DNA from: Sulfuricella sp.
GTDB lineage: Bacteria; Pseudomonadota; Gammaproteobacteria; Burkholderiales; Sulfuricellaceae
Length of the DNA stretch: 64,000 nucleotides
Assembly: GCA_023266195.1 (NCBI GenBank)
Contig: JAHFRP010000001.1
Location: 310,001-374,000 of the forward strand
Reading direction: 5' to 3'
Below are positions 1 through 64,000 of the stretch, in pieces (the first letter of the stretch is position 1; each line of letters begins with the position of its first letter). Below the pieces are notes generated by a model. That model worked only from the letters and a program-made list of their open reading frames with translations. It did no database searches and was not told the origin of the DNA. Made by a program: the position numbers and the translations under genes.

Positions 1-597
1 CGCATCGCCAACGACGCCAACTGTTTCGCGCTGTCCGAAGCAACGGACGGGGCGGCTGCCGGCGCGGCGGTGGTGTTCGGCGCGATTCTCGGCACCGGCA
101 CCGGCGCCGGCATCGTCGTCAACGGCCACGTGCTGACCGGCCCCAATGCCATTGCCGGCGAGTGGGGGCACAATCCCATGCCCTGGCCGGAACAGGGCGA
201 GCGTTCCGGGCCGCCCTGCTATTGCGGCCGTAGCGGCTGCATCGAAACCTATCTGTCCGGACCGGGCATGGCGCGGGACCACGAGCGCGCCGGGGGCGAA
301 AAGCTGGGCGCCGAGGCTATCGCGGCGCGCGCGGCGGCCGGCGACGCGACATGCGAGGCGACCTTGCGGCGCCATGAAGACCGTCTGGCGCGCTCGCTGG
401 CGCATGTCGTCAACATCCTCGATCCGGACGTCATCGTGCTGGGCGGCGGCATGTCGAATATCGGACGGTTGTATGAGAACGTCCCCCGATTGTGGGGGCG
501 CTTCGTGTTTTCCGATCGGGTGGACACCCGGCTGGTGCGCAACCGCTTCGGCGATTCCAGCGGCGTGCGCGGCGCGGCGTGGCTGTGGGAGTCATGA
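1..597 (+). CDS. mak: Fructokinase, ROK family (5' end outside window)
   Basis: This is the C-terminal 198 residues of a ROK-family sugar kinase; the reading frame is open at base 1 and ends with TGA at 595. ROK kinases phosphorylate hexoses with ATP in the cytoplasm. Visible marks are the glycine-rich GTGTGAGI loop, the EWGHNP stretch that carries the zinc-ligand histidine, the zinc motif CYCGRSGC, and the segment DPDVIVLGGGMSN near the end. The C-terminal wording (SLAHVVNILDPDVIVLGGG, then GDSSGVRGAAWLW) closely follows E. coli Mak, so fructokinase is preferred to glucokinase or N-acetylglucosamine kinase. The missing N-terminus holds the first phosphate-binding motif. Substrate is inferred from resemblance only. 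Confidence 0.85.
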   Translation, partial: RIANDANCFALSEATDGAAAGAAVVFGAILGTGTGAGIVVNGHVLTGPNAIAGEWGHNPMPWPEQGERSGPPCYCGRSGCIETYLSGPGMARDHERAGGEKLGAEAIAARAAAGDATCEATLRRHEDRLARSLAHVVNILDPDVIVLGGGMSNIGRLYENVPRLWGRFVFSDRVDTRLVRNRFGDSSGVRGAAWLWES

Positions 598-616
598 GCG
601 GCGATTCGGCGAGGGC

Positions 617-650
617 TCGTCACAAAGCTGTAACAGCCATTATCTAGAAT
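617..650 (+). promoter_or_regulatory. Pho-box-like operator and -10 element
   Basis: Two direct half-sites 11 bp apart, TCGTCAC and CTGTAAC separated by AAAG (617-634), resemble the PhoB box CTGTCAT-N4-CTGTCAT. A TAGAAT hexamer lies at 645-650, ten bases after the box, which is the spacing of PhoB-activated promoters where the box replaces the -35. The binding-protein gene starts 38 nt downstream of the -10. Phosphate control is an inference. Confidence 0.5.
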
Positions 651-688
651 CCGCGGTTCCTGAAAAACCACCCCCGATTTAGATAGCG

Positions 689-1849
689 ATGGCGAATCGC
701 CCCCTTCGTTTAACCTCAAAGCACGCAGCGTGTCGGCTCTGGCTGTCGATTGCCATTTTATTCTCCAGCCTTTTCGCCGTCCCATCGTTCGCCGCCGGGC
801 GGGATATCGTCATCGGCCAGTCCATCGACCTGTCCGGCCCGCAGGGCGATATCGGCAAGGATTATCTGGCGGGTGCCAAGGTGTATTTCGATTTCGTCAA
901 CGCGAACGGCGGCATTGCCGGCCGCAAAATCGTTCATCGCGCGGTGGACAATCGAGGTTCCGCCGAAAGGTCGGCCCAGATCACCGCGGATTTTCTCGGC
1001 AGGGACCGGGTCGATGCATTGTTCGGCTATTTCGGCCAGGGCTGCGTGGAAAGCCTGCAGCACAGCGACGAGTTCCGGCGTTCCAGGCTGCCGCTGGTCG
1101 CGCCGCTATCAGGCGTGGGCGTGGAGCCGGGAATGGAGAACATGTTTTTCATTCGGCCGAGCTACGCGACTGAAGCCAAGAAACTGGTCGGTTACTTCCT
1201 CGCCCAGGGGATCGGCAAATTCACCGCGGTCTATGCTGCCGATGCTTACGGCAAGGCCTCTTTGGCCGCCGTGGAGAACGAACTCAAGAGCCGGCGTTTG
1301 AGCCTGAAGGGCAGGCATGTCGTCGGCAGCGACGGCGCGGAAATCGAAGCGGTGGCCCGTGCCATCAACGCGGATAAACCCCAGGCCATCATCGTCATCC
1401 TGGAAACATTGCCCGCGGCGCAGTTTGTCAAGGCGTACCGCAAGCTGGATATCACCGCTTACATCCTGGGGCTTTCCCTGATCGATCACGTCACCCTGTT
1501 CGAACTCGCCGGTCAGGAAGCCGCCGGAACCATGTTGACCCAGGTCGTGCCCCATCCCCACAACTGGGATGTGCCGGTCGTCATGGAGCATGACAAAATC
1601 ATGAAGATATACCGTGACGAAGCGCCTTCCCATCTCAGCGTGGAAGGCTTCATCGCCGCAAAGCTGCTGGTCGCCGCACTCAAGGCGGCCGGCAAGGATG
1701 CCTCGCCCGACAGCCTCACGGCGGTGCTGCGGGAGACCAGGAACCTGGACGTGGGCGGCTACACGCTGGATTTCTCCCGCGCCAAAAACCGCGGCTCCAG
1801 CTACGTTGATATCAATATCGTCACCCGGAAAGGCGGGTTGATGCATTGA
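689..1849 (+). CDS. Periplasmic ligand-binding protein, LivJ/Peripla_BP_6 type
   Basis: 386 residues. A signal peptide ends near residue 36 (LFAVPSFAA) and the mature part opens with DIVIGQSIDLSGPQGDIGKD, the typical start of branched-chain-amino-acid-type binding proteins. These fold into two lobes that close on a small ligand and normally feed an ABC permease or a sensor. No permease or ATPase gene is adjacent, so this copy is an orphan whose ligand cannot be read from sequence. The Pho-box-like promoter directly upstream suggests induction by phosphate starvation, unusual for an amino-acid-binding protein. The family call is firm; ligand and partner are unknown. Confidence 0.8.
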   Translation: MANRPLRLTSKHAACRLWLSIAILFSSLFAVPSFAAGRDIVIGQSIDLSGPQGDIGKDYLAGAKVYFDFVNANGGIAGRKIVHRAVDNRGSAERSAQITADFLGRDRVDALFGYFGQGCVESLQHSDEFRRSRLPLVAPLSGVGVEPGMENMFFIRPSYATEAKKLVGYFLAQGIGKFTAVYAADAYGKASLAAVENELKSRRLSLKGRHVVGSDGAEIEAVARAINADKPQAIIVILETLPAAQFVKAYRKLDITAYILGLSLIDHVTLFELAGQEAAGTMLTQVVPHPHNWDVPVVMEHDKIMKIYRDEAPSHLSVEGFIAAKLLVAALKAAGKDASPDSLTAVLRETRNLDVGGYTLDFSRAKNRGSSYVDINIVTRKGGLMH

Positions 1850-1893
1850 TGTTTGCCGCCGGCCATGCCCGCATGCCCGGCAGGATGTGGTTC

Positions 1894-2169
1894 TCAGGTG
1901 CTTTCCAGGCGCTCGAAGCCCGCATACTCGCCGCTGCCGGCGCCGATCTCGACGCGATCGACCCGCGCCGACGCCGGACCTTTTTTGGCCCACTCGACGA
2001 TTGCGGCAACCGCGCCGCTCTCGCCCTGCACCATCGCCTCCACCGAGCCGTCGCGGCGGTTGCGCACCCAGCCGGAGACGCCGAGCCGTTGTGCTTCGCG
2101 GGCCATGGATTCGCGGAAAAAAACGCCCTGAACCCGCCCGAAAATTTTCAGGCTCCTGATTTCGTTCAT
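1894..2169 (-). CDS. acyP: Acylphosphatase
   Basis: 91 residues, the normal length for this small alpha/beta enzyme, which hydrolyses carboxyl-phosphate bonds such as those of acetyl phosphate or carbamoyl phosphate. The signature [12 protein letters not shown] near the N-terminus carries the phosphate-binding arginine, and [12 protein letters not shown] carries the catalytic asparagine. The start was placed at ATG 2169 (MNEIRSLK) rather than the in-frame codon 28 residues upstream because the family begins just before the GRVQG motif. The gene is convergent with the binding-protein gene and divergent from the cyclopropane synthase gene. Confidence 0.88.
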
Positions 2170-2321
2170 GTTCGTGCCTTGGCAAATAGCTTGGCTAAAT
2201 TTAGCATGATTTTTCTCCTCGATATCGATCCCAAGTGGGCATTTTCCGGGCATATCCCTTCACCTTTCTCCATATCGGCTATCCTGAAGAATCGGACTGT
2301 TTTTCGGCGGGGGGAACGGTG

Positions 2322-3530
2322 ATGCTGCAAAGTCAGGTTATGCGGCTGGTCGAGCGGCGTTTGCGTCAGGCTTGCCTGCCGGTCAATTTCGAGTTCTGGA
2401 ACGGCAAGGCGTTGAGGCTGTCCGATTCGCCGAGCGTGACGGTCAGCGTGCGTTCGCCGAAGGGCTTGTCTTCCTTGTTGATGCCCACCCTGGGCAAGTT
2501 CGCCCGGAATTACGTCGAGCAGCATATCGACCTCATCGGTGGCGCCAAGGAAATTATCCGGCTCGGTGAGACCCTGTGCCAGGCTTCCGGCCGGGTCGCC
2601 CGCAAGAGCCTGTTTTCGCCGAATTGGCGGTGGCACAACCGCGCCGCGGACCGCCGCGCGATCAGCTACCATTACGACGTTTCCAACGCGTTCTACGGCT
2701 TGTGGCTGGACCGGCGCTGGGTTTACTCCTGTGCTTACTTCCGCCGGCCCGACGATAGCCTCGATCTGGCCCAGGAACAGAAGCTGGATCTCATTTGCCG
2801 CAAGCTCGATCTGAAGGAAAATCAGCTTTTTCTGGATATCGGCTGCGGCTGGGGCGGGCTGATGCTGTGGGCGGCGGAGCGCTACGGCGTGATGGCCGAC
2901 GGCATCACCCTGAGCCGGAGCCAATACCAGTACGTGTCGGACCGGATCCGGGAGCGCGGCCTGGAAAGCCGCTGCCGTGTCAGGCTGATGGATTACCGCG
3001 ACCTGCCGGAAGCCGAACAATTCGACAAGATCGCCAGCGTCGGCATGTTCGAACATGTCGGCCGGAAAAACTTTCCCGCCTACTTCGGCAAGATTTACCG
3101 CCTGCTCAAGCCGGGTGGGCTGGTGCTGAACCATGGCATCACCTCGGTGCGGACGGACGGCGCCGAACTGGGCAGCGGCCTGGGCGAGTTCATCGATCGC
3201 TATGTCTTTCCCGGTGGAGATCTGGTGCACGTGTCGGCGGTGACCGAGGCGATGTCCAGGCAGAATTTGGAGTGCTGGGACGTGGAATGCCTGCGCCCGC
3301 ATTACGCGAAAACCCTGTGGCACTGGGTCGATCGCCTGGAAGCCAGGCAGGACGAGGCCAGTCGCATGGTGGGCGAAGACCGCTTCCGCATTTGGCGGAT
3401 CTACATGGCCGGCTCGGCGCATGCCTTTGAGCGCGGCTGGCTTTCATTGTTCCAGGTGCTTGCCGCCAAACCACTGGCGAACGGGGCGGCGGCTTGCCCC
3501 CTGACGCGCGAGCATATCTACGCGCAATAG
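2322..3530 (+). CDS. cfa: Cyclopropane-fatty-acyl-phospholipid synthase
   Basis: 402 residues. The enzyme adds a methylene group from S-adenosylmethionine across the double bond of unsaturated acyl chains in membrane phospholipids. The methyltransferase domain contains YHYDVSNAFYGLWLD, the SAM loop LDIGCGWGG and FDKIASVGMFEHVG, all diagnostic of the CFA family. A smaller N-terminal lipid-binding domain of about 100 residues precedes it. ATG 2322 (MLQSQVMRL) was chosen because it follows a purine-rich GGCGGGGGGAA stretch; an upstream in-frame start would add 29 residues without family resemblance. It stands alone between acyP and a CNP1-like gene. CFA synthases typically rise in stationary phase; no such control element was identified here. 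Confidence 0.9.
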   Translation: MLQSQVMRLVERRLRQACLPVNFEFWNGKALRLSDSPSVTVSVRSPKGLSSLLMPTLGKFARNYVEQHIDLIGGAKEIIRLGETLCQASGRVARKSLFSPNWRWHNRAADRRAISYHYDVSNAFYGLWLDRRWVYSCAYFRRPDDSLDLAQEQKLDLICRKLDLKENQLFLDIGCGWGGLMLWAAERYGVMADGITLSRSQYQYVSDRIRERGLESRCRVRLMDYRDLPEAEQFDKIASVGMFEHVGRKNFPAYFGKIYRLLKPGGLVLNHGITSVRTDGAELGSGLGEFIDRYVFPGGDLVHVSAVTEAMSRQNLECWDVECLRPHYAKTLWHWVDRLEARQDEASRMVGEDRFRIWRIYMAGSAHAFERGWLSLFQVLAAKPLANGAAACPLTREHIYAQ

Positions 3531-3606
3531 CGGTCGGCCGGGCGGGTCGTGCGGCTCGCCGCGTTACGGGTTATCATTCGGTTTTCCGCAACACCGCATT
3601 CATGCC

Positions 3607-4128
3607 ATGAAGAAAATTGTCGCGCTGCTGATGCTGGCCCTGCCGCTGGCGGCCTCCGCCGAATGGGGCACAGGGAAGAATTGGGGGAAATTCGAGACCG
3701 ATTTCGAGGACGAAAAACCCTGGGCCGAGATCGAGGCCAAACTCCCGCCCTATCCCAAGGAAGAAAACCTGCTGCCGCTGTTCGTCAGCGCCGCCACCGA
3801 CAACAAGTTTTTTGTCGATGCGTCCTCCATCAGCACGAGCGAGGACGGCGTGGTGCGCTACACCCTGATCGTCAAATCAGCCGCCGGTGCCGCCAATGTG
3901 AGTTTCGAGGGCATCCGCTGCGCCAGCGGCGAAAGGAAGCTTTACGCTTTCGGCCGCAAGGAAGGCGCCTGGTCGAGGGCGCGCTTCGCCAAGTGGGCGC
4001 CGATCAGCTACCAGGACCGCAACCGCCAGCATCATGTGCTTTACAACGATTTCTTCTGTCCCGGCGGTGTCATCGTGAAAGACCCGCAAACGGCGGTTGA
4101 CCTGCTGAAGCGCGGTTTCAAGCCCTAA
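3607..4128 (+). CDS. CNP1-like exported protein
   Basis: 173 residues with a clear signal peptide (MKKIVALLMLALPLAASA, cleavage before EWG). The mature protein matches the pattern of the CNP1-like family found mainly in betaproteobacteria: a charged segment after the signal, a central region FVDASSISTSEDGVVRYTL and a pair of cysteines (GIRCASGERK and NDFFCPGG) that probably form a disulfide. Its role is unknown; location in the periplasm is inferred from the signal peptide. An alternative ATG lies 5 nt upstream but out of frame. It is not obviously cotranscribed with gyrA, which has its own 180-bp upstream region. Confidence 0.72.
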   Translation: MKKIVALLMLALPLAASAEWGTGKNWGKFETDFEDEKPWAEIEAKLPPYPKEENLLPLFVSAATDNKFFVDASSISTSEDGVVRYTLIVKSAAGAANVSFEGIRCASGERKLYAFGRKEGAWSRARFAKWAPISYQDRNRQHHVLYNDFFCPGGVIVKDPQTAVDLLKRGFKP

Positions 4129-4308
4129 TCGTTTTTACAAGTCCCCGCCCCGTGTTGCGGCCGGACGCACGGATTCCATGACGTGTGATTAAAACCCGGC
4201 TGCGCTCGGCCAATACTCGCATGGTGGTCTGGGAGGTGCCGACATGCTAAAATCGCGAAGATTTAGTATTCCCACTTCCTAAAATAAGCCTCACCGCCAA
4301 AAACACCT

Positions 4309-6873
4309 ATGGATCAATTCGCCAGGGAAACGCTCCCAGTCAGCCTCGAAGAAGAAATGCGCCGCTCCTACCTCGATTACGCCATGAGCGTGATCGTGGG
4401 CCGGGCGCTGCCCGATGTGCGCGACGGCCTCAAGCCGGTGCACCGGCGCGCGCTCTTCGCCATGCACGAGCTGTCCAACGACTGGAACAAGGCCTACAAG
4501 AAGTCGGCCCGCATCGTCGGCGACGTAATCGGTAAATACCATCCCCACGGCGATACCGCGGTGTACGACACCATCGTGCGCATGGCGCAGGATTTTTCCC
4601 TGCGCTACCCGCTGGTGGACGGCCAGGGCAACTTCGGCTCGGTCGATGGCGACAACGCCGCCGCGATGCGTTACACCGAGATCCGCATGGCGCGGATCGC
4701 GCATGAACTCTTGGCTGATCTGGACAAGGAAACGGTCGATTTCGGCCCCAACTACGACGGTTCCGAGCACGAGCCGCTGGTGTTCCCGTCGAAGATTCCC
4801 AATCTGCTGATCAACGGCAGCTCCGGCATTGCCGTCGGCATGGCGACCAACATTCCGCCGCACAACCTGAACGAGATCACGGATGCCTGCCTGATGTTGC
4901 TGGCCAATCCCGACACCGATATCGAGGAGCTGATCGACGTCGTGCCGGCGCCGGACTTCCCGACCGCGGGCATCATCTACGGCACCGTCGGCGTCAAGGA
5001 AGGCTACCGCACCGGGCGCGGCCGGGTGGTGATGCGCGCGCGCGTCCACTTCGAGGACATCGACAAGGTGGGCGGACGCCAGGCGATCATCGTGGACGAG
5101 CTGCCCTACCAGGTGAACAAGGCCAACCTGCTGATCAAGATCGGCGAGCTGGTGCGCGAAAAGAAAATCGACGGCATCTCCGACCTGCGCGACGAGTCGG
5201 ACAAGTCCGGCATGCGCATGGTGATCGAGCTGAAGCGCGGCGAAGTGCCGGAAGTGGTGCTCAACAACCTGTACAAGCAGACCCAGATGCAGGACACCTT
5301 CGGCATGAACATGGTGGCGCTGGTGGACAACCAGCCGCGCCTGCTCAATCTGAAGCAGATGCTCGACGCCTTCCTGCGCCACCGGCGCGAGGTGGTGACG
5401 CGGCGCACCGTATTCGAACTGCGCAAGGCGCGCGAACGCGGCCATATCCTGGAAGGCCTGGCGGTGGCGCTGTCCAACGTCGACGAGGTGATCGCCCTGA
5501 TCAAGGCGGCGGCCACCCCGTCGGCCGCCAAGCTGGGCCTGATGGAGCGCGTCTGGCGCTCGCCGCTGGTGGAAGAGATGCTGGCGCGCACCGCCGCCGA
5601 CGCTTCCCGCCCAGACGGGCTGGGGGCCGAATTCGGCCTGGCCGAGCAGGGCTACCGACTGTCCGATGCCCAGGCCCAGGCGATCCTGGAATTGCGCCTG
5701 CAGCGCCTGACCGGCCTGGAGCAGGACAAGATCGTGTCCGAATACCGCGAGGTGATGGAGAAGATCGTCGATCTGCTGGACATCCTGGCCAAGCCGGTGC
5801 GCATCACCGAAATCATCGTCACCGAGCTGACCGCGATCAAGGCGCAGTTCGGCGACAAGCGCCGCAGCGAAATCGTCGTGCATGCCCAGGATCTTTCCAT
5901 GGAAGACCTGATCACGCCGCAGGACATGGTGGTGACCCTGACCCACGGCGGCTACATCAAATCCCAGCCGCTGGAGGATTACTCCGCGCAGAAGCGCGGC
6001 GGGCGCGGCAAGCAGGCGACGGCGACGAAGGAAGACGACTTCATCGAGAAGCTGTTCATCGCCAATACCCACGACTACATCCTGTGCTTCTCCAACCGCG
6101 GCCAGGTCTACTGGATCAAGGTCTACGAAGTGCCGCAGGGCAGCCGCGGGGCGCGCGGCAAGCCGATCGTCAACATGCTGCAACTGGAGGAAGGCGAGAA
6201 GATCAACGCCATTCTGCCGGTCAAGGAATTCGACGACGACCATTTCATTTTCATGGCCACCGCCAGCGGCATCGTCAAGAAAACGCCGTTGTCCGATTTC
6301 TCCCGCCCGATGCGGCGCGGCATCATCGCCATCAACCTGGACGAGGACGATTACCTGGTCGGCGTCGATATCACCGACGGCAAGCACGATGTGATGCTGT
6401 TCTCCAACGGCGGCAAGGCGGTGCGCTTCGAGGAAGAGGACGTGCGCCCCACCGGCCGCGTTTCGCGCGGCGTGATCGGCATGCGCCTGGCCGAAGGGCA
6501 GAAGGTGATTTCGCTCCTGGTGGCGGAAAACGAAACCCAGTCAGTGCTCACCGCCACCGAGAACGGATACGGCAAGCGCACTTCGATCGTCGAGTACACC
6601 CGCCACGGCCGCGGCACCCAGGGCATGATCGCGATCCAGACCTCGGAGCGCAACGGCAACGTGGTGGCCGCGACGCTGGTGGAGGAAAGCGACGAAATCA
6701 TGCTGATCACCACCGGCGGCGTGCTGATCCGCACCCGCGTCCGGGAAATCCGCGAAATGGGCCGCGCCACCCAGGGCGTCACCCTGATCAACCTCGACAA
6801 GGGCGAGAAGCTGATCGGGCTGGAGCGGGTGGTGGAAGCGGATTCCGATGCGGAAGAAGAGCAACCCCAATAA
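4309..6873 (+). CDS. gyrA: DNA gyrase subunit A
   Basis: 854 residues, full length. GyrA cuts and reseals DNA in the A2B2 gyrase that introduces negative supercoils. The catalytic tyrosine is Tyr122 (AAAMRYTE). The quinolone-determining region is intact with Thr at position 83 (GDTAVYD) and Asp87; Thr83 is a normal alternative to the Ser83 of E. coli and is not by itself evidence of resistance. The C-terminal pinwheel contains the GyrA box QKRGGRG, needed for DNA wrapping, and the protein ends in an acidic tail (SDAEEEQPQ). A TAAAAT hexamer at 4248-4253 could be the -10 of its promoter, though no good -35 is visible. It heads the long serC-aro-cmk-rpsA cluster. Confidence 0.97.
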
Positions 6874-6884
6874 CCATGGAGTGT

Positions 6885-6989
6885 GTAGGTCGGCTCAAGC
6901 GAAGCGGAGCCGACTTCAAGTAGATTAAAAAACTGGGAGTGATACCTTTTGCTTCGGTTGTCGGTTCCGCTTCGCTTGAACCGACCTAC
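6885..6989. repeat. Palindromic repeat, GTAGGTCGG family
   Basis: Arms at 6885-6914 and 6960-6989 are 30 bp inverted copies with two mismatches, starting GTAGGTCGG and ending CCGACCTAC. The element fills most of the gyrA-serC gap. Related ends occur at 48100-48165 and a partial copy near 43233. Confidence 0.8.
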
Positions 6990-7054
6990 TTGCTACTTGC
7001 TGCAAGCGGCACTCATGCCGCCTTTGCGGTTTAACCCGATTTTAAAATAACGTT

Positions 7055-8149
7055 ATGGAACGAATTTACAATTTCAGCGCCGGCCCCGCCGCCTTGCCGG
7101 AGGAGGTTCTCGCACAGGCGCGCGACGAGATGCTGAACTGGCGCGGCTGCGGCATGTCGGTGATGGAGATGAGCCATCGCGGCAAGGATTTCACCGCCAT
7201 CATCGAACAGGCCGAAGCCGATCTGCGCGAGCTTCTGGCGGTGCCCGCCAACTACAAGGTGCTGTTCCTGCAGGGCGGCGCGACCATGCAATTCGCACAG
7301 GTGCCGATCAACCTGCTCAACGGAAAATCGGCCGATTACCTGGTGACCGGCGCGTGGTCGAAAAAGGCGTTCAAGGAAGCGCAGAAAATCGGTGCCGCGC
7401 GGCTTGCCGGCAGCACCGAGAGCGGCAACTTCACCCGCCTGTTCCACCGGGGCGAGATCGCCATCGACCCCGCGGCCGCCTACCTGCATGTCTGCACCAA
7501 CGAGACCGTGCAGGGCGTCGAGGTATTGTCGGACGCCAATCTGCCGGGAATCTCGGATTCGATCCCGCTGGTTGCCGACATGAGCTCGCACGTCCTGTCG
7601 CGGCCGGTCGATGTTTCCCGCTACGGCCTGATCTACGCCGGGGCGCAGAAGAACATCGGCCCGGCCGGGTTGACGCTGGTGATCGTGCGCGACGACCTGC
7701 TCGGCCATGCCCCGGCGCATACGCCGACCATGCTCGACTACGCCGTGCACGCCGAGCACGGTTCCATGCTCAACACGCCGCCGACCTACGCCATCTACGT
7801 CGCCGGGCTGGTGTTCCAGTGGCTGAAGAGACAAGGCGGACTGGCCGCCATCGAGCAGATCGCCATCGCCAAGGCCCGGCTGCTGTACGAAGCCATCGAC
7901 GCCAGCAGCCTGTACCGCAACCCGGTCGACGTTTCCTGCCGCTCGCGCATGAACGTTCCCTTTACGCTGACCAGGCCGGGCCTGGACGAAACCTTCATCG
8001 CCGAAGCAAAAAAACAGGGCATCGCCTACATCAAGGGCCACAAGATGGTGGGCGGCATGCGCGCCTCGATCTACAACGCCATGCCGCTGGAAGGCGTCAA
8101 GGCGCTGGTGGATTTCATGGCCTACTTCGAAAAAGAATACGGTAGGTAG
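7055..8149 (+). CDS. serC: Phosphoserine aminotransferase
   Basis: 364 residues, full length. It transfers an amino group from glutamate to 3-phosphohydroxypyruvate in serine synthesis and also acts in pyridoxal phosphate synthesis. The N-terminal IYNFSAGPAALPEEVL is the family signature, and the PLP-binding lysine is Lys199 in GAQKNIGPAG. The C-terminal motif GHKMVGGMRASIYNAMP binds the substrate phosphate. In this group of bacteria serC typically lies between gyrA and pheA, as here, linking serine and aromatic amino acid synthesis. Palindromic repeats sit on both sides, so cotranscription with gyrA or pheA is uncertain. Confidence 0.96.
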   Translation: MERIYNFSAGPAALPEEVLAQARDEMLNWRGCGMSVMEMSHRGKDFTAIIEQAEADLRELLAVPANYKVLFLQGGATMQFAQVPINLLNGKSADYLVTGAWSKKAFKEAQKIGAARLAGSTESGNFTRLFHRGEIAIDPAAAYLHVCTNETVQGVEVLSDANLPGISDSIPLVADMSSHVLSRPVDVSRYGLIYAGAQKNIGPAGLTLVIVRDDLLGHAPAHTPTMLDYAVHAEHGSMLNTPPTYAIYVAGLVFQWLKRQGGLAAIEQIAIAKARLLYEAIDASSLYRNPVDVSCRSRMNVPFTLTRPGLDETFIAEAKKQGIAYIKGHKMVGGMRASIYNAMPLEGVKALVDFMAYFEKEYGR

Positions 8150-8187
8150 ATAGTCACGTTGACACAGGGATGCGGCAAGGCTGACTG

Positions 8188-8288
8188 CCTCCCCCTTTGA
8201 AAAAGGGGGATTGAGGGGGATTTAACGGTGGTGGCTAGTTGTTACTCTGCTAAATCCCCCCTAACCCCCCTTTTTCAAAGGGGGGAAT
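8188..8288. repeat. C/G-tract palindromic repeat (serC-pheA gap, first element)
   Basis: Arms beginning CCTCCCCCTTTGAAAAAGGG (from 8188) and ending in its near-complement (to 8288) can form a long stem with a loop around 8225-8250. It has the look of a widespread non-coding palindrome. It occupies the first half of the 316-bp gap between serC and pheA, which otherwise holds only a second palindrome. Confidence 0.75.
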
Positions 8289-8349
8289 GCCCTCGTTTTA
8301 TGTTGACTGACTACTAGATTTTGCTTTGAACCAAACAAAAAAACGGCAG

Positions 8350-8443
8350 AAACGCAGAGGCGCAAAGTTCGCAAAAGAAGATCAAATGCATAAGGGATGC
8401 GGGCTGGGCTATAACCCATTGAACCCTTCGCACCTTTGCGTTT
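8350..8443. repeat. Palindromic repeat with GCAGAGGCGCAAAG arm
   Basis: Imperfect inverted arms at 8350-8372 and 8421-8443 (AAACGCAGAGGCGCAAAG against CACCTTTGCGTTT). A related element lies at 28995-29063. It ends about 20 bases before pheA. Confidence 0.65.
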
Positions 8444-8465
8444 GGAAGTGAGGTTTTAAGGATCA

Positions 8466-9530
8466 ATGGACAAACAACTTTCCCAACATCGCGCCAGCAT
8501 CGACGCCATCGACGACGAAATGCTCAAGCTCGTCAATCGCCGCGCCGCGCATGCCCAGGCTATCGGCAAACTGAAAAACGGCACGGTCTACCGCCCCGAG
8601 CGCGAGGCCCAGGTGCTGCGCCGGATCAAGGAAAGCAATCCCGGCCCGCTCTCCGGCGAGACCGTGGCGCGCCTGTTCCGCGAAATCATGTCCGCCTGCC
8701 TGGCGCTGGAAAAGCCGCTGGCCGTGGCCTTCCTCGGCCCGCAGGGCACCTTCAGCCAGGCGGCGGCCGTCAAGCATTTCGGCCACGCCGCGCAAACCCA
8801 TGCCTGCGACTCGATCGACGAGGTGTTTCGCGAGGTGGGGGCGGGGCTGGCGGATTACGGCGTGGTGCCGGTGGAAAACTCCACCGGCGGCGCGGTGGGG
8901 ACGACGCTGGATTTGCTGTTGCAGACCCCGCTCAGAGTGTGCGGCGAAGTCGATCTGCGGGTGCACCAGTTCCTGCTGCGCAAGGCGGGCGCCGCGACGG
9001 GGGCGAAAAAAGTCTATTCCCACGCACAGTCCCTCGCCCAGTGCCATGAATGGCTCAACCGCAACCTGCCCGGCGTGGAGCGCGTGGCGGTGGTGAGCAA
9101 TGCCGAGGCGGCGCGCCTTGCGGCGGAGGACGATACGGCGGCGGCGATTGCCGGCGAAGCCGCGGCGGAGCACTACGGCCTCGCAAAAATCGCGGAAAAT
9201 ATCGAGGACAAGCCGGACAACACCACCCGCTTTTTGGTCGTCGGCCAACACGACGCCTCTCCGTCCGGGCGCGACAAGACTTCCCTCGCGATCTCCGCCA
9301 AGAACCGCCCCGGCGCGGTCTGCGAGCTGCTGCTGCCGCTCGCCCGGCACGAAGTCAGCATGACCAAGCTGGAATCCCGTCCTTCGCGCGCCGGTCTGTG
9401 GGAATACGTGTTTTTTGTCGATGTCGAAGGACATCGCCAGGACGAGAAAGTCGCCCTGGCCCTGGCCGAGCTGGGCGACAAGGCCGCCTTCCTCAAAGTG
9501 CTGGGATCCTATCCGGTGGCGGTCTTATAG
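8466..9530 (+). CDS. pheA: P-protein: chorismate mutase / prephenate dehydratase
   Basis: 354 residues, bifunctional. Residues 1-90 form the AroQ-type chorismate mutase helix bundle (IDAIDDEMLKLVNRRA). The prephenate dehydratase domain follows (VAFLGPQGTFSQAA, GVVPVENSTGG, and TTRFLVVG near its end). A C-terminal ACT domain from about residue 275 carries ESRP (KLESRPSRAG), the phenylalanine-sensing motif, so feedback inhibition by Phe is expected. It makes phenylpyruvate from chorismate. The start ATG 8466 is preceded by AAGGA. It is the first gene of the tight pheA-hisC-aroF-tyrA-aroA-cmk group. Confidence 0.96.
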   Translation: MDKQLSQHRASIDAIDDEMLKLVNRRAAHAQAIGKLKNGTVYRPEREAQVLRRIKESNPGPLSGETVARLFREIMSACLALEKPLAVAFLGPQGTFSQAAAVKHFGHAAQTHACDSIDEVFREVGAGLADYGVVPVENSTGGAVGTTLDLLLQTPLRVCGEVDLRVHQFLLRKAGAATGAKKVYSHAQSLAQCHEWLNRNLPGVERVAVVSNAEAARLAAEDDTAAAIAGEAAAEHYGLAKIAENIEDKPDNTTRFLVVGQHDASPSGRDKTSLAISAKNRPGAVCELLLPLARHEVSMTKLESRPSRAGLWEYVFFVDVEGHRQDEKVALALAELGDKAAFLKVLGSYPVAVL

Positions 9531-9598
9531 AAGACTTGCTTTGAATCGCCGAAGAATCGGCGTATCCTAGCCTCTTTTTGCATCCACCCGTTTTGAAA

Positions 9599-10708
9599 AT
9601 GGATTACTGCGACCTCGCCCCGCCCCATATCTGCGCCATCGCGCCATATCAGCCCGGCAAGCCGATTTCCGAGCTGGCGCGGGAAATGGATCTGGAAGAA
9701 AGCGACATCGTCAAGCTGGCCTCCAACGAGAACCCGCTGGGCGCCAGTCCGCGCGCCTTGGCGGCGATCGAAAACGTGATCATGGAGATCGCGCGCTACC
9801 CGGACGGCAATGCCTTCAAGCTCAAAACCGTGCTGGCGCAAAAGCACGGCGTGGAAATGAACCGGATCGTGCTGGGCAACGGTTCCAACGACGTGCTGGA
9901 ACTGGCCGCGCGGGCTTTCCTGACGCCGGGGACTTCCGCGGTGTACAGCCGGCATGCCTTCGCCGTTTATCCGCTCGCCACCCAGGCGACCGGCGCGCGC
10001 GGCATCGAGGCGCCGGCGAAAGACTACGGCCACGACCCCGAGGCTTTGCTGGCGGCGATCGAAGCCGACACCCGCATGCTGTTCGTCGCCAACCCGAACA
10101 ATCCCACCGGCACGCTGCTTGCGCCCGGCGTCTTGCTGGGCCTGATCGAGCGCGTACCGGAAAGCGTCCTGGTGGTGCTGGACGAAGCCTACACCGAATA
10201 CCTGCCGGACGAGCTGAAAAGCGACGTCGATGCCTGGCTGCAACGCTTCCCCAACCTGATCGTCACCCGCACTTTTTCCAAGGCCTACGGCCTGGCCGGC
10301 CTGCGCGTCGGCTACGCGCTGGCGAGCCCGCAGGTGGCGGACATGATGAGCCGGGTGCGGCAGCCGTTCAACGTCGGCAGCCTGGCCCAGGCCGCGGCGA
10401 TCGCCGCGATGGAGGACGACGCGTTCCTCGACGAATGCCTGGAGATCAACCGCCAAGGCATGGAGCAGTTGATCGCGGGTTTCCAGCGTCTGGGGCTCGA
10501 TTACATTCCCTCCTATGGCAACTTCGTCGCGCTGCGCGTGGGCGATGCCGCCGCCGTCAATCTGAGCCTGCTCCGGCAGGGCGTGATCGTGCGGCCGGTC
10601 GCCAATTACGGCCTGCCCGAGTATTTGCGGATCAGCGTCGGGCTAAAAGGGGAAAACGAGGTATTTTTGCAAGCCCTGGAACGGGCACTTAGGGAGTTGG
10701 GAAAATGA
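9599..10708 (+). CDS. hisC: Histidinol-phosphate / aromatic aminotransferase
   Basis: 369 residues, class I/II PLP aminotransferase. Visible motifs are KLASNENPLGASPRA, NPNNPTGT, DEAYTEY and the PLP lysine in TRTFSKAYGLAGLRVGY, with the arginine of EYLRISVG near the end that binds the substrate carboxylate. It resembles HisC2-type enzymes. Its place between pheA and tyrA suggests that it transaminates phenylpyruvate and hydroxyphenylpyruvate as well as, or instead of, imidazole acetol phosphate. ATG 9599 was preferred over an in-frame TTG at 9578 because neither has a strong Shine-Dalgarno and the family begins near this ATG. Its stop overlaps the next start (ATGA), implying translational coupling. 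Confidence 0.93.
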   Translation: MDYCDLAPPHICAIAPYQPGKPISELAREMDLEESDIVKLASNENPLGASPRALAAIENVIMEIARYPDGNAFKLKTVLAQKHGVEMNRIVLGNGSNDVLELAARAFLTPGTSAVYSRHAFAVYPLATQATGARGIEAPAKDYGHDPEALLAAIEADTRMLFVANPNNPTGTLLAPGVLLGLIERVPESVLVVLDEAYTEYLPDELKSDVDAWLQRFPNLIVTRTFSKAYGLAGLRVGYALASPQVADMMSRVRQPFNVGSLAQAAAIAAMEDDAFLDECLEINRQGMEQLIAGFQRLGLDYIPSYGNFVALRVGDAAAVNLSLLRQGVIVRPVANYGLPEYLRISVGLKGENEVFLQALERALRELGK

Positions 10709-11721
10709 TTATCGTAATGAGCAGCGACGCCAGCGAACAGCAGATCGAAGGGGTTGTAAATAAAATCAAGGAAGCCGGGCTGGACGCCAATATCTCGCGC
10801 GGCACCGAGCGCACCGTGATCGGCGCCATCGGCGACGAGCGCAAGCTGGAGCAGGAGTATTTCGAGGCGCTGCCGGGCGTCGAGCAGGCGATGCACATCG
10901 TCAAGCCCTACAAGATCGTCGGGCGCGAATGGCACAAGCAGAACAGCGTGATCGACATCAAGGGCATCCCGCTGGGCGGCAGCCAGGTGCAGATCATCGC
11001 CGGCCCGTGTTCGGTGGAAACGCCGGAGCAGATGGCGCTCGCGGCGCAGGAAACCCACGCCGCCGGCTGCCGCCTGATGCGCGGCGGCGCCTTCAAGCCG
11101 CGCACCAGCCCCTATGCGTTCCAGGGCCACGGCGTGGAGGGCCTGGCGATGTTCCGCACCGCCGCCGAGAAATACAACCTGCCCATCGTCACCGAACTGA
11201 TGGACGTGCGCCAGATCGACGCCTTCCTCGAATACGGCGTCGATGTGATCCAGATCGGCACGCGCAACATGCAGAACTTCGACCTCCTGAAGGAAGTGGG
11301 CCGGATCGGCACGCCGGTCATCCTCAAGCGCGGCATGTCGGCGACCATCTCCGAATGGCTGATGGCGGCGGAATACATCGCCGCCGGCGGCAACCACAAC
11401 ATCATCTTCTGCGAGCGCGGCATCCGCACCTACGAAACCTACTACCGCAACGTGCTGGACGTGACCGCGATTCCCGTGCTGAAAAAGGAAACCCATCTGC
11501 CGGTGATCGTCGATCCCTCCCACGCCGGCGGCAAGGCGTGGATGGTGCCGGCGCTTTCGCGCGCGGCCATCGCCGCCGGCGCCGACGGCCTGCTGGTGGA
11601 AATGCACCCGAATCCGTGCGAAGCCTGGTGCGACGCGGACCAGGCGCTGACCCCGCAGGAACTGAAAGATCTGATGACGAGCCTGGGCGCGATTGCCGGG
11701 GCGATCGGCAGGTCGATTTAA
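10705..11721 (+). CDS. aroF: 3-deoxy-7-phosphoheptulonate (DAHP) synthase
   Basis: 338 residues. It condenses phosphoenolpyruvate and erythrose 4-phosphate, the first step of the shikimate pathway. This is the type I-beta form: residues 1-70 make a small ferredoxin-like (ACT-like) regulatory domain (MIIVMSSDASEQQIEG), and the barrel follows with IIAGPCSVE, MRGGAFKPRTSPYAFQG, VILKRGM and DPSHAGGK. The metal and substrate residues of these motifs are present. It overlaps hisC by 4 nt and precedes tyrA by 7 nt, so the committed step is cotranscribed with the Phe and Tyr branches. The N-terminal domain predicts allosteric control by an aromatic amino acid or prephenate. Confidence 0.95.
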   Translation: MIIVMSSDASEQQIEGVVNKIKEAGLDANISRGTERTVIGAIGDERKLEQEYFEALPGVEQAMHIVKPYKIVGREWHKQNSVIDIKGIPLGGSQVQIIAGPCSVETPEQMALAAQETHAAGCRLMRGGAFKPRTSPYAFQGHGVEGLAMFRTAAEKYNLPIVTELMDVRQIDAFLEYGVDVIQIGTRNMQNFDLLKEVGRIGTPVILKRGMSATISEWLMAAEYIAAGGNHNIIFCERGIRTYETYYRNVLDVTAIPVLKKETHLPVIVDPSHAGGKAWMVPALSRAAIAAGADGLLVEMHPNPCEAWCDADQALTPQELKDLMTSLGAIAGAIGRSI

Positions 11722-11728
11722 ACCGCCG

Positions 11729-12619
11729 ATGAACGCAGGTCAACACCGGTTGATCGACAAGCTCGTCGTTTTCGGCGTCGGCCTGATCGGCGGCTCGTTT
11801 GCGCTCGCCTTGCGCCAAGCCGGCGCGGTGCGTGAAATCGTCGGCGTCGGGCGTTCCTCGGGCAACCTGGAGGAAGCCTTGCGGCGCGGCGCGATCGACC
11901 GCGCCGAAACGGATGCAGCAACGGCGGTCAAAGGCGCCGACGCGGTGCTGCTGGCGGTGCCGGTCGGTCAGATGGGCGGCGTGATGGAGGCGATTGCGCC
12001 GCATCTCGATGCGCACACCGTCGTTACCGACGCGGGCAGCACCAAGGGCGACGTGGTGGCGCTCGGCCGGCGCTATCTGGCGGCGCATCTGACGCATTTC
12101 GTGCCGGCCCACCCGATCGCGGGCGCGGAGAAAAGCGGCGCGGCCGCCGCCGGCGCCGAGCTGTTCCAGGGGCGCAACGTGGTGATCACTCCGACGCCCG
12201 AAACGGACGCCGCGGCGGCATCGCAGGTGCGCGCCCTGTGGCAGGCCTGCGGCGCGACCGTGCGGGAGATGACCGCGCAAGCCCACGACGAGGTTTTCGC
12301 CGCCGTGTCGCACCTGCCCCATTTGCTGGCTTTCGCGCTGGTTGACGAAATTGCCTCCCGCGCCAACGGCGAGGAACTGTTCAGCTATGCCGCCAGCGGT
12401 TTCCGCGACTTCACCCGCATCGCCGGCAGCTCTCCGGAAATGTGGCGCGACATCTGCCTCGCCAACCGTGCCGCGCTGCTCAAGGAGCTGGATGCCTACC
12501 AGGCCCAGATCGCACGTCTGCGCGCCATGCTGGCCGGGGAAGACGGCGCGGCGCTGGAGCGGGTTTTCGACCATGCCCGCGCGGCGCGCAACCAATGGAT
12601 TGCCGATAAGAGATATTAA
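11729..12619 (+). CDS. tyrA: Prephenate dehydrogenase
   Basis: 296 residues. It oxidatively decarboxylates prephenate (or arogenate) with NAD(P) on the tyrosine branch. The Rossmann fold begins at once (VFGVGLIGGSFALALR) and the substrate-binding HPIAGAEKSG motif and SHLPHLLAFAL helix are present. There is no fused chorismate mutase or ACT domain, so it is the monofunctional form. ATG 11729 was chosen over an upstream in-frame start that would lie inside the aroF end. It is followed by aroA after a gap of 40 nt. Confidence 0.94.
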   Translation: MNAGQHRLIDKLVVFGVGLIGGSFALALRQAGAVREIVGVGRSSGNLEEALRRGAIDRAETDAATAVKGADAVLLAVPVGQMGGVMEAIAPHLDAHTVVTDAGSTKGDVVALGRRYLAAHLTHFVPAHPIAGAEKSGAAAAGAELFQGRNVVITPTPETDAAAASQVRALWQACGATVREMTAQAHDEVFAAVSHLPHLLAFALVDEIASRANGEELFSYAASGFRDFTRIAGSSPEMWRDICLANRAALLKELDAYQAQIARLRAMLAGEDGAALERVFDHARAARNQWIADKRY

Positions 12620-12659
12620 TTGAACCTCGGTGGATGAGTTTTTACTTGAACCTTTGCTA

Positions 12660-14048
12660 ATGGATTACCTCGATCTCGCTCCCATCTCCCGTGCCGCCGG
12701 CACCGTTCTCCTGCCGGGCTCAAAAAGCATTTCCAACCGCACCCTGCTCCTGGCGGCGCTGGCCGAAGGCGTTACCGAGGTCAAGGCGCTGCTCGATTCC
12801 GACGATACCCGCCACATGCTGGAAGCGCTGAAAACGCTCGGCGTCGAATGGGCTCGGCACGGCGACAGCCGCGACTATCGGGTGGAGGGCGTGGGCGGGG
12901 ATTTCCCGGTGAAACAGGCCAATCTGTTCCTGGGCAATGCCGGCACCGCCTTTCGCCCGCTTACCGCCGCGCTGGCCTTGTCCCACGGCGAATACCGGCT
13001 TTCCGGCGTGCCGCGCATGCACGAGCGGCCGATCGGCGACCTGGTCGATGGCCTGCGCCAGCTCGGCGCGGAAATCGCTTATCTGGGCAATGAAGGATTT
13101 CCGCCGCTTCTAATCAAACCCGCCGGCGCGCGCCCTCTCCCAGCACCCGTAAGGAGTATCCCCGCCGGGTTCCCACTGCTGCGCGGCGACCACGGCGAGA
13201 CGGGAGAGGGGGACGATGTGCCGCTTCGCGGGGCTGTAAGAATACGGGGCAACGTCTCCAGCCAGTTCCTTACCGCGCTGCTGATGGCGGCTCCGCTGGC
13301 GCGGCAGGACGTGACCATCGAAGTGGTGGGCGAGCTGATTTCCAAGCCGTATATCGAGATCACGCTGAACTTGATGCGCCGCTTCGGCGTCGAGGTCGAG
13401 CGCCAGGGCTGGCAGGTCTTCACCATCCGTGCCGGCCAGGCCTACAGGAGTCCGGGCGTGATCCATGTCGAGGGCGATGCGTCGAGCGCCTCCTACTTCC
13501 TCGCCGCCGGCGCCATCGGCCATGGTCCGGTAAGGGTCGAGGGCGTAGGCAAAGCCAGCATCCAGGGCGACGTGCGCTTCGCCGAAGCGCTGGCGCAGAT
13601 GGGCGCCGAAATCGTCATGGGCGACAACTGGGTCGAATCCAGCGGCAGCGGCAAGCTCAAGGCCATCGACCTCGATTGCAACCACATCCCCGACGCCGCC
13701 ATGACCCTGGCCGTGGCCGCGCTGTTCGCCGACGGCACGACCACTTTGCGCAACATCGCCAGCTGGCGCGTCAAGGAAACCGACCGCATCGCCGCCATGG
13801 CGGCTGAGCTGCGCAAGGTCGGCGCGATGGTGGAGGAGGGGGAGGACTACATCCGCATCACCCCGCCCGAATCCGCGACCCTCATTCCCGGCGCCGAGAT
13901 TGACACCTACGACGACCACCGCATGGCGATGTGCTTTTCCCTCGTCGCGCTGGGCGGCGTGCCGGTGCGCATCAACGATCCCGGTTGCGTAGCCAAGACT
14001 TTCCCCGATTATTTCAACGTGCTTGCCGGAATTGCCCGACATGACTGA
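12660..14048 (+). CDS. aroA: EPSP synthase with an in-frame insertion
   Basis: 462 residues, about 30 longer than usual. It joins shikimate 3-phosphate to phosphoenolpyruvate. Motifs [69 protein letters not shown], and [16 protein letters not shown] are all intact. Residues about 155-187 (from 13122 to 13220) do not belong to the family: they sit between [12 protein letters not shown] and [10 protein letters not shown], and their DNA matches an intergenic palindromic repeat. The insertion keeps the frame and would lie on the surface in the N-terminal lobe. ATG 12660 is chosen; a GTG at 12630 is in frame. The 3' end overlaps cmk by 8 nt. Confidence 0.95.
13133..13209. repeat. Palindromic repeat sequence inside aroA
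   Basis: Short arms CCTCTCCC (13133-13140) and GGGAGAGG (13202-13209) bracket the stretch 13144-13167 (CACCCGTAAGGAGTATCCCC then GCCG), which matches the complement of the intergenic repeat at 34320-34343 in 22 of 24 positions. This marks the extra aroA codons as repeat-derived. Confidence 0.6.
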
Positions 14049-14712
14049 CCGCCTTATCCCCGTCATCGCCATCGACGGCCCGTCCGCTTCCGGTAAGGGC
14101 ACGGTGGCCCAATCGGTCGCCGAAAAATTGGGCTATCATTATCTCGATAGCGGCGCGCTGTACCGGCTGCTCGCCCTGGCGGCTTCCCGGCGCGGCGTGG
14201 TCCTCGACGACGAGGCGGGGCTGGCGGCCTTGGCGGCCGGGCTCGATATCCGTTTCGAAGGCGGCGACGCGTGGCTGGGCGGAGAGCGGGTGGGCGATGC
14301 GATCCGTACCGAGGCATGCGGCAACGGCGCCTCGAAGATCGCCGCCTATCCCGCCGTGCGGGCGGCGCTGCTGGATCTGCAACGCGCCTTCCGCACGGTG
14401 CCGGGCCTGGTGGCGGACGGCCGCGACATGGGGTCGGTGGTGTTTCCCGACGCCGCGCTCAAGCTGTTTTTGACCGCCAGCGCCGAGGTTCGCGCCGACA
14501 GGCGGGTTAAACAGTTGATCGAAAAAGGAATGGATGCTAATATTCAACAGATTTTGCACGATATCCGGCAACGCGACGAACGCGACAGCGCACGTAGTGT
14601 CGCCCCTCTGCAAAAATGCGCGGACGCAGGCCTGCTCGACACCAGCGCCATGACCATCGCCGAGGCGGTGGGCGAGGTGCTGGAACGGTTCAAGCAAGCT
14701 CGTGTCCAATAA
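14041..14712 (+). CDS. cmk: Cytidylate kinase
   Basis: 223 residues. It phosphorylates CMP and dCMP with ATP. The P-loop [14 protein letters not shown] is near the N-terminus, followed by [14 protein letters not shown], the [13 protein letters not shown] nucleotide-binding segment and the lid [13 protein letters not shown] 14041 overlaps the aroA stop by 8 nt and is preferred to the in-frame TTG at 14023. The cmk-rpsA-ihfB order downstream of aroA is typical of proteobacteria. About 190 bp without a gene separate it from rpsA. Confidence 0.96.
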
Positions 14713-14904
14713 GGCGCCTCAAGTTCGACTGATCCTGGTTTCGCCGGTTGGAATACCCTCCCGCTTCTGGTGCCCTTCGGGCATTGCGGCACGTTCCTGT
14801 CAGGCCGATGGAAATCGTTCCGTTGGATTTTTGGCGGGTGCTAACTAACCCCGTTGCTTTTGCCCCTTTGGTATTGGCCGGGCTTTTATCAGGTTTTTTT
14901 GACA

Positions 14905-16626
14905 ATGACTACTGCTGCTTCTGCTGTCTCCCCCTCCCTCGAAAGTTTTGCCGCTCTGTTTGAAGAGAGCTTGTCCCACCAGGAAATGCGCGCCGGCGAA
15001 GTGATTACCGCCGAAGTCGTGCGTGTCGACCAAGACCAGGTGGTGGTCAATGCCGGCCTGAAATCCGAAAGCGTGATTTCCGCCGACGAATTCAAGAACG
15101 ACCGCGGCGAGATCGAAGTTAAACCTGGCGACTTCGTCAAGGTTGCGATCGAAATGCTGGAAGACGGCTATGGCTCGACCAAGCTGTCGCGCGAAAAAGC
15201 CAAGCGCGTTGCCGCCTGGCTGGATCTGGAGTCGGCCATGGAGCAGGGGCTGCTGGTCAGCGGCGTGGTCAACGGCAAGGTCAAGGGCGGCCTGACCGTG
15301 ATGGTCAACGGCATTCGCGCCTTCCTGCCGGGTTCGCTGGTGGATATCCGTCCGGTCAAGGACACCACCCCGTACGAAAACAAGGAAATGGAATTCAAGG
15401 TCATCAAGCTCGACCGCAAGCGCAACAACGTCGTCGTTTCGCGCAAGGCCGTGCTGGAACAGAGCCTGGGCGCCGAGCGCCAGGCCTTGCTGGGCAACCT
15501 CAAGGAAGGCATGGTGGTCAAGGGTATCGTCAAGAACATTACCGACTACGGCGCATTCGTCGATCTGGGCGGCGTCGATGGCCTGCTGCACATTACCGAC
15601 CTGGCCTGGCGCCGCGTCAAGCATCCGTCCGAAGTGCTGGCGGTGGGCGATGAAGTCGAAGCCGTGGTGCTCAAGTTCGACCAGGAGAAGAACCGCGTTT
15701 CCCTCGGCGTCAAGCAGCTGGGCGACGATCCGTGGGTCAACCTGTCCCGTCGTTACCCGCAAAGCACCCGCCTGTTCGGCAAGGTGACCAACCTGACCGA
15801 CTACGGTGCGTTCGTCGAGATCGAGCAGGGCATCGAAGGCCTGGTGCACGTGTCCGAAATGGACTGGACCAACAAGAACGTTCATCCGGGCAAGGTGGTG
15901 CAGCTGGGCGACGAAGTTGAAGTCATGATTCTGGAAATCGACGAAGAGCGCCGTCGCATCTCCCTCGGCATGAAGCAGTGCAAGTCCAATCCGTGGGACG
16001 ATTTTGCCGTTACCCACAAGAAGGGCGACAAGGTTCGCGGCCAGATCAAGTCGATCACTGACTTCGGCGTGTTCATCGGCCTGCCTGGCGGCATCGACGG
16101 CCTGGTTCACCTGTCCGACCTGTCCTGGAACATGCCGGGCGAAGAAGCCGTGCGCAACTACAAGAAGGGCGACGAAGTCGAAGCCATGGTGCTGGCGATC
16201 GATGCCGAGCGCGAGCGTATTTCCCTCGGCGTCAAACAGATGGAAGGCGACCCGTTCAATAACTACGTGGCCACCAACGACAAGGGCAGCATCGTCAAGG
16301 GCATCGTCAAGTCCGCCGATGCCAAGGGCGCGGTGATTGCGCTCGATACCGAAGTCGAAGGTTACCTGCGCGCTTCCGAAGTATCGCGCGACCGCGTCGA
16401 GGACATCCGCACCCACCTCAAGGAAGGCGACGAAGTCGAAGCCAAGATCATCAACGTCGACCGCAAGAACCGCAACATCAACTTGTCCATCAAGGCCAAG
16501 GACATGGCGGACGAGGCCGAGGCGATGCAGAAGATGGCCACCGACAACAGCGGCGCGGCCAGCGGCACCACCAACCTCGGCGCTCTGCTGAAGGCCAAGA
16601 TGGATACGCGGCAAACCGGCCAATAA
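14905..16626 (+). CDS. rpsA: 30S ribosomal protein S1
   Basis: 573 residues with six S1/OB repeats, for example at residues 35-105, 120-185, 205-275, 290-360, 375-450 and 460-535. S1 brings mRNAs to the 30S subunit. The six-repeat length is that of the proteobacterial form. ATG 14905 begins [20 protein letters not shown]; a start 17 codons upstream lacks resemblance. There is no good Shine-Dalgarno before the ATG, as in other rpsA genes where S1 itself controls translation through a folded leader. The 192-nt leader (14713-14904) contains a small perfect hairpin TGCCC-TTCG-GGCA near 14770, which would fit such control but is not proof. Confidence 0.97.
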
Positions 16627-16652
16627 TAATTCCAAGCCGAGGTCAAAAGGTC

Positions 16653-16934
16653 ATGACAAAATCTGAGCTGATATCCAAGCTGGCAATGCGTTACCCGCAG
16701 CTGGTGACGAAGGACGCGGAACTGGCTGTGAAAACGATCCTCGATGCGATGGCGCTGAGCTTGTCTCAGAGCGAGCGCATCGAGATCCGGGGGTTCGGCA
16801 GTTTCAGCCTGAACTACCGTCCCCCCAGAGTCGGCCGCAATCCGAAGACCGGCGGCAAGGTGAACGTACCGGAAAAGTACGTGCCACACTTCAAGGCCGG
16901 CAAGGAACTGCGCGAGCGGGTTGACGCCATTTAA
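16653..16934 (+). CDS. ihfB: Integration host factor subunit beta
   Basis: 93 residues, HU/IHF family. IHF bends DNA sharply as an alpha-beta heterodimer and serves in replication, recombination and promoter architecture. The arm motif [20 protein letters not shown] and the core [10 protein letters not shown] are diagnostic; the beta identity follows from position after rpsA and wording such as [22 protein letters not shown] precedes the ATG. The alpha subunit gene (ihfA) is also in this window, after pheT. A strong terminator follows at 16972. Confidence 0.95.
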
Positions 16935-16971
16935 CCCCGGCCAGTCTGGATACTGACCAACCGGAAGCCAC

Positions 16972-17005
16972 GGCGGCATAATCGAAAGATCATGCCGCCT
17001 TTTTC
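16972..17005 (+). terminator. Rho-independent terminator after ihfB
   Basis: Perfect 8-bp stem GGCGGCAT / ATGCCGCC (16972-16979 and 16992-16999) followed by a T run. It ends the rpsA-ihfB unit before lapA. Confidence 0.85.
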
Positions 17006-17038
17006 TTGGTTTGCCGGCCGATTTCGGAGTAACTCAAA

Positions 17039-17314
17039 ATGCGCTATCTGTCCTGGCTGCTCGGACTGGCCCTGTTTCTGCTGACCCTGGGCTTTGCGGT
17101 GAAGAACAGCGATACCGTCGTCGTCCATTATTATCTGGGCTACCAGTGGCAGGCTTCGCTGGTGCTCGTGATTCTGGTTTTTCTCTGCATCGGCGTCGCG
17201 GTCGGCGTCGGCGCCAGCCTGGGATTCATTTTCCGCCAGCGGCGCGAGATTCTCTCGCTCAAGCGGGAAATGCGCGCCAGGGCGCAGGCGCATGACGTGA
17301 AAGGCGAGGGTTGA
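17039..17314 (+). CDS. lapA: LapA (YciS) inner-membrane protein
   Basis: 91 residues with two hydrophobic spans (about 3-22 and 40-63) and a basic, coiled-coil-forming C-terminus (RQRREILSLKREMRARAQ) facing the cytoplasm. This is the DUF1049 layout of LapA, which works with LapB in assembling and controlling lipopolysaccharide synthesis. The motif VKNSDTVVVHYYLGYQW is typical. ATG 17039 follows a GGAGTAAC stretch. It is 27 nt upstream of lapB, the usual pair. Confidence 0.88.
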   Translation: MRYLSWLLGLALFLLTLGFAVKNSDTVVVHYYLGYQWQASLVLVILVFLCIGVAVGVGASLGFIFRQRREILSLKREMRARAQAHDVKGEG

Positions 17315-17341
17315 GCCGCTTCGCGGTTTGCCTCGAACTAA

Positions 17342-18541
17342 ATGGAATTTGAATACTGGTGGTTGCTGGTTATCCCGCTGTTCTTCGGCCTGGGCTGGAT
17401 GGCGGCGCGGATCGACATCAACCATGTCATGTCGGAATCGCGCCGGCTGCCCGCATCCTATTTCCAGGGGCTGAACTTCCTGCTCAACGAGCAGACCGAC
17501 AAGGCGATCGAAGCGTTCATCGAGATCGCCAAGGCCGATACCGAAACGGTGGAGCTGCAATTCGCCCTGGGCAGCCTGTTCCGCAGGCGGGGCGAGGTGG
17601 AGCGGGCGATCCGCATGCACCAGAGCCTGCTTGAGCAGCGCGATCTGGATGACGAAAAGAAACTGACCGCGATGAACGAGCTGGGGCAGGACTACCTGAA
17701 GGCGGGCCTGCTCGACCGTGCCGAACAGGTGTTCAGCGAATTGCAGCAAACCCGCTACTCCAGCGGCGCGCTGAAATACCTGCTGGAAATCTACGTGCTG
17801 GAAAAGGACTGGATGAAGGCGGTCGAGGCGGCGCGCCGGCTGGGCGAGATCTCCTCGCGCTCCTACCAGGTCGAGATCGCCCACTTTTTCTGCGAGCTGG
17901 CGGCCAGCGAAATCGCCCATTCCGACCATGCCGCGGCCCGCGGGCACCTGAATGACGCCCTGCAGGCGAACCGCGACAGCGTGCGCGCCAACATCCTGCT
18001 GGGCGACATCGAGGTGGCCGAAGGCCGGCATGACGGCGCGATCCATTACTGGAAGCGGGTGGAAACGCAGAACCCGGCGCATCTTTCCCTGGTGGCCGAG
18101 CGGTTGTTGAACAGCCACCGCATCCTCGACCGCTTCGCCGAAGGGCTGGAACTGCTGCGCGGCTATCTGGCGCGCTATGGCTCGCTGGACATGCTCAACG
18201 TGATCTTCCAGGCGGTGCTCGAAACCGAGGGGCCGCCGGTGGCCTACCGGCTGGCGCGCGACGAGTTGCGGCGCAATCCCAGCATGCGGGGGCTCGACCG
18301 GCTACTGGAGGTGCAGCTGATGGAAGCGCCGGCCGAGCGCCGGCAGGATTTGCAGCTGGTGCATAACCTGATCCACCAGCACTCCGCCGGCCTCGCCTTG
18401 TATCGCTGCGAGAACTGCGGCTTCCGGGCGCGGCAGTATTTCTGGCATTGCCCGGCCTGCGGAAAGTGGGAAACCTATCCGCCACGACGCAGCGAAGAAA
18501 CCGAAATCATCGTAAAGGCCAGCATGCAGGACCTGATGTAG
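17342..18541 (+). CDS. lapB: LapB (YciM) TPR protein regulating LPS synthesis
   Basis: 399 residues. An N-terminal membrane anchor (WWLLVIPLFFGLGWMAARID) is followed by tetratricopeptide repeats through about residue 340 (GLNFLLNEQTDKAIEAFIEI begins the first) and a rubredoxin-like zinc module at the end with the cysteine pairs CENC and CPAC. LapB presents LpxC to the FtsH protease and so balances LPS against phospholipid. All cysteines are in place, so the protein looks functional. It follows lapA, and the downstream LPS heptose genes hldA and hldD fit the same theme. Confidence 0.93.
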   Translation: MEFEYWWLLVIPLFFGLGWMAARIDINHVMSESRRLPASYFQGLNFLLNEQTDKAIEAFIEIAKADTETVELQFALGSLFRRRGEVERAIRMHQSLLEQRDLDDEKKLTAMNELGQDYLKAGLLDRAEQVFSELQQTRYSSGALKYLLEIYVLEKDWMKAVEAARRLGEISSRSYQVEIAHFFCELAASEIAHSDHAAARGHLNDALQANRDSVRANILLGDIEVAEGRHDGAIHYWKRVETQNPAHLSLVAERLLNSHRILDRFAEGLELLRGYLARYGSLDMLNVIFQAVLETEGPPVAYRLARDELRRNPSMRGLDRLLEVQLMEAPAERRQDLQLVHNLIHQHSAGLALYRCENCGFRARQYFWHCPACGKWETYPPRRSEETEIIVKASMQDLM

Positions 18542-18639
18542 AAAATTCCGGTTTTGAATGGTCGTAGCGGCACAGGGCGTGATGCGAAGTGCATCTCATG
18601 ACTTAAAATTCAAGATCCAAAATTGCTGATCGGCATGAA

Positions 18640-19341
18640 ATGAATGAACCCAGAATAATCGTCGCGCTGGATTTTGCCACCCAGGAAGAGGCTCTGGCCC
18701 TGGTTGAAAGGCTGGACCCTGTACTGTGCCGGCTCAAGGTCGGCAAGGAAATGTTCACGGCCGCCGGCCCGGCGCTGGTCGAATCGCTCCAGCAGCGCGG
18801 CTTCGAAGTGTTTCTCGACCTCAAGTTCCATGACATTCCGAATACCGTGGCCGCAGCCTGCAGAGCCGCGGCAAAACTCGGGGTGTGGATGGTGAATGTC
18901 CATGCGCTGGGCGGAAGACGCATGATGGAGGCGGCGCGCGAGGCGCTGGAAGGCGTAGCCCAGCGCCCCAGACTGATTGCGGTGACGGTGCTCACCAGCA
19001 TGGGCCGGGCGGATTTGAACGAGATAGGCATCGCCGGCGAACCGCGCGAAACCGTGCTGCGCCTGGCGCAACTGACTGAAGCCAGCGGTCTGGACGGCGT
19101 AGTATGCTCGGCGCAGGAAGTGCCCTTGCTGCGTCAGGCGCGGGGAACCGGCTTCTGCCTGGTGACCCCGGGTATCCGGCCGGCGGCGGCGAGCCGGGAC
19201 GATCAGGTGCGCATCGTCACCCCCGCCGAGGCGATCCGCCTCGGCTCCAATTATCTGGTGATCGGACGGCCCATTACCCAGGCAGCCGATCCCGTGCAGG
19301 TTCTACAGCAAATCAACCTTGAAATTAATGGAGTAACCTGA
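18640..19341 (+). CDS. pyrF: Orotidine 5'-phosphate decarboxylase
   Basis: 233 residues, TIM barrel. It makes UMP from OMP, the last step of pyrimidine synthesis. The catalytic Asp-Lys-x-x-Asp motif is seen in [12 protein letters not shown], and the phosphate-binding end VTPGIRP and IGRPIT are present. The reading frame starts at ATG 18640, one of several closely spaced ATGs. The TGA stop shares its last base with the ATG of ugd, so the two genes are coupled. Pyrimidine supply and UDP-sugar formation are thus coexpressed. Confidence 0.95.
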
Positions 19342-20663
19342 TGAAAGTTAGCGTGATCGGCACCGGCTATGTCGGCTTGGTGACAGGCACTTGCCTGGCG
19401 GAAGTGGGCAACGATGTGCTCTGTCTGGACGTGGATGCGAACAAGATCAACATCCTCAAACAGGGAGGCATCCCGATTTACGAGCCGGGATTGGAAGACA
19501 TGGTCAGGCGCAACGTGGAGGCGGGCCGGTTGCGCTTCACCACCGACGTGGCGGAGAGCGCGAAACATGGCGTGATCCAGTTCATCGCCGTCGGCACCCC
19601 GCCGGACGAGGACGGCTCCGCCGATCTGCAGTACGTGGTGGCTGCCGCTCGCGCCATCGGCCAGAACATGCAGGAATACAAGGTGATCGTCGATAAGTCT
19701 ACCGTGCCGGTGGGTACCGCGGACGATGTTCGCGTCGCGGTGCAGGAAGAACTTGCCATGCGCGGCGCCGAGTTCGAGTTCAGCGTCGCGTCCAACCCAG
19801 AATTCCTGAAGGAGGGTGCAGCGGTGGACGATTTCATGCGGCCCGACCGTATCGTGCTCGGCGCCGACGATGAACGTGCGGTGCAGTTGATGCGCACGCT
19901 CTACGCACCTTTCAACCGCAACCACGACCGCCTGATCGTGATGGACATCAAGTCCGCCGAATTGACCAAATACGCTGCCAACGCCATGCTTGCCACGCGC
20001 ATCTCGTTCATGAACGAACTCGCCCTGCTGGCCGAGAAGATGGGCGCGGACATCGAGAACGTGCGCTGCGGGATCGGCTCCGACCCGCGCATCGGCTACC
20101 ATTTTCTGTATGCCGGCTGCGGCTATGGCGGCTCGTGCTTCCCCAAGGACGTGCAGGCCTTGCAGCGCACCGCGACGGAATACGGCAGCGAGCTGCGCAT
20201 CCTGAATGCCGTCGAAACGGCCAACAATCGCCAGAAAGAAGTGTTGCTCGACAAGATCACCGCCAAGTTCGGCAACGACCTTACCGGCAAAAACATCGCC
20301 TTGTGGGGTCTTGCCTTCAAGCCCAACACCGACGACATGCGCGATGCCCCGAGCCGCGTCCTGATCAAGGGCCTGTGGGCGCGCGGCGCGACCGTGACCG
20401 CCTACGATCCGGTGGCCGCGCATGAAACCCGGCGCATCCTCGGTGACGATCCCCGCCTGAACCTGTCGGATACGCCGCTGGAAGCGCTGGAAGGTGCGGA
20501 TGCCCTGGTCATCGTGACCGAATGGCAGGTATTCCGAGCGCCCGATTTCGCCGTGGTCAAAGCCAAGCTCAAGAACCCGGTGATCTTCGACGGCCGCAAC
20601 CTGTACGATCCGAAAGACGTGCGAGCGCAGGGGATCGAGTATTTCGCCATCGGCCGTTTGTAA
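19341..20663 (+). CDS. ugd: UDP-glucose 6-dehydrogenase
   Basis: 440 residues. It oxidises UDP-glucose to UDP-glucuronate with two NAD, feeding exopolysaccharide or LPS sugars. The N-terminal Rossmann motif is [20 protein letters not shown] and the catalytic cysteine lies in [14 protein letters not shown]. The segment [18 protein letters not shown] and the C-terminal domain ([11 protein letters not shown], then [12 protein letters not shown]) are standard. Full length, no damage. It overlaps pyrF by one base and is followed by a palindromic repeat and hldA. Confidence 0.95.
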
Positions 20664-20672
20664 AAGCATATC

Positions 20673-20744
20673 ACCGCAGAGGACGCGGAGGACGCAGAGG
20701 TTTTGAGATTGATTTTCCTCCGCGACCTCTGCGTCCTCCGCGGT
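20673..20744. repeat. Palindromic repeat, ACCGCAGAGGACGCGGAGG arm
   Basis: Arms at 20673-20700 and 20717-20744 are 28-bp inverted copies with a few mismatches around a short AT-rich loop. It fills the ugd-hldA gap and could act as a transcript-end structure in both directions. Confidence 0.8.
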
Positions 20745-20769
20745 AAGAATAGTTTTTTATTTGCAAATT

Positions 20770-21714
20770 ATGCTACCTAATTTCGAAAATGCCCGCGTCC
20801 TGGTCGCGGGCGACATCATGCTCGACCGCTACTGGTTCGGCGAGGTGAGCCGCATTTCACCCGAAGCGCCGGTGCCGGTGGTGCATGTCGGTCGCACCGA
20901 GGAGCGGCCGGGCGGCGCGGCCAACGTGGCGCGCAACGCGGCGGCGCTGGGCGCGCGGGTTTCCCTGCTGTCGGTGGCGGGCGACGATGAGGCGGGCGAC
21001 AGTCTCGCGCGGCTGCTGCAGAATGAGCGCGTCAAGGTGGTGCTGCACCGCGATGCGGGCCTGGACACCACCATCAAGCTGCGCGTGATCGGGCGGCAGC
21101 AGCAGTTGCTGCGCATCGATTTCGAAACCTCACCCAGCCACGAAGTGCTGCTCAGCAAGCTGGCGGATTTCGAGAAAATGCTGGCCGATGCCGACGTGGT
21201 GATCCTGTCCGACTACGGCAAGGGTGGCTTGACCCACATCCATCGCATGATCGAACTGGCCAACGCCATGCACAAGCCGGTCCTGGTCGATCCAAAGGGC
21301 GAGGATTATGCGCGCTACCGGGGCGCCACCCTGCTCACGCCCAACCGGGGCGAATTCCGCGAAGTGGCGGGGAGCTGGAAAAGCGAGGAGGAGCTGGTGG
21401 CCAAGGCGCAGCGGCTGCGCCGCGAGCTAGGGCTTCAGGCATTGCTGGTGACCCGTAGCGAAGAAGGCATGACACTTTACCGTGAAGAGGGCGTCGTGCA
21501 TGAGCCGGCGCTGGCGCGCGAGGTATATGACGTGAGCGGCGCGGGCGACACCGTGATCGCCACCCTGGGCGTGATGCTGGCGGGCGGCGCCGATTTGCCA
21601 GAAGCGGTGCGTGTGGCCAATCTGGCGGCGGGCATCGTGGTCGGCAAGTTGGGCACGGCAGTGGTGCAGCGCGAAGAACTGATTGCTGAATTGAATAAGA
21701 GCCTGTTTCAGTAG
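20770..21714 (+). CDS. hldA: D-glycero-beta-D-manno-heptose-7-phosphate kinase
   Basis: 314 residues, PfkB-family kinase equal to domain 1 of HldE/RfaE. It phosphorylates heptose 7-phosphate at O1 on the route to ADP-heptose for the LPS inner core. The PfkB signatures are RPGGAANVARNAAALG and DVSGAGDTVIATLG with the catalytic Asp. The adenylyltransferase domain of HldE is absent, so a separate hldC is expected elsewhere. ATG 20770 is preferred to the TTG at 20761. The last five codons and the TAG stop (KSLFQ) coincide with the left end of a palindromic element, so the C-terminus may have been altered by insertion. Confidence 0.92.
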   Translation: MLPNFENARVLVAGDIMLDRYWFGEVSRISPEAPVPVVHVGRTEERPGGAANVARNAAALGARVSLLSVAGDDEAGDSLARLLQNERVKVVLHRDAGLDTTIKLRVIGRQQQLLRIDFETSPSHEVLLSKLADFEKMLADADVVILSDYGKGGLTHIHRMIELANAMHKPVLVDPKGEDYARYRGATLLTPNRGEFREVAGSWKSEEELVAKAQRLRRELGLQALLVTRSEEGMTLYREEGVVHEPALAREVYDVSGAGDTVIATLGVMLAGGADLPEAVRVANLAAGIVVGKLGTAVVQREELIAELNKSLFQ

Positions 21715-21969
21715 ATTTCATACCCCGCGTTGCGTCCGGAAAGCGATGGATGCTAGGCGCAAGGCGCGGCCAATGGTTGTTCCATTGGCAAGCCTTGCAA
21801 CAACGCAGACGCGCTTTCCGGACGCAACCCGAAGGGCCGGTTCGCTGTGGGGCGCATTGCGGTGTTGCGTTTCCCTTGTTTAGAATGACTAAACGGCGGG
21901 TCGCGCGCCTAGCACTGCGCCCCACAGCGAACCGGCGCGGAGTATGAAATCTACCGAAATAGGCTCTTA
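21695..21969. repeat. MITE-like element with 35-bp terminal inverted repeats
   Basis: Terminal inverted repeats at 21695-21729 and 21936-21969 share TAAGAGCC...TAGATTTCATAC...CCGCG with about four mismatches. Nested inside are two further inverted pairs (GCGTCCGGAAAGCG against CGCTTTCCGGACGC, and GGTTCGCTGTGGGGCGCA against its complement). No open frame resembling a transposase is present. It fills the 269-bp gap between hldA and hldD; a solo right end lies at 52853-52894. Confidence 0.75.
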
Positions 21970-21983
21970 ATAAGGAAAAAATC

Positions 21984-22979
21984 ATGCATTACATCGTCAC
22001 CGGCGCCATGGGCTTCATCGGCGCCAATATCGTCAAGGGTCTCAACGACCGCGGCATCACCGACATCATCGCGGTGGACAACCTGAAAAAAGCCGACAAG
22101 TTCAAGAACCTGGTGGATTGCGAGATCGCCGATTACCTCGACAAGGAGGATTTCCTCGACCTGCTGCTCGACGGCGCCTTCGACGGCGACGTGGCCGCCG
22201 TGTTCCACGAGGGCGCCTGCTCCGACACCATGGAGACCGACGGTCGCTACATGATGGAGAACAACTACCGCTATACGGTTTCGCTGCTGGACTATTGCCA
22301 GAACGAGGACGTGCCCTTTCTGTATGCCTCCTCCGCCAGCGTCTACGGCGGTGGCACGGTGTTCAGCGAGTCGCGCGAGCACGAGGGGCCGCTCAACGTC
22401 TACGGCTATTCCAAGTTCCTGTTCGACCAGTACGTGCGCCGCATGTGGCACCGCAAGACCGCGCAGATCGCCGGCTTCCGCTACTTCAACGTCTACGGGC
22501 CGCGCGAGCAGCACAAGGGGCGCATGGCCTCGGTCGCCTTCCACTTCTTCAACCAGTTCCAGGCGGAAGGCAAGGTCAAGCTGTTCGAAGGCTGCGACGG
22601 CTACGCCAACGGCGAGCAGCGGCGCGATTTCGTGTCGGTGGAGGACGTGCTCAAGGTCAACATGTGGTTTCTCGACCACCCGGAACAATCCGGCATCTTC
22701 AACCTCGGCACCGGCAACAGCCAGACTTTCAACGATGTCGCGGTGGCGGCGGTAAACGCGTGTCGCAAGGCGCAGGGCGAAGGCGCGCTTTCCCTGGACG
22801 AAATGCGGGCGCAGGGGTTGGTCGAATACGTGACCTTCCCCGAGGCGCTCAAGGGCAAATACCAGAGCTTCACCCAGGCCGACATTTCCACGCTGCGCAC
22901 GGCGGGCTATGCCGAACCGTTTCTGACGGTGGAGCAGGGCGTGGAACGCTATGTGGCGCACTTGCGTCAACGCGCGTAA
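21984..22979 (+). CDS. hldD: ADP-L-glycero-D-manno-heptose 6-epimerase
   Basis: 331 residues, extended short-chain dehydrogenase. It inverts C6 of ADP-heptose, giving the form used in LPS. The NAD loop is [17 protein letters not shown], the catalytic serine region is [11 protein letters not shown] and the Tyr-x-x-x-Lys pair is in [32 protein letters not shown] is the family signature. AAGGA precedes the ATG. It follows hldA across a MITE-like element; the pair supplies the heptose branch that LapB-controlled lipid A is decorated with. Confidence 0.95.
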
Positions 22980-23070
22980 TCCTGCAATGTCGGTCATGGC
23001 GCAAGTTTGTTTCGTTTATTGCCGCCGGCTTGATTTTGGCTGGATCGTTTGAGCGTTTCTGGAATATCCT

Positions 23071-23172
23071 TTAAGGAAACGCCGATTTATTCGCCGTCCC
23101 GGCGAAGGCAGGGGCCCAGTTCCTCGGCCTTCGCCGGAATGACGAATTCCGAATAAATCAGCATTTACTTAA
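23071..23172. repeat. TAAG-ended MITE-like element (copy A)
   Basis: Ends 23071-23093 (TTAAGGAAACGCCGATTTAT, continuing TCG) and 23150-23172 are inverted with 19 of 23 matches. The interior has a second palindrome, CCGGCGAAGGC against GCCTTCGCCGG. Copies of the family are at 25069, 25318, 36233 and 52891. Confidence 0.75.
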
Positions 23173-23210
23173 TTTAAACGCGATGCGAGACGAAGAAAGA
23201 GAACTGCACC

Positions 23211-24191
23211 TTGGCTGAAATCGGGATCGGGCTGGTTCCGCGGTGGGCGATGGACTTACATGCGGTCGCCTTGGCGCTGCTGGACGTGGACGGCACGATA
23301 TCCGAAGCCAACCGGGGTTTCGCCGCGGCGTTCGCCCCGAATGGCGAGGCGGTGCGCCTGGTCAAACCCGACATGTCTGCGTTGAACAAGGCAGATCCAG
23401 GCGGCGACGGTCTGATTTTTGCCGGTGCGATCGTTTTCTCCAGTCCGAAAGGGGGCTGGGACGGTGTTTCCGGTGCAATTTACCACTTCGGCCAGAAGCT
23501 GCTGGTGGTCGTCGAACCGGGTGTGTCGGCCTATCCGCAGCTCAATGCCGAGATTGAACGGATCGGCCGGGAACTGGAAGAAACCCGGCGCAACGTGACG
23601 CGGCGCAATCAGGCTCTGCAAAATGCGCTGGAGAAAATCGAGGCGCTCAAGCGCCAGGATACGCTGACCGGTCTTGCCAACAGGCGAAGCCTGGACGAGC
23701 GTATCGGCCAGGAGATCGGCCGCTGGGAACGTTATCGCCGGCCGCTCGGTTTGGTGTTGATGGAGATGGACGATTTTGCCGGGGTGAATGAGAGCTATGG
23801 TCGCGAAGTCGGCGACGAACTGCTGCGCCACGTGGCGACGATCCTCAACCAGACGGTGCGCACCACCGACCTGGTGGCGCGCTACGGCGGCCTGGAGTTC
23901 GCCGTGCTGTTGGCGGAAACCAACGAAATGGGTTCGCTGATCGTGGCGGAACGCCTGCGCATGGAGTTGGAAAGCCAGATCATCCTGCCCATGGTGCGGC
24001 CTCTGACCGCCAGCTTCGGCGTGGCCATGCTGCTGCCGGGCGAGGGGCGCCAGGAATTCTGCGCGCGGGCCGGCCGTGCGGTCGGCTACTCGAAAAAGAA
24101 CGGCCGGAATTGCGTCACCATGGCGGGCGTGATCGGAGAATGCGATCAGCTATACCAAGCTGCAGGTACAGAAGGAACGGATCATGTTTAA
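23211..24191 (+). CDS. Degenerate GGDEF-domain protein
   Basis: 326 residues. Residues 15-105 look like a small PAS-type sensor, residues 110-148 form a coiled coil (LNAEIERIGRELEETRRN), and residues 150-315 are a GGDEF domain. The active-site motif reads GGLEF (226-230): the third residue, an Asp or Glu that binds metal and is needed for c-di-GMP synthesis, is Leu. The inhibitory-site motif RxxD is kept (RTTD, 217-220). I infer a c-di-GMP-binding receptor rather than a cyclase. No ATG fits; TTG 23211 has AAGAAAGAG upstream, and an internal ATG at 23250 is the alternative. It overlaps cysM by 8 nt. Confidence 0.8.
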   Translation: MAEIGIGLVPRWAMDLHAVALALLDVDGTISEANRGFAAAFAPNGEAVRLVKPDMSALNKADPGGDGLIFAGAIVFSSPKGGWDGVSGAIYHFGQKLLVVVEPGVSAYPQLNAEIERIGRELEETRRNVTRRNQALQNALEKIEALKRQDTLTGLANRRSLDERIGQEIGRWERYRRPLGLVLMEMDDFAGVNESYGREVGDELLRHVATILNQTVRTTDLVARYGGLEFAVLLAETNEMGSLIVAERLRMELESQIILPMVRPLTASFGVAMLLPGEGRQEFCARAGRAVGYSKKNGRNCVTMAGVIGECDQLYQAAGTEGTDHV

Positions 24192-25071
24192 GAGTATCGA
24201 GGATTTCGTCGGCAACACGCCGCTGGTCAAATTGAAGCGCTTGCCGGGAAATACCGGCAATATCGTGCTGGTCAAGCTGGAGGGCAACAATCCGGCCGGC
24301 TCGGTGAAGGACCGGCCGGCGCTGGCGATGATCAAGTACGCGGAGGCGCGCGGCGAGATCAAGCCGGGCGACACCCTGATCGAAGCCACCAGCGGCAACA
24401 CCGGCATCGCCCTGGCGATGGCGGCGGCGATGCGCGGCTACAAGATGGTGCTGGTCATGCCCGAGCACATGAGCGTGGAGCGGCGCCAGGTGATGCGCGC
24501 TTTCGGCGCCGAAATCGTACTGACGCCGAAGGCAGGCAGCATGGAAGCGGCGATCGACACGGCCAACCGGATGCACGCCGAAGGGCGCGGCGTGATTCTC
24601 GACCAGTTCTCCAATCCGGACAATCCGTTGGCGCATTACGAGAGTACCGGGCCGGAAATCTGGCGCGATACGGAAGGCAAGATCACTCATTTCGTCAGCA
24701 GCATGGGCACCACCGGCACCATCATGGGCTGCTCGCGCTACCTCAAGGAGCAGAACCCGCAGGTGCAGATCGTCGGCGTGCAGCCCTCTGAGGGCTCGCA
24801 GATACCCGGCATCCGCAAGTGGCCGCAGGCTTACCTGCCGAAGATCTGCGACTTCACGCGAATCGACCGCATGATCGAAGTCGGCCAGCAGGAGGCGGAA
24901 ACGACGACGCGCCGCCTGGCCGCGGAGGAAGGCATCTTCGCCGGCATTTCGTCCGGCGGCGCGCTGGCCGCAGCGCTCAGGCTGTCTGCCCAGGTCGAGA
25001 ACGCGGTGATCGTGTCCATCGTGTGCGACCGGGGCGACCGTTACCTTTCCACCGGGATATTTCCCGCCTAA
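24184..25071 (+). CDS. cysM: Cysteine synthase B
   Basis: 295 residues, PLP-dependent beta-replacement enzyme that makes cysteine from O-acetylserine and sulfide or thiosulfate. The PLP lysine is in NNPAGSVKDRPAL and the serine/threonine loop in EATSGNTGIALA; GTTGTIMG binds the cofactor phosphate. The shorter length and wording such as RRQVMRAFGAEI point to CysM rather than CysK. Its start lies inside the end of the GGDEF gene (8-nt overlap). The TAA stop is the first three bases of a TAAG-ended repeat. Confidence 0.93.
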   Translation: MFKSIEDFVGNTPLVKLKRLPGNTGNIVLVKLEGNNPAGSVKDRPALAMIKYAEARGEIKPGDTLIEATSGNTGIALAMAAAMRGYKMVLVMPEHMSVERRQVMRAFGAEIVLTPKAGSMEAAIDTANRMHAEGRGVILDQFSNPDNPLAHYESTGPEIWRDTEGKITHFVSSMGTTGTIMGCSRYLKEQNPQVQIVGVQPSEGSQIPGIRKWPQAYLPKICDFTRIDRMIEVGQQEAETTTRRLAAEEGIFAGISSGGALAAALRLSAQVENAVIVSIVCDRGDRYLSTGIFPA

Positions 25072-25185
25072 GGAAGCGCTGATTAAACATCATTCCCGTG
25101 CAAGCGGGAATCTGCATCCCACTGAAAATACTGGATTCAAGCTTGCTTTGGAATGATGAAATCGGAATGAATCAGCGCTTCCCTA
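25069..25185. repeat. TAAG-ended MITE-like element (copy B)
   Basis: Ends TAAGGAAGCGCTGATT (25069-25084) and AATCAGCGCTTCCCTA (25170-25185) are inverted copies. The interior carries a palindrome CATTCCCGTGCAAGCGGGAA typical of such repeats. The first three bases serve as the cysM stop. With copy C it accounts for about half of the 684-bp gap 25072-25755; 25186-25317 shows nothing recognisable. Confidence 0.75.
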
Positions 25186-25317
25186 AGAGCCTGTCAGACT
25201 TGAAGAATCGAAGTGAAAATTGGGCAGGGCGAGGGTGGGTTTTGCCAGTCAATAGGTATTCTATATGACAAGAAAAGTGAAATAGGGATCGCCCAGGTGG
25301 ATTTGCAACCGATTTCC

Positions 25318-25504
25318 TTTAAGGATGCGCTGATTTAATCGAATTCCGTCATTCCGGCGGACCCTCACCCACCTCCCCCAGAGGGAGAGAGGACGGTCTC
25401 CCTCTCTCCCTCTGGGGGAGGTGAGGATTTTTGGAAATCCATAAGAATCAGTAGCCTGCGCACAGGCCTATGCCGGGATGGCGGATGGATCAGTGTTCCC
25501 TTAA
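25318..25504. repeat. TAAG-ended MITE-like element (copy C) with nested palindrome
   Basis: Outer ends TTTAAGGATGCGCTGATTTA (25318-25337) and ATGGATCAGTGTTCCCTTAA (25485-25504) are imperfect inverted copies of the family end. Inside, 25363-25392 and 25399-25426 form a separate near-perfect hairpin based on CCTCCCCCAGAGGGAGAGAG, which looks like another repeat inserted into the first. Confidence 0.65.
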
Positions 25505-25590
25505 GCCCGACTGGCTCCTGGTTCAAGTTGGGGTCTTCATGAATTTGTCGGGATAACTCTGATAAATCATGACAATGAGCTGTTTTCTTC

Positions 25591-25619
25591 TTGTTAAATG
25601 CAATGTTCCGCGCTATATT
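25591..25619 (+). promoter_or_regulatory. Sigma-70-type promoter for the FimV-like gene
   Basis: TTGTTA (25591-25596) and TATATT (25614-25619) are 17 bases apart, an ideal spacing. Transcription would start near 25626, leaving an untranslated leader of about 130 nt before ATG 25756. Confidence 0.5.
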
Positions 25620-25755
25620 CAGCGTGATATCGCTTTTTTTCTGAGCAACTGTGGCCGCCCGGAGAAGCTTTTGCGCCGGCCGCGCCGTTTTACCTGGATT
25701 CGAATGTTTGGACATTGAGGTTTCGACGGGAAAACGTGATCGAACAGATATCGAC

Positions 25756-28089
25756 ATGAAGTCTGGATACCTATACCCCCGGTATGTGCGGAAGAATTGG
25801 CTCGGGTTGGCCCTGCTGCTGTTTGCGCCGCGTTTGCTTGCGCTGGGGCTGGGTGAACTGGGCATCAGCTCGAAGCTGGGCGAGCCATTCAGGGGCCGGA
25901 TCCCCCTTGTGACGACTCCGGGCGAATCCTTGGATCCAGCTTGCTTTAGGGTGGCGGACGAGTCGGCGCCGGGTGACGGCATTCCGCTCCTCCGCCACGG
26001 CATCATCTCGCTGGAAAGCGGCAACGGAAAACCTTATCTCCGGATAACCAGCCGCGATCGGGTTGACGACCTGATGGTCAAGGTGCTGGTCAAGGTCGGC
26101 TGCCAGAGCGATTTGCTGCGCGAGTATACGGTGCTGCTGGATATGCCGGAGGCTTCCCCGCTGGCGGAAAGCGATCACTCCGAACAACCGCGGGAATCCG
26201 CTGCTGGATCGAAACCTCCGGCGGCCGCTCCAGCGGACGGCTCCGTGGACTGGGAATTCCCGGAGGATGGAAACCTGGCCGGTCTTGCTGCGAAGATATA
26301 CCCTCACAGTGCAAGCATGCAAAGAAAGTTTGTCCGGGAAGTGGTGGCGACCAATTCCACCGTCTTTGCCGGGCGCGGCCCCGGTGCCGTTTTGCCGGCG
26401 GGGACGGTGGTGCATTTACCTGCGCTAAAAAAACTGGCGCGGCACGGTGTACCAGCAAGCGCTTCGGCGCCGATTGCGCAACCGGCCGGCATTCTTCGGT
26501 CGCCGCGCCAAGAAGCGGCGCAAGCCGATATCCCCGTAGCGGCGCGGGCGAACCGTAAAAAGCGGGTTACCGCGAACGAAACGGGCGTGCGCCTCAAACT
26601 GAGTACGGGTGATCTGGATGCTTCGCCGGTCGGACGGACTAGTGAAGGGCAGCGTGCGATATTGCGGGAGAAGCAGCGCCTGCTGATGGATATCGACGAC
26701 ACGGCGGCCTTCAATCTGTCCCAGGGGCAGCGTTTGAAAGAACTGGAAGCACACGTCGAGGTGCTTCAAAAGAAGCTGGAGGCGATGGAGCTGGAACGCC
26801 GGAATTTCGCCGCTGCACCGGGTGTGATGGCGGTTTCTTCGCGGAAAGCAGGCTCAACACAAATTCCGGCGGCTTTGGCGGCATCCCTTGCCGAAAATTT
26901 GGCGATCATCGCCGGCTGCGGGCTGGCGATTGCGGCGGTTTCGCTCTGGCTATATCAAAAACGCCGGAGGAAAATCGCGACGGCGCCGGAGGAGTTCCCG
27001 TATGGAATGCCGGCGGACGGCGAGCCTGCATCATGGGCGCGGACGGGCATGACAGGTGCGGAAACGCCGGTTTCGGTGGTTCCGCCCAAAGCGGAAACTT
27101 CCATTCCCGAGGCGGCAGGCCAAGAATCGGATAACCAGAGTGCGAAGTGGCCGGCTGCGCAAGTCGAGGCATCCTCCTATGAAGCCCTGCTCAGATCCCT
27201 GACCGGCGAAGACTCGTCTATTTCCGCGCATAGCATAGAGAGCACCGTGGAAGAGGCGGAAATCTTTCTCGCCCTGGGTGAAAACGAGAAAGCCATAGAA
27301 ACGCTTCTGCATGACATTGATGTCCATCCCGAGGCGACCATCTATCCGTGGATCAAGCTGCTGGATATCTACCGCCAGGGCGGGCGCAAGCAGGAATTCG
27401 AGGCATTGGCGCTAAGGCTCAATCAGAATTTCAATATGGTGGCACCGGTTTGGTCGGGGACCATCGCCGGAGACTCGCTTCAAAGCCTGGAATGTTTCCC
27501 CCACCTGATGGCCAAGATCGCCGTCCTGTGGGGCAGTTCGGAGTGCCTGGATTACCTGTACCATCTCCTGCGGAGCAACCGGGATGGGAAGCGCCAGGGC
27601 TTTGCGACAGAGGTGGTCGATGAAATTCTGGTCCTGTGCGCCATACTGGAGGTTGAACTTGGCATGAAGCCGGTCGCACCGGAATATGGCGTCGGATTGG
27701 CGGAATTCGCCAAGAATATCGGTCGGCCGTCGCCCGATGGCGGATCCGCGGAAATTCATCCAAGCACCGGGGAACCTTCGGGCTCGCCAAACATCGTCGA
27801 ATTCAGCTACCCCGAAGAAAAACCGGCTGATAAAACTTTCCACCCCAACTTCGATCTCCGTTCCGAACTGGAGAAACTGCATCCCAGCCTGATCGAGAAG
27901 CTTGTCGAGCAATGGGGTAAACCTGATTGCCTCGCCTACTTGAACAAACTTATCGGCGGTTACATCGACCATCGCCTTGCCTTTGAGCCCGCCATCACCG
28001 AAGAGTTGAAGTTGCTCTTCTCGCTGGTGGAAATGGAAGAACACGACGATATCTGGCGATTCCTGGATGCCCCCATCAAGCGGGGCTGA
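25756..28089 (+). CDS. fimV: FimV-family membrane hub protein
   Basis: 777 residues. A signal/anchor (NWLGLALLLFAPRLLAL) leads to the FimV N-terminal domain (LGELGISSKLGEPFRGRIPL), then a LysM-like region around residues 175-225, a coiled coil at about 330-360 (QRLKELEAHVEVLQKKLEAM), a transmembrane helix near 380-400 and a cytoplasmic part. The cytoplasmic part has a TPR-like segment (ESTVEEAEIFLALGENEKAI) and two diverged copies of one module, LMAKIAVLWGSSECLDYLYHLL and SLIEKLVEQWGKPDCLAYLNKL. FimV proteins bind peptidoglycan and organise the cell pole, type IV pili and cyclase activity. ATG 25756 was chosen to give a proper signal sequence. Role here is inferred from family. Confidence 0.8.
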   Translation: MKSGYLYPRYVRKNWLGLALLLFAPRLLALGLGELGISSKLGEPFRGRIPLVTTPGESLDPACFRVADESAPGDGIPLLRHGIISLESGNGKPYLRITSRDRVDDLMVKVLVKVGCQSDLLREYTVLLDMPEASPLAESDHSEQPRESAAGSKPPAAAPADGSVDWEFPEDGNLAGLAAKIYPHSASMQRKFVREVVATNSTVFAGRGPGAVLPAGTVVHLPALKKLARHGVPASASAPIAQPAGILRSPRQEAAQADIPVAARANRKKRVTANETGVRLKLSTGDLDASPVGRTSEGQRAILREKQRLLMDIDDTAAFNLSQGQRLKELEAHVEVLQKKLEAMELERRNFAAAPGVMAVSSRKAGSTQIPAALAASLAENLAIIAGCGLAIAAVSLWLYQKRRRKIATAPEEFPYGMPADGEPASWARTGMTGAETPVSVVPPKAETSIPEAAGQESDNQSAKWPAAQVEASSYEALLRSLTGEDSSISAHSIESTVEEAEIFLALGENEKAIETLLHDIDVHPEATIYPWIKLLDIYRQGGRKQEFEALALRLNQNFNMVAPVWSGTIAGDSLQSLECFPHLMAKIAVLWGSSECLDYLYHLLRSNRDGKRQGFATEVVDEILVLCAILEVELGMKPVAPEYGVGLAEFAKNIGRPSPDGGSAEIHPSTGEPSGSPNIVEFSYPEEKPADKTFHPNFDLRSELEKLHPSLIEKLVEQWGKPDCLAYLNKLIGGYIDHRLAFEPAITEELKLLFSLVEMEEHDDIWRFLDAPIKRG

Positions 28090-28211
28090 GACGCTTTCGT
28101 CGCATTTCAGCGTTTGCCCGCCCTACCCGCAGACAGTGCGATCGGTTAGAATCGCGCAATCGTAATCGGCTTTGAGTAAAACATCGTGGTTAATGTCCGG
28201 AAGCGCCTGAA

Positions 28212-28985
28212 GTGATCCCCGTCCTGGTTTTCGACATCGAAACCATTCCCGACGTCGACGGGCTGCGCAGAATCAACGGGCTGGGCGACGACATCGCCGC
28301 AGCCGAGGTGGCGGAACTGGCCTTCCATCAGCGCCGCCAGGTAAACGGCAGCGATTTTCTGCCGCTGCACGTGCAACGCGTGGTGGCGATTTCCTGTGCG
28401 CTACGTGAGCGCGACCAGTTCAGGATATGGTCGCTCGGCAGCCCGGCAGACGGCGAGGCCGAACTGATCCGCCGCTTCTTCGAAGGCATCGAGAAATACA
28501 CCCCCCAGATCGTATCCTGGAACGGCGGCGGCTTCGACCTGCCGGTGCTGCATTACCGCGCCATGGTCCACGGCATCCAGGCGCCGCGCTATTGGGACAT
28601 GGGCGAGGACGACCGCGAGTTCAAGTGGAACAACTACATCAGCCGTTACCATACCCGCCACCTCGACCTGATGGACCTGCTCGCGCTCTACCAGCCGCGC
28701 GCCAACGCGCCGCTGGACCAGGTCGCGCAGTTGATCGGGTTGCCCGGCAAACTCGGCATGGACGGTTCCAAAGTGTGGGATGCCTTCCAGAACGGCGAGA
28801 TCGACGGCATCCGCAATTACTGCGAAACCGACGTCGCCAACACCTATCTGGTTTACCTGCGTTTCCAGCTGATGCGCGGCGCGTTGACGCCCGAGGCGTA
28901 CCAGTCCGAATGCGATCTGGTGCGGACTACCTTGGCCAAGTCGGAGGCGCCGCACTGGCAGGAGTTCCTGGCTGCGTGGAATTAG
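28212..28985 (+). CDS. Predicted 3'-5' exonuclease, PolB-exonuclease type
   Basis: 257 residues. The fold is a stand-alone DEDDy exonuclease related to the proofreading domain of family B DNA polymerases. The first acidic motif is VFDIETIPD at the N-terminus, the second is VSWNGGGFDLPVL, and the third is YCETDVANTYLVYL with the catalytic Tyr and Asp. No polymerase domain is attached. The start is GTG 28212. The substrate is not known; a role in nucleic acid trimming or repair is an inference from the family. The following rlmD gene is separated by a palindromic repeat. Confidence 0.85.
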   Translation: MIPVLVFDIETIPDVDGLRRINGLGDDIAAAEVAELAFHQRRQVNGSDFLPLHVQRVVAISCALRERDQFRIWSLGSPADGEAELIRRFFEGIEKYTPQIVSWNGGGFDLPVLHYRAMVHGIQAPRYWDMGEDDREFKWNNYISRYHTRHLDLMDLLALYQPRANAPLDQVAQLIGLPGKLGMDGSKVWDAFQNGEIDGIRNYCETDVANTYLVYLRFQLMRGALTPEAYQSECDLVRTTLAKSEAPHWQEFLAAWN

Positions 28986-28994
28986 AATAACTTA

Positions 28995-29063
28995 GCCGCA
29001 AAAAGGCGCAAAATTCACAAAAGTAAAACCGGTTTTTTTGCGTTTTTTGCGCCTCTTCGCGGC
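28995..29063. repeat. Palindromic repeat, GCCGCAAAAAGGCGCAAAA arm
   Basis: Arms 28995-29013 and 29043-29063 are inverted (GCCGCAAAAAGGCGC against GCGCCTCTTCGCGGC). It is related to the element at 8350 and fills the gap before rlmD. Confidence 0.7.
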
Positions 29064-29087
29064 CATGACTTTCCCGATCTCAATCCT

Positions 29088-30377
29088 ATGACCATCATCG
29101 AATCTCTCGACCACGAAGGGCGCGGTGTCGCCCACGTGGACGGCAAGACCATCTTCATCGAGGGCGCTCTGCCCGGCGAGACGGTGGAGTATTCCACCTA
29201 CAAGAAAAAGCCCAGCTTCGAGCAGGCGACGGCGACTCGGATCGTCAAGTCCAGCGCCATGCGGGTGGCACCGCGCTGCGCGAATTTCGGCGTTTGCGGC
29301 GGATGCAGCATGCAGCACCTGGAGGCGGGCGCGCAGGTGGCGGCCAAGCAGCGCGTGCTGGAAGACAACCTGCGCCACATCGGCAAGGTGCGTGCCGAGG
29401 CCATCCTGCCCGCCATTTACGGCCCGACCTGGGGCTATCGCCATCGTGCCCGATTGTCGGTCAAGTATGTGATCAAGAAAGGGTGCGTGCTGGTCGGCTT
29501 CCATGAAAAGCGCAGCAGCTTCATCGTCGACATGGCGTGCTGCGAAGTGCTGCCGCCCCGCATCTCCGCGCTGCTGGTGCCGCTGCGCGGACTGGTCGAA
29601 CAGCTTTCCATCCGCGAGCGGATGCCGCAGGTGGAGATCGCGCTGGGCGAGGACGTGGACGTGCTGGTGCTGCGCATCCTCGACCCCCTGAATGAGCGCG
29701 ACGAGGCGTTGCTCAGGGAATTCGCCGACCGCCATCGGGTCCAGTTCTTCCTCCAGCCGAAAGGGCCGGATACGGTCTATCCTTTCTACCCGCTGGATGC
29801 GCCCGATCTCAACTATACCCTGCCCGATTTCGGCATCGTCATGCCCTACCGTCCGACCGAATTCACCCAGGTCAACCCGGCCATCAACCGCGTGCTGGTG
29901 CGGCGCGCCGTCGGCCTGCTCGACCCGAAGCCGGGCGAGCGCATCGCCGATCTCTTTTGCGGCCTGGGCAATTTCACTTTGCCGATCGCCCGGCGCGGCG
30001 CCGATGTCGTGGGGGTGGAGGGCAGCGCCGCGCTGGTGCGGCGGGCGCAGGCCAATGCGGATTACAACGGGCTGTCGGCGCGCACCCGCTTCGTCGAGGC
30101 GAATTTGTTCGAAGAGGGCGCGGCCAGCCTGAAATCGCTCGGCCATTTCGACAAGATGCTGATCGATCCGCCGCGCGACGGCGCGGTTGAAGTGATCAAG
30201 GCGCTGGAAGACGACGGCCCGCGGCGCATCGTCTATGTGTCGTGCAATCCCGCCACGCTCGCGCGCGATGCGGCGGCGCTGGTGAATGTCCAGGGCTATG
30301 CGCTGAAGGCCGCCGGCGTGGTCAACATGTTCCCGCACACCGCCCACGTCGAATCCATCGCGCTGTTCGAGAAATAA
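29088..30377 (+). CDS. rlmD: 23S rRNA (uracil-1939-C5)-methyltransferase
   Basis: 429 residues. It methylates U1939 of 23S rRNA with S-adenosylmethionine. An N-terminal TRAM-like domain ([20 protein letters not shown]) binds RNA; the iron-sulfur cysteines are in [15 protein letters not shown] plus a further cysteine in VDMACCEVL; the SAM loop is [14 protein letters not shown]; and the catalytic cysteine is in [12 protein letters not shown]. All are intact. The family RlmD rather than RlmC or TrmA is inferred from the cluster cysteines and length. It converges with the yccA-like gene on the other strand. Confidence 0.93.
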
Positions 30378-30384
30378 ATCCCGG

Positions 30385-30445
30385 CCGCCGATACACGCCG
30401 AGCTTGGCTTGTCGCTGTCGGCGTTTATCCGCGTCAATCGGCGGT
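30385..30445. repeat. Palindromic repeat, CCGCCGAT family
   Basis: Arms 30385-30402 and 30419-30445 pair (CCGCCGATACACGCCGAG with CGGCGTTTATCCGCG...ATCGGCGG). It lies just downstream of rlmD and before the terminator of the opposite gene. Confidence 0.55.
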
Positions 30446-30454
30446 TAAAATGAA

Positions 30455-30484
30455 CAAAAAAAGGCGGCCGATCCGGCCGCCTTC
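30455..30484 (-). terminator. Rho-independent terminator for the YccA/BI-1 gene
   Basis: Stem AAGGCGGCCG / CGGCCGCCTT (30461-30483). On the minus strand it is followed by an unbroken T run (the A run 30456-30462 on plus), so it serves the minus-strand gene that ends at 30504. Confidence 0.85.
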
Positions 30485-30503
30485 GCGTGACGGTGCGTAG
30501 CGC

Positions 30504-31193
30504 CTAGTCGCGCTCGCCGGTGAGCGCCATCAACAGCTGCAGCAGGTTGACGAACAGGTTGTAGATGTCCAGGTAGATCGCCAGGGTCGCCATGATGTAG
30601 TTGGTTTCCCCGCCGGTGACGATGCGGCTCACGTCATACAGGATGTAGCCGGAGAAGATCAACACGGCAATCGCCGAGATGGTCAGCTGCATCGCCGGAA
30701 TCTGGAAGAACATGTTGGCCAGAGAAGCGACGATCAGCAGGATCAGCCCGATGAACAGAAACTTGCCGATGAAGCCGAAATCCTTCTTGGTTACCGTGGC
30801 GATCGTCGCCAGGCCGAAGAAGATCGCGCCGGTGCCGCCCGCCGCCATCCCGACCAGTTGGGCGCCGTTTCTCAAGTGCAGCGCCGCTTGCAGGAGCGGG
30901 CCCAGCAGCAGTCCGAGGAAAAAGGTCATCGCCAGCAGCAGCGCCACGCCGAGGCCGTTGTCGCGGTTGGCGTTGATGCCCCAGAACAGGCCGAACATCA
31001 CCGCCATCATGCCGATGAAGCCGACGATGGGATGCTGCGCCATGAAAGAAAAATCCATGCTCAGACCGAACATCGCACCGATCACCGTCGGGATCATCGA
31101 GAGCCCGAGCAGCATGTAGGTGTTGCGCAGAACTTTATTGGACGAGAGTGAGAGATCGCTCGTTCGCGAGGTCATCTGCAGGTCAGGTTGCAT
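30504..31193 (-). CDS. yccA: YccA / Bax inhibitor-1 family membrane protein
   Basis: 229 residues with seven hydrophobic helices, beginning about residue 25 (NTYMLLGLSMIPTVIGAMFG), the layout of the BI-1/TMBIM family. E. coli YccA is a substrate and modulator of the FtsH protease; other members are ion channels or leak regulators. The conserved GYILYDVSRIV in the sixth helix and the C-terminal DIYNLFVNLLQLL are typical. ATG 31193 has AAAGGAGT at the right distance; a second ATG six codons in is less likely. It is monocistronic with its own terminator at 30455. Confidence 0.88.
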   Translation of the reverse strand: MQPDLQMTSRTSDLSLSSNKVLRNTYMLLGLSMIPTVIGAMFGLSMDFSFMAQHPIVGFIGMMAVMFGLFWGINANRDNGLGVALLLAMTFFLGLLLGPLLQAALHLRNGAQLVGMAAGGTGAIFFGLATIATVTKKDFGFIGKFLFIGLILLIVASLANMFFQIPAMQLTISAIAVLIFSGYILYDVSRIVTGGETNYIMATLAIYLDIYNLFVNLLQLLMALTGERD

Positions 31194-31298
31194 TCAGGTA
31201 CTCCTTTATTGATGAGACAGATTCTAAGACTACTGAACTCTGGCCGAAGTTGCAACTTCTGGTCAAGGCACCGGGCAATCGGTATCATAGCGGCCATT

Positions 31299-31388
31299 GG
31301 AGGTGTGGCCGAGCGGTTTAAGGCAGCAGTCTTGAAAACTGCCGTAGGGGTGACTCTACCGTGAGTTCGAATCTCACCGCCTCCGCCA
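31299..31388 (+). tRNA. tRNA-Ser (anticodon TGA)
   Basis: 90 nt with a long variable arm, as expected for serine. The acceptor stem GGAGGTG pairs with CGCCTCC at the 3' end and CCA is encoded (31386-31388). The anticodon loop CTTGAAA places TGA at 31333-31335. The T loop is GTTCGAATC. A TATCAT hexamer at 31283 may be the -10. Confidence 0.97.
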
Positions 31389-31405
31389 GCTACCCAAATC
31401 AATAA

Positions 31406-31429
31406 AGCCCGGCTATCCGGGTTTTTTTT
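31406..31429 (+). terminator. Rho-independent terminator after tRNA-Ser
   Basis: Stem GCCCGG-CTAT-CCGGGT followed by eight T residues, 18 nt after the tRNA 3' end. Confidence 0.85.
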
Positions 31430-31584
31430 CGCCTTTCGTTCAGCAGAATTCCTTTCCTGGCCTGGCAAAGCTTGCCGCTTGAACTATCCTGTATTTGAAG
31501 CCGAAAGGTCTATCGCACGGGCTCCTTGTGACGTCAGCCTTCACGCCCGACCCTCGTCTTCGCGGTAATTTCCGGGCCGGAAAA

Positions 31585-32007
31585 ATGATCACTTCCTACT
31601 GGCAGCACTTCCCGCACCAGGCTGACATCGGCGTGCGCGGCGTCGGGCCGACTCTGGCGGCGGCGTTCGAGCAGGCGGCGCTGGCCTTGACGGCGGTGGT
31701 GACCGATCCGGCGCGGGTGGCGCCGAACGAAGCCGTGGAAATCGCCTGCGAGGCGCCGGACGACGAATTGCTGCTGGCGGACTGGCTGAACGCCTTGATT
31801 CTGGAAATGGCGACCCGCCGCATGCTGTTCCGGCGCTTTTCGGTGAATCTGGACGGGCATCGTCTGCGCGCCACCGCCTGGGGCGAGCGGGTGGATGTGG
31901 TGCGGCATCGGCCGGCGGTGGAAGTCAAGGGCGCCACCTACACCGAGCTCAAGGTGGGCCGGATCGAAGCGGGGCTGTGGCTCGCCCAGTGCGTGGTGGA
32001 CGTCTGA
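31585..32007 (+). CDS. Archease (RtcB ligase cofactor)
   Basis: 140 residues. Archease speeds guanylylation of the RNA ligase RtcB and lets it turn over. The metal-binding start [17 protein letters not shown] and the end [19 protein letters not shown], with its terminal acidic residue, fit the family. ATG 31585 (MITSYWQHF) was chosen over an upstream in-frame ATG whose 30 extra residues come from the region just after the tRNA-Ser terminator. The stop is one base from the rtcB start, so the ligase and its cofactor are translated together, as expected for a working RNA repair pair. Confidence 0.9.
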
Positions 32008-32008
32008 C

Positions 32009-33439
32009 ATGGATATTTCCCAATTCGAACGCGTTACGGACTATGAGTGGCGCATCGCCCCGTTCGGCGAAATGCACGTGCCGGCGGTGATCTATGCCGA
32101 CCAGGATTTGCTGCGCGAAATGGACCAGAAGGTGTACGAGCAACTCACCAACGTGGCCACATTGCCGGGCATTGTCCAGGCCGCCTATGCCATGCCCGAT
32201 GCGCATTGGGGCTACGGCTTCCCGATCGGCGGGGTGGCGGCTTTCGACCCCGCGATGGGCGGGGTGATTTCGGCCGGCGGAGTGGGGTTCGACATTTCCT
32301 GCGGGGTGCGCACCCTGCTGACCGGCTTGCGGGCGTCGGACCTCGCGCCGGTCAAGCAGAAACTGGCCGACCGCCTGTTCGAGCAGGTTCCGGCGGGCGT
32401 GGGCAGCACCGGGCGGCTGCGGCTGGACGCCGCCGAGATGGATGCGATGCTGCGAGGCGGCGCGCGCTGGGCGGTGGAGCGGGGCTACGGCGTCGCGGCC
32501 GATCTGGAGCGCATCGAGGAGGGCGGCTGCATGGCCGGCGCCGAGCCGGACCAGGTTTCCGATCATGCCAAACAGCGCCAGCGCGGCGAAGTCGGTACGC
32601 TCGGCTCGGGCAACCACTACCTCGAATTACAGGAAGTCGCGGAAGTTTTCGATGCCCGCATCGCCGCGCGCTTCGGCTTGCATGCGGGTGATGTGGTGGT
32701 GAGCATCCACTGCGGCTCGCGCGGGCTGGGGCACCAGATCGGCACCGAATTTCTGAGAAAGATGGTGATTGCCGCGCCCGGCCACGGCATATCCCTGCCC
32801 GACCGCGAACTCGCCTGCGCCCCGATCGATTCCCCGCTTGGGCGGGATTACCTCGGCGCCATGCGCGCCGGCATCAACTGCGCGCTGGCCAATCGCCAGG
32901 TCATCACCCACCTCGCGCGCGAGGTGTTCGCCGAAATCTTGCCGGGAACGCGGCTAACCCTGCTCTACGACGTTTCGCACAATACCTGCAAGGAAGAACA
33001 GCATATCGTGGGCGGCCGGCCCCGCCGCCTGTTCGTCCACCGCAAGGGCGCCACGCGCGCCTTCGGCCCCGGCCACGCCGCGCTGCCGGCCGATTTGCGC
33101 GATGTCGGCCAGCCGGTGCTGATCGGCGGCAGCATGGGAACCTCTTCCTACATTCTCGCCGGCACCGAAGCCGGCATGGCGCACTCGTTCGGCTCCGCCT
33201 GCCACGGCGCCGGCCGCGCCATGAGCCGCCACCAGGCCACGCGGCAGTGGCACGGCAGCGACCTGGTGCGCGATCTGGCGAGCCAGGGCATCCTGATCCG
33301 CAGCCCCTCGCTGCGCGGCGTGGCGGAAGAGGCGCCGGGCGCCTACAAGGACGTCGGCGCCGTGGTGGAGGCGGCCGAGCGCGCCGGCTTGTCGCGCAAG
33401 GTGGCGCGGCTTAGGCCGTTGGCGTGCATCAAGGGATGA
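32009..33439 (+). CDS. rtcB: RNA-splicing ligase RtcB
   Basis: 476 residues. RtcB joins RNA ends carrying 2',3'-cyclic phosphate or 3'-phosphate to 5'-OH ends, using GTP and Mn2+. The metal site cysteine is in GGVGFDISCGVRTLL; other metal ligands are in GTLGSGNHYLELQ and SIHCGSRGLGHQ; and the guanylylated histidine is in SACHGAGRAMSRHQA. All are intact. ATG 32009 follows the archease stop directly. Bacterial rtc operons often have a sigma-54 activator (rtcR) and rtcA nearby; neither is seen here. Confidence 0.95.
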   Translation: MDISQFERVTDYEWRIAPFGEMHVPAVIYADQDLLREMDQKVYEQLTNVATLPGIVQAAYAMPDAHWGYGFPIGGVAAFDPAMGGVISAGGVGFDISCGVRTLLTGLRASDLAPVKQKLADRLFEQVPAGVGSTGRLRLDAAEMDAMLRGGARWAVERGYGVAADLERIEEGGCMAGAEPDQVSDHAKQRQRGEVGTLGSGNHYLELQEVAEVFDARIAARFGLHAGDVVVSIHCGSRGLGHQIGTEFLRKMVIAAPGHGISLPDRELACAPIDSPLGRDYLGAMRAGINCALANRQVITHLAREVFAEILPGTRLTLLYDVSHNTCKEEQHIVGGRPRRLFVHRKGATRAFGPGHAALPADLRDVGQPVLIGGSMGTSSYILAGTEAGMAHSFGSACHGAGRAMSRHQATRQWHGSDLVRDLASQGILIRSPSLRGVAEEAPGAYKDVGAVVEAAERAGLSRKVARLRPLACIKG

Positions 33440-33454
33440 GCCTGACGATTGTAG

Positions 33455-33499
33455 GTGCGAATTCATTCGCACAATCGCAATAGAGCCCGTGTGCGAATG
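33455..33499. repeat. Perfect palindrome around the DUF72 start
   Basis: GTGCGAAT-TC-ATTCGCAC (33455-33472) is a perfect inverted repeat, and a third partial copy GTGCGAATGAAT (33491-33502) contains the ATG of the next gene. It may influence translation of that gene. Confidence 0.6.
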
Positions 33500-34249
33500 A
33501 ATCCGCATCTGCCTGCCGATCGCGAAGGCCGGGTCTACATCGGCGCCAGCGGCTGGAACTACCGGGAATGGCGGGACAGCTTCTACGGCGGCATGCCGAG
33601 CAAGGACTGGCTCGGCTTTTACGCCACCCGTTTCGACGCGGTCGAAGTCAACGCCACTTTCTACCGCCAGCAGCGCCAAAGCACCTTCGAGCGTTGGCGC
33701 GAACAAACCCCGGCCGATTTCGCTTTTGCCATCAAGGGCCACCGTTTCCTTACCCACGTGAAGCGCCTGCTCGATCCCGAACGGCCTCTGCATCGATGCC
33801 GCGCCGCTGCCGCCGGGCTGGGCGGCAAGCTGGCCGCGGTGCTGTGGCAGATGCCGCGCAGCCTGCGGAAGGACATGGCGCGGCTGCAACGCTTCGCCGA
33901 TGCTTTGGCGGCGTGGCCGGAAGCGCGCCACGCGATGGAATTCCGCCATGCTTCGTGGTTCGACGATGACGTCGCCGCCTGCCTGTCCGCTCGGCGGATC
34001 GCCAACTGCCTGTCCGATGCCGCCGATTGGCCGATGTGGGATGCCGTGACCACCGACCTGGTCTACGTCCGGCTGCACGGCCACGCGGATACCTACGCGT
34101 CGTCCTACGCGGAAGGCGAACTCGCGGGCTGGGCAGGACGGGTGCGGGACTGGCAGGCGCAGGGGAGTGAAGTCCACGTCTATTTCGACAACACCGCCTC
34201 CGGCGCGGCGCTGGGCAATGCGTTGCGGCTCAAGGCGCTGCTGGAGTAG
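33497..34249 (+). CDS. DUF72 TIM-barrel protein
   Basis: 250 residues. The DUF72 family has a TIM-barrel shape; biochemical function is not established. Diagnostic stretches are YIGASGWNYREWRDSFYG, FDAVEVNATFYR and FAIKGHRFLTHVKRL near the N-terminus, and VYVRLHGHADTYAS and HVYFDNTASGAALGNAL near the C-terminus. ATG 33497 lies in a palindromic repeat; an upstream GTG at 33455 would read through that repeat and is less likely. It is 57 nt after rtcB, on the same strand, and may be read from the same transcript. Confidence 0.85.
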   Translation: MNPHLPADREGRVYIGASGWNYREWRDSFYGGMPSKDWLGFYATRFDAVEVNATFYRQQRQSTFERWREQTPADFAFAIKGHRFLTHVKRLLDPERPLHRCRAAAAGLGGKLAAVLWQMPRSLRKDMARLQRFADALAAWPEARHAMEFRHASWFDDDVAACLSARRIANCLSDAADWPMWDAVTTDLVYVRLHGHADTYASSYAEGELAGWAGRVRDWQAQGSEVHVYFDNTASGAALGNALRLKALLE

Positions 34250-34269
34250 CGCTTGCAGCAATCACAGGG

Positions 34270-34378
34270 CCTGTGTGGGTACGGCTTTCTCGCCCGTGCG
34301 AGCAGCTTGCTGCCGCTCGCGGCGGGGACACTCCTTGCGGGTGTAGCCGTACATGTCAGGCTCAAGCCTGACCCACAT
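34270..34378. repeat. Palindromic repeat, GTGTGGGTACGGCT family
   Basis: Outer arms GTGTGGGT (about 34273) and ACCCACA (to about 34377) with inner pairs ACGGCT/AGCCGT. The segment 34320-34343 shares 22 of 24 bases (inverted) with 13144-13167 inside aroA, and part of it recurs near 43257. It separates the DUF72 gene from the convergent pncB. Confidence 0.65.
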
Positions 34379-34420
34379 TACGGCTAATTACACAGCACTG
34401 CACCAGGAGCCTGATGCGCA

Positions 34421-35761
34421 TTATTGCCTGGTTGCGCGATCGACCGCTTTCGCCATCCGCCCGAGCGCGGTGGCGACCGCGACGGGGTAGGGGGATTGCG
34501 TTCCCAGCCGCTGCAAGCGCTCCGGCAGCCGCGCCAGCTCGTCGGCCGCGCGGCGCCTCGATTCTTCCAGCGGTTCGGCCGCGGCCAGGCGCTTGCCGGC
34601 GAGCATGTAGGGCTGGATCAGGGGCGTGCCCGGCTGCGCGTCGTTGTCCAGCGTCAGGATGTCGCGTTCCATGCGGCCGTCTGTGCCATAACTGCGGTAT
34701 ACCTGCTTGCGGCCGGGCCAGGTCGCCTTGCCTTCCGAGCGCTTGCGGCGCGGCTTGCCGGCGTATTCCACCAGCTTGTAGGCGCAGTCGAGGTAAGGGG
34801 CGTCGGCCGAAACGTCGAGGCGCGTGCCGACGCCGAAACCGTCGATCGGCGCGCCTTCCGCGAGCAATTGCCGGATCGCGTATTCGTCGAGGTTGCCGCT
34901 GCAGAAAATGCCGGTCTCCTTGAGCCCGCCCCGGTCGAGGATGCGGCGCACCTTGATCGCATGGTAGGACAGGCTGCCGCTGTCCAGCCTCACCGCCTTG
35001 ATGCGGGCGCCCATCTGTTTGAGCCGCGGCGCCAGCTTCACCACCTTTTCGGCGGCCGCTTCGGTATTGTAGGTGTCGATCAACAGCACCGTGTTGGTCG
35101 GGTGGGAGCGGGCGAAGTGCTCGAACGCGGTCTTTTCGCTGGCGTGGGCCTGGACGTAGGAATGCGCCATGGTGCCGTAGAGCGGGATGCCGAATTCCGC
35201 GCCGGCCAGCACCGTGGCGCTGCCGGAAAAGCCTGCCAGATAACAGGCGCGCGCGGCCAGCAGCCCGGCCTCCGCGCCGTGCGCGCGGCGCAGGCCGAAA
35301 TCGACCAGCAGCTTGCCGCGCGCCGCCAGTACGCTGCGCGCGGCTTTCGAGGCAATCAGGGTTTGCAGGTGGAGAAGATTGACGATGCGGCTTTCCACCA
35401 ATTGGGCCTGCGCGATCGGGGCGGTGATGCGCAGGATCGGCTCGTTGGGGAAGAAGGGCGTGCCTTCAGGCATGGCGTGGACTTCGCCGGTAAAGCGCAG
35501 AGCGGCGAGGGAATCGACGAAATCCTGATGAAAATGGCCGCAGTCGGCGAGCCAATCCAGCTCTCCGGCGGTGAAATGCAGGTGCTCCAGGAAGTGCAGC
35601 GCCTGCTCAAGCCCTGCTGCCAGCATGAAATTCCGCTGCGGCGGCAGATCGCGCACGAAAAACTCGAATACCGCGACGCCGTCCATGCCTCCGTCGAAAT
35701 AGGCCTGGAGCATGGTGAGCTGGTACAGGTCGGTCAGCAGCGGGCTTGATTGCGGGTTCAC
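34421..35761 (-). CDS. pncB: Nicotinate phosphoribosyltransferase
   Basis: 446 residues. It forms nicotinate mononucleotide from nicotinate and PRPP in NAD salvage. The N-terminal LLTDLYQLTMLQAYFDGGM, central FSGSATVLAGAEFGIPLYG and MAHSYVQAH, the phosphohistidine region, and AVRLDSGSL and GFGVGTRLDVS phosphate loops match the family. The chosen start is GTG 35761, preceded on its strand by a GGGGGC stretch; longer in-frame starts would read through a palindromic repeat. No NAD synthetase gene is adjacent. It converges with the DUF72 gene. Confidence 0.9.
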   Translation of the reverse strand: MNPQSSPLLTDLYQLTMLQAYFDGGMDGVAVFEFFVRDLPPQRNFMLAAGLEQALHFLEHLHFTAGELDWLADCGHFHQDFVDSLAALRFTGEVHAMPEGTPFFPNEPILRITAPIAQAQLVESRIVNLLHLQTLIASKAARSVLAARGKLLVDFGLRRAHGAEAGLLAARACYLAGFSGSATVLAGAEFGIPLYGTMAHSYVQAHASEKTAFEHFARSHPTNTVLLIDTYNTEAAAEKVVKLAPRLKQMGARIKAVRLDSGSLSYHAIKVRRILDRGGLKETGIFCSGNLDEYAIRQLLAEGAPIDGFGVGTRLDVSADAPYLDCAYKLVEYAGKPRRKRSEGKATWPGRKQVYRSYGTDGRMERDILTLDNDAQPGTPLIQPYMLAGKRLAAAEPLEESRRRAADELARLPERLQRLGTQSPYPVAVATALGRMAKAVDRATRQ

Positions 35762-35828
35762 GCGACGCCCCCGGAACGGTAGATTGCTTGGAATGCTTTC
35801 TATGGTATGGATTATCCTACTAAATGTT

Positions 35829-35896
35829 GTTATTCCTGGCTTGACACGGAATCCATGGATCTTATCGATACTGGATTCCCGCCTGCGCGTGAATGA
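35829..35896. repeat. Short palindromic repeat upstream of pncB
   Basis: Arms ending GGAATCCA (35829-35854) and starting TGGATTCCCG (35871-35896) pair imperfectly. The pattern (ATTCC...GGAATCCA...TGGATTCC...GAAT) is also the core of the TAAG-ended elements. A TTGACA at 35840 falls in it but has no matching -10 at a good distance. Confidence 0.55.
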
Positions 35897-36038
35897 TGGA
35901 GCTTCAATATTTGGTGGCCACCTCTGTAAGAGTATAGCCAGCGCAACGGGTGCTCGCGTTGCGAGCCGCCGCTTCAAGTTTTCGTTCGCCTGGCCGTAAC
36001 TTCATTCATGTGGTGGAGGAAATTCTGAGGAGTTCATC

Positions 36039-36221
36039 ATGGACAAGGAATGCATGATTCAGCGGCTGATGCGCGAGATCGAGATGGATTTCTCCTCCGA
36101 TCTGCGGCTTGGGCTGATCGACCGCGTGCGGTTCAACACCATCATCAAATCCGAAACCGAGCGGCTGAGGGAAAAAGGCTATCTGGAAATCGAAAGGATG
36201 TTCCTTCGGGCGGCGGCGTAG
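36039..36221 (+). CDS. Small hypothetical protein
   Basis: 60 residues, mostly helical and charged (MDKECMIQRLMREIEMDF at the start, then ETERLREKGYLEIERM). ATG 36039 has an excellent Shine-Dalgarno (GAGGAG, 7 nt upstream), which is the main reason to call it. I do not recognise the family. It is not an obvious coding shadow, since the other frames here are short. It stands alone between pncB (divergent) and a repeat. Confidence 0.55.
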   Translation: MDKECMIQRLMREIEMDFSSDLRLGLIDRVRFNTIIKSETERLREKGYLEIERMFLRAAA

Positions 36222-36232
36222 GCGGCCCCGAG

Positions 36233-36340
36233 TTTAAGGGAAGTGCCGATTTATTCGCCAACTCCGCGTAGGCGGCACCCAGTCAAATCAAACCACTGGA
36301 TCCCCGTCTACGCGGGAACGGCGGAAATGAATAAGCGGGG
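36233..36340. repeat. TAAG-ended MITE-like element (copy D)
   Basis: The left end TTTAAGGGAAGTGCCGATTT (from 36233) is a close family member; the right end (ATGAATAAGCGGGGGCG) is decayed. The interior has TCCGCGTAGGCGG and GTCTACGCGGGAAC. With the DnaA-box region it accounts for the 412-bp gap 36222-36633. Confidence 0.6.
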
Positions 36341-36407
36341 GCGGGAGCGGTGAGGTCACGTTTTGTCCGGGGGGGCAAACGCCTTGACAGGCGAGAAGAA
36401 GCCTGAT

Positions 36408-36595
36408 TCATCCACAAGGTTGGACTGCAATAAATGACGGCGGCCAGAACATCATTACAAACCAAAGGGTTGTTTGTATCTAATTGAATTTATATGAGAA
36501 ATGCTATTGATCAGAATTTGGTCAAAATATCGTTTTTCGTTGTGTGTAATAGACTTGCGACATGTTCACTTCGCTTATGCACAAACTTATCCACA
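36408..36595 (+). promoter_or_regulatory. AT-rich region with DnaA-box cluster
   Basis: Two exact matches to the DnaA box TTATNCACA lie at 36575-36583 (TTATGCACA) and 36587-36595 (TTATCCACA), in the same orientation and 12 bp apart; a one-mismatch copy (TCATCCACA) is at 36408-36416. The sequence between is markedly AT-rich for this genome and lies between the ends of two convergent genes, so it is not a promoter for either. Function unknown. Confidence 0.45.
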
Positions 36596-36633
36596 ACATA
36601 TGTGGAAGGTTTGAATGTCAAGAGGGATTTTCC

Positions 36634-37185
36634 TTAATTTTGCCCTAATTTTGCTTCGCCCGCCAAATAATGGTTGATTTCCGTCATGGCTGCGTACTCG
36701 GCTGCGGGAATTCCGGCTTTTCGGAAGTCCAGCGCATCGGGGAATCCGCTGGCGGCCTGGGCGCGCGATTTCGCGTTCAGGCACCAGTCCTTGGCCCATT
36801 CCGCCGCGCCCGCCAGTTCGTCCGCCTGGAGCCGCGCCATGGCCTGCTGCGCCGCCTGCCAGAAGCCGTTGCGCGACAGCGCGGCGTGAATGCGTGCGAT
36901 TTCCAGTGGATCCCTTTGCCGGATCGTTTCGGCCAGCGTGCCCGCGCTTTCGGCGATCAGCCGCGTCCGGATTTCCGCCGCATGTTTTTCGACCACCGCC
37001 TTGACCGTCTCGTAGGCCGGGGTGTGGCGATGCGACGGATGGGCGGTGGCGGCGATGAAGGATTGCAGGGCGATCAGGGCCGCCAGCGCGTGGCTGGCGT
37101 TGCGCGCCTGTTTGACGGTTTCCCGGCACTGGGCGTCGGCGGCGTCCGGCGTGAGGACGAGGCTGATTTCGTTGGGCTCGGCCAC
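36634..37185 (-). CDS. Hypothetical helical protein, third gene of the rpfE-fmdE operon
   Basis: 183 residues, predicted almost wholly alpha-helical, rich in alanine and without signal peptide or membrane span. Stretches such as AVVEKHAAEIRTRLIAESAG and RIHAALSRNGFWQAAQQAMA suggest a helical bundle. I do not recognise the family. The start is GTG 37185 (VAEPNEISLVL), four bases after the FmdE-like stop and preceded by GAGG; a longer in-frame ATG would overlap the FmdE-like gene. The tight spacing means it belongs to the same transcript and probably to the same process. Confidence 0.65.
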   Translation of the reverse strand: MAEPNEISLVLTPDAADAQCRETVKQARNASHALAALIALQSFIAATAHPSHRHTPAYETVKAVVEKHAAEIRTRLIAESAGTLAETIRQRDPLEIARIHAALSRNGFWQAAQQAMARLQADELAGAAEWAKDWCLNAKSRAQAASGFPDALDFRKAGIPAAEYAAMTEINHYLAGEAKLGQN

Positions 37186-37189
37186 GCTC

Positions 37190-37801
37190 TTAACCTCGCG
37201 TGACGACGACCAGCCCGCTATCGTCGGCATGGTCGATCAGGATGCGCTTGACCCGGTCCTGCCACAGCACCCCGAACTCGCGCCGTTCCTCGGCGCTGGC
37301 TACGCCCATCATGGTTTTTTGCATCAACTCTTTCATGCCGGGCGCGGCCGGCACCAGTTCCGGGTGGTAGCCGGTCTCCGCGTGCGCGCCGGTATCGAGC
37401 CGGGTGAAGCGAATCTCGCCGCCCATTTCAGCGTTGAAATGGAGCAGATTGCGCCGGTCGAACTTGCCGCCGATGCCCTTGAAGCCGCCGGCCTGCGCGG
37501 CGCCGGTGATGAGGCCGACCACATTGGCGATCACGCCGGCGACGCCGTCGGCCAGGCCGTCGCGGAGCTCCACCTTGATCATGCCGCGCGCCGGCAGTTC
37601 GTCGCCGTACAGGCTGGCCAGCGCCTTTCGCGTCGTCAGCCAGGCGCCCGCCACGGTGGGGCAGGAGTGGCCGGCCAGTTTGACCGCGTCGAGATAGCCG
37701 TATTCCACCACGCCCCCTTCCGCTGCGCCGAGAAATTCGGCCAATGGGTCGTAGAGGGTGATTTTGGGCACTTCGTTGTAGAAAGCGGGGGTGTTCGTCA
37801 T
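37190..37801 (-). CDS. FmdE-like domain protein
   Basis: 203 residues. The signature GHSCPTVAGAWLTTRKAL followed by RGMIKVELRDGLADGVAGV matches the FmdE domain first seen in formylmethanofuran dehydrogenase subunit E, a metal-binding fold. No other methanofuran or molybdopterin enzyme gene is near, so the archaeal function cannot be assumed; the role in this bacterium is unknown. The single conserved cysteine of HSCP is present but a separate zinc-ribbon seen in some members is absent. ATG 37801 overlaps the upstream gene by 4 nt (ATGA). Confidence 0.7.
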   Translation of the reverse strand: MTNTPAFYNEVPKITLYDPLAEFLGAAEGGVVEYGYLDAVKLAGHSCPTVAGAWLTTRKALASLYGDELPARGMIKVELRDGLADGVAGVIANVVGLITGAAQAGGFKGIGGKFDRRNLLHFNAEMGGEIRFTRLDTGAHAETGYHPELVPAAPGMKELMQKTMMGVASAEERREFGVLWQDRVKRILIDHADDSGLVVVTRG

Positions 37802-38835
37802 GCAGAAAGTTCTCCGACAAAGGTTTTCAAGGGTTTCCTGCCGCGCCAGAATTTCCACAGGTCGGCGCGGCAGACGGAAAAGGTCCATGTCCCGGCATCG
37901 CCGGGAACATGCAGCGACAGGCGGTCGATCCTGCCCAGCGCGAGCGCTTGCCGCAGGGGCTCGAACCAGTCGGTTTCGAGGCGCGCCAGGATTTCGCTCC
38001 AGCCGGCAAGGTCGCCGCTCCGGGCGGCGCCCTGCAACGCATCGACCACTACCAGATGCACACCGGGCGCGGCCGTTTGCAGCCAACCGCCGGCGGTTTC
38101 CGGCGTTGCCGCGAGAGGCGCGTCGGCTGCCAGCGCCAAACCGCGGGTCAAGGCATCGTTGGCCCAGACCTGGCGGTAAGGGGACGATACGGCCATCGGC
38201 AAGGTCCCGCCGCCCCAGGGCCAGATGCTGTTGACCGGCAAAGCGCCGCGCTGTTCCCGTTGCCGGTTGACCGGATGGCTGTGCAGCAGCATCTGGATTT
38301 CGTTGAGAATGCGATGCCAGCGCAGGCCATCGGCGCCGTGCGGCAGAAAACGCCGGATATTCCTGCCGACGACCGATTCCAGCGCGTGGGTTTCCAGCTC
38401 GGCGGGGGCCGCGAGGCGCACGTGCCAGCTATCCGGGCGGGTGGGCAGGAAAGTCAGCCCATCCTCGGCGAAATGGAGATTGAGCGCGGCGGTCAGGCCG
38501 GCCGCCTCGTCGGCGGTAATGTCCAGGTGGGCGGCGTCCGCAAGCACCATGCGGTCGCGCTGCAATTGCAGATGCACCGGCGCGGCCAGCAGCCAGAAAT
38601 CGCTGCCCGGCTCGCCGCCCTGCGCCAGCAAGGTCAAGGGCGCCACCGGCCAGTCGAGCTTTTTGTCCACGGCGAATTCCCGGCACAGCCACGCCGCCAT
38701 GCCGCCCGGCTGGAGCTCGCTCCGGCCGGCGCGCGCAAGCAGCGCCTCCAGGGCCGGCAGGCGCAAGTTTTTCACCAGATTGGCGCCCGGCACGATGGTC
38801 GGCGTAAAACCGGGAATCAGCAGATGGCAGTGCAT
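37798..38835 (-). CDS. RpfE-like conserved protein
   Basis: 345 residues. It looks like the conserved proteins annotated either as RpfE-type regulatory protein or loosely as phosphoglycerate mutase. It begins HLLIPGFTPTI, has LDITADEAAGLTAALNLHFA in the middle and IWPWGGGTLP about two-thirds along, a hallmark of the group. No phosphoglycerate mutase active-site motif is seen, so that label is not supported. RpfE of Xanthomonas is named for a pathogenicity-factor regulon but its mechanism is not established. It is the first gene of a three-gene operon and diverges from the histidine kinase gene. Confidence 0.6.
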   Translation of the reverse strand: MHCHLLIPGFTPTIVPGANLVKNLRLPALEALLARAGRSELQPGGMAAWLCREFAVDKKLDWPVAPLTLLAQGGEPGSDFWLLAAPVHLQLQRDRMVLADAAHLDITADEAAGLTAALNLHFAEDGLTFLPTRPDSWHVRLAAPAELETHALESVVGRNIRRFLPHGADGLRWHRILNEIQMLLHSHPVNRQREQRGALPVNSIWPWGGGTLPMAVSSPYRQVWANDALTRGLALAADAPLAATPETAGGWLQTAAPGVHLVVVDALQGAARSGDLAGWSEILARLETDWFEPLRQALALGRIDRLSLHVPGDAGTWTFSVCRADLWKFWRGRKPLKTFVGELSA

Positions 38836-38990
38836 TTGAGTTTTAGTCTATCACCGCCAGGGGCATCCACAAACCCTCGCGTCGATATGGCCTTCGGCCC
38901 GGCTGAAGATTTGCACTGCGCGATGGCCAAGCATATAGTCCCAATTAGCCATGCAATTTTGTCGGATTTATAACTGGTGCGAGCCTGATA

Positions 38991-41435
38991 ATGATGATAC
39001 AGAAAGGCATTGCGACTCCGCGATTTTCCCTGCTCGCCTGGCTGGTTCTGGCGCTGGGCCTTGGTTTGACCTTCGCGGCCTGGCACTACACCGCGCCCTG
39101 GCTGATTCTGGCGGGCGGCGCTTTGCTCAGTTTCGCGGCTTTCACCATCGCCTCGATCCTGTCCGCCGAGCATAGGCGGGCGCTGGCCGAGGCCAGCAAG
39201 CAGAAGTCTCTCGTCTCCCAGGTGCTGGATGCCTTGCCCATCAATATTTTCCTCAAGGATCAGGACGGACGCTTTGTCCTGATCAACGAGCAGTGCGCCC
39301 GCATTTTCGGCATTTCCAAGCGGGATGTTATCGGCAAAAGCGATTTCGACCTGTTCCCGCCTGACATCGCCCGCGGCCTGCGCGCCTACGACGAGGACGT
39401 GCGCAACGCGAGCGGCCTGGTGATGCGCGAAGAACGCCTGGTCGGCACCGACGGCGAAATTTTCACGCTGGCGGGCAAGACCATGATCACCCCGGCCGGC
39501 ACCGACACGCCCTTGCTGCTGGGGTTTTCCCTGGATATCACCGAGCGCAAGAACATGGAAAAATCGCTACGCGAGAGCGAGGAGCGCTTGCGCGGCATTC
39601 TCGACAACACCACGGCGGTGATTTTCATCAAGGATCGGGAAGGCCGGTATATCCTGGTCAATCGCCAGTATGAAAAGCTGCTTCACGTCAGCAACGCGGA
39701 GATGGCGGGCAAAACGGATTACGATCTTTTTCCACGCCCGTTGGCCGACAGGCTGCGGGAAAACGACCAGGCCGTGCTGCAGAGCAACCAGCCCATCGAA
39801 TACGAGGAACACGTGCCGATCAACGGCGAAGAGCGCACGTATATCGCGGTAAAGTTTCCCTTGTTCGGCGCTTCCGGCAAACCCTACGCCGTGTGCGGCA
39901 TTTCCACCGACATTACCGAGCGTCTGCGCCTGGAACGGGAGGCGGCCGAAGCGCGGGGCAACCGCCTGAGCCGCTCGCTGACCGACGCAGTGGGCGAAGG
40001 CCTGATCGGGGTGGATCGATCGCACCGCGCCACCTTCGTCAATCCCAAAGCCGAGGAACTGCTCGGCTGGAGCGAGGCGGAAGCGCTCGGCAAGAACATG
40101 TCGGAGGTGACCTGCTGTTATGTGACGGAAGGCACGGCGGCCGACGACGAGGGATGCCCCATGAACCGCGTGATCGTCAACGGCGAAACTTTCCAGACCG
40201 ACGACTGGCGTTTTTTGCGCACGGACGGAGAGGAATTGCCGGTTTCCCTGGTGATCGCACCGATTTTCGAGGACGGGGAGATCACCGGCGCGGTACTGTC
40301 GTTCCAGGACATCACCCGGCGCAAGGCCACCGAGGCGGCGCTGGCCAGGGCCGAGCGCCAGCAGAAGGCGTTTCTCGACAACCTGCCGGACATGGCCTGG
40401 TTCAAGGACAAGGATAGTCGCTATATCCTGATGAACGAGGCGGTCAGCAAGGCGTGTGGTGTCGCGGCGGAAGGCGTGGCGGGCAAGACCGACCTGGATT
40501 TCTGGCCGGCGGAAATTGCCCGGCTTTACCGCGCCGACGACCTGGCGATCATGGCCAGCGGCAAGCAAAAGCGCATCGAAGAGCCGTTCGAGGGCAAGGA
40601 CGGCGTGCGCGGCTGGATCGAAACCATCAAGTCGCCGATCTTCGACGAGACCGGCCAAGCGGTCGGCACGGTGGGCACCGCGCGGGATATTACCCAGCGC
40701 AAGCGGGCCGAGGAGGAACTGAAGCGCCATGTCGCCGAACTGGCGCGCATCAACGCCGAGCTTGACGAGTTCACCTATGTCGCCAGCCACGATTTGCAGG
40801 AGCCGCTGCGCAAGATGATCGCTTTCAGCGATTGGCTGCGGCGCGACCTGGGCGTGGATCTGCCGCCGCGCGCGGCCAAGGATGTCGAGTTCATCACCGA
40901 CGCGGCCAGCCGCATGCAGTCGCTGGTGCAGGATTTGCTGATGCTGTCGCGCACCAGCAAAACCTCGATGGTGCGGGAATGGGTCGAACTGGACGATGCG
41001 GCGGATCGTGCGCTGGACGCGCTGGCGCTGCGCATCGAGGAGACCGGCGCCGAAATCGTGCGCGACCCGTTGCCGCAGGCGTGGGGCGATCCGACCCTGC
41101 TGGCGCAGCTTTACCAGAACCTGATCGGCAACGCGCTCAAGTTCGTCGGCGCCGCGCCGCCCCATATCCATTTGACCGCCGAGCGCTCGGGCGAGGAATG
41201 GGTATTCGGGGTGAAAGACAACGGCATCGGCATCAAGCCCGAATACGCGCAGCAGATTTTCCAGCCGTTCAAGCGCCTGCACGGCCGGGGCGAATACGAG
41301 GGCTCCGGCATCGGCCTGGCGGTGTGCCGCAAGGTGATGGAGCGCCACCACGGGCGCATCTGGGTCGAATCCGAGGAGGGCTGGGGGGCGCATTTCAAGT
41401 TTGCTTTGCCGGCGAGGGAAAAAGCCTCCCGATAG
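38991..41435 (+). CDS. Membrane-anchored multi-PAS sensor histidine kinase
   Basis: 814 residues. Two transmembrane helices lie at about 13-33 and 37-57 with almost no periplasmic loop. Four PAS/PAC modules follow at about 75-190, 200-315, 330-447 and 458-575, each closing with a DIT-ERK type motif (for example LDITERKNMEKSL). The HisKA domain has phospho-acceptor His600 in YVASHDLQEPLRKM, the phytochrome-like subfamily wording. The ATPase domain has NLIGNALKF, VKDNGIGI and the G2 loop EGSGIGLAVCRKV. It likely senses cytoplasmic redox, ligand or light through PAS domains; ligand unknown. The next two genes encode its probable receivers. Confidence 0.92.
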   Translation: MMIQKGIATPRFSLLAWLVLALGLGLTFAAWHYTAPWLILAGGALLSFAAFTIASILSAEHRRALAEASKQKSLVSQVLDALPINIFLKDQDGRFVLINEQCARIFGISKRDVIGKSDFDLFPPDIARGLRAYDEDVRNASGLVMREERLVGTDGEIFTLAGKTMITPAGTDTPLLLGFSLDITERKNMEKSLRESEERLRGILDNTTAVIFIKDREGRYILVNRQYEKLLHVSNAEMAGKTDYDLFPRPLADRLRENDQAVLQSNQPIEYEEHVPINGEERTYIAVKFPLFGASGKPYAVCGISTDITERLRLEREAAEARGNRLSRSLTDAVGEGLIGVDRSHRATFVNPKAEELLGWSEAEALGKNMSEVTCCYVTEGTAADDEGCPMNRVIVNGETFQTDDWRFLRTDGEELPVSLVIAPIFEDGEITGAVLSFQDITRRKATEAALARAERQQKAFLDNLPDMAWFKDKDSRYILMNEAVSKACGVAAEGVAGKTDLDFWPAEIARLYRADDLAIMASGKQKRIEEPFEGKDGVRGWIETIKSPIFDETGQAVGTVGTARDITQRKRAEEELKRHVAELARINAELDEFTYVASHDLQEPLRKMIAFSDWLRRDLGVDLPPRAAKDVEFITDAASRMQSLVQDLLMLSRTSKTSMVREWVELDDAADRALDALALRIEETGAEIVRDPLPQAWGDPTLLAQLYQNLIGNALKFVGAAPPHIHLTAERSGEEWVFGVKDNGIGIKPEYAQQIFQPFKRLHGRGEYEGSGIGLAVCRKVMERHHGRIWVESEEGWGAHFKFALPAREKASR

Positions 41436-41479
41436 CGTGGTTTTTCTGATATTTTTACGTTAACACGGTTGCGGCGGAA

Positions 41480-41935
41480 ATGATGAAAAGAGATCGTGCA
41501 GCGGCGATTTTGTTGGTGGAGGACGAAGCCGGGGATCAGGAGCTGATCCGGCGCGCGCTATTGAGCGGCAACGTCAAAAAAGATCTCTATGTGGCGAGGG
41601 ACGGCGAAGAGGCGCTCGATTACCTTTATCGCCGCGGCCGCTATGCCGAGCCCGCGGATTATCCGCTGCCGGACCTGATCCTGCTGGACTTGAACCTGCC
41701 CCGGCTCGACGGGCGGCAATTCTTGTCTCGCATCAAGGCGGATCCGAAATTTCGCCGCATCCCCGTGGTGATATTGACCACCTCGCAGCAGGAAAGGGAC
41801 GTCGCGCAGAGCTACGATGCCGGCGCCAATTCCTATGTGGTCAAGCCCGTTACCGTCGAGCAGATCATGAAGCTGGTGCACGCGCTGGAAACCTACTGGT
41901 TCGAGGTGGTCAGGCTGCCTTCCCTGGAGGATTGA
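41480..41935 (+). CDS. Single-domain response regulator, Rcp1 type
   Basis: 151 residues, a receiver domain and nothing else. Acidic pair Glu-Asp in ILLVEDEAGDQEL, phospho-acceptor Asp70 in LILLDLNLPRLDGR, the Thr of VVILTTSQQ and Lys of SYVVKP are all present. Such lone receivers, typically paired with phytochrome-like kinases ending in HDLQEPLR, carry phosphate to another protein. It starts 44 nt after the kinase stop and is followed with one base between by the REC-PAS-GGDEF gene, so the three form an operon. Confidence 0.92.
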   Translation: MMKRDRAAAILLVEDEAGDQELIRRALLSGNVKKDLYVARDGEEALDYLYRRGRYAEPADYPLPDLILLDLNLPRLDGRQFLSRIKADPKFRRIPVVILTTSQQERDVAQSYDAGANSYVVKPVTVEQIMKLVHALETYWFEVVRLPSLED

Positions 41936-41936
41936 T

Positions 41937-43229
41937 ATGGGAACATCCCGCTTGCGCGTGATGGCGCTGGACGATGACGAAGGCGATATCGAGCTGTTGC
42001 GCCGCAATCTCGAAATGCTGCCGCAGTACGACATCGAACTGGCCGCGCTGAGCCGGCCGGGCGAGTTGCTGGAGCGGATTCAAGCCGAGGAGGTGGACGT
42101 CATCCTCCTCGACTACATGCTGGGCAGGGCCACCGGGCTGGACGTGCTGCGCCAGTTGCGCGCCGCGGGAAACCTTACGCCGGTGGTGATGCTTACCGGC
42201 CAGGGCGACGAACACCTCGCCGTCGAGCTGATGCGCGCGGGCGCGACCGACTACCTGAGCAAGGCGCGGCTGTCGCCCGAAAGCCTCGGCCAGGCGCTGC
42301 GCAATGCTTTGCGCATCGGCCGGCTGGAGCGGCAGGCCGTATTGGCGGAAGAAAAACTCCGCTTGGCCGCCAAGGTATTCGACAACGCCCTCGAAGGGGT
42401 GGCGGTGACGGATGCCGATGCGAACATCCTCTCGGTCAACCCGGCGTTCACCGCCGTTACCGGCTACACCGAGGCGGAAGTGCTGGGCAAGAATCCCCGC
42501 ATGCTGGGCTCCGGCTTCCACAACCGGGAATTCTACCGGAACCTGTGGGACGAACTGCTCACCGTCGGCCAGTGGAAGGGGGAAATCTGGAACACCGCCA
42601 AGTCCGGCAACACCTTTCTGATGTGGCAGACCATTTCCGCGGTAAAGAACGACAAGGGCCGGATTACCCATTATGTTTCGGTTTTTTTCGACATCACCGA
42701 ACGCAAGAAGCATGAAGAGAACGTCCGGCACCAGGCCTACCACGACGCCCTGACCGGCCTGCCCAACCGCCGGCTGTTCCATGACCGGCTTACCATGGCG
42801 CTGCTCCAGGCGCGGCGCGAGAGGGAAATGCTGGCGGTGATGTTCCTCGACCTCGATCATTTCAAGGAAATCAACGACACCTTCGGCCATGACGGCGGCG
42901 ACCTGCTGCTGCAGGAGGTCGCCACCCGGCTGCAGAAATGCATCCGCCAGGGGGATACGCTTTCCCGCTTCGGTGGCGACGAGTTCGTCCTGCTCCTGCC
43001 CAAAATCAAATCGACACGCAATGCGGTGCTGTTCGCCGAGAAGGTGGTCAAGGCCCTCAAGATGCCGCTCGCGATGGCGGGGCGCCAGATCGGCGTCACC
43101 GCCAGCATCGGCATCAGCCTGTTCCCGAAAGACGGCGACGATCCCGGCGCGCTGGTCAAGAAGGCGGACCAAGCGATGTATTCCGCCAAGCAGAAAGGCC
43201 GCGACGATCTGCATCTGGCGGGAAATTAG
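41937..43229 (+). CDS. Diguanylate cyclase with REC and PAS domains
   Basis: 430 residues. Receiver at 5-125 with Asp59 (VILLDYMLGRATG), PAS/PAC at 140-258 (GVAVTDADANILSVNPAF), GGDEF domain at 262-428. The active site is intact: FLDLDHFKEINDTFGHDGGD and SRFGGDEFVLLLP (GGDEF at 346-350), with an I-site RQGD (337-340) for product inhibition. It should make c-di-GMP when phosphorylated, most simply by the kinase two genes upstream. It lacks an EAL domain. This intact protein contrasts with the degenerate GGDEF protein at 23.2 kb. Confidence 0.93.
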   Translation: MGTSRLRVMALDDDEGDIELLRRNLEMLPQYDIELAALSRPGELLERIQAEEVDVILLDYMLGRATGLDVLRQLRAAGNLTPVVMLTGQGDEHLAVELMRAGATDYLSKARLSPESLGQALRNALRIGRLERQAVLAEEKLRLAAKVFDNALEGVAVTDADANILSVNPAFTAVTGYTEAEVLGKNPRMLGSGFHNREFYRNLWDELLTVGQWKGEIWNTAKSGNTFLMWQTISAVKNDKGRITHYVSVFFDITERKKHEENVRHQAYHDALTGLPNRRLFHDRLTMALLQARREREMLAVMFLDLDHFKEINDTFGHDGGDLLLQEVATRLQKCIRQGDTLSRFGGDEFVLLLPKIKSTRNAVLFAEKVVKALKMPLAMAGRQIGVTASIGISLFPKDGDDPGALVKKADQAMYSAKQKGRDDLHLAGN

Positions 43230-43232
43230 GAG

Positions 43233-43285
43233 CAGGTCGGCTCAAGCGCGGCGGAGATGCTCCTTGCGGGTACAGCCCGACATGC
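43233..43285. repeat. Partial palindromic repeat, AGGTCGGCTCAAGCG family
   Basis: AGGTCGGCTCAAGCGCGGCG resembles the left arm at 6885, and CTCCTTGCGGGTACAGCC matches part of the element at 34330. It looks like a decayed copy between the cyclase gene and lolC. Confidence 0.5.
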
Positions 43286-43360
43286 ACGGCTGCGCCCTCG
43301 TCGAATGACAACCGAAAACTTAACTGGCAAACTAGCGCTTTTCCCAAGCCCAGATTCCCC

Positions 43361-44605
43361 GTGCAACCATTCGAGCTTTTTGTCGGCCTGCGCTACACCC
43401 GCGCCAAGCGGCGCAACCACTTCATTTCCTTCATCTCCCTGGTTTCCATGGCGGGCATTGCGCTGGGCGTGGCCGCGCTGATCGTGGTCCTGTCCGTGAT
43501 GAACGGTTTCCAGAAGGAGCTGCGCACTCGCATCCTGGGCGTGGCGGCGCATGTCCAGATCAGCGGCGACAACAACACCCTGGCCGCTTGGCAAGGCGTC
43601 GCGGCGCTGGCGGCGAAGCATCCCGAGGTGATCGGCACGGCGCCCTACATCACGGCGCAGGGGCTGCTGTCCAACGGCCAGACGGTGCAGGGCGCGATGG
43701 TGCAAGGCATCCTGCCGGGGCGCGAAACGGAAGTGTCGGACCTGGCCGGCAAGATGAAGGTCGGCAGCCTGGAAACCCTGCGCGCGGGCGAGTTCGGCAT
43801 CGTGCTGGGCGCCGAGCTGGCGCGCACCCTGGGCGTGTCGGCCGGCGACAAGGTGGTGGTGCTCGCGCCTCAGGGCCGAGTCACGCCGGCCGGCATCATG
43901 CCGCGAGTCAAGCAGTTCACCGTGGTGGGAATTTTCGAGGCCGGCATGTACGAATACGACGCCGGACTGGCGCTGGTCAATATCGACGACGCCGCCAAGC
44001 TCTACAGCATGGGCGACCGCGTTTCCGGCGTGCGGCTCAAGCTCAAGGACATGAACCGCGCGGCACAGGTGGCGCGCGAATTGTCCGCGAGCTTCGGCGA
44101 CGATATCACCATCAGCGACTGGACGCGCCAGCACGCCAACTTCTTCCGCGCCATCCAGATCGAGAAGAACGTGATGTTCATCATCCTGCTCCTGATCGTG
44201 GCGGTGGCGGCGTTCAACATCGTTTCCACCCTGGTCATGGCGGTCACCGACAAGCAGGCCGACATCGCCATCCTGCGCACGCTGGGCGCATCGCCGGCCA
44301 GCATCATGAAAATATTCATCGTCCAGGGCACCCTGATCGGCGTCATCGGCACGCTGATCGGCGTAGTCGGCGGCGTCCTGCTGGCGCTCAACATCGACGT
44401 GGTGGTCCCGGCCATCGAACGCGTGTTCGGCGTGCATTTCCTGGCCAAGGACGTGTACTACATCAGCGAGCTGCCATCCGACCTGCAAAGCGGGGATGTG
44501 ACCGTGATTGCGGCGGTGTCGTTCGTGCTCACCCTGCTGGCGACGCTCTACCCGAGCTGGCGAGCGTCCAGGACCAACCCGGCGGAGGCGCTGAGATATG
44601 AGTGA
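43361..44605 (+). CDS. lolC: Lipoprotein-releasing permease LolC/LolE
   Basis: 414 residues. It is the permease of the LolCDE ABC machine that extracts outer-membrane lipoproteins from the inner membrane. The N-terminal FVGLRYTRAKRRNHFISFIS and first helix MAGIALGVAALIVVLSVMNG, a large periplasmic domain and three C-terminal helices (AFNIVSTLVMAVTDKQADIA, then ILRTLGASPASIMKIFI) are standard. GTG 43361 is the start. Only one permease gene is present, the usual single LolC/E form of many betaproteobacteria. Its last eight bases overlap the start of the inserted methylase gene instead of lolD. Confidence 0.93.
   Translation: MQPFELFVGLRYTRAKRRNHFISFISLVSMAGIALGVAALIVVLSVMNGFQKELRTRILGVAAHVQISGDNNTLAAWQGVAALAAKHPEVIGTAPYITAQGLLSNGQTVQGAMVQGILPGRETEVSDLAGKMKVGSLETLRAGEFGIVLGAELARTLGVSAGDKVVVLAPQGRVTPAGIMPRVKQFTVVGIFEAGMYEYDAGLALVNIDDAAKLYSMGDRVSGVRLKLKDMNRAAQVARELSASFGDDITISDWTRQHANFFRAIQIEKNVMFIILLLIVAVAAFNIVSTLVMAVTDKQADIAILRTLGASPASIMKIFIVQGTLIGVIGTLIGVVGGVLLALNIDVVVPAIERVFGVHFLAKDVYYISELPSDLQSGDVTVIAAVSFVLTLLATLYPSWRASRTNPAEALRYE
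44579..44605 (+). repeat. 27-bp direct repeat, left copy (lolC/methylase junction)
   Basis: CCGGCGGAGGCGCTGAGATA followed by TGAGTGA; identical to 47118-47144. It contains the last codons of lolC with its TGA and an overlapping ATG that now starts the methylase gene. Sequences outside the 27 bp differ on both sides. Confidence 0.95.
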
Positions 44606-46175
44606 GAAGCCGGGTGAGGGGGTGGGGGCGCGGCGTGGTGGGGTTTCGCCTCGCCCCTCGTGCCTCGCTCCCCACGAACCCGCGCGACTTTGCCAACCGC
44701 GAATCGAGACTGCTCGCCTTGAGGCGTCAGCTCGACTTGGTCCCGGCAGGCAGGCGGATTACGGTCAGTTCATGACACCCCGCAGTACTGCGGACTTCAT
44801 GGCGGGACTTTTTGATCTGTCCGGTTGCTCATCCATCCGGCTTCTCGATGCCGGCGCCGGGGTCGGCTCGCTGACCGTCGCCTTTCTGGAAGCGGTGAGA
44901 AAATCCAAACAGCGGTTATCCGACGTCTCGGCCACGCTGTATGAGGTAGACGATCTACTGGCATCTTATCTTTCCAGGGAAATCGAGGCATGTCGGAAGC
45001 CGTTTTCGGATGCGGGGATAAAGTTCGATGCCAATATAATTCGGGACGATTTTATTGAAAGCGCGGTTAATCAAATCCAGTTCGGCATGGCGAAAAGATT
45101 TAACTTCGCCATCCTCAATCCTCCATACAAGAAAATTGCCAGCCGTTCGCGCCATCGGCTTTTATTGCGCCAAGCCGGCATCGAGACCGTCAATCTGTAT
45201 TCCGCCTTTGTCGCGCTGGCCGTGGCGCTGATGGAGCCCGGCGGCCAGCTTGTCGCCATCATTCCCCGCAGCTTTTGCAACGGCCCCTATTACCGGCCAT
45301 TCCGCGAGTTCATTCTTACGCGTGCGGCAATCCGGCACATGCACCTGTTTGCTTCGCGCGACAAGGCCTTCAAGGATGATAAGGTGTTGCAGGAAAACGT
45401 CATTATTCTGCTCGAACGCGGTGGCAATCAGGGGGATGTGACGGTATCCACCTCGGTCGATGACCGATTTGCCGACTACGCGGCCCACGTTTATCCTTTC
45501 GATCGAATCGTCTTTCCCAGTGACGCCGAGGGTTTCATTCACATCCCGACTTCGTCGGCGCGCAACATCATGGAGTCTTCCCCGCCTTTTCGCTACTCGC
45601 TCGCGGATATCGGCATAGAGGTATCCACCGGCCCGGTCGTCGATTTCCGCTTACGAGCGTATGTGCGCAGCATGCCGGAGCCGGGGAGCGTTCCCCTGCT
45701 TTATCCCGCGCACTTTACCGGACTATCCATCGAATGGCCGAAGCCGGAGATAAAGAAACCCAACGCACTGATGCGCTACCCGGAAACCGACAAGTGGCTG
45801 TACCCAAATGGCTTCTATGCCGTGGTGCGGCGCTTCTCGTCCAAAGAGGAAAGGCGCCGTATCGTGGCGGCCGTGGTTTGCCCGGAGATGTTCGACAAGC
45901 CGCTGTTGGGTTTCGAAAACCACCTGAATGTTTTCCATCAATGCAAAAGCGGCTTGCCGGAAGACCTGGCGCGTGGCTTGGCGGTGTTCCTGAATTCCAC
46001 TGTGGTGGACGAAAGTTTCCGTCGATTCAGCGGGCATACCCAGGTCAATGCCACCGACTTGCGGCTGATGAAATACCCTAGCCGCGATGCGCTGACCGCG
46101 CTGGGCCGCTGGGCCAGGGAGCAGGGCGAACTGTCGCTGGAGCGGATAGATGTAAAACTGGAAAGCATCGCATGA
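44598..46175 (+). CDS. Type II DNA adenine-N6 methyltransferase, PstI/BsuBI family
   Basis: 525 residues. SAM motif I is LLDAGAGVGSLTVAFLE (about 82-98) and the catalytic motif IV is ILNPPYKK (NPPY at 174-177), the N6-adenine type. YGQFMTPRSTADFMAGLF precedes motif I as in the Eco57I/BsuBI-like enzymes, and the C-terminal part is the target-recognition region. Paired with a PstI/BsuBI-type nuclease it should protect CTGCAG; that site is inferred. The first 30 residues are not family-like: they come from a copy of the lolD start followed by GC-rich repeat-like DNA. It overlaps lolC by 8 nt and the nuclease gene by 4 nt. Base composition is less GC-rich than neighbours. Confidence 0.9.
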   Translation: MSEKPGEGVGARRGGVSPRPSCLAPHEPARLCQPRIETARLEASARLGPGRQADYGQFMTPRSTADFMAGLFDLSGCSSIRLLDAGAGVGSLTVAFLEAVRKSKQRLSDVSATLYEVDDLLASYLSREIEACRKPFSDAGIKFDANIIRDDFIESAVNQIQFGMAKRFNFAILNPPYKKIASRSRHRLLLRQAGIETVNLYSAFVALAVALMEPGGQLVAIIPRSFCNGPYYRPFREFILTRAAIRHMHLFASRDKAFKDDKVLQENVIILLERGGNQGDVTVSTSVDDRFADYAAHVYPFDRIVFPSDAEGFIHIPTSSARNIMESSPPFRYSLADIGIEVSTGPVVDFRLRAYVRSMPEPGSVPLLYPAHFTGLSIEWPKPEIKKPNALMRYPETDKWLYPNGFYAVVRRFSSKEERRRIVAAVVCPEMFDKPLLGFENHLNVFHQCKSGLPEDLARGLAVFLNSTVVDESFRRFSGHTQVNATDLRLMKYPSRDALTALGRWAREQGELSLERIDVKLESIA

Positions 46176-47140
46176 GCCGCCACAAGAACATCGATTCCGC
46201 GCTGGAGATTCTCATTGCACTCGGTTTCCCGCGTGCGCAGCAAAACGAGCGTTCCGCACTTTGCCTGCTGGCCCTGGTGAATCTGACGCCTGGTAAATCC
46301 TGGCGGCAAGCCGATAACCCGCTGATCGGCATCACGCCGATGATGGAATTCAGCCGTGACCGCTATGGCGCGGTTTACAAGCCAAATACGCGGGAGACGT
46401 TCCGCCGCCAGACGGTACACCAGTTTGTCGCCGCCGGGTTGGCGATTCCCAATCCGGACAAGCCGTCGCGTCCCGTCAACAGCCCGCAGTTCGTCTATCG
46501 GATAGAACCTGAGGCTCTCGCCTTGCTGCGGACGTTCGGCACCAAGGCATGGGTGAAGCAACTGGCAGCCTATCTTTCGACCCGCCAAACGCTGATCGCC
46601 AAGTATGCCAAAGAGCGGGATTCGAACCAAGTTCCGGTCACGATTGCGCCCGGCGCCGAAATTCAATTGAGTCCCGGCAAACACAGCGAACTGATCAAGG
46701 CGATTGTCGAAAGTTTCGGTACGCGTTTCGTACCGGGCGGTGTCTTGATCTATGCCGGGGATACCGGCGACAAGTGGGGCTATTTCGATGTGGATTTGCT
46801 GGCCCGTTTGGGAGTGACCGTCAATTTCCACGGCAAGATGCCCGATGTGGTGATTTATAGCCCGGACCGGAATTGGTTGATATTGGTCGAGTCCGTTACC
46901 AGTCACGGACCCGTTGACGGCAAACGTCATGATGAACCGGCCCGGCTGTTTGCCGCTTCCACCGCGGGCCTGGTTTATGTGACGGCGTTTCCCTCCCGCG
47001 GGCTGATGGCTCGTTACCTCGGCGAAATTGCCTGGGAAACCGAGGTGTGGGTCGCAGAAGCGCCATCCCATCTCATTCATTTCAATGGAGAAAGATTCCT
47101 TGGACCCTATGAGGGCTCCGGCGGAGGCGCTGAGATATGA
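46172..47140 (+). CDS. Type II restriction endonuclease, PstI/BsuBI family
   Basis: 322 residues. The C-terminal catalytic domain reads [21 protein letters not shown], then [20 protein letters not shown] and [12 protein letters not shown], with PD (224-225) and Glu240 as likely metal ligands of the PD-(D/E)xK-type site; this is the BsuBI/PstI pattern. The N-terminal half is the usual helical domain ([20 protein letters not shown]). It should cut CTGCAG when unmethylated, an inference from family. The last residues (GSGGGAEI) are read from the right copy of the 27-bp repeat in a different frame from lolC. It overlaps the methylase by 4 nt and lolD by 4 nt. Confidence 0.9.
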
Positions 47141-47144
47141 GTGA
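47118..47144 (+). repeat. 27-bp direct repeat, right copy (nuclease/lolD junction)
   Basis: Exact copy of 44579-44605. It supplies the end and stop of the nuclease gene and the ATG of lolD, so the original lolC/lolD overlap is reproduced on the far side of the inserted pair. Confidence 0.95.
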
Positions 47145-47916
47145 TGAATCAGGAGTGAGGAGCGAGGAGATGGGAGTGAGGAGTGAGGTCAACAGCGGTG
47201 CGGCGGGAGTTTTTACTCCTCGCTCCTCACACTTCACTCCTGACACCCCCGTCCTTTCCTGCACCAATCTCTGCAAAACCTTCCGCCAGGGCAAGGTCGA
47301 AGTCCCCGTCCTGGTCGGCGTCGATTTCGAGATCGCGCAGGGCGAGCGGGTGGCCATCGTCGGCGCCTCCGGTTCCGGCAAAAGCACGCTGCTGCACTTG
47401 CTGGGTGGGCTGGATGCGGCCACTTCCGGCGAGGTCGCCATCATGGGCCGCAATGTCCGGGATCTGGGCGAGGCCGAGCGCAGCCGGCTACGCAACGAAA
47501 GCCTCGGCTTCGTCTACCAGTTTCACCACCTGCTGCCGGAATTCTCCGCGTTGGAAAACGTCGCCATGCCGCTCCTGATCCGCCGCATGAAGCGGCAAGA
47601 CGCCTATGCGGCGGCGACGGAAATGCTCAAGCAGGTCGGCCTGGGCCACCGCCTGTCCCACACGCCGGGCGAGCTGTCCGGCGGCGAACGCCAGCGCGCC
47701 GCCGTGGCGCGCGCCCTGGTGACGCGCCCAGCCTGCGTCCTGGCCGACGAGCCGACCGGCAACCTCGACCGCCACACCGCCGAGGGCGTGTTCGACCTGA
47801 TGCTGGAGCTCAACCGGGAGTTGGGCACCAGCTTCGTCATCGTCACCCACGACCCGGAACTGGCGGCCAGAACCCAGCGCGTATTGCATCTGGTGGATGG
47901 GATTTTAAGCTTGTAG
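47137..47916 (+). CDS. lolD: Lipoprotein-releasing ATPase LolD
   Basis: 259 residues. ATPase of LolCDE. Walker [11 protein letters not shown]-loop region [18 protein letters not shown], signature LSGGERQR and Walker [12 protein letters not shown] are intact, as is the switch His in VIVTHDPEL. The conserved protein begins around residue 40 ([20 protein letters not shown]). Residues 1-38 are unusual and encoded by a palindromic repeat; translation may start at ATG 47137 or at the in-frame ATG 47170. The last codons and TAG stop fall in another palindrome. It remains coupled to the upstream gene by an ATGA overlap, but that gene is now a restriction nuclease. Confidence 0.93.
47149..47243. repeat. 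Palindromic repeat inside the 5' end of lolD
   Basis: TCAGGAGTGAGGAGCGAGGA (from 47149) pairs with CTCCTCGCTCCTCAC...TTCACTCCTGA (47215-47243), interrupted by a 7-nt insertion. It encodes about residues 5-36 of LolD and would form a hairpin close to the start codon. Confidence 0.75.
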
Positions 47917-47982
47917 CTTGTAGCTGGTAGCCCGTAGCTTGTAGCTCCCAGCTACCCGCTACAAGCTACAAGCTACCAGCTT
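47907..47982. repeat. Palindromic repeat, AAGCTTGTAGCTTGTAGCTGG
   Basis: Arms 47907-47931 and 47951-47982 pair over about 25 bp. The left arm contains the final Ser-Leu codons and TAG stop of lolD. First of three palindromes in the 363-bp lolD-comEC gap. Confidence 0.8.
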
Positions 47983-48015
47983 TCCAACCAACAAGCCCCC
48001 ATCGATGCGGAGATG

Positions 48016-48087
48016 CGTAGGATGCGGTGAAGAATGAACCGCATCGTTCGCGATTGATGCGGTTCGCCTGGCTCACCGCATCCTACG
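48016..48087. repeat. Palindromic repeat, CGTAGGATGCGGTGA family
   Basis: Arms CGTAGGATGCGGTGA (48016-48030) and TCACCGCATCCTACG (48073-48087) match perfectly, with an inner pair AACCGCATC/GATGCGGTT. Second palindrome of the lolD-comEC gap. Confidence 0.85.
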
Positions 48088-48099
48088 TCTGGTTGGGTT

Positions 48100-48165
48100 C
48101 GTAGGTCGGCACCCCGTTCCCGTCGGTTCAATGGGATTTGTTGGGCACGGGGTGCCCAACCTACG
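48100..48165. repeat. Palindromic repeat, CGTAGGTCGGCACCCCG family
   Basis: Arms CGTAGGTCGGCACCCCG (48100-48116) and CGGGGTGCCCAACCTACG (48148-48165) pair with one or two mismatches. Third palindrome of the gap; its outer end is shared with the element at 6885. Confidence 0.8.
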
Positions 48166-48201
48166 CCACTGCTGGCGTGGAGCGCGCAGATTGGAGAAAC
48201 G

Positions 48202-48229
48202 AAGCCTCCGGAAAATTGGAGGCTTTGTC
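48202..48229 (+). terminator. Terminator between lolD and comEC
   Basis: Stem AAGCCTCC / GGAGGCTT with loop GGAAAATT followed by TTGT. A TATGAT hexamer at 48245-48250 just beyond could be the -10 of a comEC promoter, though the -35 is poor. Confidence 0.65.
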
Positions 48230-48279
48230 GTTTATATTTTGCGGTATGATGATGGCATTGCATTCGCTTGGGCCATTTT

Positions 48280-50622
48280 GTGCGCAGCAACATTCTCGCC
48301 TTCGTCATCGGCATCTGGCTGCTGCAACAGCAGGCGGCGCTGCCCAATCTCGCCGGGGCCGGCCTGCTGCCGCTGGCGTGGCTGCTGAGCCGATCTCTTC
48401 CCGCTCTGCCGCGTGAGGGAGCGGCCAAAATCCTTTTCCTGGGACTGGGTTTCTTCTGGGCCGCGATCATGGCCCAGTTGCGCCTGGCCGATGCTTTGCC
48501 GCCCGCCTGGGAAGGGCGCGATATCCAGCTCGTCGGCGTGGTGTCCAGCTTGCCCGTCGCCAATGAGCGCGGCACGCGTTTCGAGTTCGATGTCGAGCGC
48601 GTCAAAAACCTCAACGCCGTGGTGCCGCACCACATCCAGCTCAGCGCTTACAACAACGGTTTCGGCAAGAAGGCGGCCGCAGCCGCTCCAGCCGAATATC
48701 ACGCCGGCGAACGCTGGCAACTGACGGTGCGGCTCAAGCGCCCGCACGGCAACGCCAATCCGCATGGTTTCGATTACGAAGCATGGTTGCTGGAGCGCAA
48801 CATCCGCGCCACCGGTTACGTCTACCAGGACACAGGCAACCGCCGCCTGGCGGAGCGGGTCTACCAACCCGGCTATATGGTTGAAATGCTGCGCGAGAAG
48901 GCGGCGCAGCGCCTCCAGGCCGTGCTGGGCGAGCGGCCCTATCTCGGCGTGCTCAAGGCGCTGGCGGTGGGCGAGCAGAACGCGATTTCGCCGGACCAGT
49001 GGCGGGTGTTCCTGCGTACCGGCGTCAATCATCTGGTCAGCATCAGCGGCGTCCATGTCACCATGATCGCCGGCCTCGGCTTCGCGCTGGTGTATGGCTT
49101 GTGGCGGCGCAGTCCGGCGCTGGCCCTGCGCCTGCCGGCGCGCAAGGCCGCCGTGGTGGCGGGTGCGCTGACGGCGCTGGGCTACGCGCTGCTGGCGGGC
49201 TACAGCGTGCCGACCCAGCGCACCCTGTACATGCTGTCGGTGGTGGCCGCGGCGTTGTGGCTTGGGCGCGCCGGTTCCGCCTCGACGGTGCTGGCGCTCG
49301 CCTTGCTGGCGGTGGCCGTGGCCGATCCGTGGGCGGTGTTCGAGCCCGGTTTCTGGCTGTCGTTCGGCGCGGTGGGGGTGATCATGTATGTCGGCGTGGG
49401 CCGCATCGGCCGGCCCCATTGGTTGCGCGAATGGGCCAGCGTGCAGTGGGCGGTCACGCTCGGGCTGGTGCCTGCCCTGCTGCTGATGTTCCAGCAGGTC
49501 TCCCTGGTTTCGCCGCTCGCCAATGCCTTCGCCATCCCCGCCATCAGCCTGGTGGTCACGCCCCTGACCCTGGCCGGGACTGTGCTGCCGCTGGATTTTT
49601 TGTTGCTGCTGGCGCATCAGGCGATGGCGTGGTGCATGGCCGCGCTGGAATGGCTGAGCCGGCTGCCGGACGCGGTGTGGCAGCAGCACGCGCCGCCGGT
49701 GTGGACGGTGCTGGCGGCCGGATTCGGCATCCTCTGGCTATTGCTGCCGCGCGGCTTTCCGGCGCGCTGGCTGGGGGCGGCGGGATTGGCGCCGATGTTC
49801 CTGGTCGTGCCGCCGCCACCCGGCCCGGGCGAATTGCGGCTCGCCGTGCTGGACGTGGGGCAAGGGCTGGCGGTGGTGGTGCAGACCCGCAGCCATGCAC
49901 TCCTGTTCGACACCGGGCCGGGCTTCACCGCCGACGCCGATAGCGGCAGCCGCATCGTGGTGCCCTATCTGCGCGCGGCCGGCATCAAGCGCCTCGACGG
50001 CCTTATCGTCAGCCACGACGACAGCGACCACAGCGGCGGCGCGATTTCCGTGCTGGACGCGGTGCCGGTCGGCTGGCTCGCTTCCTCGCTGCCCGCCGCC
50101 AGTTCGATCGCGCCCCACGCCCGCCAGGCGTTGCGCTGCTTCGCCGGGCAAGCCTGGGACTGGGACGGGGTGCGCTTCGAAGTCCTGCACCCCGCCTGGG
50201 AAAGCTATGCCGACGAACGCCTCAAAAACAATGCGCGCGGCTGCACGCTCAAAATCACCTCGCCCTATGGCAGCGCGCTGTTGCCGGCCGACATCGAGAA
50301 GGAATCCGAGGCGGAGATCCTGGCGCGCCGCCCCGGCGCCTTGCCCGCCAACCTGCTGGTGGCGCCGCACCACGGCAGCAAGACGTCTTCCACCGAAGAT
50401 TTTATCCGTCAGGTCGATCCCGAAATTGTCGTTTTCACCGCCGGCTACCGCAACCGCTTCGGCCACCCCAGGCCGGAAGTGGTGGCGCGCTACCGCGCGC
50501 TGGGCAGCCGGCTTTACCGCTCAGACCGGGATGGTGCCGTATTGCTGGATTTTGGGCCGGGCGGGAAGGAGCTGCAAACCTGGCGCGAGGAACATTTGCG
50601 CTACTGGCAAAGTCAGAATTAA
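48280..50622 (+). CDS. comEC: DNA uptake channel protein ComEC
   Basis: 780 residues. ComEC is the inner-membrane channel that takes in single-stranded DNA during natural transformation. An N-terminal membrane part with an OB-like loop (IQLVGVVSSLPVANERGTRF), a central multi-helix competence domain (HLVSISGVHVTMIAGLGFAL) and a C-terminal metallo-beta-lactamase-fold domain are in order. The latter has VSHDDSDHSGGA and APHHGSKTSS, with metal-binding residues present, so it may degrade the non-entering strand. GTG 48280 is preferred to TTG 48268 because the family begins near VRSNILAFVIG. It is followed closely by relA. Confidence 0.92.
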   Translation: MRSNILAFVIGIWLLQQQAALPNLAGAGLLPLAWLLSRSLPALPREGAAKILFLGLGFFWAAIMAQLRLADALPPAWEGRDIQLVGVVSSLPVANERGTRFEFDVERVKNLNAVVPHHIQLSAYNNGFGKKAAAAAPAEYHAGERWQLTVRLKRPHGNANPHGFDYEAWLLERNIRATGYVYQDTGNRRLAERVYQPGYMVEMLREKAAQRLQAVLGERPYLGVLKALAVGEQNAISPDQWRVFLRTGVNHLVSISGVHVTMIAGLGFALVYGLWRRSPALALRLPARKAAVVAGALTALGYALLAGYSVPTQRTLYMLSVVAAALWLGRAGSASTVLALALLAVAVADPWAVFEPGFWLSFGAVGVIMYVGVGRIGRPHWLREWASVQWAVTLGLVPALLLMFQQVSLVSPLANAFAIPAISLVVTPLTLAGTVLPLDFLLLLAHQAMAWCMAALEWLSRLPDAVWQQHAPPVWTVLAAGFGILWLLLPRGFPARWLGAAGLAPMFLVVPPPPGPGELRLAVLDVGQGLAVVVQTRSHALLFDTGPGFTADADSGSRIVVPYLRAAGIKRLDGLIVSHDDSDHSGGAISVLDAVPVGWLASSLPAASSIAPHARQALRCFAGQAWDWDGVRFEVLHPAWESYADERLKNNARGCTLKITSPYGSALLPADIEKESEAEILARRPGALPANLLVAPHHGSKTSSTEDFIRQVDPEIVVFTAGYRNRFGHPRPEVVARYRALGSRLYRSDRDGAVLLDFGPGGKELQTWREEHLRYWQSQN

Positions 50623-50643
50623 CGATCTGCTATCATTCCGTTC

Positions 50644-52842
50644 ATGGTTTCCGTCCACACTTCCCACACTTTGCCGGCCGGCAGCGGCCAGGCCGATTTC
50701 CGCGCCTGGCTGGACGCGCTCGCCGCCGAATTCCGTCCGCCGGAGCAGGAGGCGATCCTGCGCGCCTGCGCGCTTGCCCAGGCGGCTTATGCCGGAGAGC
50801 CGGCGGTGCTGGAGCATGCGCTGGGCACCGCGGCCATCCTGGCGCATCAGCGTATGGACTACGGGAGCCTTGCCGCCGCCATCCTGCAAGGGTTGCCCGA
50901 CCGCGATCCGGACTGGGCGGTGAAACTTACGGAATCGTTCGGCGCGGGCATCGCCGGCCTGGTGGACGGCGTCGCGCGGATGGACCAGATCCGCGAATAC
51001 GCCGCGCCGGAAGGCGGCGACAAGCGCGAACAGGGCGCCCATATCGAATCGCTGCGCAAGATGCTGCTGGCGATGGTGGAGGATATCCGGGTGGTGCTGA
51101 TCAAGCTGGCCGAGCGCACCCAGGCGATGCGCGAGCTGGCGCATGCCGACGACGAGCTGCGCCGCCCGGTGGCGCGCGAGGTGCGCGATATTTTCGCGCC
51201 GCTGGCGAACCGGCTCGGCGTGTGGCAGGTGAAGTGGGAGCTGGAAGACCTGTCGTTCCGCTACCTCGAACCCGACCTGTACAAGAAAATCGCCAAACTG
51301 CTCGACGAGAAGCGCCTCGGCCGCGAACAGTACATCGCCGACGTGCGCGAGCATTTGCGCCGGGAGCTGGGGAAAAACGGCGTCGTGGGCGAAGTGTCCG
51401 GCCGCCCCAAGCATATCTACAGCATCTACAAGAAAATGAAGCGCAAGGGCGTGGATTTTTCCGAGGTCTACGACGTGCGCGCGGTGCGGGTGCTGGTGAA
51501 CGACCTCAAAGACTGCTACACCGCGCTGGGCGTTGTGCATGGGCTGTGGCAGCCGATTCCGGGCGAGTTCGACGATTACATTTCGCACCCCAAGGGCAAC
51601 GACTACCGCTCGCTCCACACCGCCGTGATCGGCCCCGAAGGCAAGGCGCTGGAAGTGCAGATCCGCACCCACGACATGCACAACCACGCCGAGCTGGGCG
51701 TGGCGGCGCACTGGCGCTACAAGGAAGGCGGCAGGCAGGACGCGGGGTTCGAGGAAAAAATCGCCTGGCTGCGCCAGATCATGGAATGGAAAGAGGATGT
51801 CCACGACGCCGGCGAATTGATGGAGCAGTTCAAGATCGGGCTGTTCCAGGACACGGTCTACATCCTTACCCCGCAGGGCAAGGTAGTGGCGCTGCCCAAG
51901 GGCGCCACGCCGATCGATTTCGCCTATCACGTGCACACCGACCTGGGCGACCGCTGCCGCGGCGCCAAGGTGGACGGCAATATCGTGCCGCTTACCTATC
52001 CTTTGCAGAACGGCCAGCGCGTCGAAATCATCACCGTGAAGCAGGGCGGGCCTTCGCGCGACTGGCTCAACCCCGGCCTGGGCTACGTCAGGACTTCGCG
52101 CGCCAAGGCGAAAATCCGCCACTGGTTCAAGCATCAGCATTACGAGGGAAACGTCGCCCAGGGGCGCGAGGCGCTGGAAAAGGAAACCCACCGCCTGGGC
52201 CTGCCGCTGCCCAACCTGGAAACCCTGGCGCAGAAAAACCGCTTCGCCAAGCCGGAGGATTTGCTCGCCGCCATCGGCCGCGGCGACATCACCGCGCGCC
52301 AGGTGGTCGCGGCGGCGCAGGAAGAAGTCGCGCTGAAGGAAAAGGCGGAAGAGGAATGGCATCTGCCGACGCCGCGCGCCGGCCTCGGCCCATCTTCATC
52401 CGGCGTGCTGATCTATGGCGAAGGCGGTTTGCTCACCTCCATCGCCAAATGCTGCAAGCCGGTGCCGCCGGACCCCATCGTCGGCTTCGTCACGCGCGGG
52501 CGGGGAGTGGCGATCCACCGCAAGGATTGCCCCAATATCCTGCATTTCGACGAGAGCCGGCGCGACCGCCTGCTCGACGCCAGCTGGGGAGCGAAAAGCG
52601 GCGGCCACTACGACGTGGATATCGAGGTCGAGGCGAACGACCGGCAGGGGCTGCTGCGCGATATTTCAGATGTATTCACCCGCGAAAAGATCAATGTCAC
52701 GGCCGTCAGCACCTTGAGCCGCGGGCTCCAGGCGGGGATGCGCTTCACCGTGCAGATCGCCGACCTCGGCCAGCTGAGCCGGCTGCTGGCGCTGATCCAG
52801 GAAGTGCCCGGCGTGGCTTGGGTGCGGAGGCTTGGTCAGTAA
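50644..52842 (+). CDS. relA: GTP pyrophosphokinase RelA
   Basis: 732 residues. It makes (p)ppGpp on stalled ribosomes. The hydrolase domain (about 40-190) has lost its metal-binding His-Asp: the expected position reads AAILQGLPD (78-86), so it should not hydrolyse. The synthetase domain has GRPKHIYSIYKKMKRKG and GEFDDYISHPKGND, where E-x-D-D is the RelA rather than SpoT type. TGS (DTVYILTPQGKVVALPKGAT), a zinc-finger helical region and a C-terminal ACT domain (NDRQGLLRDISDVFTREKIN) follow. ATG 50644 is 21 nt after comEC. A repeat begins right after the stop. Confidence 0.94.
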   Translation: MVSVHTSHTLPAGSGQADFRAWLDALAAEFRPPEQEAILRACALAQAAYAGEPAVLEHALGTAAILAHQRMDYGSLAAAILQGLPDRDPDWAVKLTESFGAGIAGLVDGVARMDQIREYAAPEGGDKREQGAHIESLRKMLLAMVEDIRVVLIKLAERTQAMRELAHADDELRRPVAREVRDIFAPLANRLGVWQVKWELEDLSFRYLEPDLYKKIAKLLDEKRLGREQYIADVREHLRRELGKNGVVGEVSGRPKHIYSIYKKMKRKGVDFSEVYDVRAVRVLVNDLKDCYTALGVVHGLWQPIPGEFDDYISHPKGNDYRSLHTAVIGPEGKALEVQIRTHDMHNHAELGVAAHWRYKEGGRQDAGFEEKIAWLRQIMEWKEDVHDAGELMEQFKIGLFQDTVYILTPQGKVVALPKGATPIDFAYHVHTDLGDRCRGAKVDGNIVPLTYPLQNGQRVEIITVKQGGPSRDWLNPGLGYVRTSRAKAKIRHWFKHQHYEGNVAQGREALEKETHRLGLPLPNLETLAQKNRFAKPEDLLAAIGRGDITARQVVAAAQEEVALKEKAEEEWHLPTPRAGLGPSSSGVLIYGEGGLLTSIAKCCKPVPPDPIVGFVTRGRGVAIHRKDCPNILHFDESRRDRLLDASWGAKSGGHYDVDIEVEANDRQGLLRDISDVFTREKINVTAVSTLSRGLQAGMRFTVQIADLGQLSRLLALIQEVPGVAWVRRLGQ

Positions 52843-52852
52843 TCGGGCGCGG

Positions 52853-52894
52853 CGAACCGGTGCGGAGTATGAAATCTACTGAAATAGACTCTTA
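52853..52894. repeat. Solo end of the hldA-hldD-type element
   Basis: GCGGAGTATGAAATCTACTG and AAATAGACTCTTA repeat the right terminal repeat at 21936-21969 with three or four changes, and the preceding GCGAACCGG also matches. No partner end is seen within 300 bp, so it is a fragment. Confidence 0.7.
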
Positions 52895-53019
52895 GGGGAG
52901 CGCTGAATAAGCGCTGGGTTCGTCATGCCGGCGAAAGCCGGTATCCAGCAGCCCATTGAGAAACCTGGATTCCGGATTTCACCGGAATGACGGCGTTGGA
53001 CTTGATCCGTGTTTCTTAG
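52891..53019. repeat. TAAG-ended MITE-like element (copy E)
   Basis: Left end CTTAGGGGAGCGCTGAATAA (52891-52910) and right end CTTGATCCGTGTTTCTTAG (53001-53019) are inverted family ends; inside are GCCGGCGAAAGCCGG and TCCGG...CCGGA palindromes. The right end contains the stop codon of the small minus-strand gene. Confidence 0.7.
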
Positions 53020-53216
53020 TGGATATGCTCCAGCAGCTCGGCTTTCGATCTTTCCAGACGTTCGGATATTTCCATGAAGCCGTCGTCCTTGGCGAACCGG
53101 GCCACCCGCTCCCAGGGATCGTTGCGGTCGATGGACTTGGCGGTCATGCAGTCGGTGGGAATGTGTTTGCGGAATTCGTACAACATCGCTTCGGTCTGGA
53201 TGAACAAACGTTGCAT
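53016..53216 (-). CDS. Small hypothetical protein
   Basis: 66 residues, charged and helical (MQRLFIQTEAMLYEFRKHIP, later ISERLERSKAELLEHIH), cytoplasmic. It has a strong Shine-Dalgarno on its strand (GGAGGTG, about 6 nt before ATG 53216). I do not recognise the family; the pattern of a short soluble protein with an acidic helix gives no function. The TAA stop is formed by the first bases of the TAAG-ended repeat, so the original C-terminus may have been different. It diverges from mtfA. Confidence 0.6.
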   Translation of the reverse strand: MQRLFIQTEAMLYEFRKHIPTDCMTAKSIDRNDPWERVARFAKDDGFMEISERLERSKAELLEHIH

Positions 53217-53317
53217 TTGGACACCTCCATCTGACTGGTATTTATCGGGTTCTTATATTTTTCAGCATATTTTTTAAATATAGCCGCCCATGGTGCGAAT
53301 TCAAGAGGATTTTTCGG

Positions 53318-54112
53318 ATGCTGCGAGCTCTTAGGCTCTGGCGCAGGAGGCGCATCCTGCAACGCCACGCGCTGCCGGAAAATGCGTGGCGCGCGGCCGT
53401 CGCGGCCCTGCCGCTGCTGCGCGGCCTCTCGGCGGAGGAGCTGGCGCGGCTGCGCGAACTGGCGGTGCTGTTCCTGCACGATAAGGAAGTCGTCGCGGCG
53501 GACGGATATGCGTTGAGCGAAGCGCTGCGCCTGAAGATCGCCGCCCAGGGCTGCCTGCCGATTCTCAATCTCGGCCTGGAGTGGTACGCGGGCTGGGTGG
53601 CGGTGATCGTCTATCCCGACGAGTTCGTGCCGGAGCACGAATACATGGACGAAGCCGGCGTGGTGCATCGCACGCGCGACCCAATGATCGGCGAATCCTG
53701 GCAGCGCGGGCCGGTCATCCTGTCCGGCGCCGACGTGGAGCAGTCCGGCGAGCGCGATGGCGTCAACGTCGTGATCCATGAACTCGCCCACAAGCTGGAT
53801 ATGCTGAACGGCGCGCCGGACGGTTACCCGCCGCTGCACGCGGGCATGGATCGCGCCGCCTGGACGCGGGATTTCACCGCCGCCTACGAGGATTTTTGCG
53901 CCAGGGCCGATTCCAGTGCGGATACGCCGATCGACCCCTACGCGGCGGAAAGTCCGGCGGAATTTTTCGCCGTGATGAGCGAGGCGTTCTTCGAAATTCC
54001 GTATGTATTACAACGGGAATACCCTGCGGTCTACCGCCAGCTCGGCGCGTTTTACCGCCAGGATCCGGCCGTCCGGCAAGTGCCATTTGAATCTTGGCGA
54101 GAATTGGGTTAG
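53318..54112 (+). CDS. mtfA: Zinc-dependent peptidase MtfA
   Basis: 264 residues. MtfA of E. coli is a soluble metallopeptidase that also binds the glucose-phosphotransferase repressor Mlc. The zinc motif HELAH is at 154-158 (VVIHELAHKLD), with the downstream acidic ligand probably in ESPAEFFAVMSEAFFE. The central VILSGADVEQSG and YPDEFVP stretches are typical. AAGAGGA precedes ATG 53318. Whether Mlc exists here is not known. The 3' end contains a promoter for the tRNA-Val gene that follows. Confidence 0.9.
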   Translation: MLRALRLWRRRRILQRHALPENAWRAAVAALPLLRGLSAEELARLRELAVLFLHDKEVVAADGYALSEALRLKIAAQGCLPILNLGLEWYAGWVAVIVYPDEFVPEHEYMDEAGVVHRTRDPMIGESWQRGPVILSGADVEQSGERDGVNVVIHELAHKLDMLNGAPDGYPPLHAGMDRAAWTRDFTAAYEDFCARADSSADTPIDPYAAESPAEFFAVMSEAFFEIPYVLQREYPAVYRQLGAFYRQDPAVRQVPFESWRELG

Positions 54113-54115
54113 AAT
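54087..54115 (+). promoter_or_regulatory. Promoter of tRNA-Val
   Basis: TTGAAT (54087-54092) and TAGAAT (54110-54115), 17 bases apart, lie within the last codons of mtfA. The tRNA begins 12 nt after the -10. Confidence 0.6.
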
Positions 54116-54126
54116 TCGATTTCTTT

Positions 54127-54203
54127 AGGCGCGTAGCTCAGCTGGTTAGAGCATCACCTTGACATGGTGGGGGTCGTTGGTTCGAGTCCAATCGCGCCTA
54201 CCA
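54127..54203 (+). tRNA. tRNA-Val (anticodon GAC)
   Basis: 77 nt. Acceptor AGGCGCG pairs with CGCGCCT (54193-54199), discriminator A and encoded CCA follow. The anticodon loop TTGACAT gives GAC at 54161-54163. D arm AGCTCAGCTGGTTAGAGC and T loop GTTCGAGTCC are standard. Confidence 0.97.
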
Positions 54204-54212
54204 GCTTATCTT

Positions 54213-54241
54213 AAGTGCGGCTTCTTGCCGCACTTTTGTTT
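54213..54241 (+). terminator. Rho-independent terminator after tRNA-Val
   Basis: Stem AAGTGCGGC / GCCGCACTT with a four-to-five base loop and TTTGTTTT tail, 10 nt after the tRNA and just before thrS; it might also act as a thrS leader structure. Confidence 0.8.
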
Positions 54242-54254
54242 TGGTAGGATTCAA

Positions 54255-56171
54255 ATGCCCGTAGTTCGCTTGCCCGATGGTTCCGAGCGTAAGTTCGATC
54301 AGCCGGTGACGGTAGCCGAAGTGGCCGCCGGCATCGGCGCGGGTCTTGCCCGCGCGGCGCTGGCCGGCAAGGTCGATGGCAAGCTGGTGGATACTTCCCA
54401 TGTGATCGAGGCCGACGCCGATCTGGCCATCATCACCGACCGGGATGCCGAAGGGTTGGAAGTGATTCGCCACTCTACTGCGCATCTTCTGGCGCAGGCC
54501 GTCAAATCCCTGTTCCCGGAAGCCCAGGTCACCATCGGGCCGGTGATCGACGACGGCTTTTACTACGATTTTTCCTATAAGCGGCCGTTTACGCCGGAAG
54601 ACTTCCTGGCCATCGAAAAGAAGATGGCGGAACTGGTCAAGGCTGACCTGAAAATCCAGCGCAAGGTACTGCCGCGCTCCGAGGCGATCACGTTCTTCAA
54701 GAATCTGGGCGAGCACTACAAGGCGCAGATCATCGAATCCATTCCCAGCGACGAAGACGTGTCGCTGTATGAGCAGGGCGGTTTCACCGACTTGTGCCGC
54801 GGCCCGCATGTGCCGTCAACGGCCAAGCTCAAGGTGTTCAAGCTGATGAAGGTGGCCGGCGCCTACTGGCGCGGCGACTCGAAGAACGAAATGCTGACGC
54901 GGGTGTACGGCACCGCCTGGGCGAAGAAGGAAGATCAGGAAGCCTACCTGCACCGCCTGGAAGAGGCGGAAAAGCGCGACCACCGCAAGATCGGCAAGCT
55001 GCTGGACCTGTTCCATACCCAGGAAGAGGCGCCGGGCATGGTGTTCTGGCACCCCAACGGCTGGACGCTGTACCAGGCGGTCGAGCAGTACATGCGTGGC
55101 GTGTTCCGCGACAACGGCTATCACGAAATCCGCACGCCGCAGGTGGTGGACCGCACGTTGTGGGAGAAATCGGGCCACTGGGACAAGTTCCAGGCGATGA
55201 TGTTCACCACGCACTCGGAAAACCGCGACTACGCGGTCAAGCCGATGAATTGCCCGTGCCATATCCAGGTGTTCAATCAGGGTCTGAAGAGCTACCGCGA
55301 CCTGCCGCTACGCCTGGCCGAATTCGGTTCGTGCCATCGCAACGAGCCGTCCGGTACGCTCGCCGGCATCATGCGGGTGCGCAATTTCACCCAGGACGAC
55401 GCCCATATTTTCTGCACCGAAGCGCAGATCCAGGACGAGGTGGCGACGTTCATCGACCTCCTGCAAAAGGTCTATGCTGAATTCGGCTTCACCGACATCG
55501 TGGTCAAGCTGTCCACCCGGCCGGAGCAGCGCGTCGGCTCGGACGAGGTGTGGGATAAGGCCGAAGCCGCGCTGGAAACCGCGCTGAAGCGCAAGGGCCT
55601 GGAATTCGACTTGCAGCCGGGCGAGGGCGCGTTCTACGGGCCGAAGATCGAGTTTTCGCTGCGCGACTGTCTCAACCGTGTCTGGCAGTGCGGCACCATC
55701 CAGGTCGATTTCTCCATGCCCGGCCGGCTGGACGCCACCTACATCGCCGAGGACAGCTCCAGGCAGACGCCGGTGATGCTGCATCGCGCCATTCTCGGCT
55801 CGCTGGAGCGCTTCATCGGCATTCTGATCGAGCACCATGCCGGCGCCTTCCCGATGTGGCTGGCGCCGCGGCAGATGGTGGTGATGAACATCACCGATGC
55901 GCAGGCGGATTACGCGCGCACGGTGGTGGCCGAACTCAGGAAAAACGGCCTGCGCGCCGATGCGGACTTGAGAAATGAGAAAATAACCTATAAAATTCGG
56001 GAACATAGTTTACAGAGGCTGCCCTACCTGCTGATCGTGGGGGATAAAGAGGTGGCTTCCGGGCAAGTTGCCGTGCGTACCCGAAAGGGCGAAGATCTAG
56101 GCCAGATGCCGCTCGCAGCATTGATCGAGCGTTTTCGGGCCGAGGTCGCCGACAGGGTCGTCGCGGCTTAA
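54255..56171 (+). CDS. thrS: Threonyl-tRNA synthetase
   Basis: 638 residues. TGS domain at 1-60, editing domain at about 65-225 with [16 protein letters not shown] and [15 protein letters not shown], and a class II catalytic core with motif 2 [20 protein letters not shown] and motif 3 [16 protein letters not shown]. The zinc residues ([11 protein letters not shown]) are present. A C-terminal anticodon-binding domain ends the protein. ATG 54255 is chosen over an in-frame codon inside the tRNA gene. It heads the thrS-infC-rpmI-rplT-pheST-ihfA cluster. Confidence 0.96.
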
Positions 56172-56195
56172 TTTTTTTGATTTGGAGGTTTTGCT

Positions 56196-56714
56196 ATCGC
56201 TCAGGATAAGGAGTCACGGATCAACGGCGAGATCAACGCGCCGGAAATCCGTTTGGTCGGTTTGGAAGGCGAGCCGCTGGGGATCGTGAATTTGGCGACC
56301 GCCATGCGCATGGCGGAAGAGGCCGAAGTCGATCTGGTCGAGATCGCCCCGCAGGCCCAGCCGCCGGTGTGCCGCTTGATGGATTACGGCAAGTTCAAGT
56401 ACCGTGAAAGCAAGAAGCAGCACGAAGCCAAACTGAAGCAGAAGCAGATACAGGTCAAGGAAGTGAAGTTTCGTCCGGGTACGGACGAAGGCGACTATCT
56501 GATCAAGCTGCGCAACCTGATCCGTTTCCTGGACGAGGGCGACAAGGCCAAGATCACGCTGCGCTTCCGCGGCCGCGAGATGGCGCACCAGGAAATCGGC
56601 TTGCGGCTGCTCAAGCGCGTCGAAGCCGATCTGGTCGAACATGGCACGGTCGAACAGTTTCCCAAGATGGAAGGCCGTCAGATGGTGATGGTGCTTTCGC
56701 CGAAGAAGAAGTAG
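56196..56714 (+). CDS. infC: Translation initiation factor IF-3 (AUC start)
   Basis: 172 residues when read from ATC 56196. IF-3 binds the 30S subunit and checks the start codon. The protein begins [20 protein letters not shown], the normal IF-3 N-terminus, and no ATG, GTG or TTG in frame precedes the conserved region; GGAGG at 56184-56188 lies 7 nt before the ATC. infC genes are known for rare AUU/AUC/AUA starts that let IF-3 limit its own synthesis. The N-domain, linker ([20 protein letters not shown]) and C-domain are complete. The first standard start in frame (56253) would delete part of the N-domain. Confidence 0.93.
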
Positions 56715-56822
56715 GAATTCGGCAACCGGCATCAGCCGGTCGCCAAATACAAGTGATATCGAGGCTGTCAAGTTTTCCCATCGGGAAACGCCCGACGTCA
56801 TGTTAAAACTAAAGGAGTTGTT

Positions 56823-57020
56823 ATGCCTAAGATGAAAACCAAGAGCGGCGCCAAAAAGCGCTTCAAGTCTCTGGGCGGTGGCGGCATCAAGCGCAGCCAT
56901 TCCCACCTGCGTCACATCCTGACCAAGAAGACCACCAAGCGCAAGCGTCAGCTGCGTGGTACCGAGATGGTTTGCGCGAGCGACATGAAGTCGGTTCGTG
57001 CCATGATGCCCTACGCCTAA
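56823..57020 (+). CDS. rpmI: 50S ribosomal protein L35
   Basis: 65 residues, very basic, beginning [20 protein letters not shown], the family signature. AAAGGAG precedes ATG 56823. The 108-nt stretch before it contains a small hairpin (ACCGGC-ATCA-GCCGGT near 56723) and is where, in E. coli, L20 binds to repress this operon; similar control is possible but not demonstrated by sequence. Confidence 0.96.
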
Positions 57021-57033
57021 AGGAGACTGAAAA

Positions 57034-57393
57034 ATGCCAAGAGTTAAACGTGGTGTAACGGCGCGCGCGCGCCACAAGAAGGTTCTCGAACAGGCCAAGG
57101 GCTTCCGCGGCCGCCGCAAGAACGTCTACCGCATCGCCAAACAGGCGGTGATGAAAGCCGGCCAGTACGCCTACCGCGACCGCCGCCAGAAGAAGCGCCA
57201 GTTCCGCGCCCTGTGGATCGTCCGTATCAACGCGGCCGCCCGTGAGCTGGGCCTGACCTACAGCGTGTTCATGAACGGCATGAAAAAAGCCGCGATCGAA
57301 GTGGACCGCAAGGTGCTCGCCGATCTGGCTGTGTTCGACAAGCCCGCTTTTGCCCACATCGTGGAGCAGGTGAAAGCCCGCCTCGCAGCCTAA
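57034..57393 (+). CDS. rplT: 50S ribosomal protein L20
   Basis: 119 residues, highly basic. [20 protein letters not shown] and [14 protein letters not shown] are diagnostic, and the C-terminal RNA-binding half is intact. AAAGGAGAC lies before the ATG, 13 nt after rpmI. L20 is an early assembly protein and the likely autoregulator of this operon. Its TAA stop is the outermost part of a long palindrome. Confidence 0.96.
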
Positions 57394-57535
57394 AGCTGTT
57401 TAAAAATTACTGCGCGGCCGCGATGCGGGGTCGGGCGGTGCTCGGAATCCTCATGTACTTCATGTACATTCCGGTTCCTCCGCTCCGGCCTCCCCCACCT
57501 CACAGCCGCTCGCTACATTTTTAAAACAGCTTCTA
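57391..57535. repeat. Long imperfect palindrome between rplT and pheS
   Basis: Outer arms TAAAGCTGTTTAAAAATTAC (57391-57410) and CTACATTTTTAAAACAGCTT (57513-57532) pair, and the centre has CATGTAC/ATGTACATTCC. The first three bases are the rplT stop. Confidence 0.7.
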
Positions 57536-57549
57536 AGCAGCGCTAAAGA

Positions 57550-58588
<1,039 letters not shown>

Positions 58589-58594
58589 CATACC

Positions 58595-60955
58595 ATGAAG
58601 TTTTCCGAAAACTGGCTGCGCCAATTCGCAAACCCCGCCCTGGATAGCGCTGCGCTGGGCCATCTGCTGACCATGGCGGGCCTCGAAGTCGAGGCGCGGG
58701 AGGCGGTGGCCCCGGCTTTCAGCCAGGTCGTCGTCGCGCAGATTCTCAGCGCGGAGAAGCATCCCGATGCCGACCGTCTGCAAGTGTTGCGCGTGGACGT
58801 CGGCCAGGCCGAGCCGCTGCAAATCGTTTGCGGCGCGGCCAACGCGCGGGCCGGACTGAAGTCCGTCTGCGCGCTGGTGGGCGCCGCATTGCCGGGCTTC
58901 GGCATCAAGCGCGCCAAGGTTCGCGGCGTGGAATCCTTCGGCATGATGTGTTCCGAAAAGGAACTGGGCCTGGCGACCGAGAGCGAAGGCATTCTCGAAT
59001 TGCCCGACTCCGCCCCGGTTGGCCAGGATGTCCGCGAGTATTTCGATCTCGACGACCAGTTGTTCGAACTCAAGCTCACGCCCAATCGCAGCGATTGCCT
59101 GAGCGTGGCCGGCATCGCCCGCGACGTGGCGGCGCTGACCGGTGCTGCGCTGAACCTGCCGCAAATCAGCCCGGTCGCGGCATCCAGCCCGCAAAGAAAG
59201 AATGTGCGCGTGGACGCGCCTGAAGCGTGCCCACGCTATTGCGGGCGCGTGATCGACGGCGTGAACGCGCGGGCCGCCACGCCCGACTGGATGAAGCGGC
59301 GCCTGGAGCGCAGCGGGGTCCGGCCGATCAGTGCCGTGGTGGACATTACCAACTATGTGCTGCTGGAAATGGGGCAGCCGCTGCATGCCTTCGATCTGGC
59401 CAAACTGAGCGGCGACGTGCAGGTGCGCTTTGCCCGCAAGGACGAAAGCATCGTCTTGCTGAACGAGCAGACCGTGGCGTTGCAGGACGACATGCTGGTG
59501 ATCGCCGACGATGGCGGCGCCATCGCTCTGGCCGGCATCATGGGCGGCGCCGGTTCGGCGGTGTCGGACGGCACCACGGACATCTTCCTGGAAAGCGCGT
59601 TTTTCAGCCCCGGCACGATTGCCGGCAGGGGGCGCCGGTTGGGTCTTTCCACCGACTCTTCGTACCGCTTCGAGCGCGGCGTCGATTTCGCGGCGACGCG
59701 GATGTGCCTGGAACGCGCCACGCGTCTGGTTATCGATATTTGCGGCGGCAGCGCCGGCGAAATCAGCGAAGTGCAGGGCGAACTGCCGCAGCGCGCGCCG
59801 ATCGGCCTGCGCGTGGCCCGTGTCGGCCAGGTGCTCGGAATCGAGCTGACCGCGGCGCAGATCGCGGCTTTGCTTACCCGCCTGCGGTTCGAATTTGGCG
59901 AAAATGACGGCGAGTTCCGTGTGACGCCGCCGAGCTACCGCTTCGATCTGGCGATCGAGGCCGACCTGATCGAGGAAGTGGCGCGGCTGCACGGCTACGA
60001 CGACATCCCCGCGCTGGCGCCGAGCGGCCGCCTCGAGATGCTGCCCCGGCCCGAAGCGGTGCGCGGGAGAGATGCCGTGCGTGCGATCCTGGCCGCGCGA
60101 GATTACCAGGAAGTGATCAATTACAGCTTCGTCGATGCCGCATGGGAACGCGATCTGGCCGGCAACGACAGCCCCCTGCCGCTGAGAAATCCGATTTCCG
60201 CCCAGATGAGCGTGATGCGCTCGACCCTGTTCGGCGGCCTGATCGACAATTTGCGCTTCAACCTGAATCGCAAGCAGGAACGCGTGCGCCTGTTCGAAAC
60301 CGGGCGCTGCTTCCCGGATGCGGCGGGCGATCTAGAGCATCAGCCGGAAAAAATGGCCGCATTGTGCTACGGCGCGGCGGCTCCGGAGCAATGGGGCGAG
60401 CCGGCGCGCCCGGTGGATTTCTATGACGCCAAGGCGGACGTGGAAGCGCTGCTGTGGCCCGCCGTTCCCCGTTTCGAGGCCGCCCCGCATCCCGCCTTGC
60501 ACCCCGGCCAGAGCGCCAAGGTCTTGCTGGACGGCGAATGCGTCGGCTGGATCGGCACGCTGCATCCGAAGTGGCGCCAGGGCTACGAGTTGCCGGGCGC
60601 GCCGGTGCTGTTCGAGCTGGACATGGCCGCGCTGCTGCGCGGCAGGGTGCCGGCATTTTCCGGGATATCCAAGTTCCCGCTGGTCCGCCGCGACATTGCC
60701 GTCGTCGTGGACGAGAGTGTCAACGTAGAAGCGCTGCTCGACGCCATGCGCGAGAATTTGCCCGAGGTCGTGATCGAGCTGGCGCCGTTCGACGTGTACC
60801 GCGGCAAAGGCATTGATTCAGGTAAAAAAAGCCTTGCATTCCGGGTGTTGTTGCAAGATACTCGCCAGACTCTGACCGATGAAACCGTGGAAGCGATAAC
60901 CACACAGCTCGCTGAAATACTAACTGCCCGCTTTGACGCGAAGTTACGTAATTGA
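58595..60955 (+). CDS. pheT: Phenylalanyl-tRNA synthetase beta subunit
   Basis: 786 residues. Domains in order: N-terminal EMAP/OB tRNA-binding fold (about 40-150), B3/B4 editing domain at 200-400 (VVDITNYVLLEMGQPLHAFD), B5 domain, an inactive synthetase-like core and a C-terminal ferredoxin-fold anticodon-binding domain (KFPLVRRDIAVVVDE). All expected parts are present. The gene follows pheS at once and precedes ihfA by 9 nt, the normal pheST-ihfA arrangement. Confidence 0.96.
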   Translation: MKFSENWLRQFANPALDSAALGHLLTMAGLEVEAREAVAPAFSQVVVAQILSAEKHPDADRLQVLRVDVGQAEPLQIVCGAANARAGLKSVCALVGAALPGFGIKRAKVRGVESFGMMCSEKELGLATESEGILELPDSAPVGQDVREYFDLDDQLFELKLTPNRSDCLSVAGIARDVAALTGAALNLPQISPVAASSPQRKNVRVDAPEACPRYCGRVIDGVNARAATPDWMKRRLERSGVRPISAVVDITNYVLLEMGQPLHAFDLAKLSGDVQVRFARKDESIVLLNEQTVALQDDMLVIADDGGAIALAGIMGGAGSAVSDGTTDIFLESAFFSPGTIAGRGRRLGLSTDSSYRFERGVDFAATRMCLERATRLVIDICGGSAGEISEVQGELPQRAPIGLRVARVGQVLGIELTAAQIAALLTRLRFEFGENDGEFRVTPPSYRFDLAIEADLIEEVARLHGYDDIPALAPSGRLEMLPRPEAVRGRDAVRAILAARDYQEVINYSFVDAAWERDLAGNDSPLPLRNPISAQMSVMRSTLFGGLIDNLRFNLNRKQERVRLFETGRCFPDAAGDLEHQPEKMAALCYGAAAPEQWGEPARPVDFYDAKADVEALLWPAVPRFEAAPHPALHPGQSAKVLLDGECVGWIGTLHPKWRQGYELPGAPVLFELDMAALLRGRVPAFSGISKFPLVRRDIAVVVDESVNVEALLDAMRENLPEVVIELAPFDVYRGKGIDSGKKSLAFRVLLQDTRQTLTDETVEAITTQLAEILTARFDAKLRN

Positions 60956-60964
60956 GGATCAAAG

Positions 60965-61291
60965 ATGACATTAACAAAAGCTGAACTTGCGGACATGCTG
61001 TTCGAACAAGTCGGGTTGAACAAACGAGAAGCCAAGGACATGGTCGAATCCTTTTTCGAGGAGATTCGGTTGTCGCTGGAAAATGGGGAAGGCGTGAAAC
61101 TGTCCGGTTTCGGCAATTTCGAGCTGCGCGACAAGCCGGAACGCCCCGGCCGCAACCCGAAGACCGGGGAAGAAATTCCGATCACCGCGCGCCGCGTGGT
61201 GACTTTTCATGCCAGCCAGAAGCTGAAGGCACTGGTGGACAATTCCTATGCCGCAGAGGCCGACAGTGGCGGAAACCGCAAACAAGCCTGA
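60965..61291 (+). CDS. ihfA: Integration host factor subunit alpha
   Basis: 108 residues, HU/IHF family. [20 protein letters not shown] and [20 protein letters not shown] with the arm [17 protein letters not shown] are diagnostic of the alpha subunit. It partners IhfB (16653). GAGGATCAAAG lies before ATG 60965. It overlaps the start of the MerR-type gene. The C-terminus ([14 protein letters not shown]) is slightly extended compared with E. coli. Confidence 0.96.
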
Positions 61292-61649
61292 TTTGCCGCC
61301 GATTCCGGCGAAACGCTATTTCACCATCGGCGAGGTGAGCGAGTTGTGCGGGGTGAAGCCGCACGTGCTGCGCTATTGGGAGCAGGAATTCACCCAGCTC
61401 AAGCCGGTGAAACGGCGCGGCAACCGCCGCTATTACCAGCACCACGAAGTGCTGCTGGTGCGGCGCATCCGCGAGCTGCTGTATGAGCAGGGATTCACCA
61501 TCAGCGGGGCGCGCCACCGCCTGGAAGAAGGCGGCGAGCGGGAGGCGCAGCCGGCGGCCGCGCACTCCGCGGCGCATGCCGATAGCGGCGCGAACCTGGC
61601 GTTGCTGCGGCATGAAATCCAGAGCGTGCTGGAAATGCTGCGCGTCTAG
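61266..61649 (+). CDS. MerR-family transcriptional regulator
   Basis: 127 residues from GTG 61266, which has AGAGG 8 nt upstream; ATG 61248 in the same frame would add six residues and is possible. The winged-helix start is [20 protein letters not shown], followed by [20 protein letters not shown] and [20 protein letters not shown]. This short MerR type after ihfA is conserved in many proteobacteria; its target and effector are not known. There are no cysteines in the C-terminal part, so metal sensing is unlikely. It overlaps ihfA. Confidence 0.88.
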
Positions 61650-61669
61650 CCGATCTCCAAGGTTTCGGC

Positions 61670-61675
61670 TATAAT
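61670..61675 (+). promoter_or_regulatory. -10 element of tRNA-Pro
   Basis: A perfect TATAAT ends 9 nt before the tRNA. No recognisable -35 was found at 16-18 bp. Confidence 0.5.
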
Positions 61676-61684
61676 GTTTTCCTT

Positions 61685-61761
<77 letters not shown>

Positions 61762-61830
61762 TATTTTCAACTGAAGCGTGGCGATATGCCGCGCTTCAAG
61801 ACTTCCACTGGCCAACCGTAAATTTCAACG

Positions 61831-62574
61831 ATGCGGATTCTGTTGAGTAACGATGACGGTTATTTCGCCCCCGGTCTGGCCTGCCTTGCCGAAACGCTTT
61901 CCTCTCTCGCCGATATCACCGTAGTTGCGCCCGAGCGCGACCGCAGCGGCGCCAGCAATTCGCTCACCCTCGACCGGCCGCTATTGCTGCGCCAAGCCCT
62001 CAACGGTTTCTACTACGTCAACGGCACGCCGACCGACTGCGTGCATCTGGCCGTCACCGGCATGCTGGGCGAACTGCCGGACATGGTGATTTCCGGCATC
62101 AATCTCGGCGCCAACATGGGCGACGATACGGTTTATTCCGGTACGGTGGCGGCGGCGACCGAGGGCTTCCTGCTCGGCATCCCCTCCATCGCGGTCTCGC
62201 TGGCGGGTAAGGCGGGCGGCAATTTTTCCACCGCCGCGCGGGTCGTCGCCGGGATCGTCCGGCATCATCAGGCCCGCCCTTTCGCCCAGCCGATGCTGCT
62301 CAACGTCAATGTGCCCGACATGCCCTACGATCAATTGCAAGGACGGGAAATCACCCGCCTCGGCAAGCGCCACAAGGCCGAGCCGGTGGTGAAGACGGTC
62401 AATCCGCGCGGCGAAACGGTGTACTGGGTGGGCGCGGCCGGGGCGGCGCAGGACGCCGGCGCCGGCACCGATTTCGGCGCCGTGGCGCGCGGCGTCGTTT
62501 CGGTCACGCCGCTCCAGATCGATTTGACCCATTACGGCCAGATGGACGCGATCAAACAGTGGTTGCCGCAATGA
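61831..62574 (+). CDS. surE: 5'/3'-nucleotidase SurE
   Basis: 247 residues. SurE dephosphorylates nucleoside monophosphates and is a survival protein in stationary phase. Metal site [14 protein letters not shown] and the segment [20 protein letters not shown] at the N-terminus, [10 protein letters not shown], and [20 protein letters not shown] are intact. Its stop overlaps the start of pcm (ATGA), the usual surE-pcm-nlpD-rpoS order. Confidence 0.96.
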
Positions 62575-63227
62575 GCGCAAAACTCAGCGGCATCGGGATG
62601 ACTTCCCAGCGCACCCGCGCGCGCCTGGTGGAGCGCTTGCGCAGCCAGGGCATCAAGGACGAGGTGGTGCTCGAAACCATGGGCGCGATTCCGCGCCATA
62701 TTTTCGTCGACGAGGCTCTGGCGAGCCGGGCCTATGAAGACTGCTCCCTGCCGATCGGCTTCGGCCAGACCATTTCCAACCCCCATACCGTCGCCCGCAT
62801 GAGCGAGCTGCTGCGCGGCGGCGGCAGCCTGGGGAAAGTGCTGGAAATCGGCACCGGCTGCGGCTACCAGACCGCCGTGCTGGCGCGCCTGGCGCGGGAA
62901 GTGTACTCGGTCGAGCGCATCGCGCCGCTGCTGGCCAAGGCGCGCGGCCACCTGCGCGAATTGCGCGCGGCCAACGTCAAGGTCAAGCATGCCGACGGCT
63001 CGCTCGGGCTGAAGGAACTCGGCCCGTTCGACGGCATCATCATGACCGCGGCCGCCACCCACGTGCCGGAGGCGCTGCTGCCGCAGCTGGCGGTGGGCGG
63101 GCGGATGGTGTTTCCGATTGGAACCGGCGAGCAGCGGCTTTGTCTGATCGAACATACGGCGCAGGAATACCGGCAGACGACGCTCGAAGCGGTGAAATTC
63201 GTGCCGTTGCTGCCGGGGTTGGCGTGA
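62571..63227 (+). CDS. pcm: Protein-L-isoaspartate O-methyltransferase
   Basis: 218 residues. It methylates isoaspartyl residues so that damaged proteins can be repaired. Motifs [33 protein letters not shown] and the SAM loop [16 protein letters not shown] are intact. ATG 62571 overlaps the surE stop by 4 nt and is preferred to an in-frame start 12 nt upstream. Its TGA overlaps the GTG of nlpD. Confidence 0.95.
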
Positions 63228-64000
63228 GCGGGCGCGGGATTGTCGGGCTAGCGGCGCTCGCCGCCGCGCTGCTGGCGGCGGGATGCGCCTCGAACCAGGC
63301 GTCGGCCCCGGTGGTGGATCGCGCCCCGTCGGCGAAAAAAGCCGTGCCGCGCGCCGACAAGCCGGTGGCCAAGGAAGGGGACTGGCGCCCCCAGGCCTAC
63401 ACGGTGAAAAAGGGCGATACCTTGTACGGCATCGCGCTGGAGCATGGCTACGACTACAAGGACATCGCCGAGTGGAACGACCTCGGCGCGCCCTACACCA
63501 TCCGCGTCGGCCAGGAACTGAAGCTGGCGCCGGTCGGCCAGGTCGTGGCGACTCCGTTGAAAGTCGCGCCCGCGGTCGAAGTCCGGCCGGTCGGCGAGGA
63601 TCCGCTGCTGAAGACCGAGCCCAAGGCGGTCAAGCGGCCTTATGGAACCTCCGAACCGCTGCGAGCCAAAGGCGGGGCTGAACTGTCCGGCGGCGACCAG
63701 GCGGGGAAAACGCTTCCGGCCAAAACCGAAACGGCGCCGGTCAAGCCGGCTGTTGCGGAAGTAAAGGCGCCGCAGCCGGCCGAGGGCGAGAAGAAAGATG
63801 CCGCCCAGGCCGAGGACGACGAGCGGATGGATTGGGGCTGGCCCTCGGCAGGCAAGGTGATCGCCGGGTTCAACGAAGCGTCCAGCGCCAAGGGCGTGGA
63901 TATCGGCGGCAAAAGCGGCCAGCCCGTGCTGGCGGCGGCGCCGGGCAAGGTGGTGTATAGCGGCAGCAGCCTGCGCGGCTACGGCAAGCTGGTCATCGTC
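63224..64000 (+). CDS. nlpD: Lipoprotein NlpD, LysM and degenerate M23 domains (3' end outside window)
   Basis: 259 residues within the window, frame open to the end. A lipoprotein signal with lipobox LAAGC (Cys21) is followed by a LysM peptidoglycan-binding domain at about 64-108 ([20 protein letters not shown]), a long Pro/Ala/Lys linker, and an M23 (LytM) domain beginning [13 protein letters not shown]. The position of the catalytic HxGxD motif reads KGVDIGG, so the enzyme residues are lost, as in NlpD proteins that activate the amidase AmiC during division. Start GTG 63224 overlaps pcm by 4 nt. rpoS normally follows, beyond the window. Confidence 0.92.

Follow-up and report, generated by a model that had tools for sequence, protein, structure and literature searches.

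A restriction-modification (R-M) pair of the BsuBI/PstI family lies between lolC and lolD in the window, the 64,000-nucleotide stretch of Sulfuricella sp. DNA analyzed here. We judge it probable, at roughly three chances in four, that this pair (adenine methylase M and restriction nuclease R) inserted with duplication of its target, lost its own start and stop, and borrowed the signals of its host. This reading builds on what comparison of sequences gives directly: overlaps among the four genes, a direct repeat at both ends of the pair, empty sites in relatives, missing family-type start and stop signals, and purifying selection. The host operon, lolC/lolD, is taken as essential on the basis of E. 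coli.

Table 1. Features at the lolC/lolD locus, in window coordinates
Feature	Position	Strand	Basis and remarks
lolC (lolC/E-type permease)	43361..44605	+	TIGR02212 equivalog, 524.8 bits (NCBIfam equivalog cut-off, 362.45); stop codon 44603-44605
Direct repeat, copy 1 (last 27 nt of lolC)	44579..44605	+	GGAGG, 9 nt, then the ATG of M
M, Eco57I-type adenine methylase, 525 aa	44598..46175	+	Pfam Eco57I (1.8e-11); PADLOC MTase_II (654.8 bits)
Probable diverged copy of GTGAGG-type hairpin linker, coding the N terminus of M	44606..44690 (end approximate)	+	Sequence comparison
R, BsuBI/PstI-family type II restriction endonuclease, 322 aa	46172..47140	+	Pfam, structure match, reading frames
Direct repeat, copy 2	47118..47144	+	R stop (TATGA), lolD GGAGG and ATG
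lolD ATPase	47137..47916	+	TIGR02211 equivalog, 337.7 bits (NCBIfam equivalog cut-off, 307.75), matched from residue 39
Hairpin linker of GAGTGAG-like heptamers, inside lolD	47141..47244	+	Sequence, folding

Reading frames and sequence place lolC, M, R, and lolD on the same strand, neighbors overlapping by 8, 4, and 4 nt, in agreement with the first-pass annotation. The lolC start is a GTG, picked by family match within a longer mechanical ORF. Both M and lolD carry a GGAGG 9 nt 5' of their ATG, and each overlaps the stop codon of the preceding gene, so the requirements of translational coupling are present. Coupling on both sides of the pair had been proposed earlier; its sequence signals (GGAGG, ATG, and stop overlaps at M and lolD) are in place; coupling itself, like co-transcription of lolC-M-R-lolD, is our inference. 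A weak promoter scan of positions 43200-48300 returned a single promoter-like site, on the minus strand, with 1.5 expected by chance.

The two ends of the pair form a perfect 27-bp direct repeat, whose unit is the end of lolC including Shine-Dalgarno sequence, start codon, and stop codon. Its local score is 27. As a null, upstream ends of family copies were paired with downstream ends of other copies: 1500 such mismatched pairs scored no higher than 15, and in 300 no shared word exceeded 12. Two relatives occupied at the same site, G006 and G009, have end scores of 28 and 26, both above the null maximum, and their ends align over 55 and 77 bp, extending into the lolD linker; the GGAGG-to-ATG stretch is duplicated in G009 as well. 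The ends in G007 score 13, which is within the null. At all six readable empty sites of the genus the repeat unit is present once, with lolC running into lolD, and joining the window flanks at the repeat in silico restores the 8-nt lolC/lolD overlap. No transposase or integrase was found between the repeats; M and R fill the interval, and six further frames of 85 aa or more lack a Pfam match. The window duplication is clear in the sequence over 27 bp only; its linker copies have diverged, so a longer duplication depends on G006 and G009. That the repeat is perfect in the window while the copies in the relatives have diverged calls for gene conversion after the insertion or for a separate event. 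The first-pass annotation does not mention the repeat, though its coordinates end exactly on it.

Comparison of relatives identifies the pair as an insertion. We found 59 lolC loci in 61 genomes and read 30, of which 26 have lolD directly downstream, with the Walker A motif of LolD 109-208 nt past lolC. The remaining four carry the pair between the two genes, and all belong to one Sulfuricellaceae genus; three of these occupied genomes are metagenome bins. The site is readable in 10 members of the genus and empty in six of them. The genus tree (rpoB) has no outgroup, leaves out G003, and is weakly resolved at its base (support, 61). These empty sites, together with the Pfam families of M and R, bear out the earlier claims that lolC and lolD are normally adjacent and that a PstI/BsuBI-type pair is inserted at their junction. 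The further claim, that losing the pair would be very hard, finds no support. Recombination across the repeats could excise it exactly and leave an intact lolC-lolD overlap, more than half of the readable genus members lack the pair, and a foreign-looking cassette sits between the lolC and lolD of G007, a metagenome bin that may be chimeric.

R contains both nuclease domains of its family (Pfam BsuBI_PstI_RE, 1e-58; BsuBI_PstI_RE_N, 1e-50), and its closest solved structure is SdaI (2ixs, 1.3e-71), which we take to recognize an 8-bp site; the target of the predicted pair may be CTGCAG or CCTGCAGG. The adenine-type methylase adjoins R, as in aligned relatives, where M is likewise directly 5' of R, and M and R overlap by 4 nt in 74 of 84 family copies. 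This order and overlap are thus a trait of most BsuBI/PstI-family copies, and the order would allow the protective methylase to be produced before the nuclease. Six pairwise comparisons gave dN/dS values of 0.12-0.20 for M and 0.06-0.11 for R, indicating purifying selection on both genes at the sequence level. Among strongly conserved columns, the window deviates at 1 of 134 in R and 1 of 139 in M; position 256 of R is Pro, against Leu in 73 of 74 aligned copies. The purifying selection and the conserved columns suggest that M and R may be active enzymes. CTGCAG depletion fails to separate the two occupied genomes (G000, 0.54; G006, 0.72) from three empty ones (G003, 0.64; G005 and G010, 0.79), with G003 more depleted than G006, and so speaks neither for activity nor for CTGCAG specificity. 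G000 (this genome) also has a second R-M pair, on C26, whereas no second R was found in G006.

Both M and R of the lolCD copies appear, by comparison with the family, to lack a signal of their own and to use duplicated host signals instead. An in-frame start codon lies 20-31 aa before the GQF motif in 68 of 71 copies of M from other sites and in none of the four lolCD copies, whose sole starts lie 47-56 aa before the motif. The first ~30 residues of M match nothing elsewhere in the family but resemble the linker on the lolD side, which itself encodes an N-terminal extension of ~37 aa in lolD. At the other end, R continues for nine residues past GPY in all four lolCD copies, compared with 0-5 residues in 73 of 77 others and 7-9 in the remaining four. 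The duplicated lolC tract encodes the last six residues of R (GGGAEI) together with its stop codon. The lolD linker folds better than all 200 shuffles (z, -3.33). The corresponding tract of M is weak by itself (z, -1.82), since 11 of 200 shuffles fold equally well, and is clearer in G006, G009, and G007 than in the window. An Rfam search with five loci gave no match.

These features suggest the following history. In an ancestor of some members of the genus, a BsuBI/PstI-family type II pair would have entered where lolC and lolD overlap, duplicating the end of lolC together with the ribosome-binding site and start codon of lolD, 27 nt in the window; two relatives suggest that the hairpin linker behind them was copied as well. 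With one repeat copy kept by lolC and the other by lolD, neither host gene would have been broken. The insert seemingly kept neither the start codon of M nor the stop codon of R; M would start at an ATG of the lolD type and carry a linker-like tail at its N terminus, and R would terminate at a TGA within the second copy of the lolC tail. Because start and stop would both fall inside the duplicated tract, the four frames overlap, and ribosomes ending one gene could begin the next, from lolC through M and R to lolD.

An alternative route, which we regard as unlikely, has the pair entering through the hairpin linker: a donor copy with dispersed GTGAGG-type hairpins on its flanks would have recombined with the linker before lolD, and the two ends would be alike through a shared dispersed repeat, with no target duplication. 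The linker-like tail of M fits this route, as do similar linkers at the empty site of G002, G005, and G011 and the dispersal of the heptamer in this genome (19 pattern hits in 13 places, against 18 for a reversed-pattern control, because the heptamer reads nearly identically backwards). However, the window repeat holds 19 nt of lolC 5' of the ATG, outside the hairpin, and hairpin recombination alone would not copy the end of lolC; the duplicated GGAGG-to-ATG stretch of G009 also speaks for duplication of the target.

The remaining alternatives concern the age and the state of the pair. If it were native to the lol operon across the order, with sporadic losses, its orthology and identical junctions in four genomes would be accounted for, but R is missing from 53 of 61 genomes, and of the eight that have it only the four of this single genus have it beside lolC. 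With 26 of 30 lolC loci empty as well, an old fixed order, which the first-pass annotation had set against its own proposal, is refuted at the level of the order; a sister lineage of the pair located at sdhD/sdhA makes it scarcely credible. Within the genus, there may have been an ancestral gain and several losses. It is also improbable that the pair is an inactive, decaying passenger whose frames stay open merely because a frameshift would disturb lolD. Polarity on lolD could indeed preserve open frames, residue 256 of R is unusual, and R copies elsewhere (G055 and G046) are broken. Upkeep of open frames does not, however, explain why both genes show dN/dS values far below 1 in all six comparisons; the window also agrees almost completely with the strongly conserved columns. 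Target duplication with borrowed signals remains the reading we prefer.

R-M genes reportedly insert with long target duplication, as Nobusato et al. in 2000 and Furuta et al. in 2010 are said to have described. According to PMC3031569, comparison of genomes has suggested that R-M systems of all types can insert with long, variable target duplications; operons are among the locations of R-M genes that it lists. Like such insertions, the lolCD pair is flanked by direct repeats whose unit is single in relatives, with no recognized transposase; unlike them, it duplicates the stop/start overlap of an operon, which seems to supply the start of M and the stop of R. A search of the open-licence literature by title or abstract start found no report of R-M genes at the lolC/lolD junction. 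The kind of insertion is known; its exact fit to the lolC/lolD start and stop signals is new to us.

The family comparison covered 80 of the 160 relatives found. The lolCD pair shares the two nuclease domains and the Eco57I-type methylase with other BsuBI/PstI copies, which, in contrast, lie on plasmids, beside resolvase-like genes, or between other genes and mostly retain the family-type M start. Plasmid relatives of R occur in 137 records, of which 37 show 60-80% identity. Flanking-gene naming by longest frame is unreliable; of nine flanking proteins checked by Pfam, eight matched. In G019 and G021 (taken as Sulfurimicrobium / Sulfuricellaceae records), a pair that is sister to the lolCD lineage in the M+R tree (support, 0.952) likewise sits inside a central-metabolism operon, with R 4-5 nt before sdhA, but its M retains the family-type start and is spaced from sdhD. 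No target duplication was found at sdhD/sdhA, where the likeness of the two flanking ends stays within the mismatched null. The family shows one more target duplication, at a different place, in the Gallionella MAG L085, where the pair lies beside a MOSC-domain gene and is flanked by a 133-bp direct repeat that includes the end of the host gene; there, M retains its family-type start, and no start/stop overlap with flanking genes was seen. A general family rule of target-duplicating landing is not supported either: among the 74 copies tested (ten omitted for short flanks or missing ends, five duplicate fetches dropped), only L085 exceeds the null maximum beyond three lolCD copies. L129 equals that maximum, and the end of L044 is that of a broken R and hence has little meaning.

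Between G006 and G007, dS is 0.14 for M and 0.24 for R but 0.50 for lolC; the corresponding values between G006 and G009 are 0.11, 0.16, and 0.22. In G007, the cassette is close to that of another species, while the flanking lolC and lolD belong to its own clade, lolC being 90-99% identical to that of the empty G002 (120-column bins). We infer from these patterns that the cassette moved between species through recombination in the flanking genes. The G007 copy is on a 7.4-kb contig of a metagenome bin with 6% contamination, and this contig could be chimeric; a vertical-only history is thus disfavored by a mosaic that may itself be a chimera. As a tentative extension, for which we would not yet argue strongly, the pair may have been reduced to its coding bodies, living on the overlapping start and stop of an essential operon, with the conserved flanking genes serving as a shared docking site for interspecies recombination.

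R-M genes are viewed as mobile and selfish. To our knowledge, how they settle in a chromosome with neither a transposase nor damage is poorly documented. If the extended reading is true, a selfish pair would be settling in essential operons, lolCD in one genus and sdhDA in the next, without a mobility gene. The lolCD insertion can be read base by base, from the copied, seemingly lost, and borrowed signals to an operon left whole. It makes testable both the safe expression of a toxic pair from a foreign operon and the use of essential genes as landing and transfer sites for an R-M pair.

ORF positions and family matches agree with the first-pass annotation, which had described a methylase-nuclease pair (M and R) on the same strand between lolC and lolD, with neighbor overlaps of 8, 4, and 4 nt along lolC-M-R-lolD. 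The closest solved structure for R is SdaI (2ixs). The 4-nt M/R overlap is found in 74/84 family copies and is no peculiarity of the lolCD insertion. From general knowledge of overlapping genes, translational coupling and co-transcription of the four genes would be expected. An AGCTTGT/AGCTACA heptamer palindrome (47907-47982) lies immediately behind lolD.

Genes and direct repeat at the lolC/lolD junction (window positions)
Feature	Position	Strand	Description
lolC	43361-44605	+	LolCE, above NCBIfam equivalog cutoff
M	44598-46175	+	Eco57I-type methylase
R	46172-47140	+	both BsuBI/PstI nuclease domains present
lolD	47137-47916	+	LolD, above NCBIfam equivalog cutoff
Repeat, copy 1	44579-44605		perfect 27-bp direct repeat
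Repeat, copy 2	47118-47144		perfect 27-bp direct repeat

The two repeat copies coincide with the ends of the feature first annotated. Read in the R frame, the repeat encodes GGGAEI followed by a stop codon, and the lolC frame also codes through the same bases; it further contains GGAGG, nine bases, and then ATG, which is the start of M in copy 1 and of lolD in copy 2. A single 27-base sequence thus terminates lolC and R, each in its own frame, and initiates M and lolD. Upstream and downstream ends were compared in 74 family copies (the window, a second copy in its genome, four from relatives' genomes, and 68 further loci), excluding 10 copies in which flank or end sequence was missing and 5 duplicates, against a null of mismatched pairings with a top score of 15. 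Four of the 74 exceeded this maximum: L085 (106), G006 (28), the window (27), and G009 (26). The relatives G006 and G009 share the window's insertion, down to identical junction points in lolC and R, and their ends are alignable over 55 and 77 bp, respectively, taking in the linker before lolD. The same-site copy in G007 scored 13, inside the mismatched-pairing null, and locus L129 equaled the null maximum (15). L085, from a Gallionella MAG, is a case at a different location: there, a 133-bp direct repeat (1521-1653 and 4209-4341) flanks a related pair that neighbors a gene with a MOSC domain.

A GTGAGGA-heptamer hairpin is dispersed in the window's genome, at 47141-47244 and 12 other places (L230-L248), by eye mostly at gene junctions, with some coding N-terminal extensions. 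A reversed-pattern control was nearly equal in matches, because this heptamer is almost identical read backwards. Other genera have different heptamers (TCAGCCA and GGGATTC) at the same lolD start.

R matches occur in 8/61 genomes, and R adjoins lolC in four of a single genus: the window's own (G000) and the MAGs G006, G007, and G009. A lolC ortholog is present in 59/61 genomes. Among the 30 of these loci that were read, the LolD Walker A motif lies 109 to 208 nt past lolC in 26, the other four being the occupied genomes. The first-pass annotation had proposed looking for such empty sites, and six come from the genus itself, a member of the Sulfuricellaceae (Betaproteobacteria). Its 12 genomes comprise four occupied and six empty (G002, G003, G005, G008, G010, and G011), with neither lolC nor lolD located in two (G001 and G004).

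An unrooted rpoB tree places G000 with G001, adjacent to G006 and G009 (support of 61 for that grouping), and G007 with G002, G004, G005, G010, and G011. The lolC of G007 is 90 to 99% identical to that of the empty G002 and 75 to 96% identical to that of G006 (120-column bins), whereas its M-R tract is 88 to 99% identical to that of G006. Synonymous divergence (dS) between G006 and G007 is 0.14 for M, 0.24 for R, and 0.50 for lolC; the corresponding G006-G009 values are 0.11, 0.16, and 0.22. The comparison reads as horizontal movement of the cassette into the same lolCD site of G007, provided that this contig is not chimeric.

The lolCD group has support of 1.0 in an M+R tree of 69 sequences, and its sister (0.952) is a pair at sdhD/sdhA in G019 and G021. 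In G000, G010, G014, G017, G018, and G055, sdhD runs directly into sdhA, and other, shorter sequence separates the two genes in G006, G012, G015, and G016. At three such junctions (L151 in G012, L152 in G016, and L157 in G006), an insert of ~110 bp begins near GTGAGCAGG, contains a GGGGCCCCGC hairpin, and is preceded by a similar but diverged duplicate of the 5' end of sdhA; the G012 junction holds two insert units 144 bp apart. The insert has no Rfam match. A 24-base pattern from it has close matches in 11/41 genomes (reversed control, 0), paired 110 to 111 bp apart in four of them. Elsewhere, G055 has a copy with a broken R between succinyl-CoA ligase and NAD synthase genes, and related copies adjoin genes that we take to be resolvase-like. 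Relatives of the pair also occur in 137 plasmid and 3 phage records. G000 itself carries a second same-family pair (L046 4848-7297; G000:C26:108847-111296; R 70% identical), which adjoins a Staphylococcal-nuclease-like gene and a downstream frame similar to those in L082, L092, and L100.

In all six pairs compared, dN/dS is low (M, 0.12 to 0.20; R, 0.06 to 0.11), and the window deviates from strongly conserved columns once in M and once in R; both enzymes are therefore likely to be active. Occupied genomes cannot be told from empty ones by their CTGCAG depletion. Other sites are strongly depleted in G000 (L190-L209 plus the window): CTCGAG (0.11), GTCGAC (0.24), and CCCGGG (0.23), which hints at further restriction systems. 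CTCGAG is low too in the four other genomes counted (0.32 to 0.46).

A start codon lies 20 to 31 residues ahead of the GQF motif of M in 68/71 non-lolCD copies and in 0/4 lolCD copies, in which the only in-frame ATG, GTG, or TTG codons lie 47 to 56 residues ahead. Likewise, nine residues follow GPY in R in 4/4 lolCD copies, compared with 0 to 5 in 73/77 others and 7 to 9 in the remaining four. With no family-type start and a longer tail, the lolCD copies seem to have lost the native start of M and the native stop of R. According to the first-pass annotation, the pair would be very hard to lose from an essential operon; this claim is weakened, as the direct repeat, judged in silico, would also let the pair leave without damage to lolCD. 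Insertions of this type are already known, and the outcome here is an unusual one.
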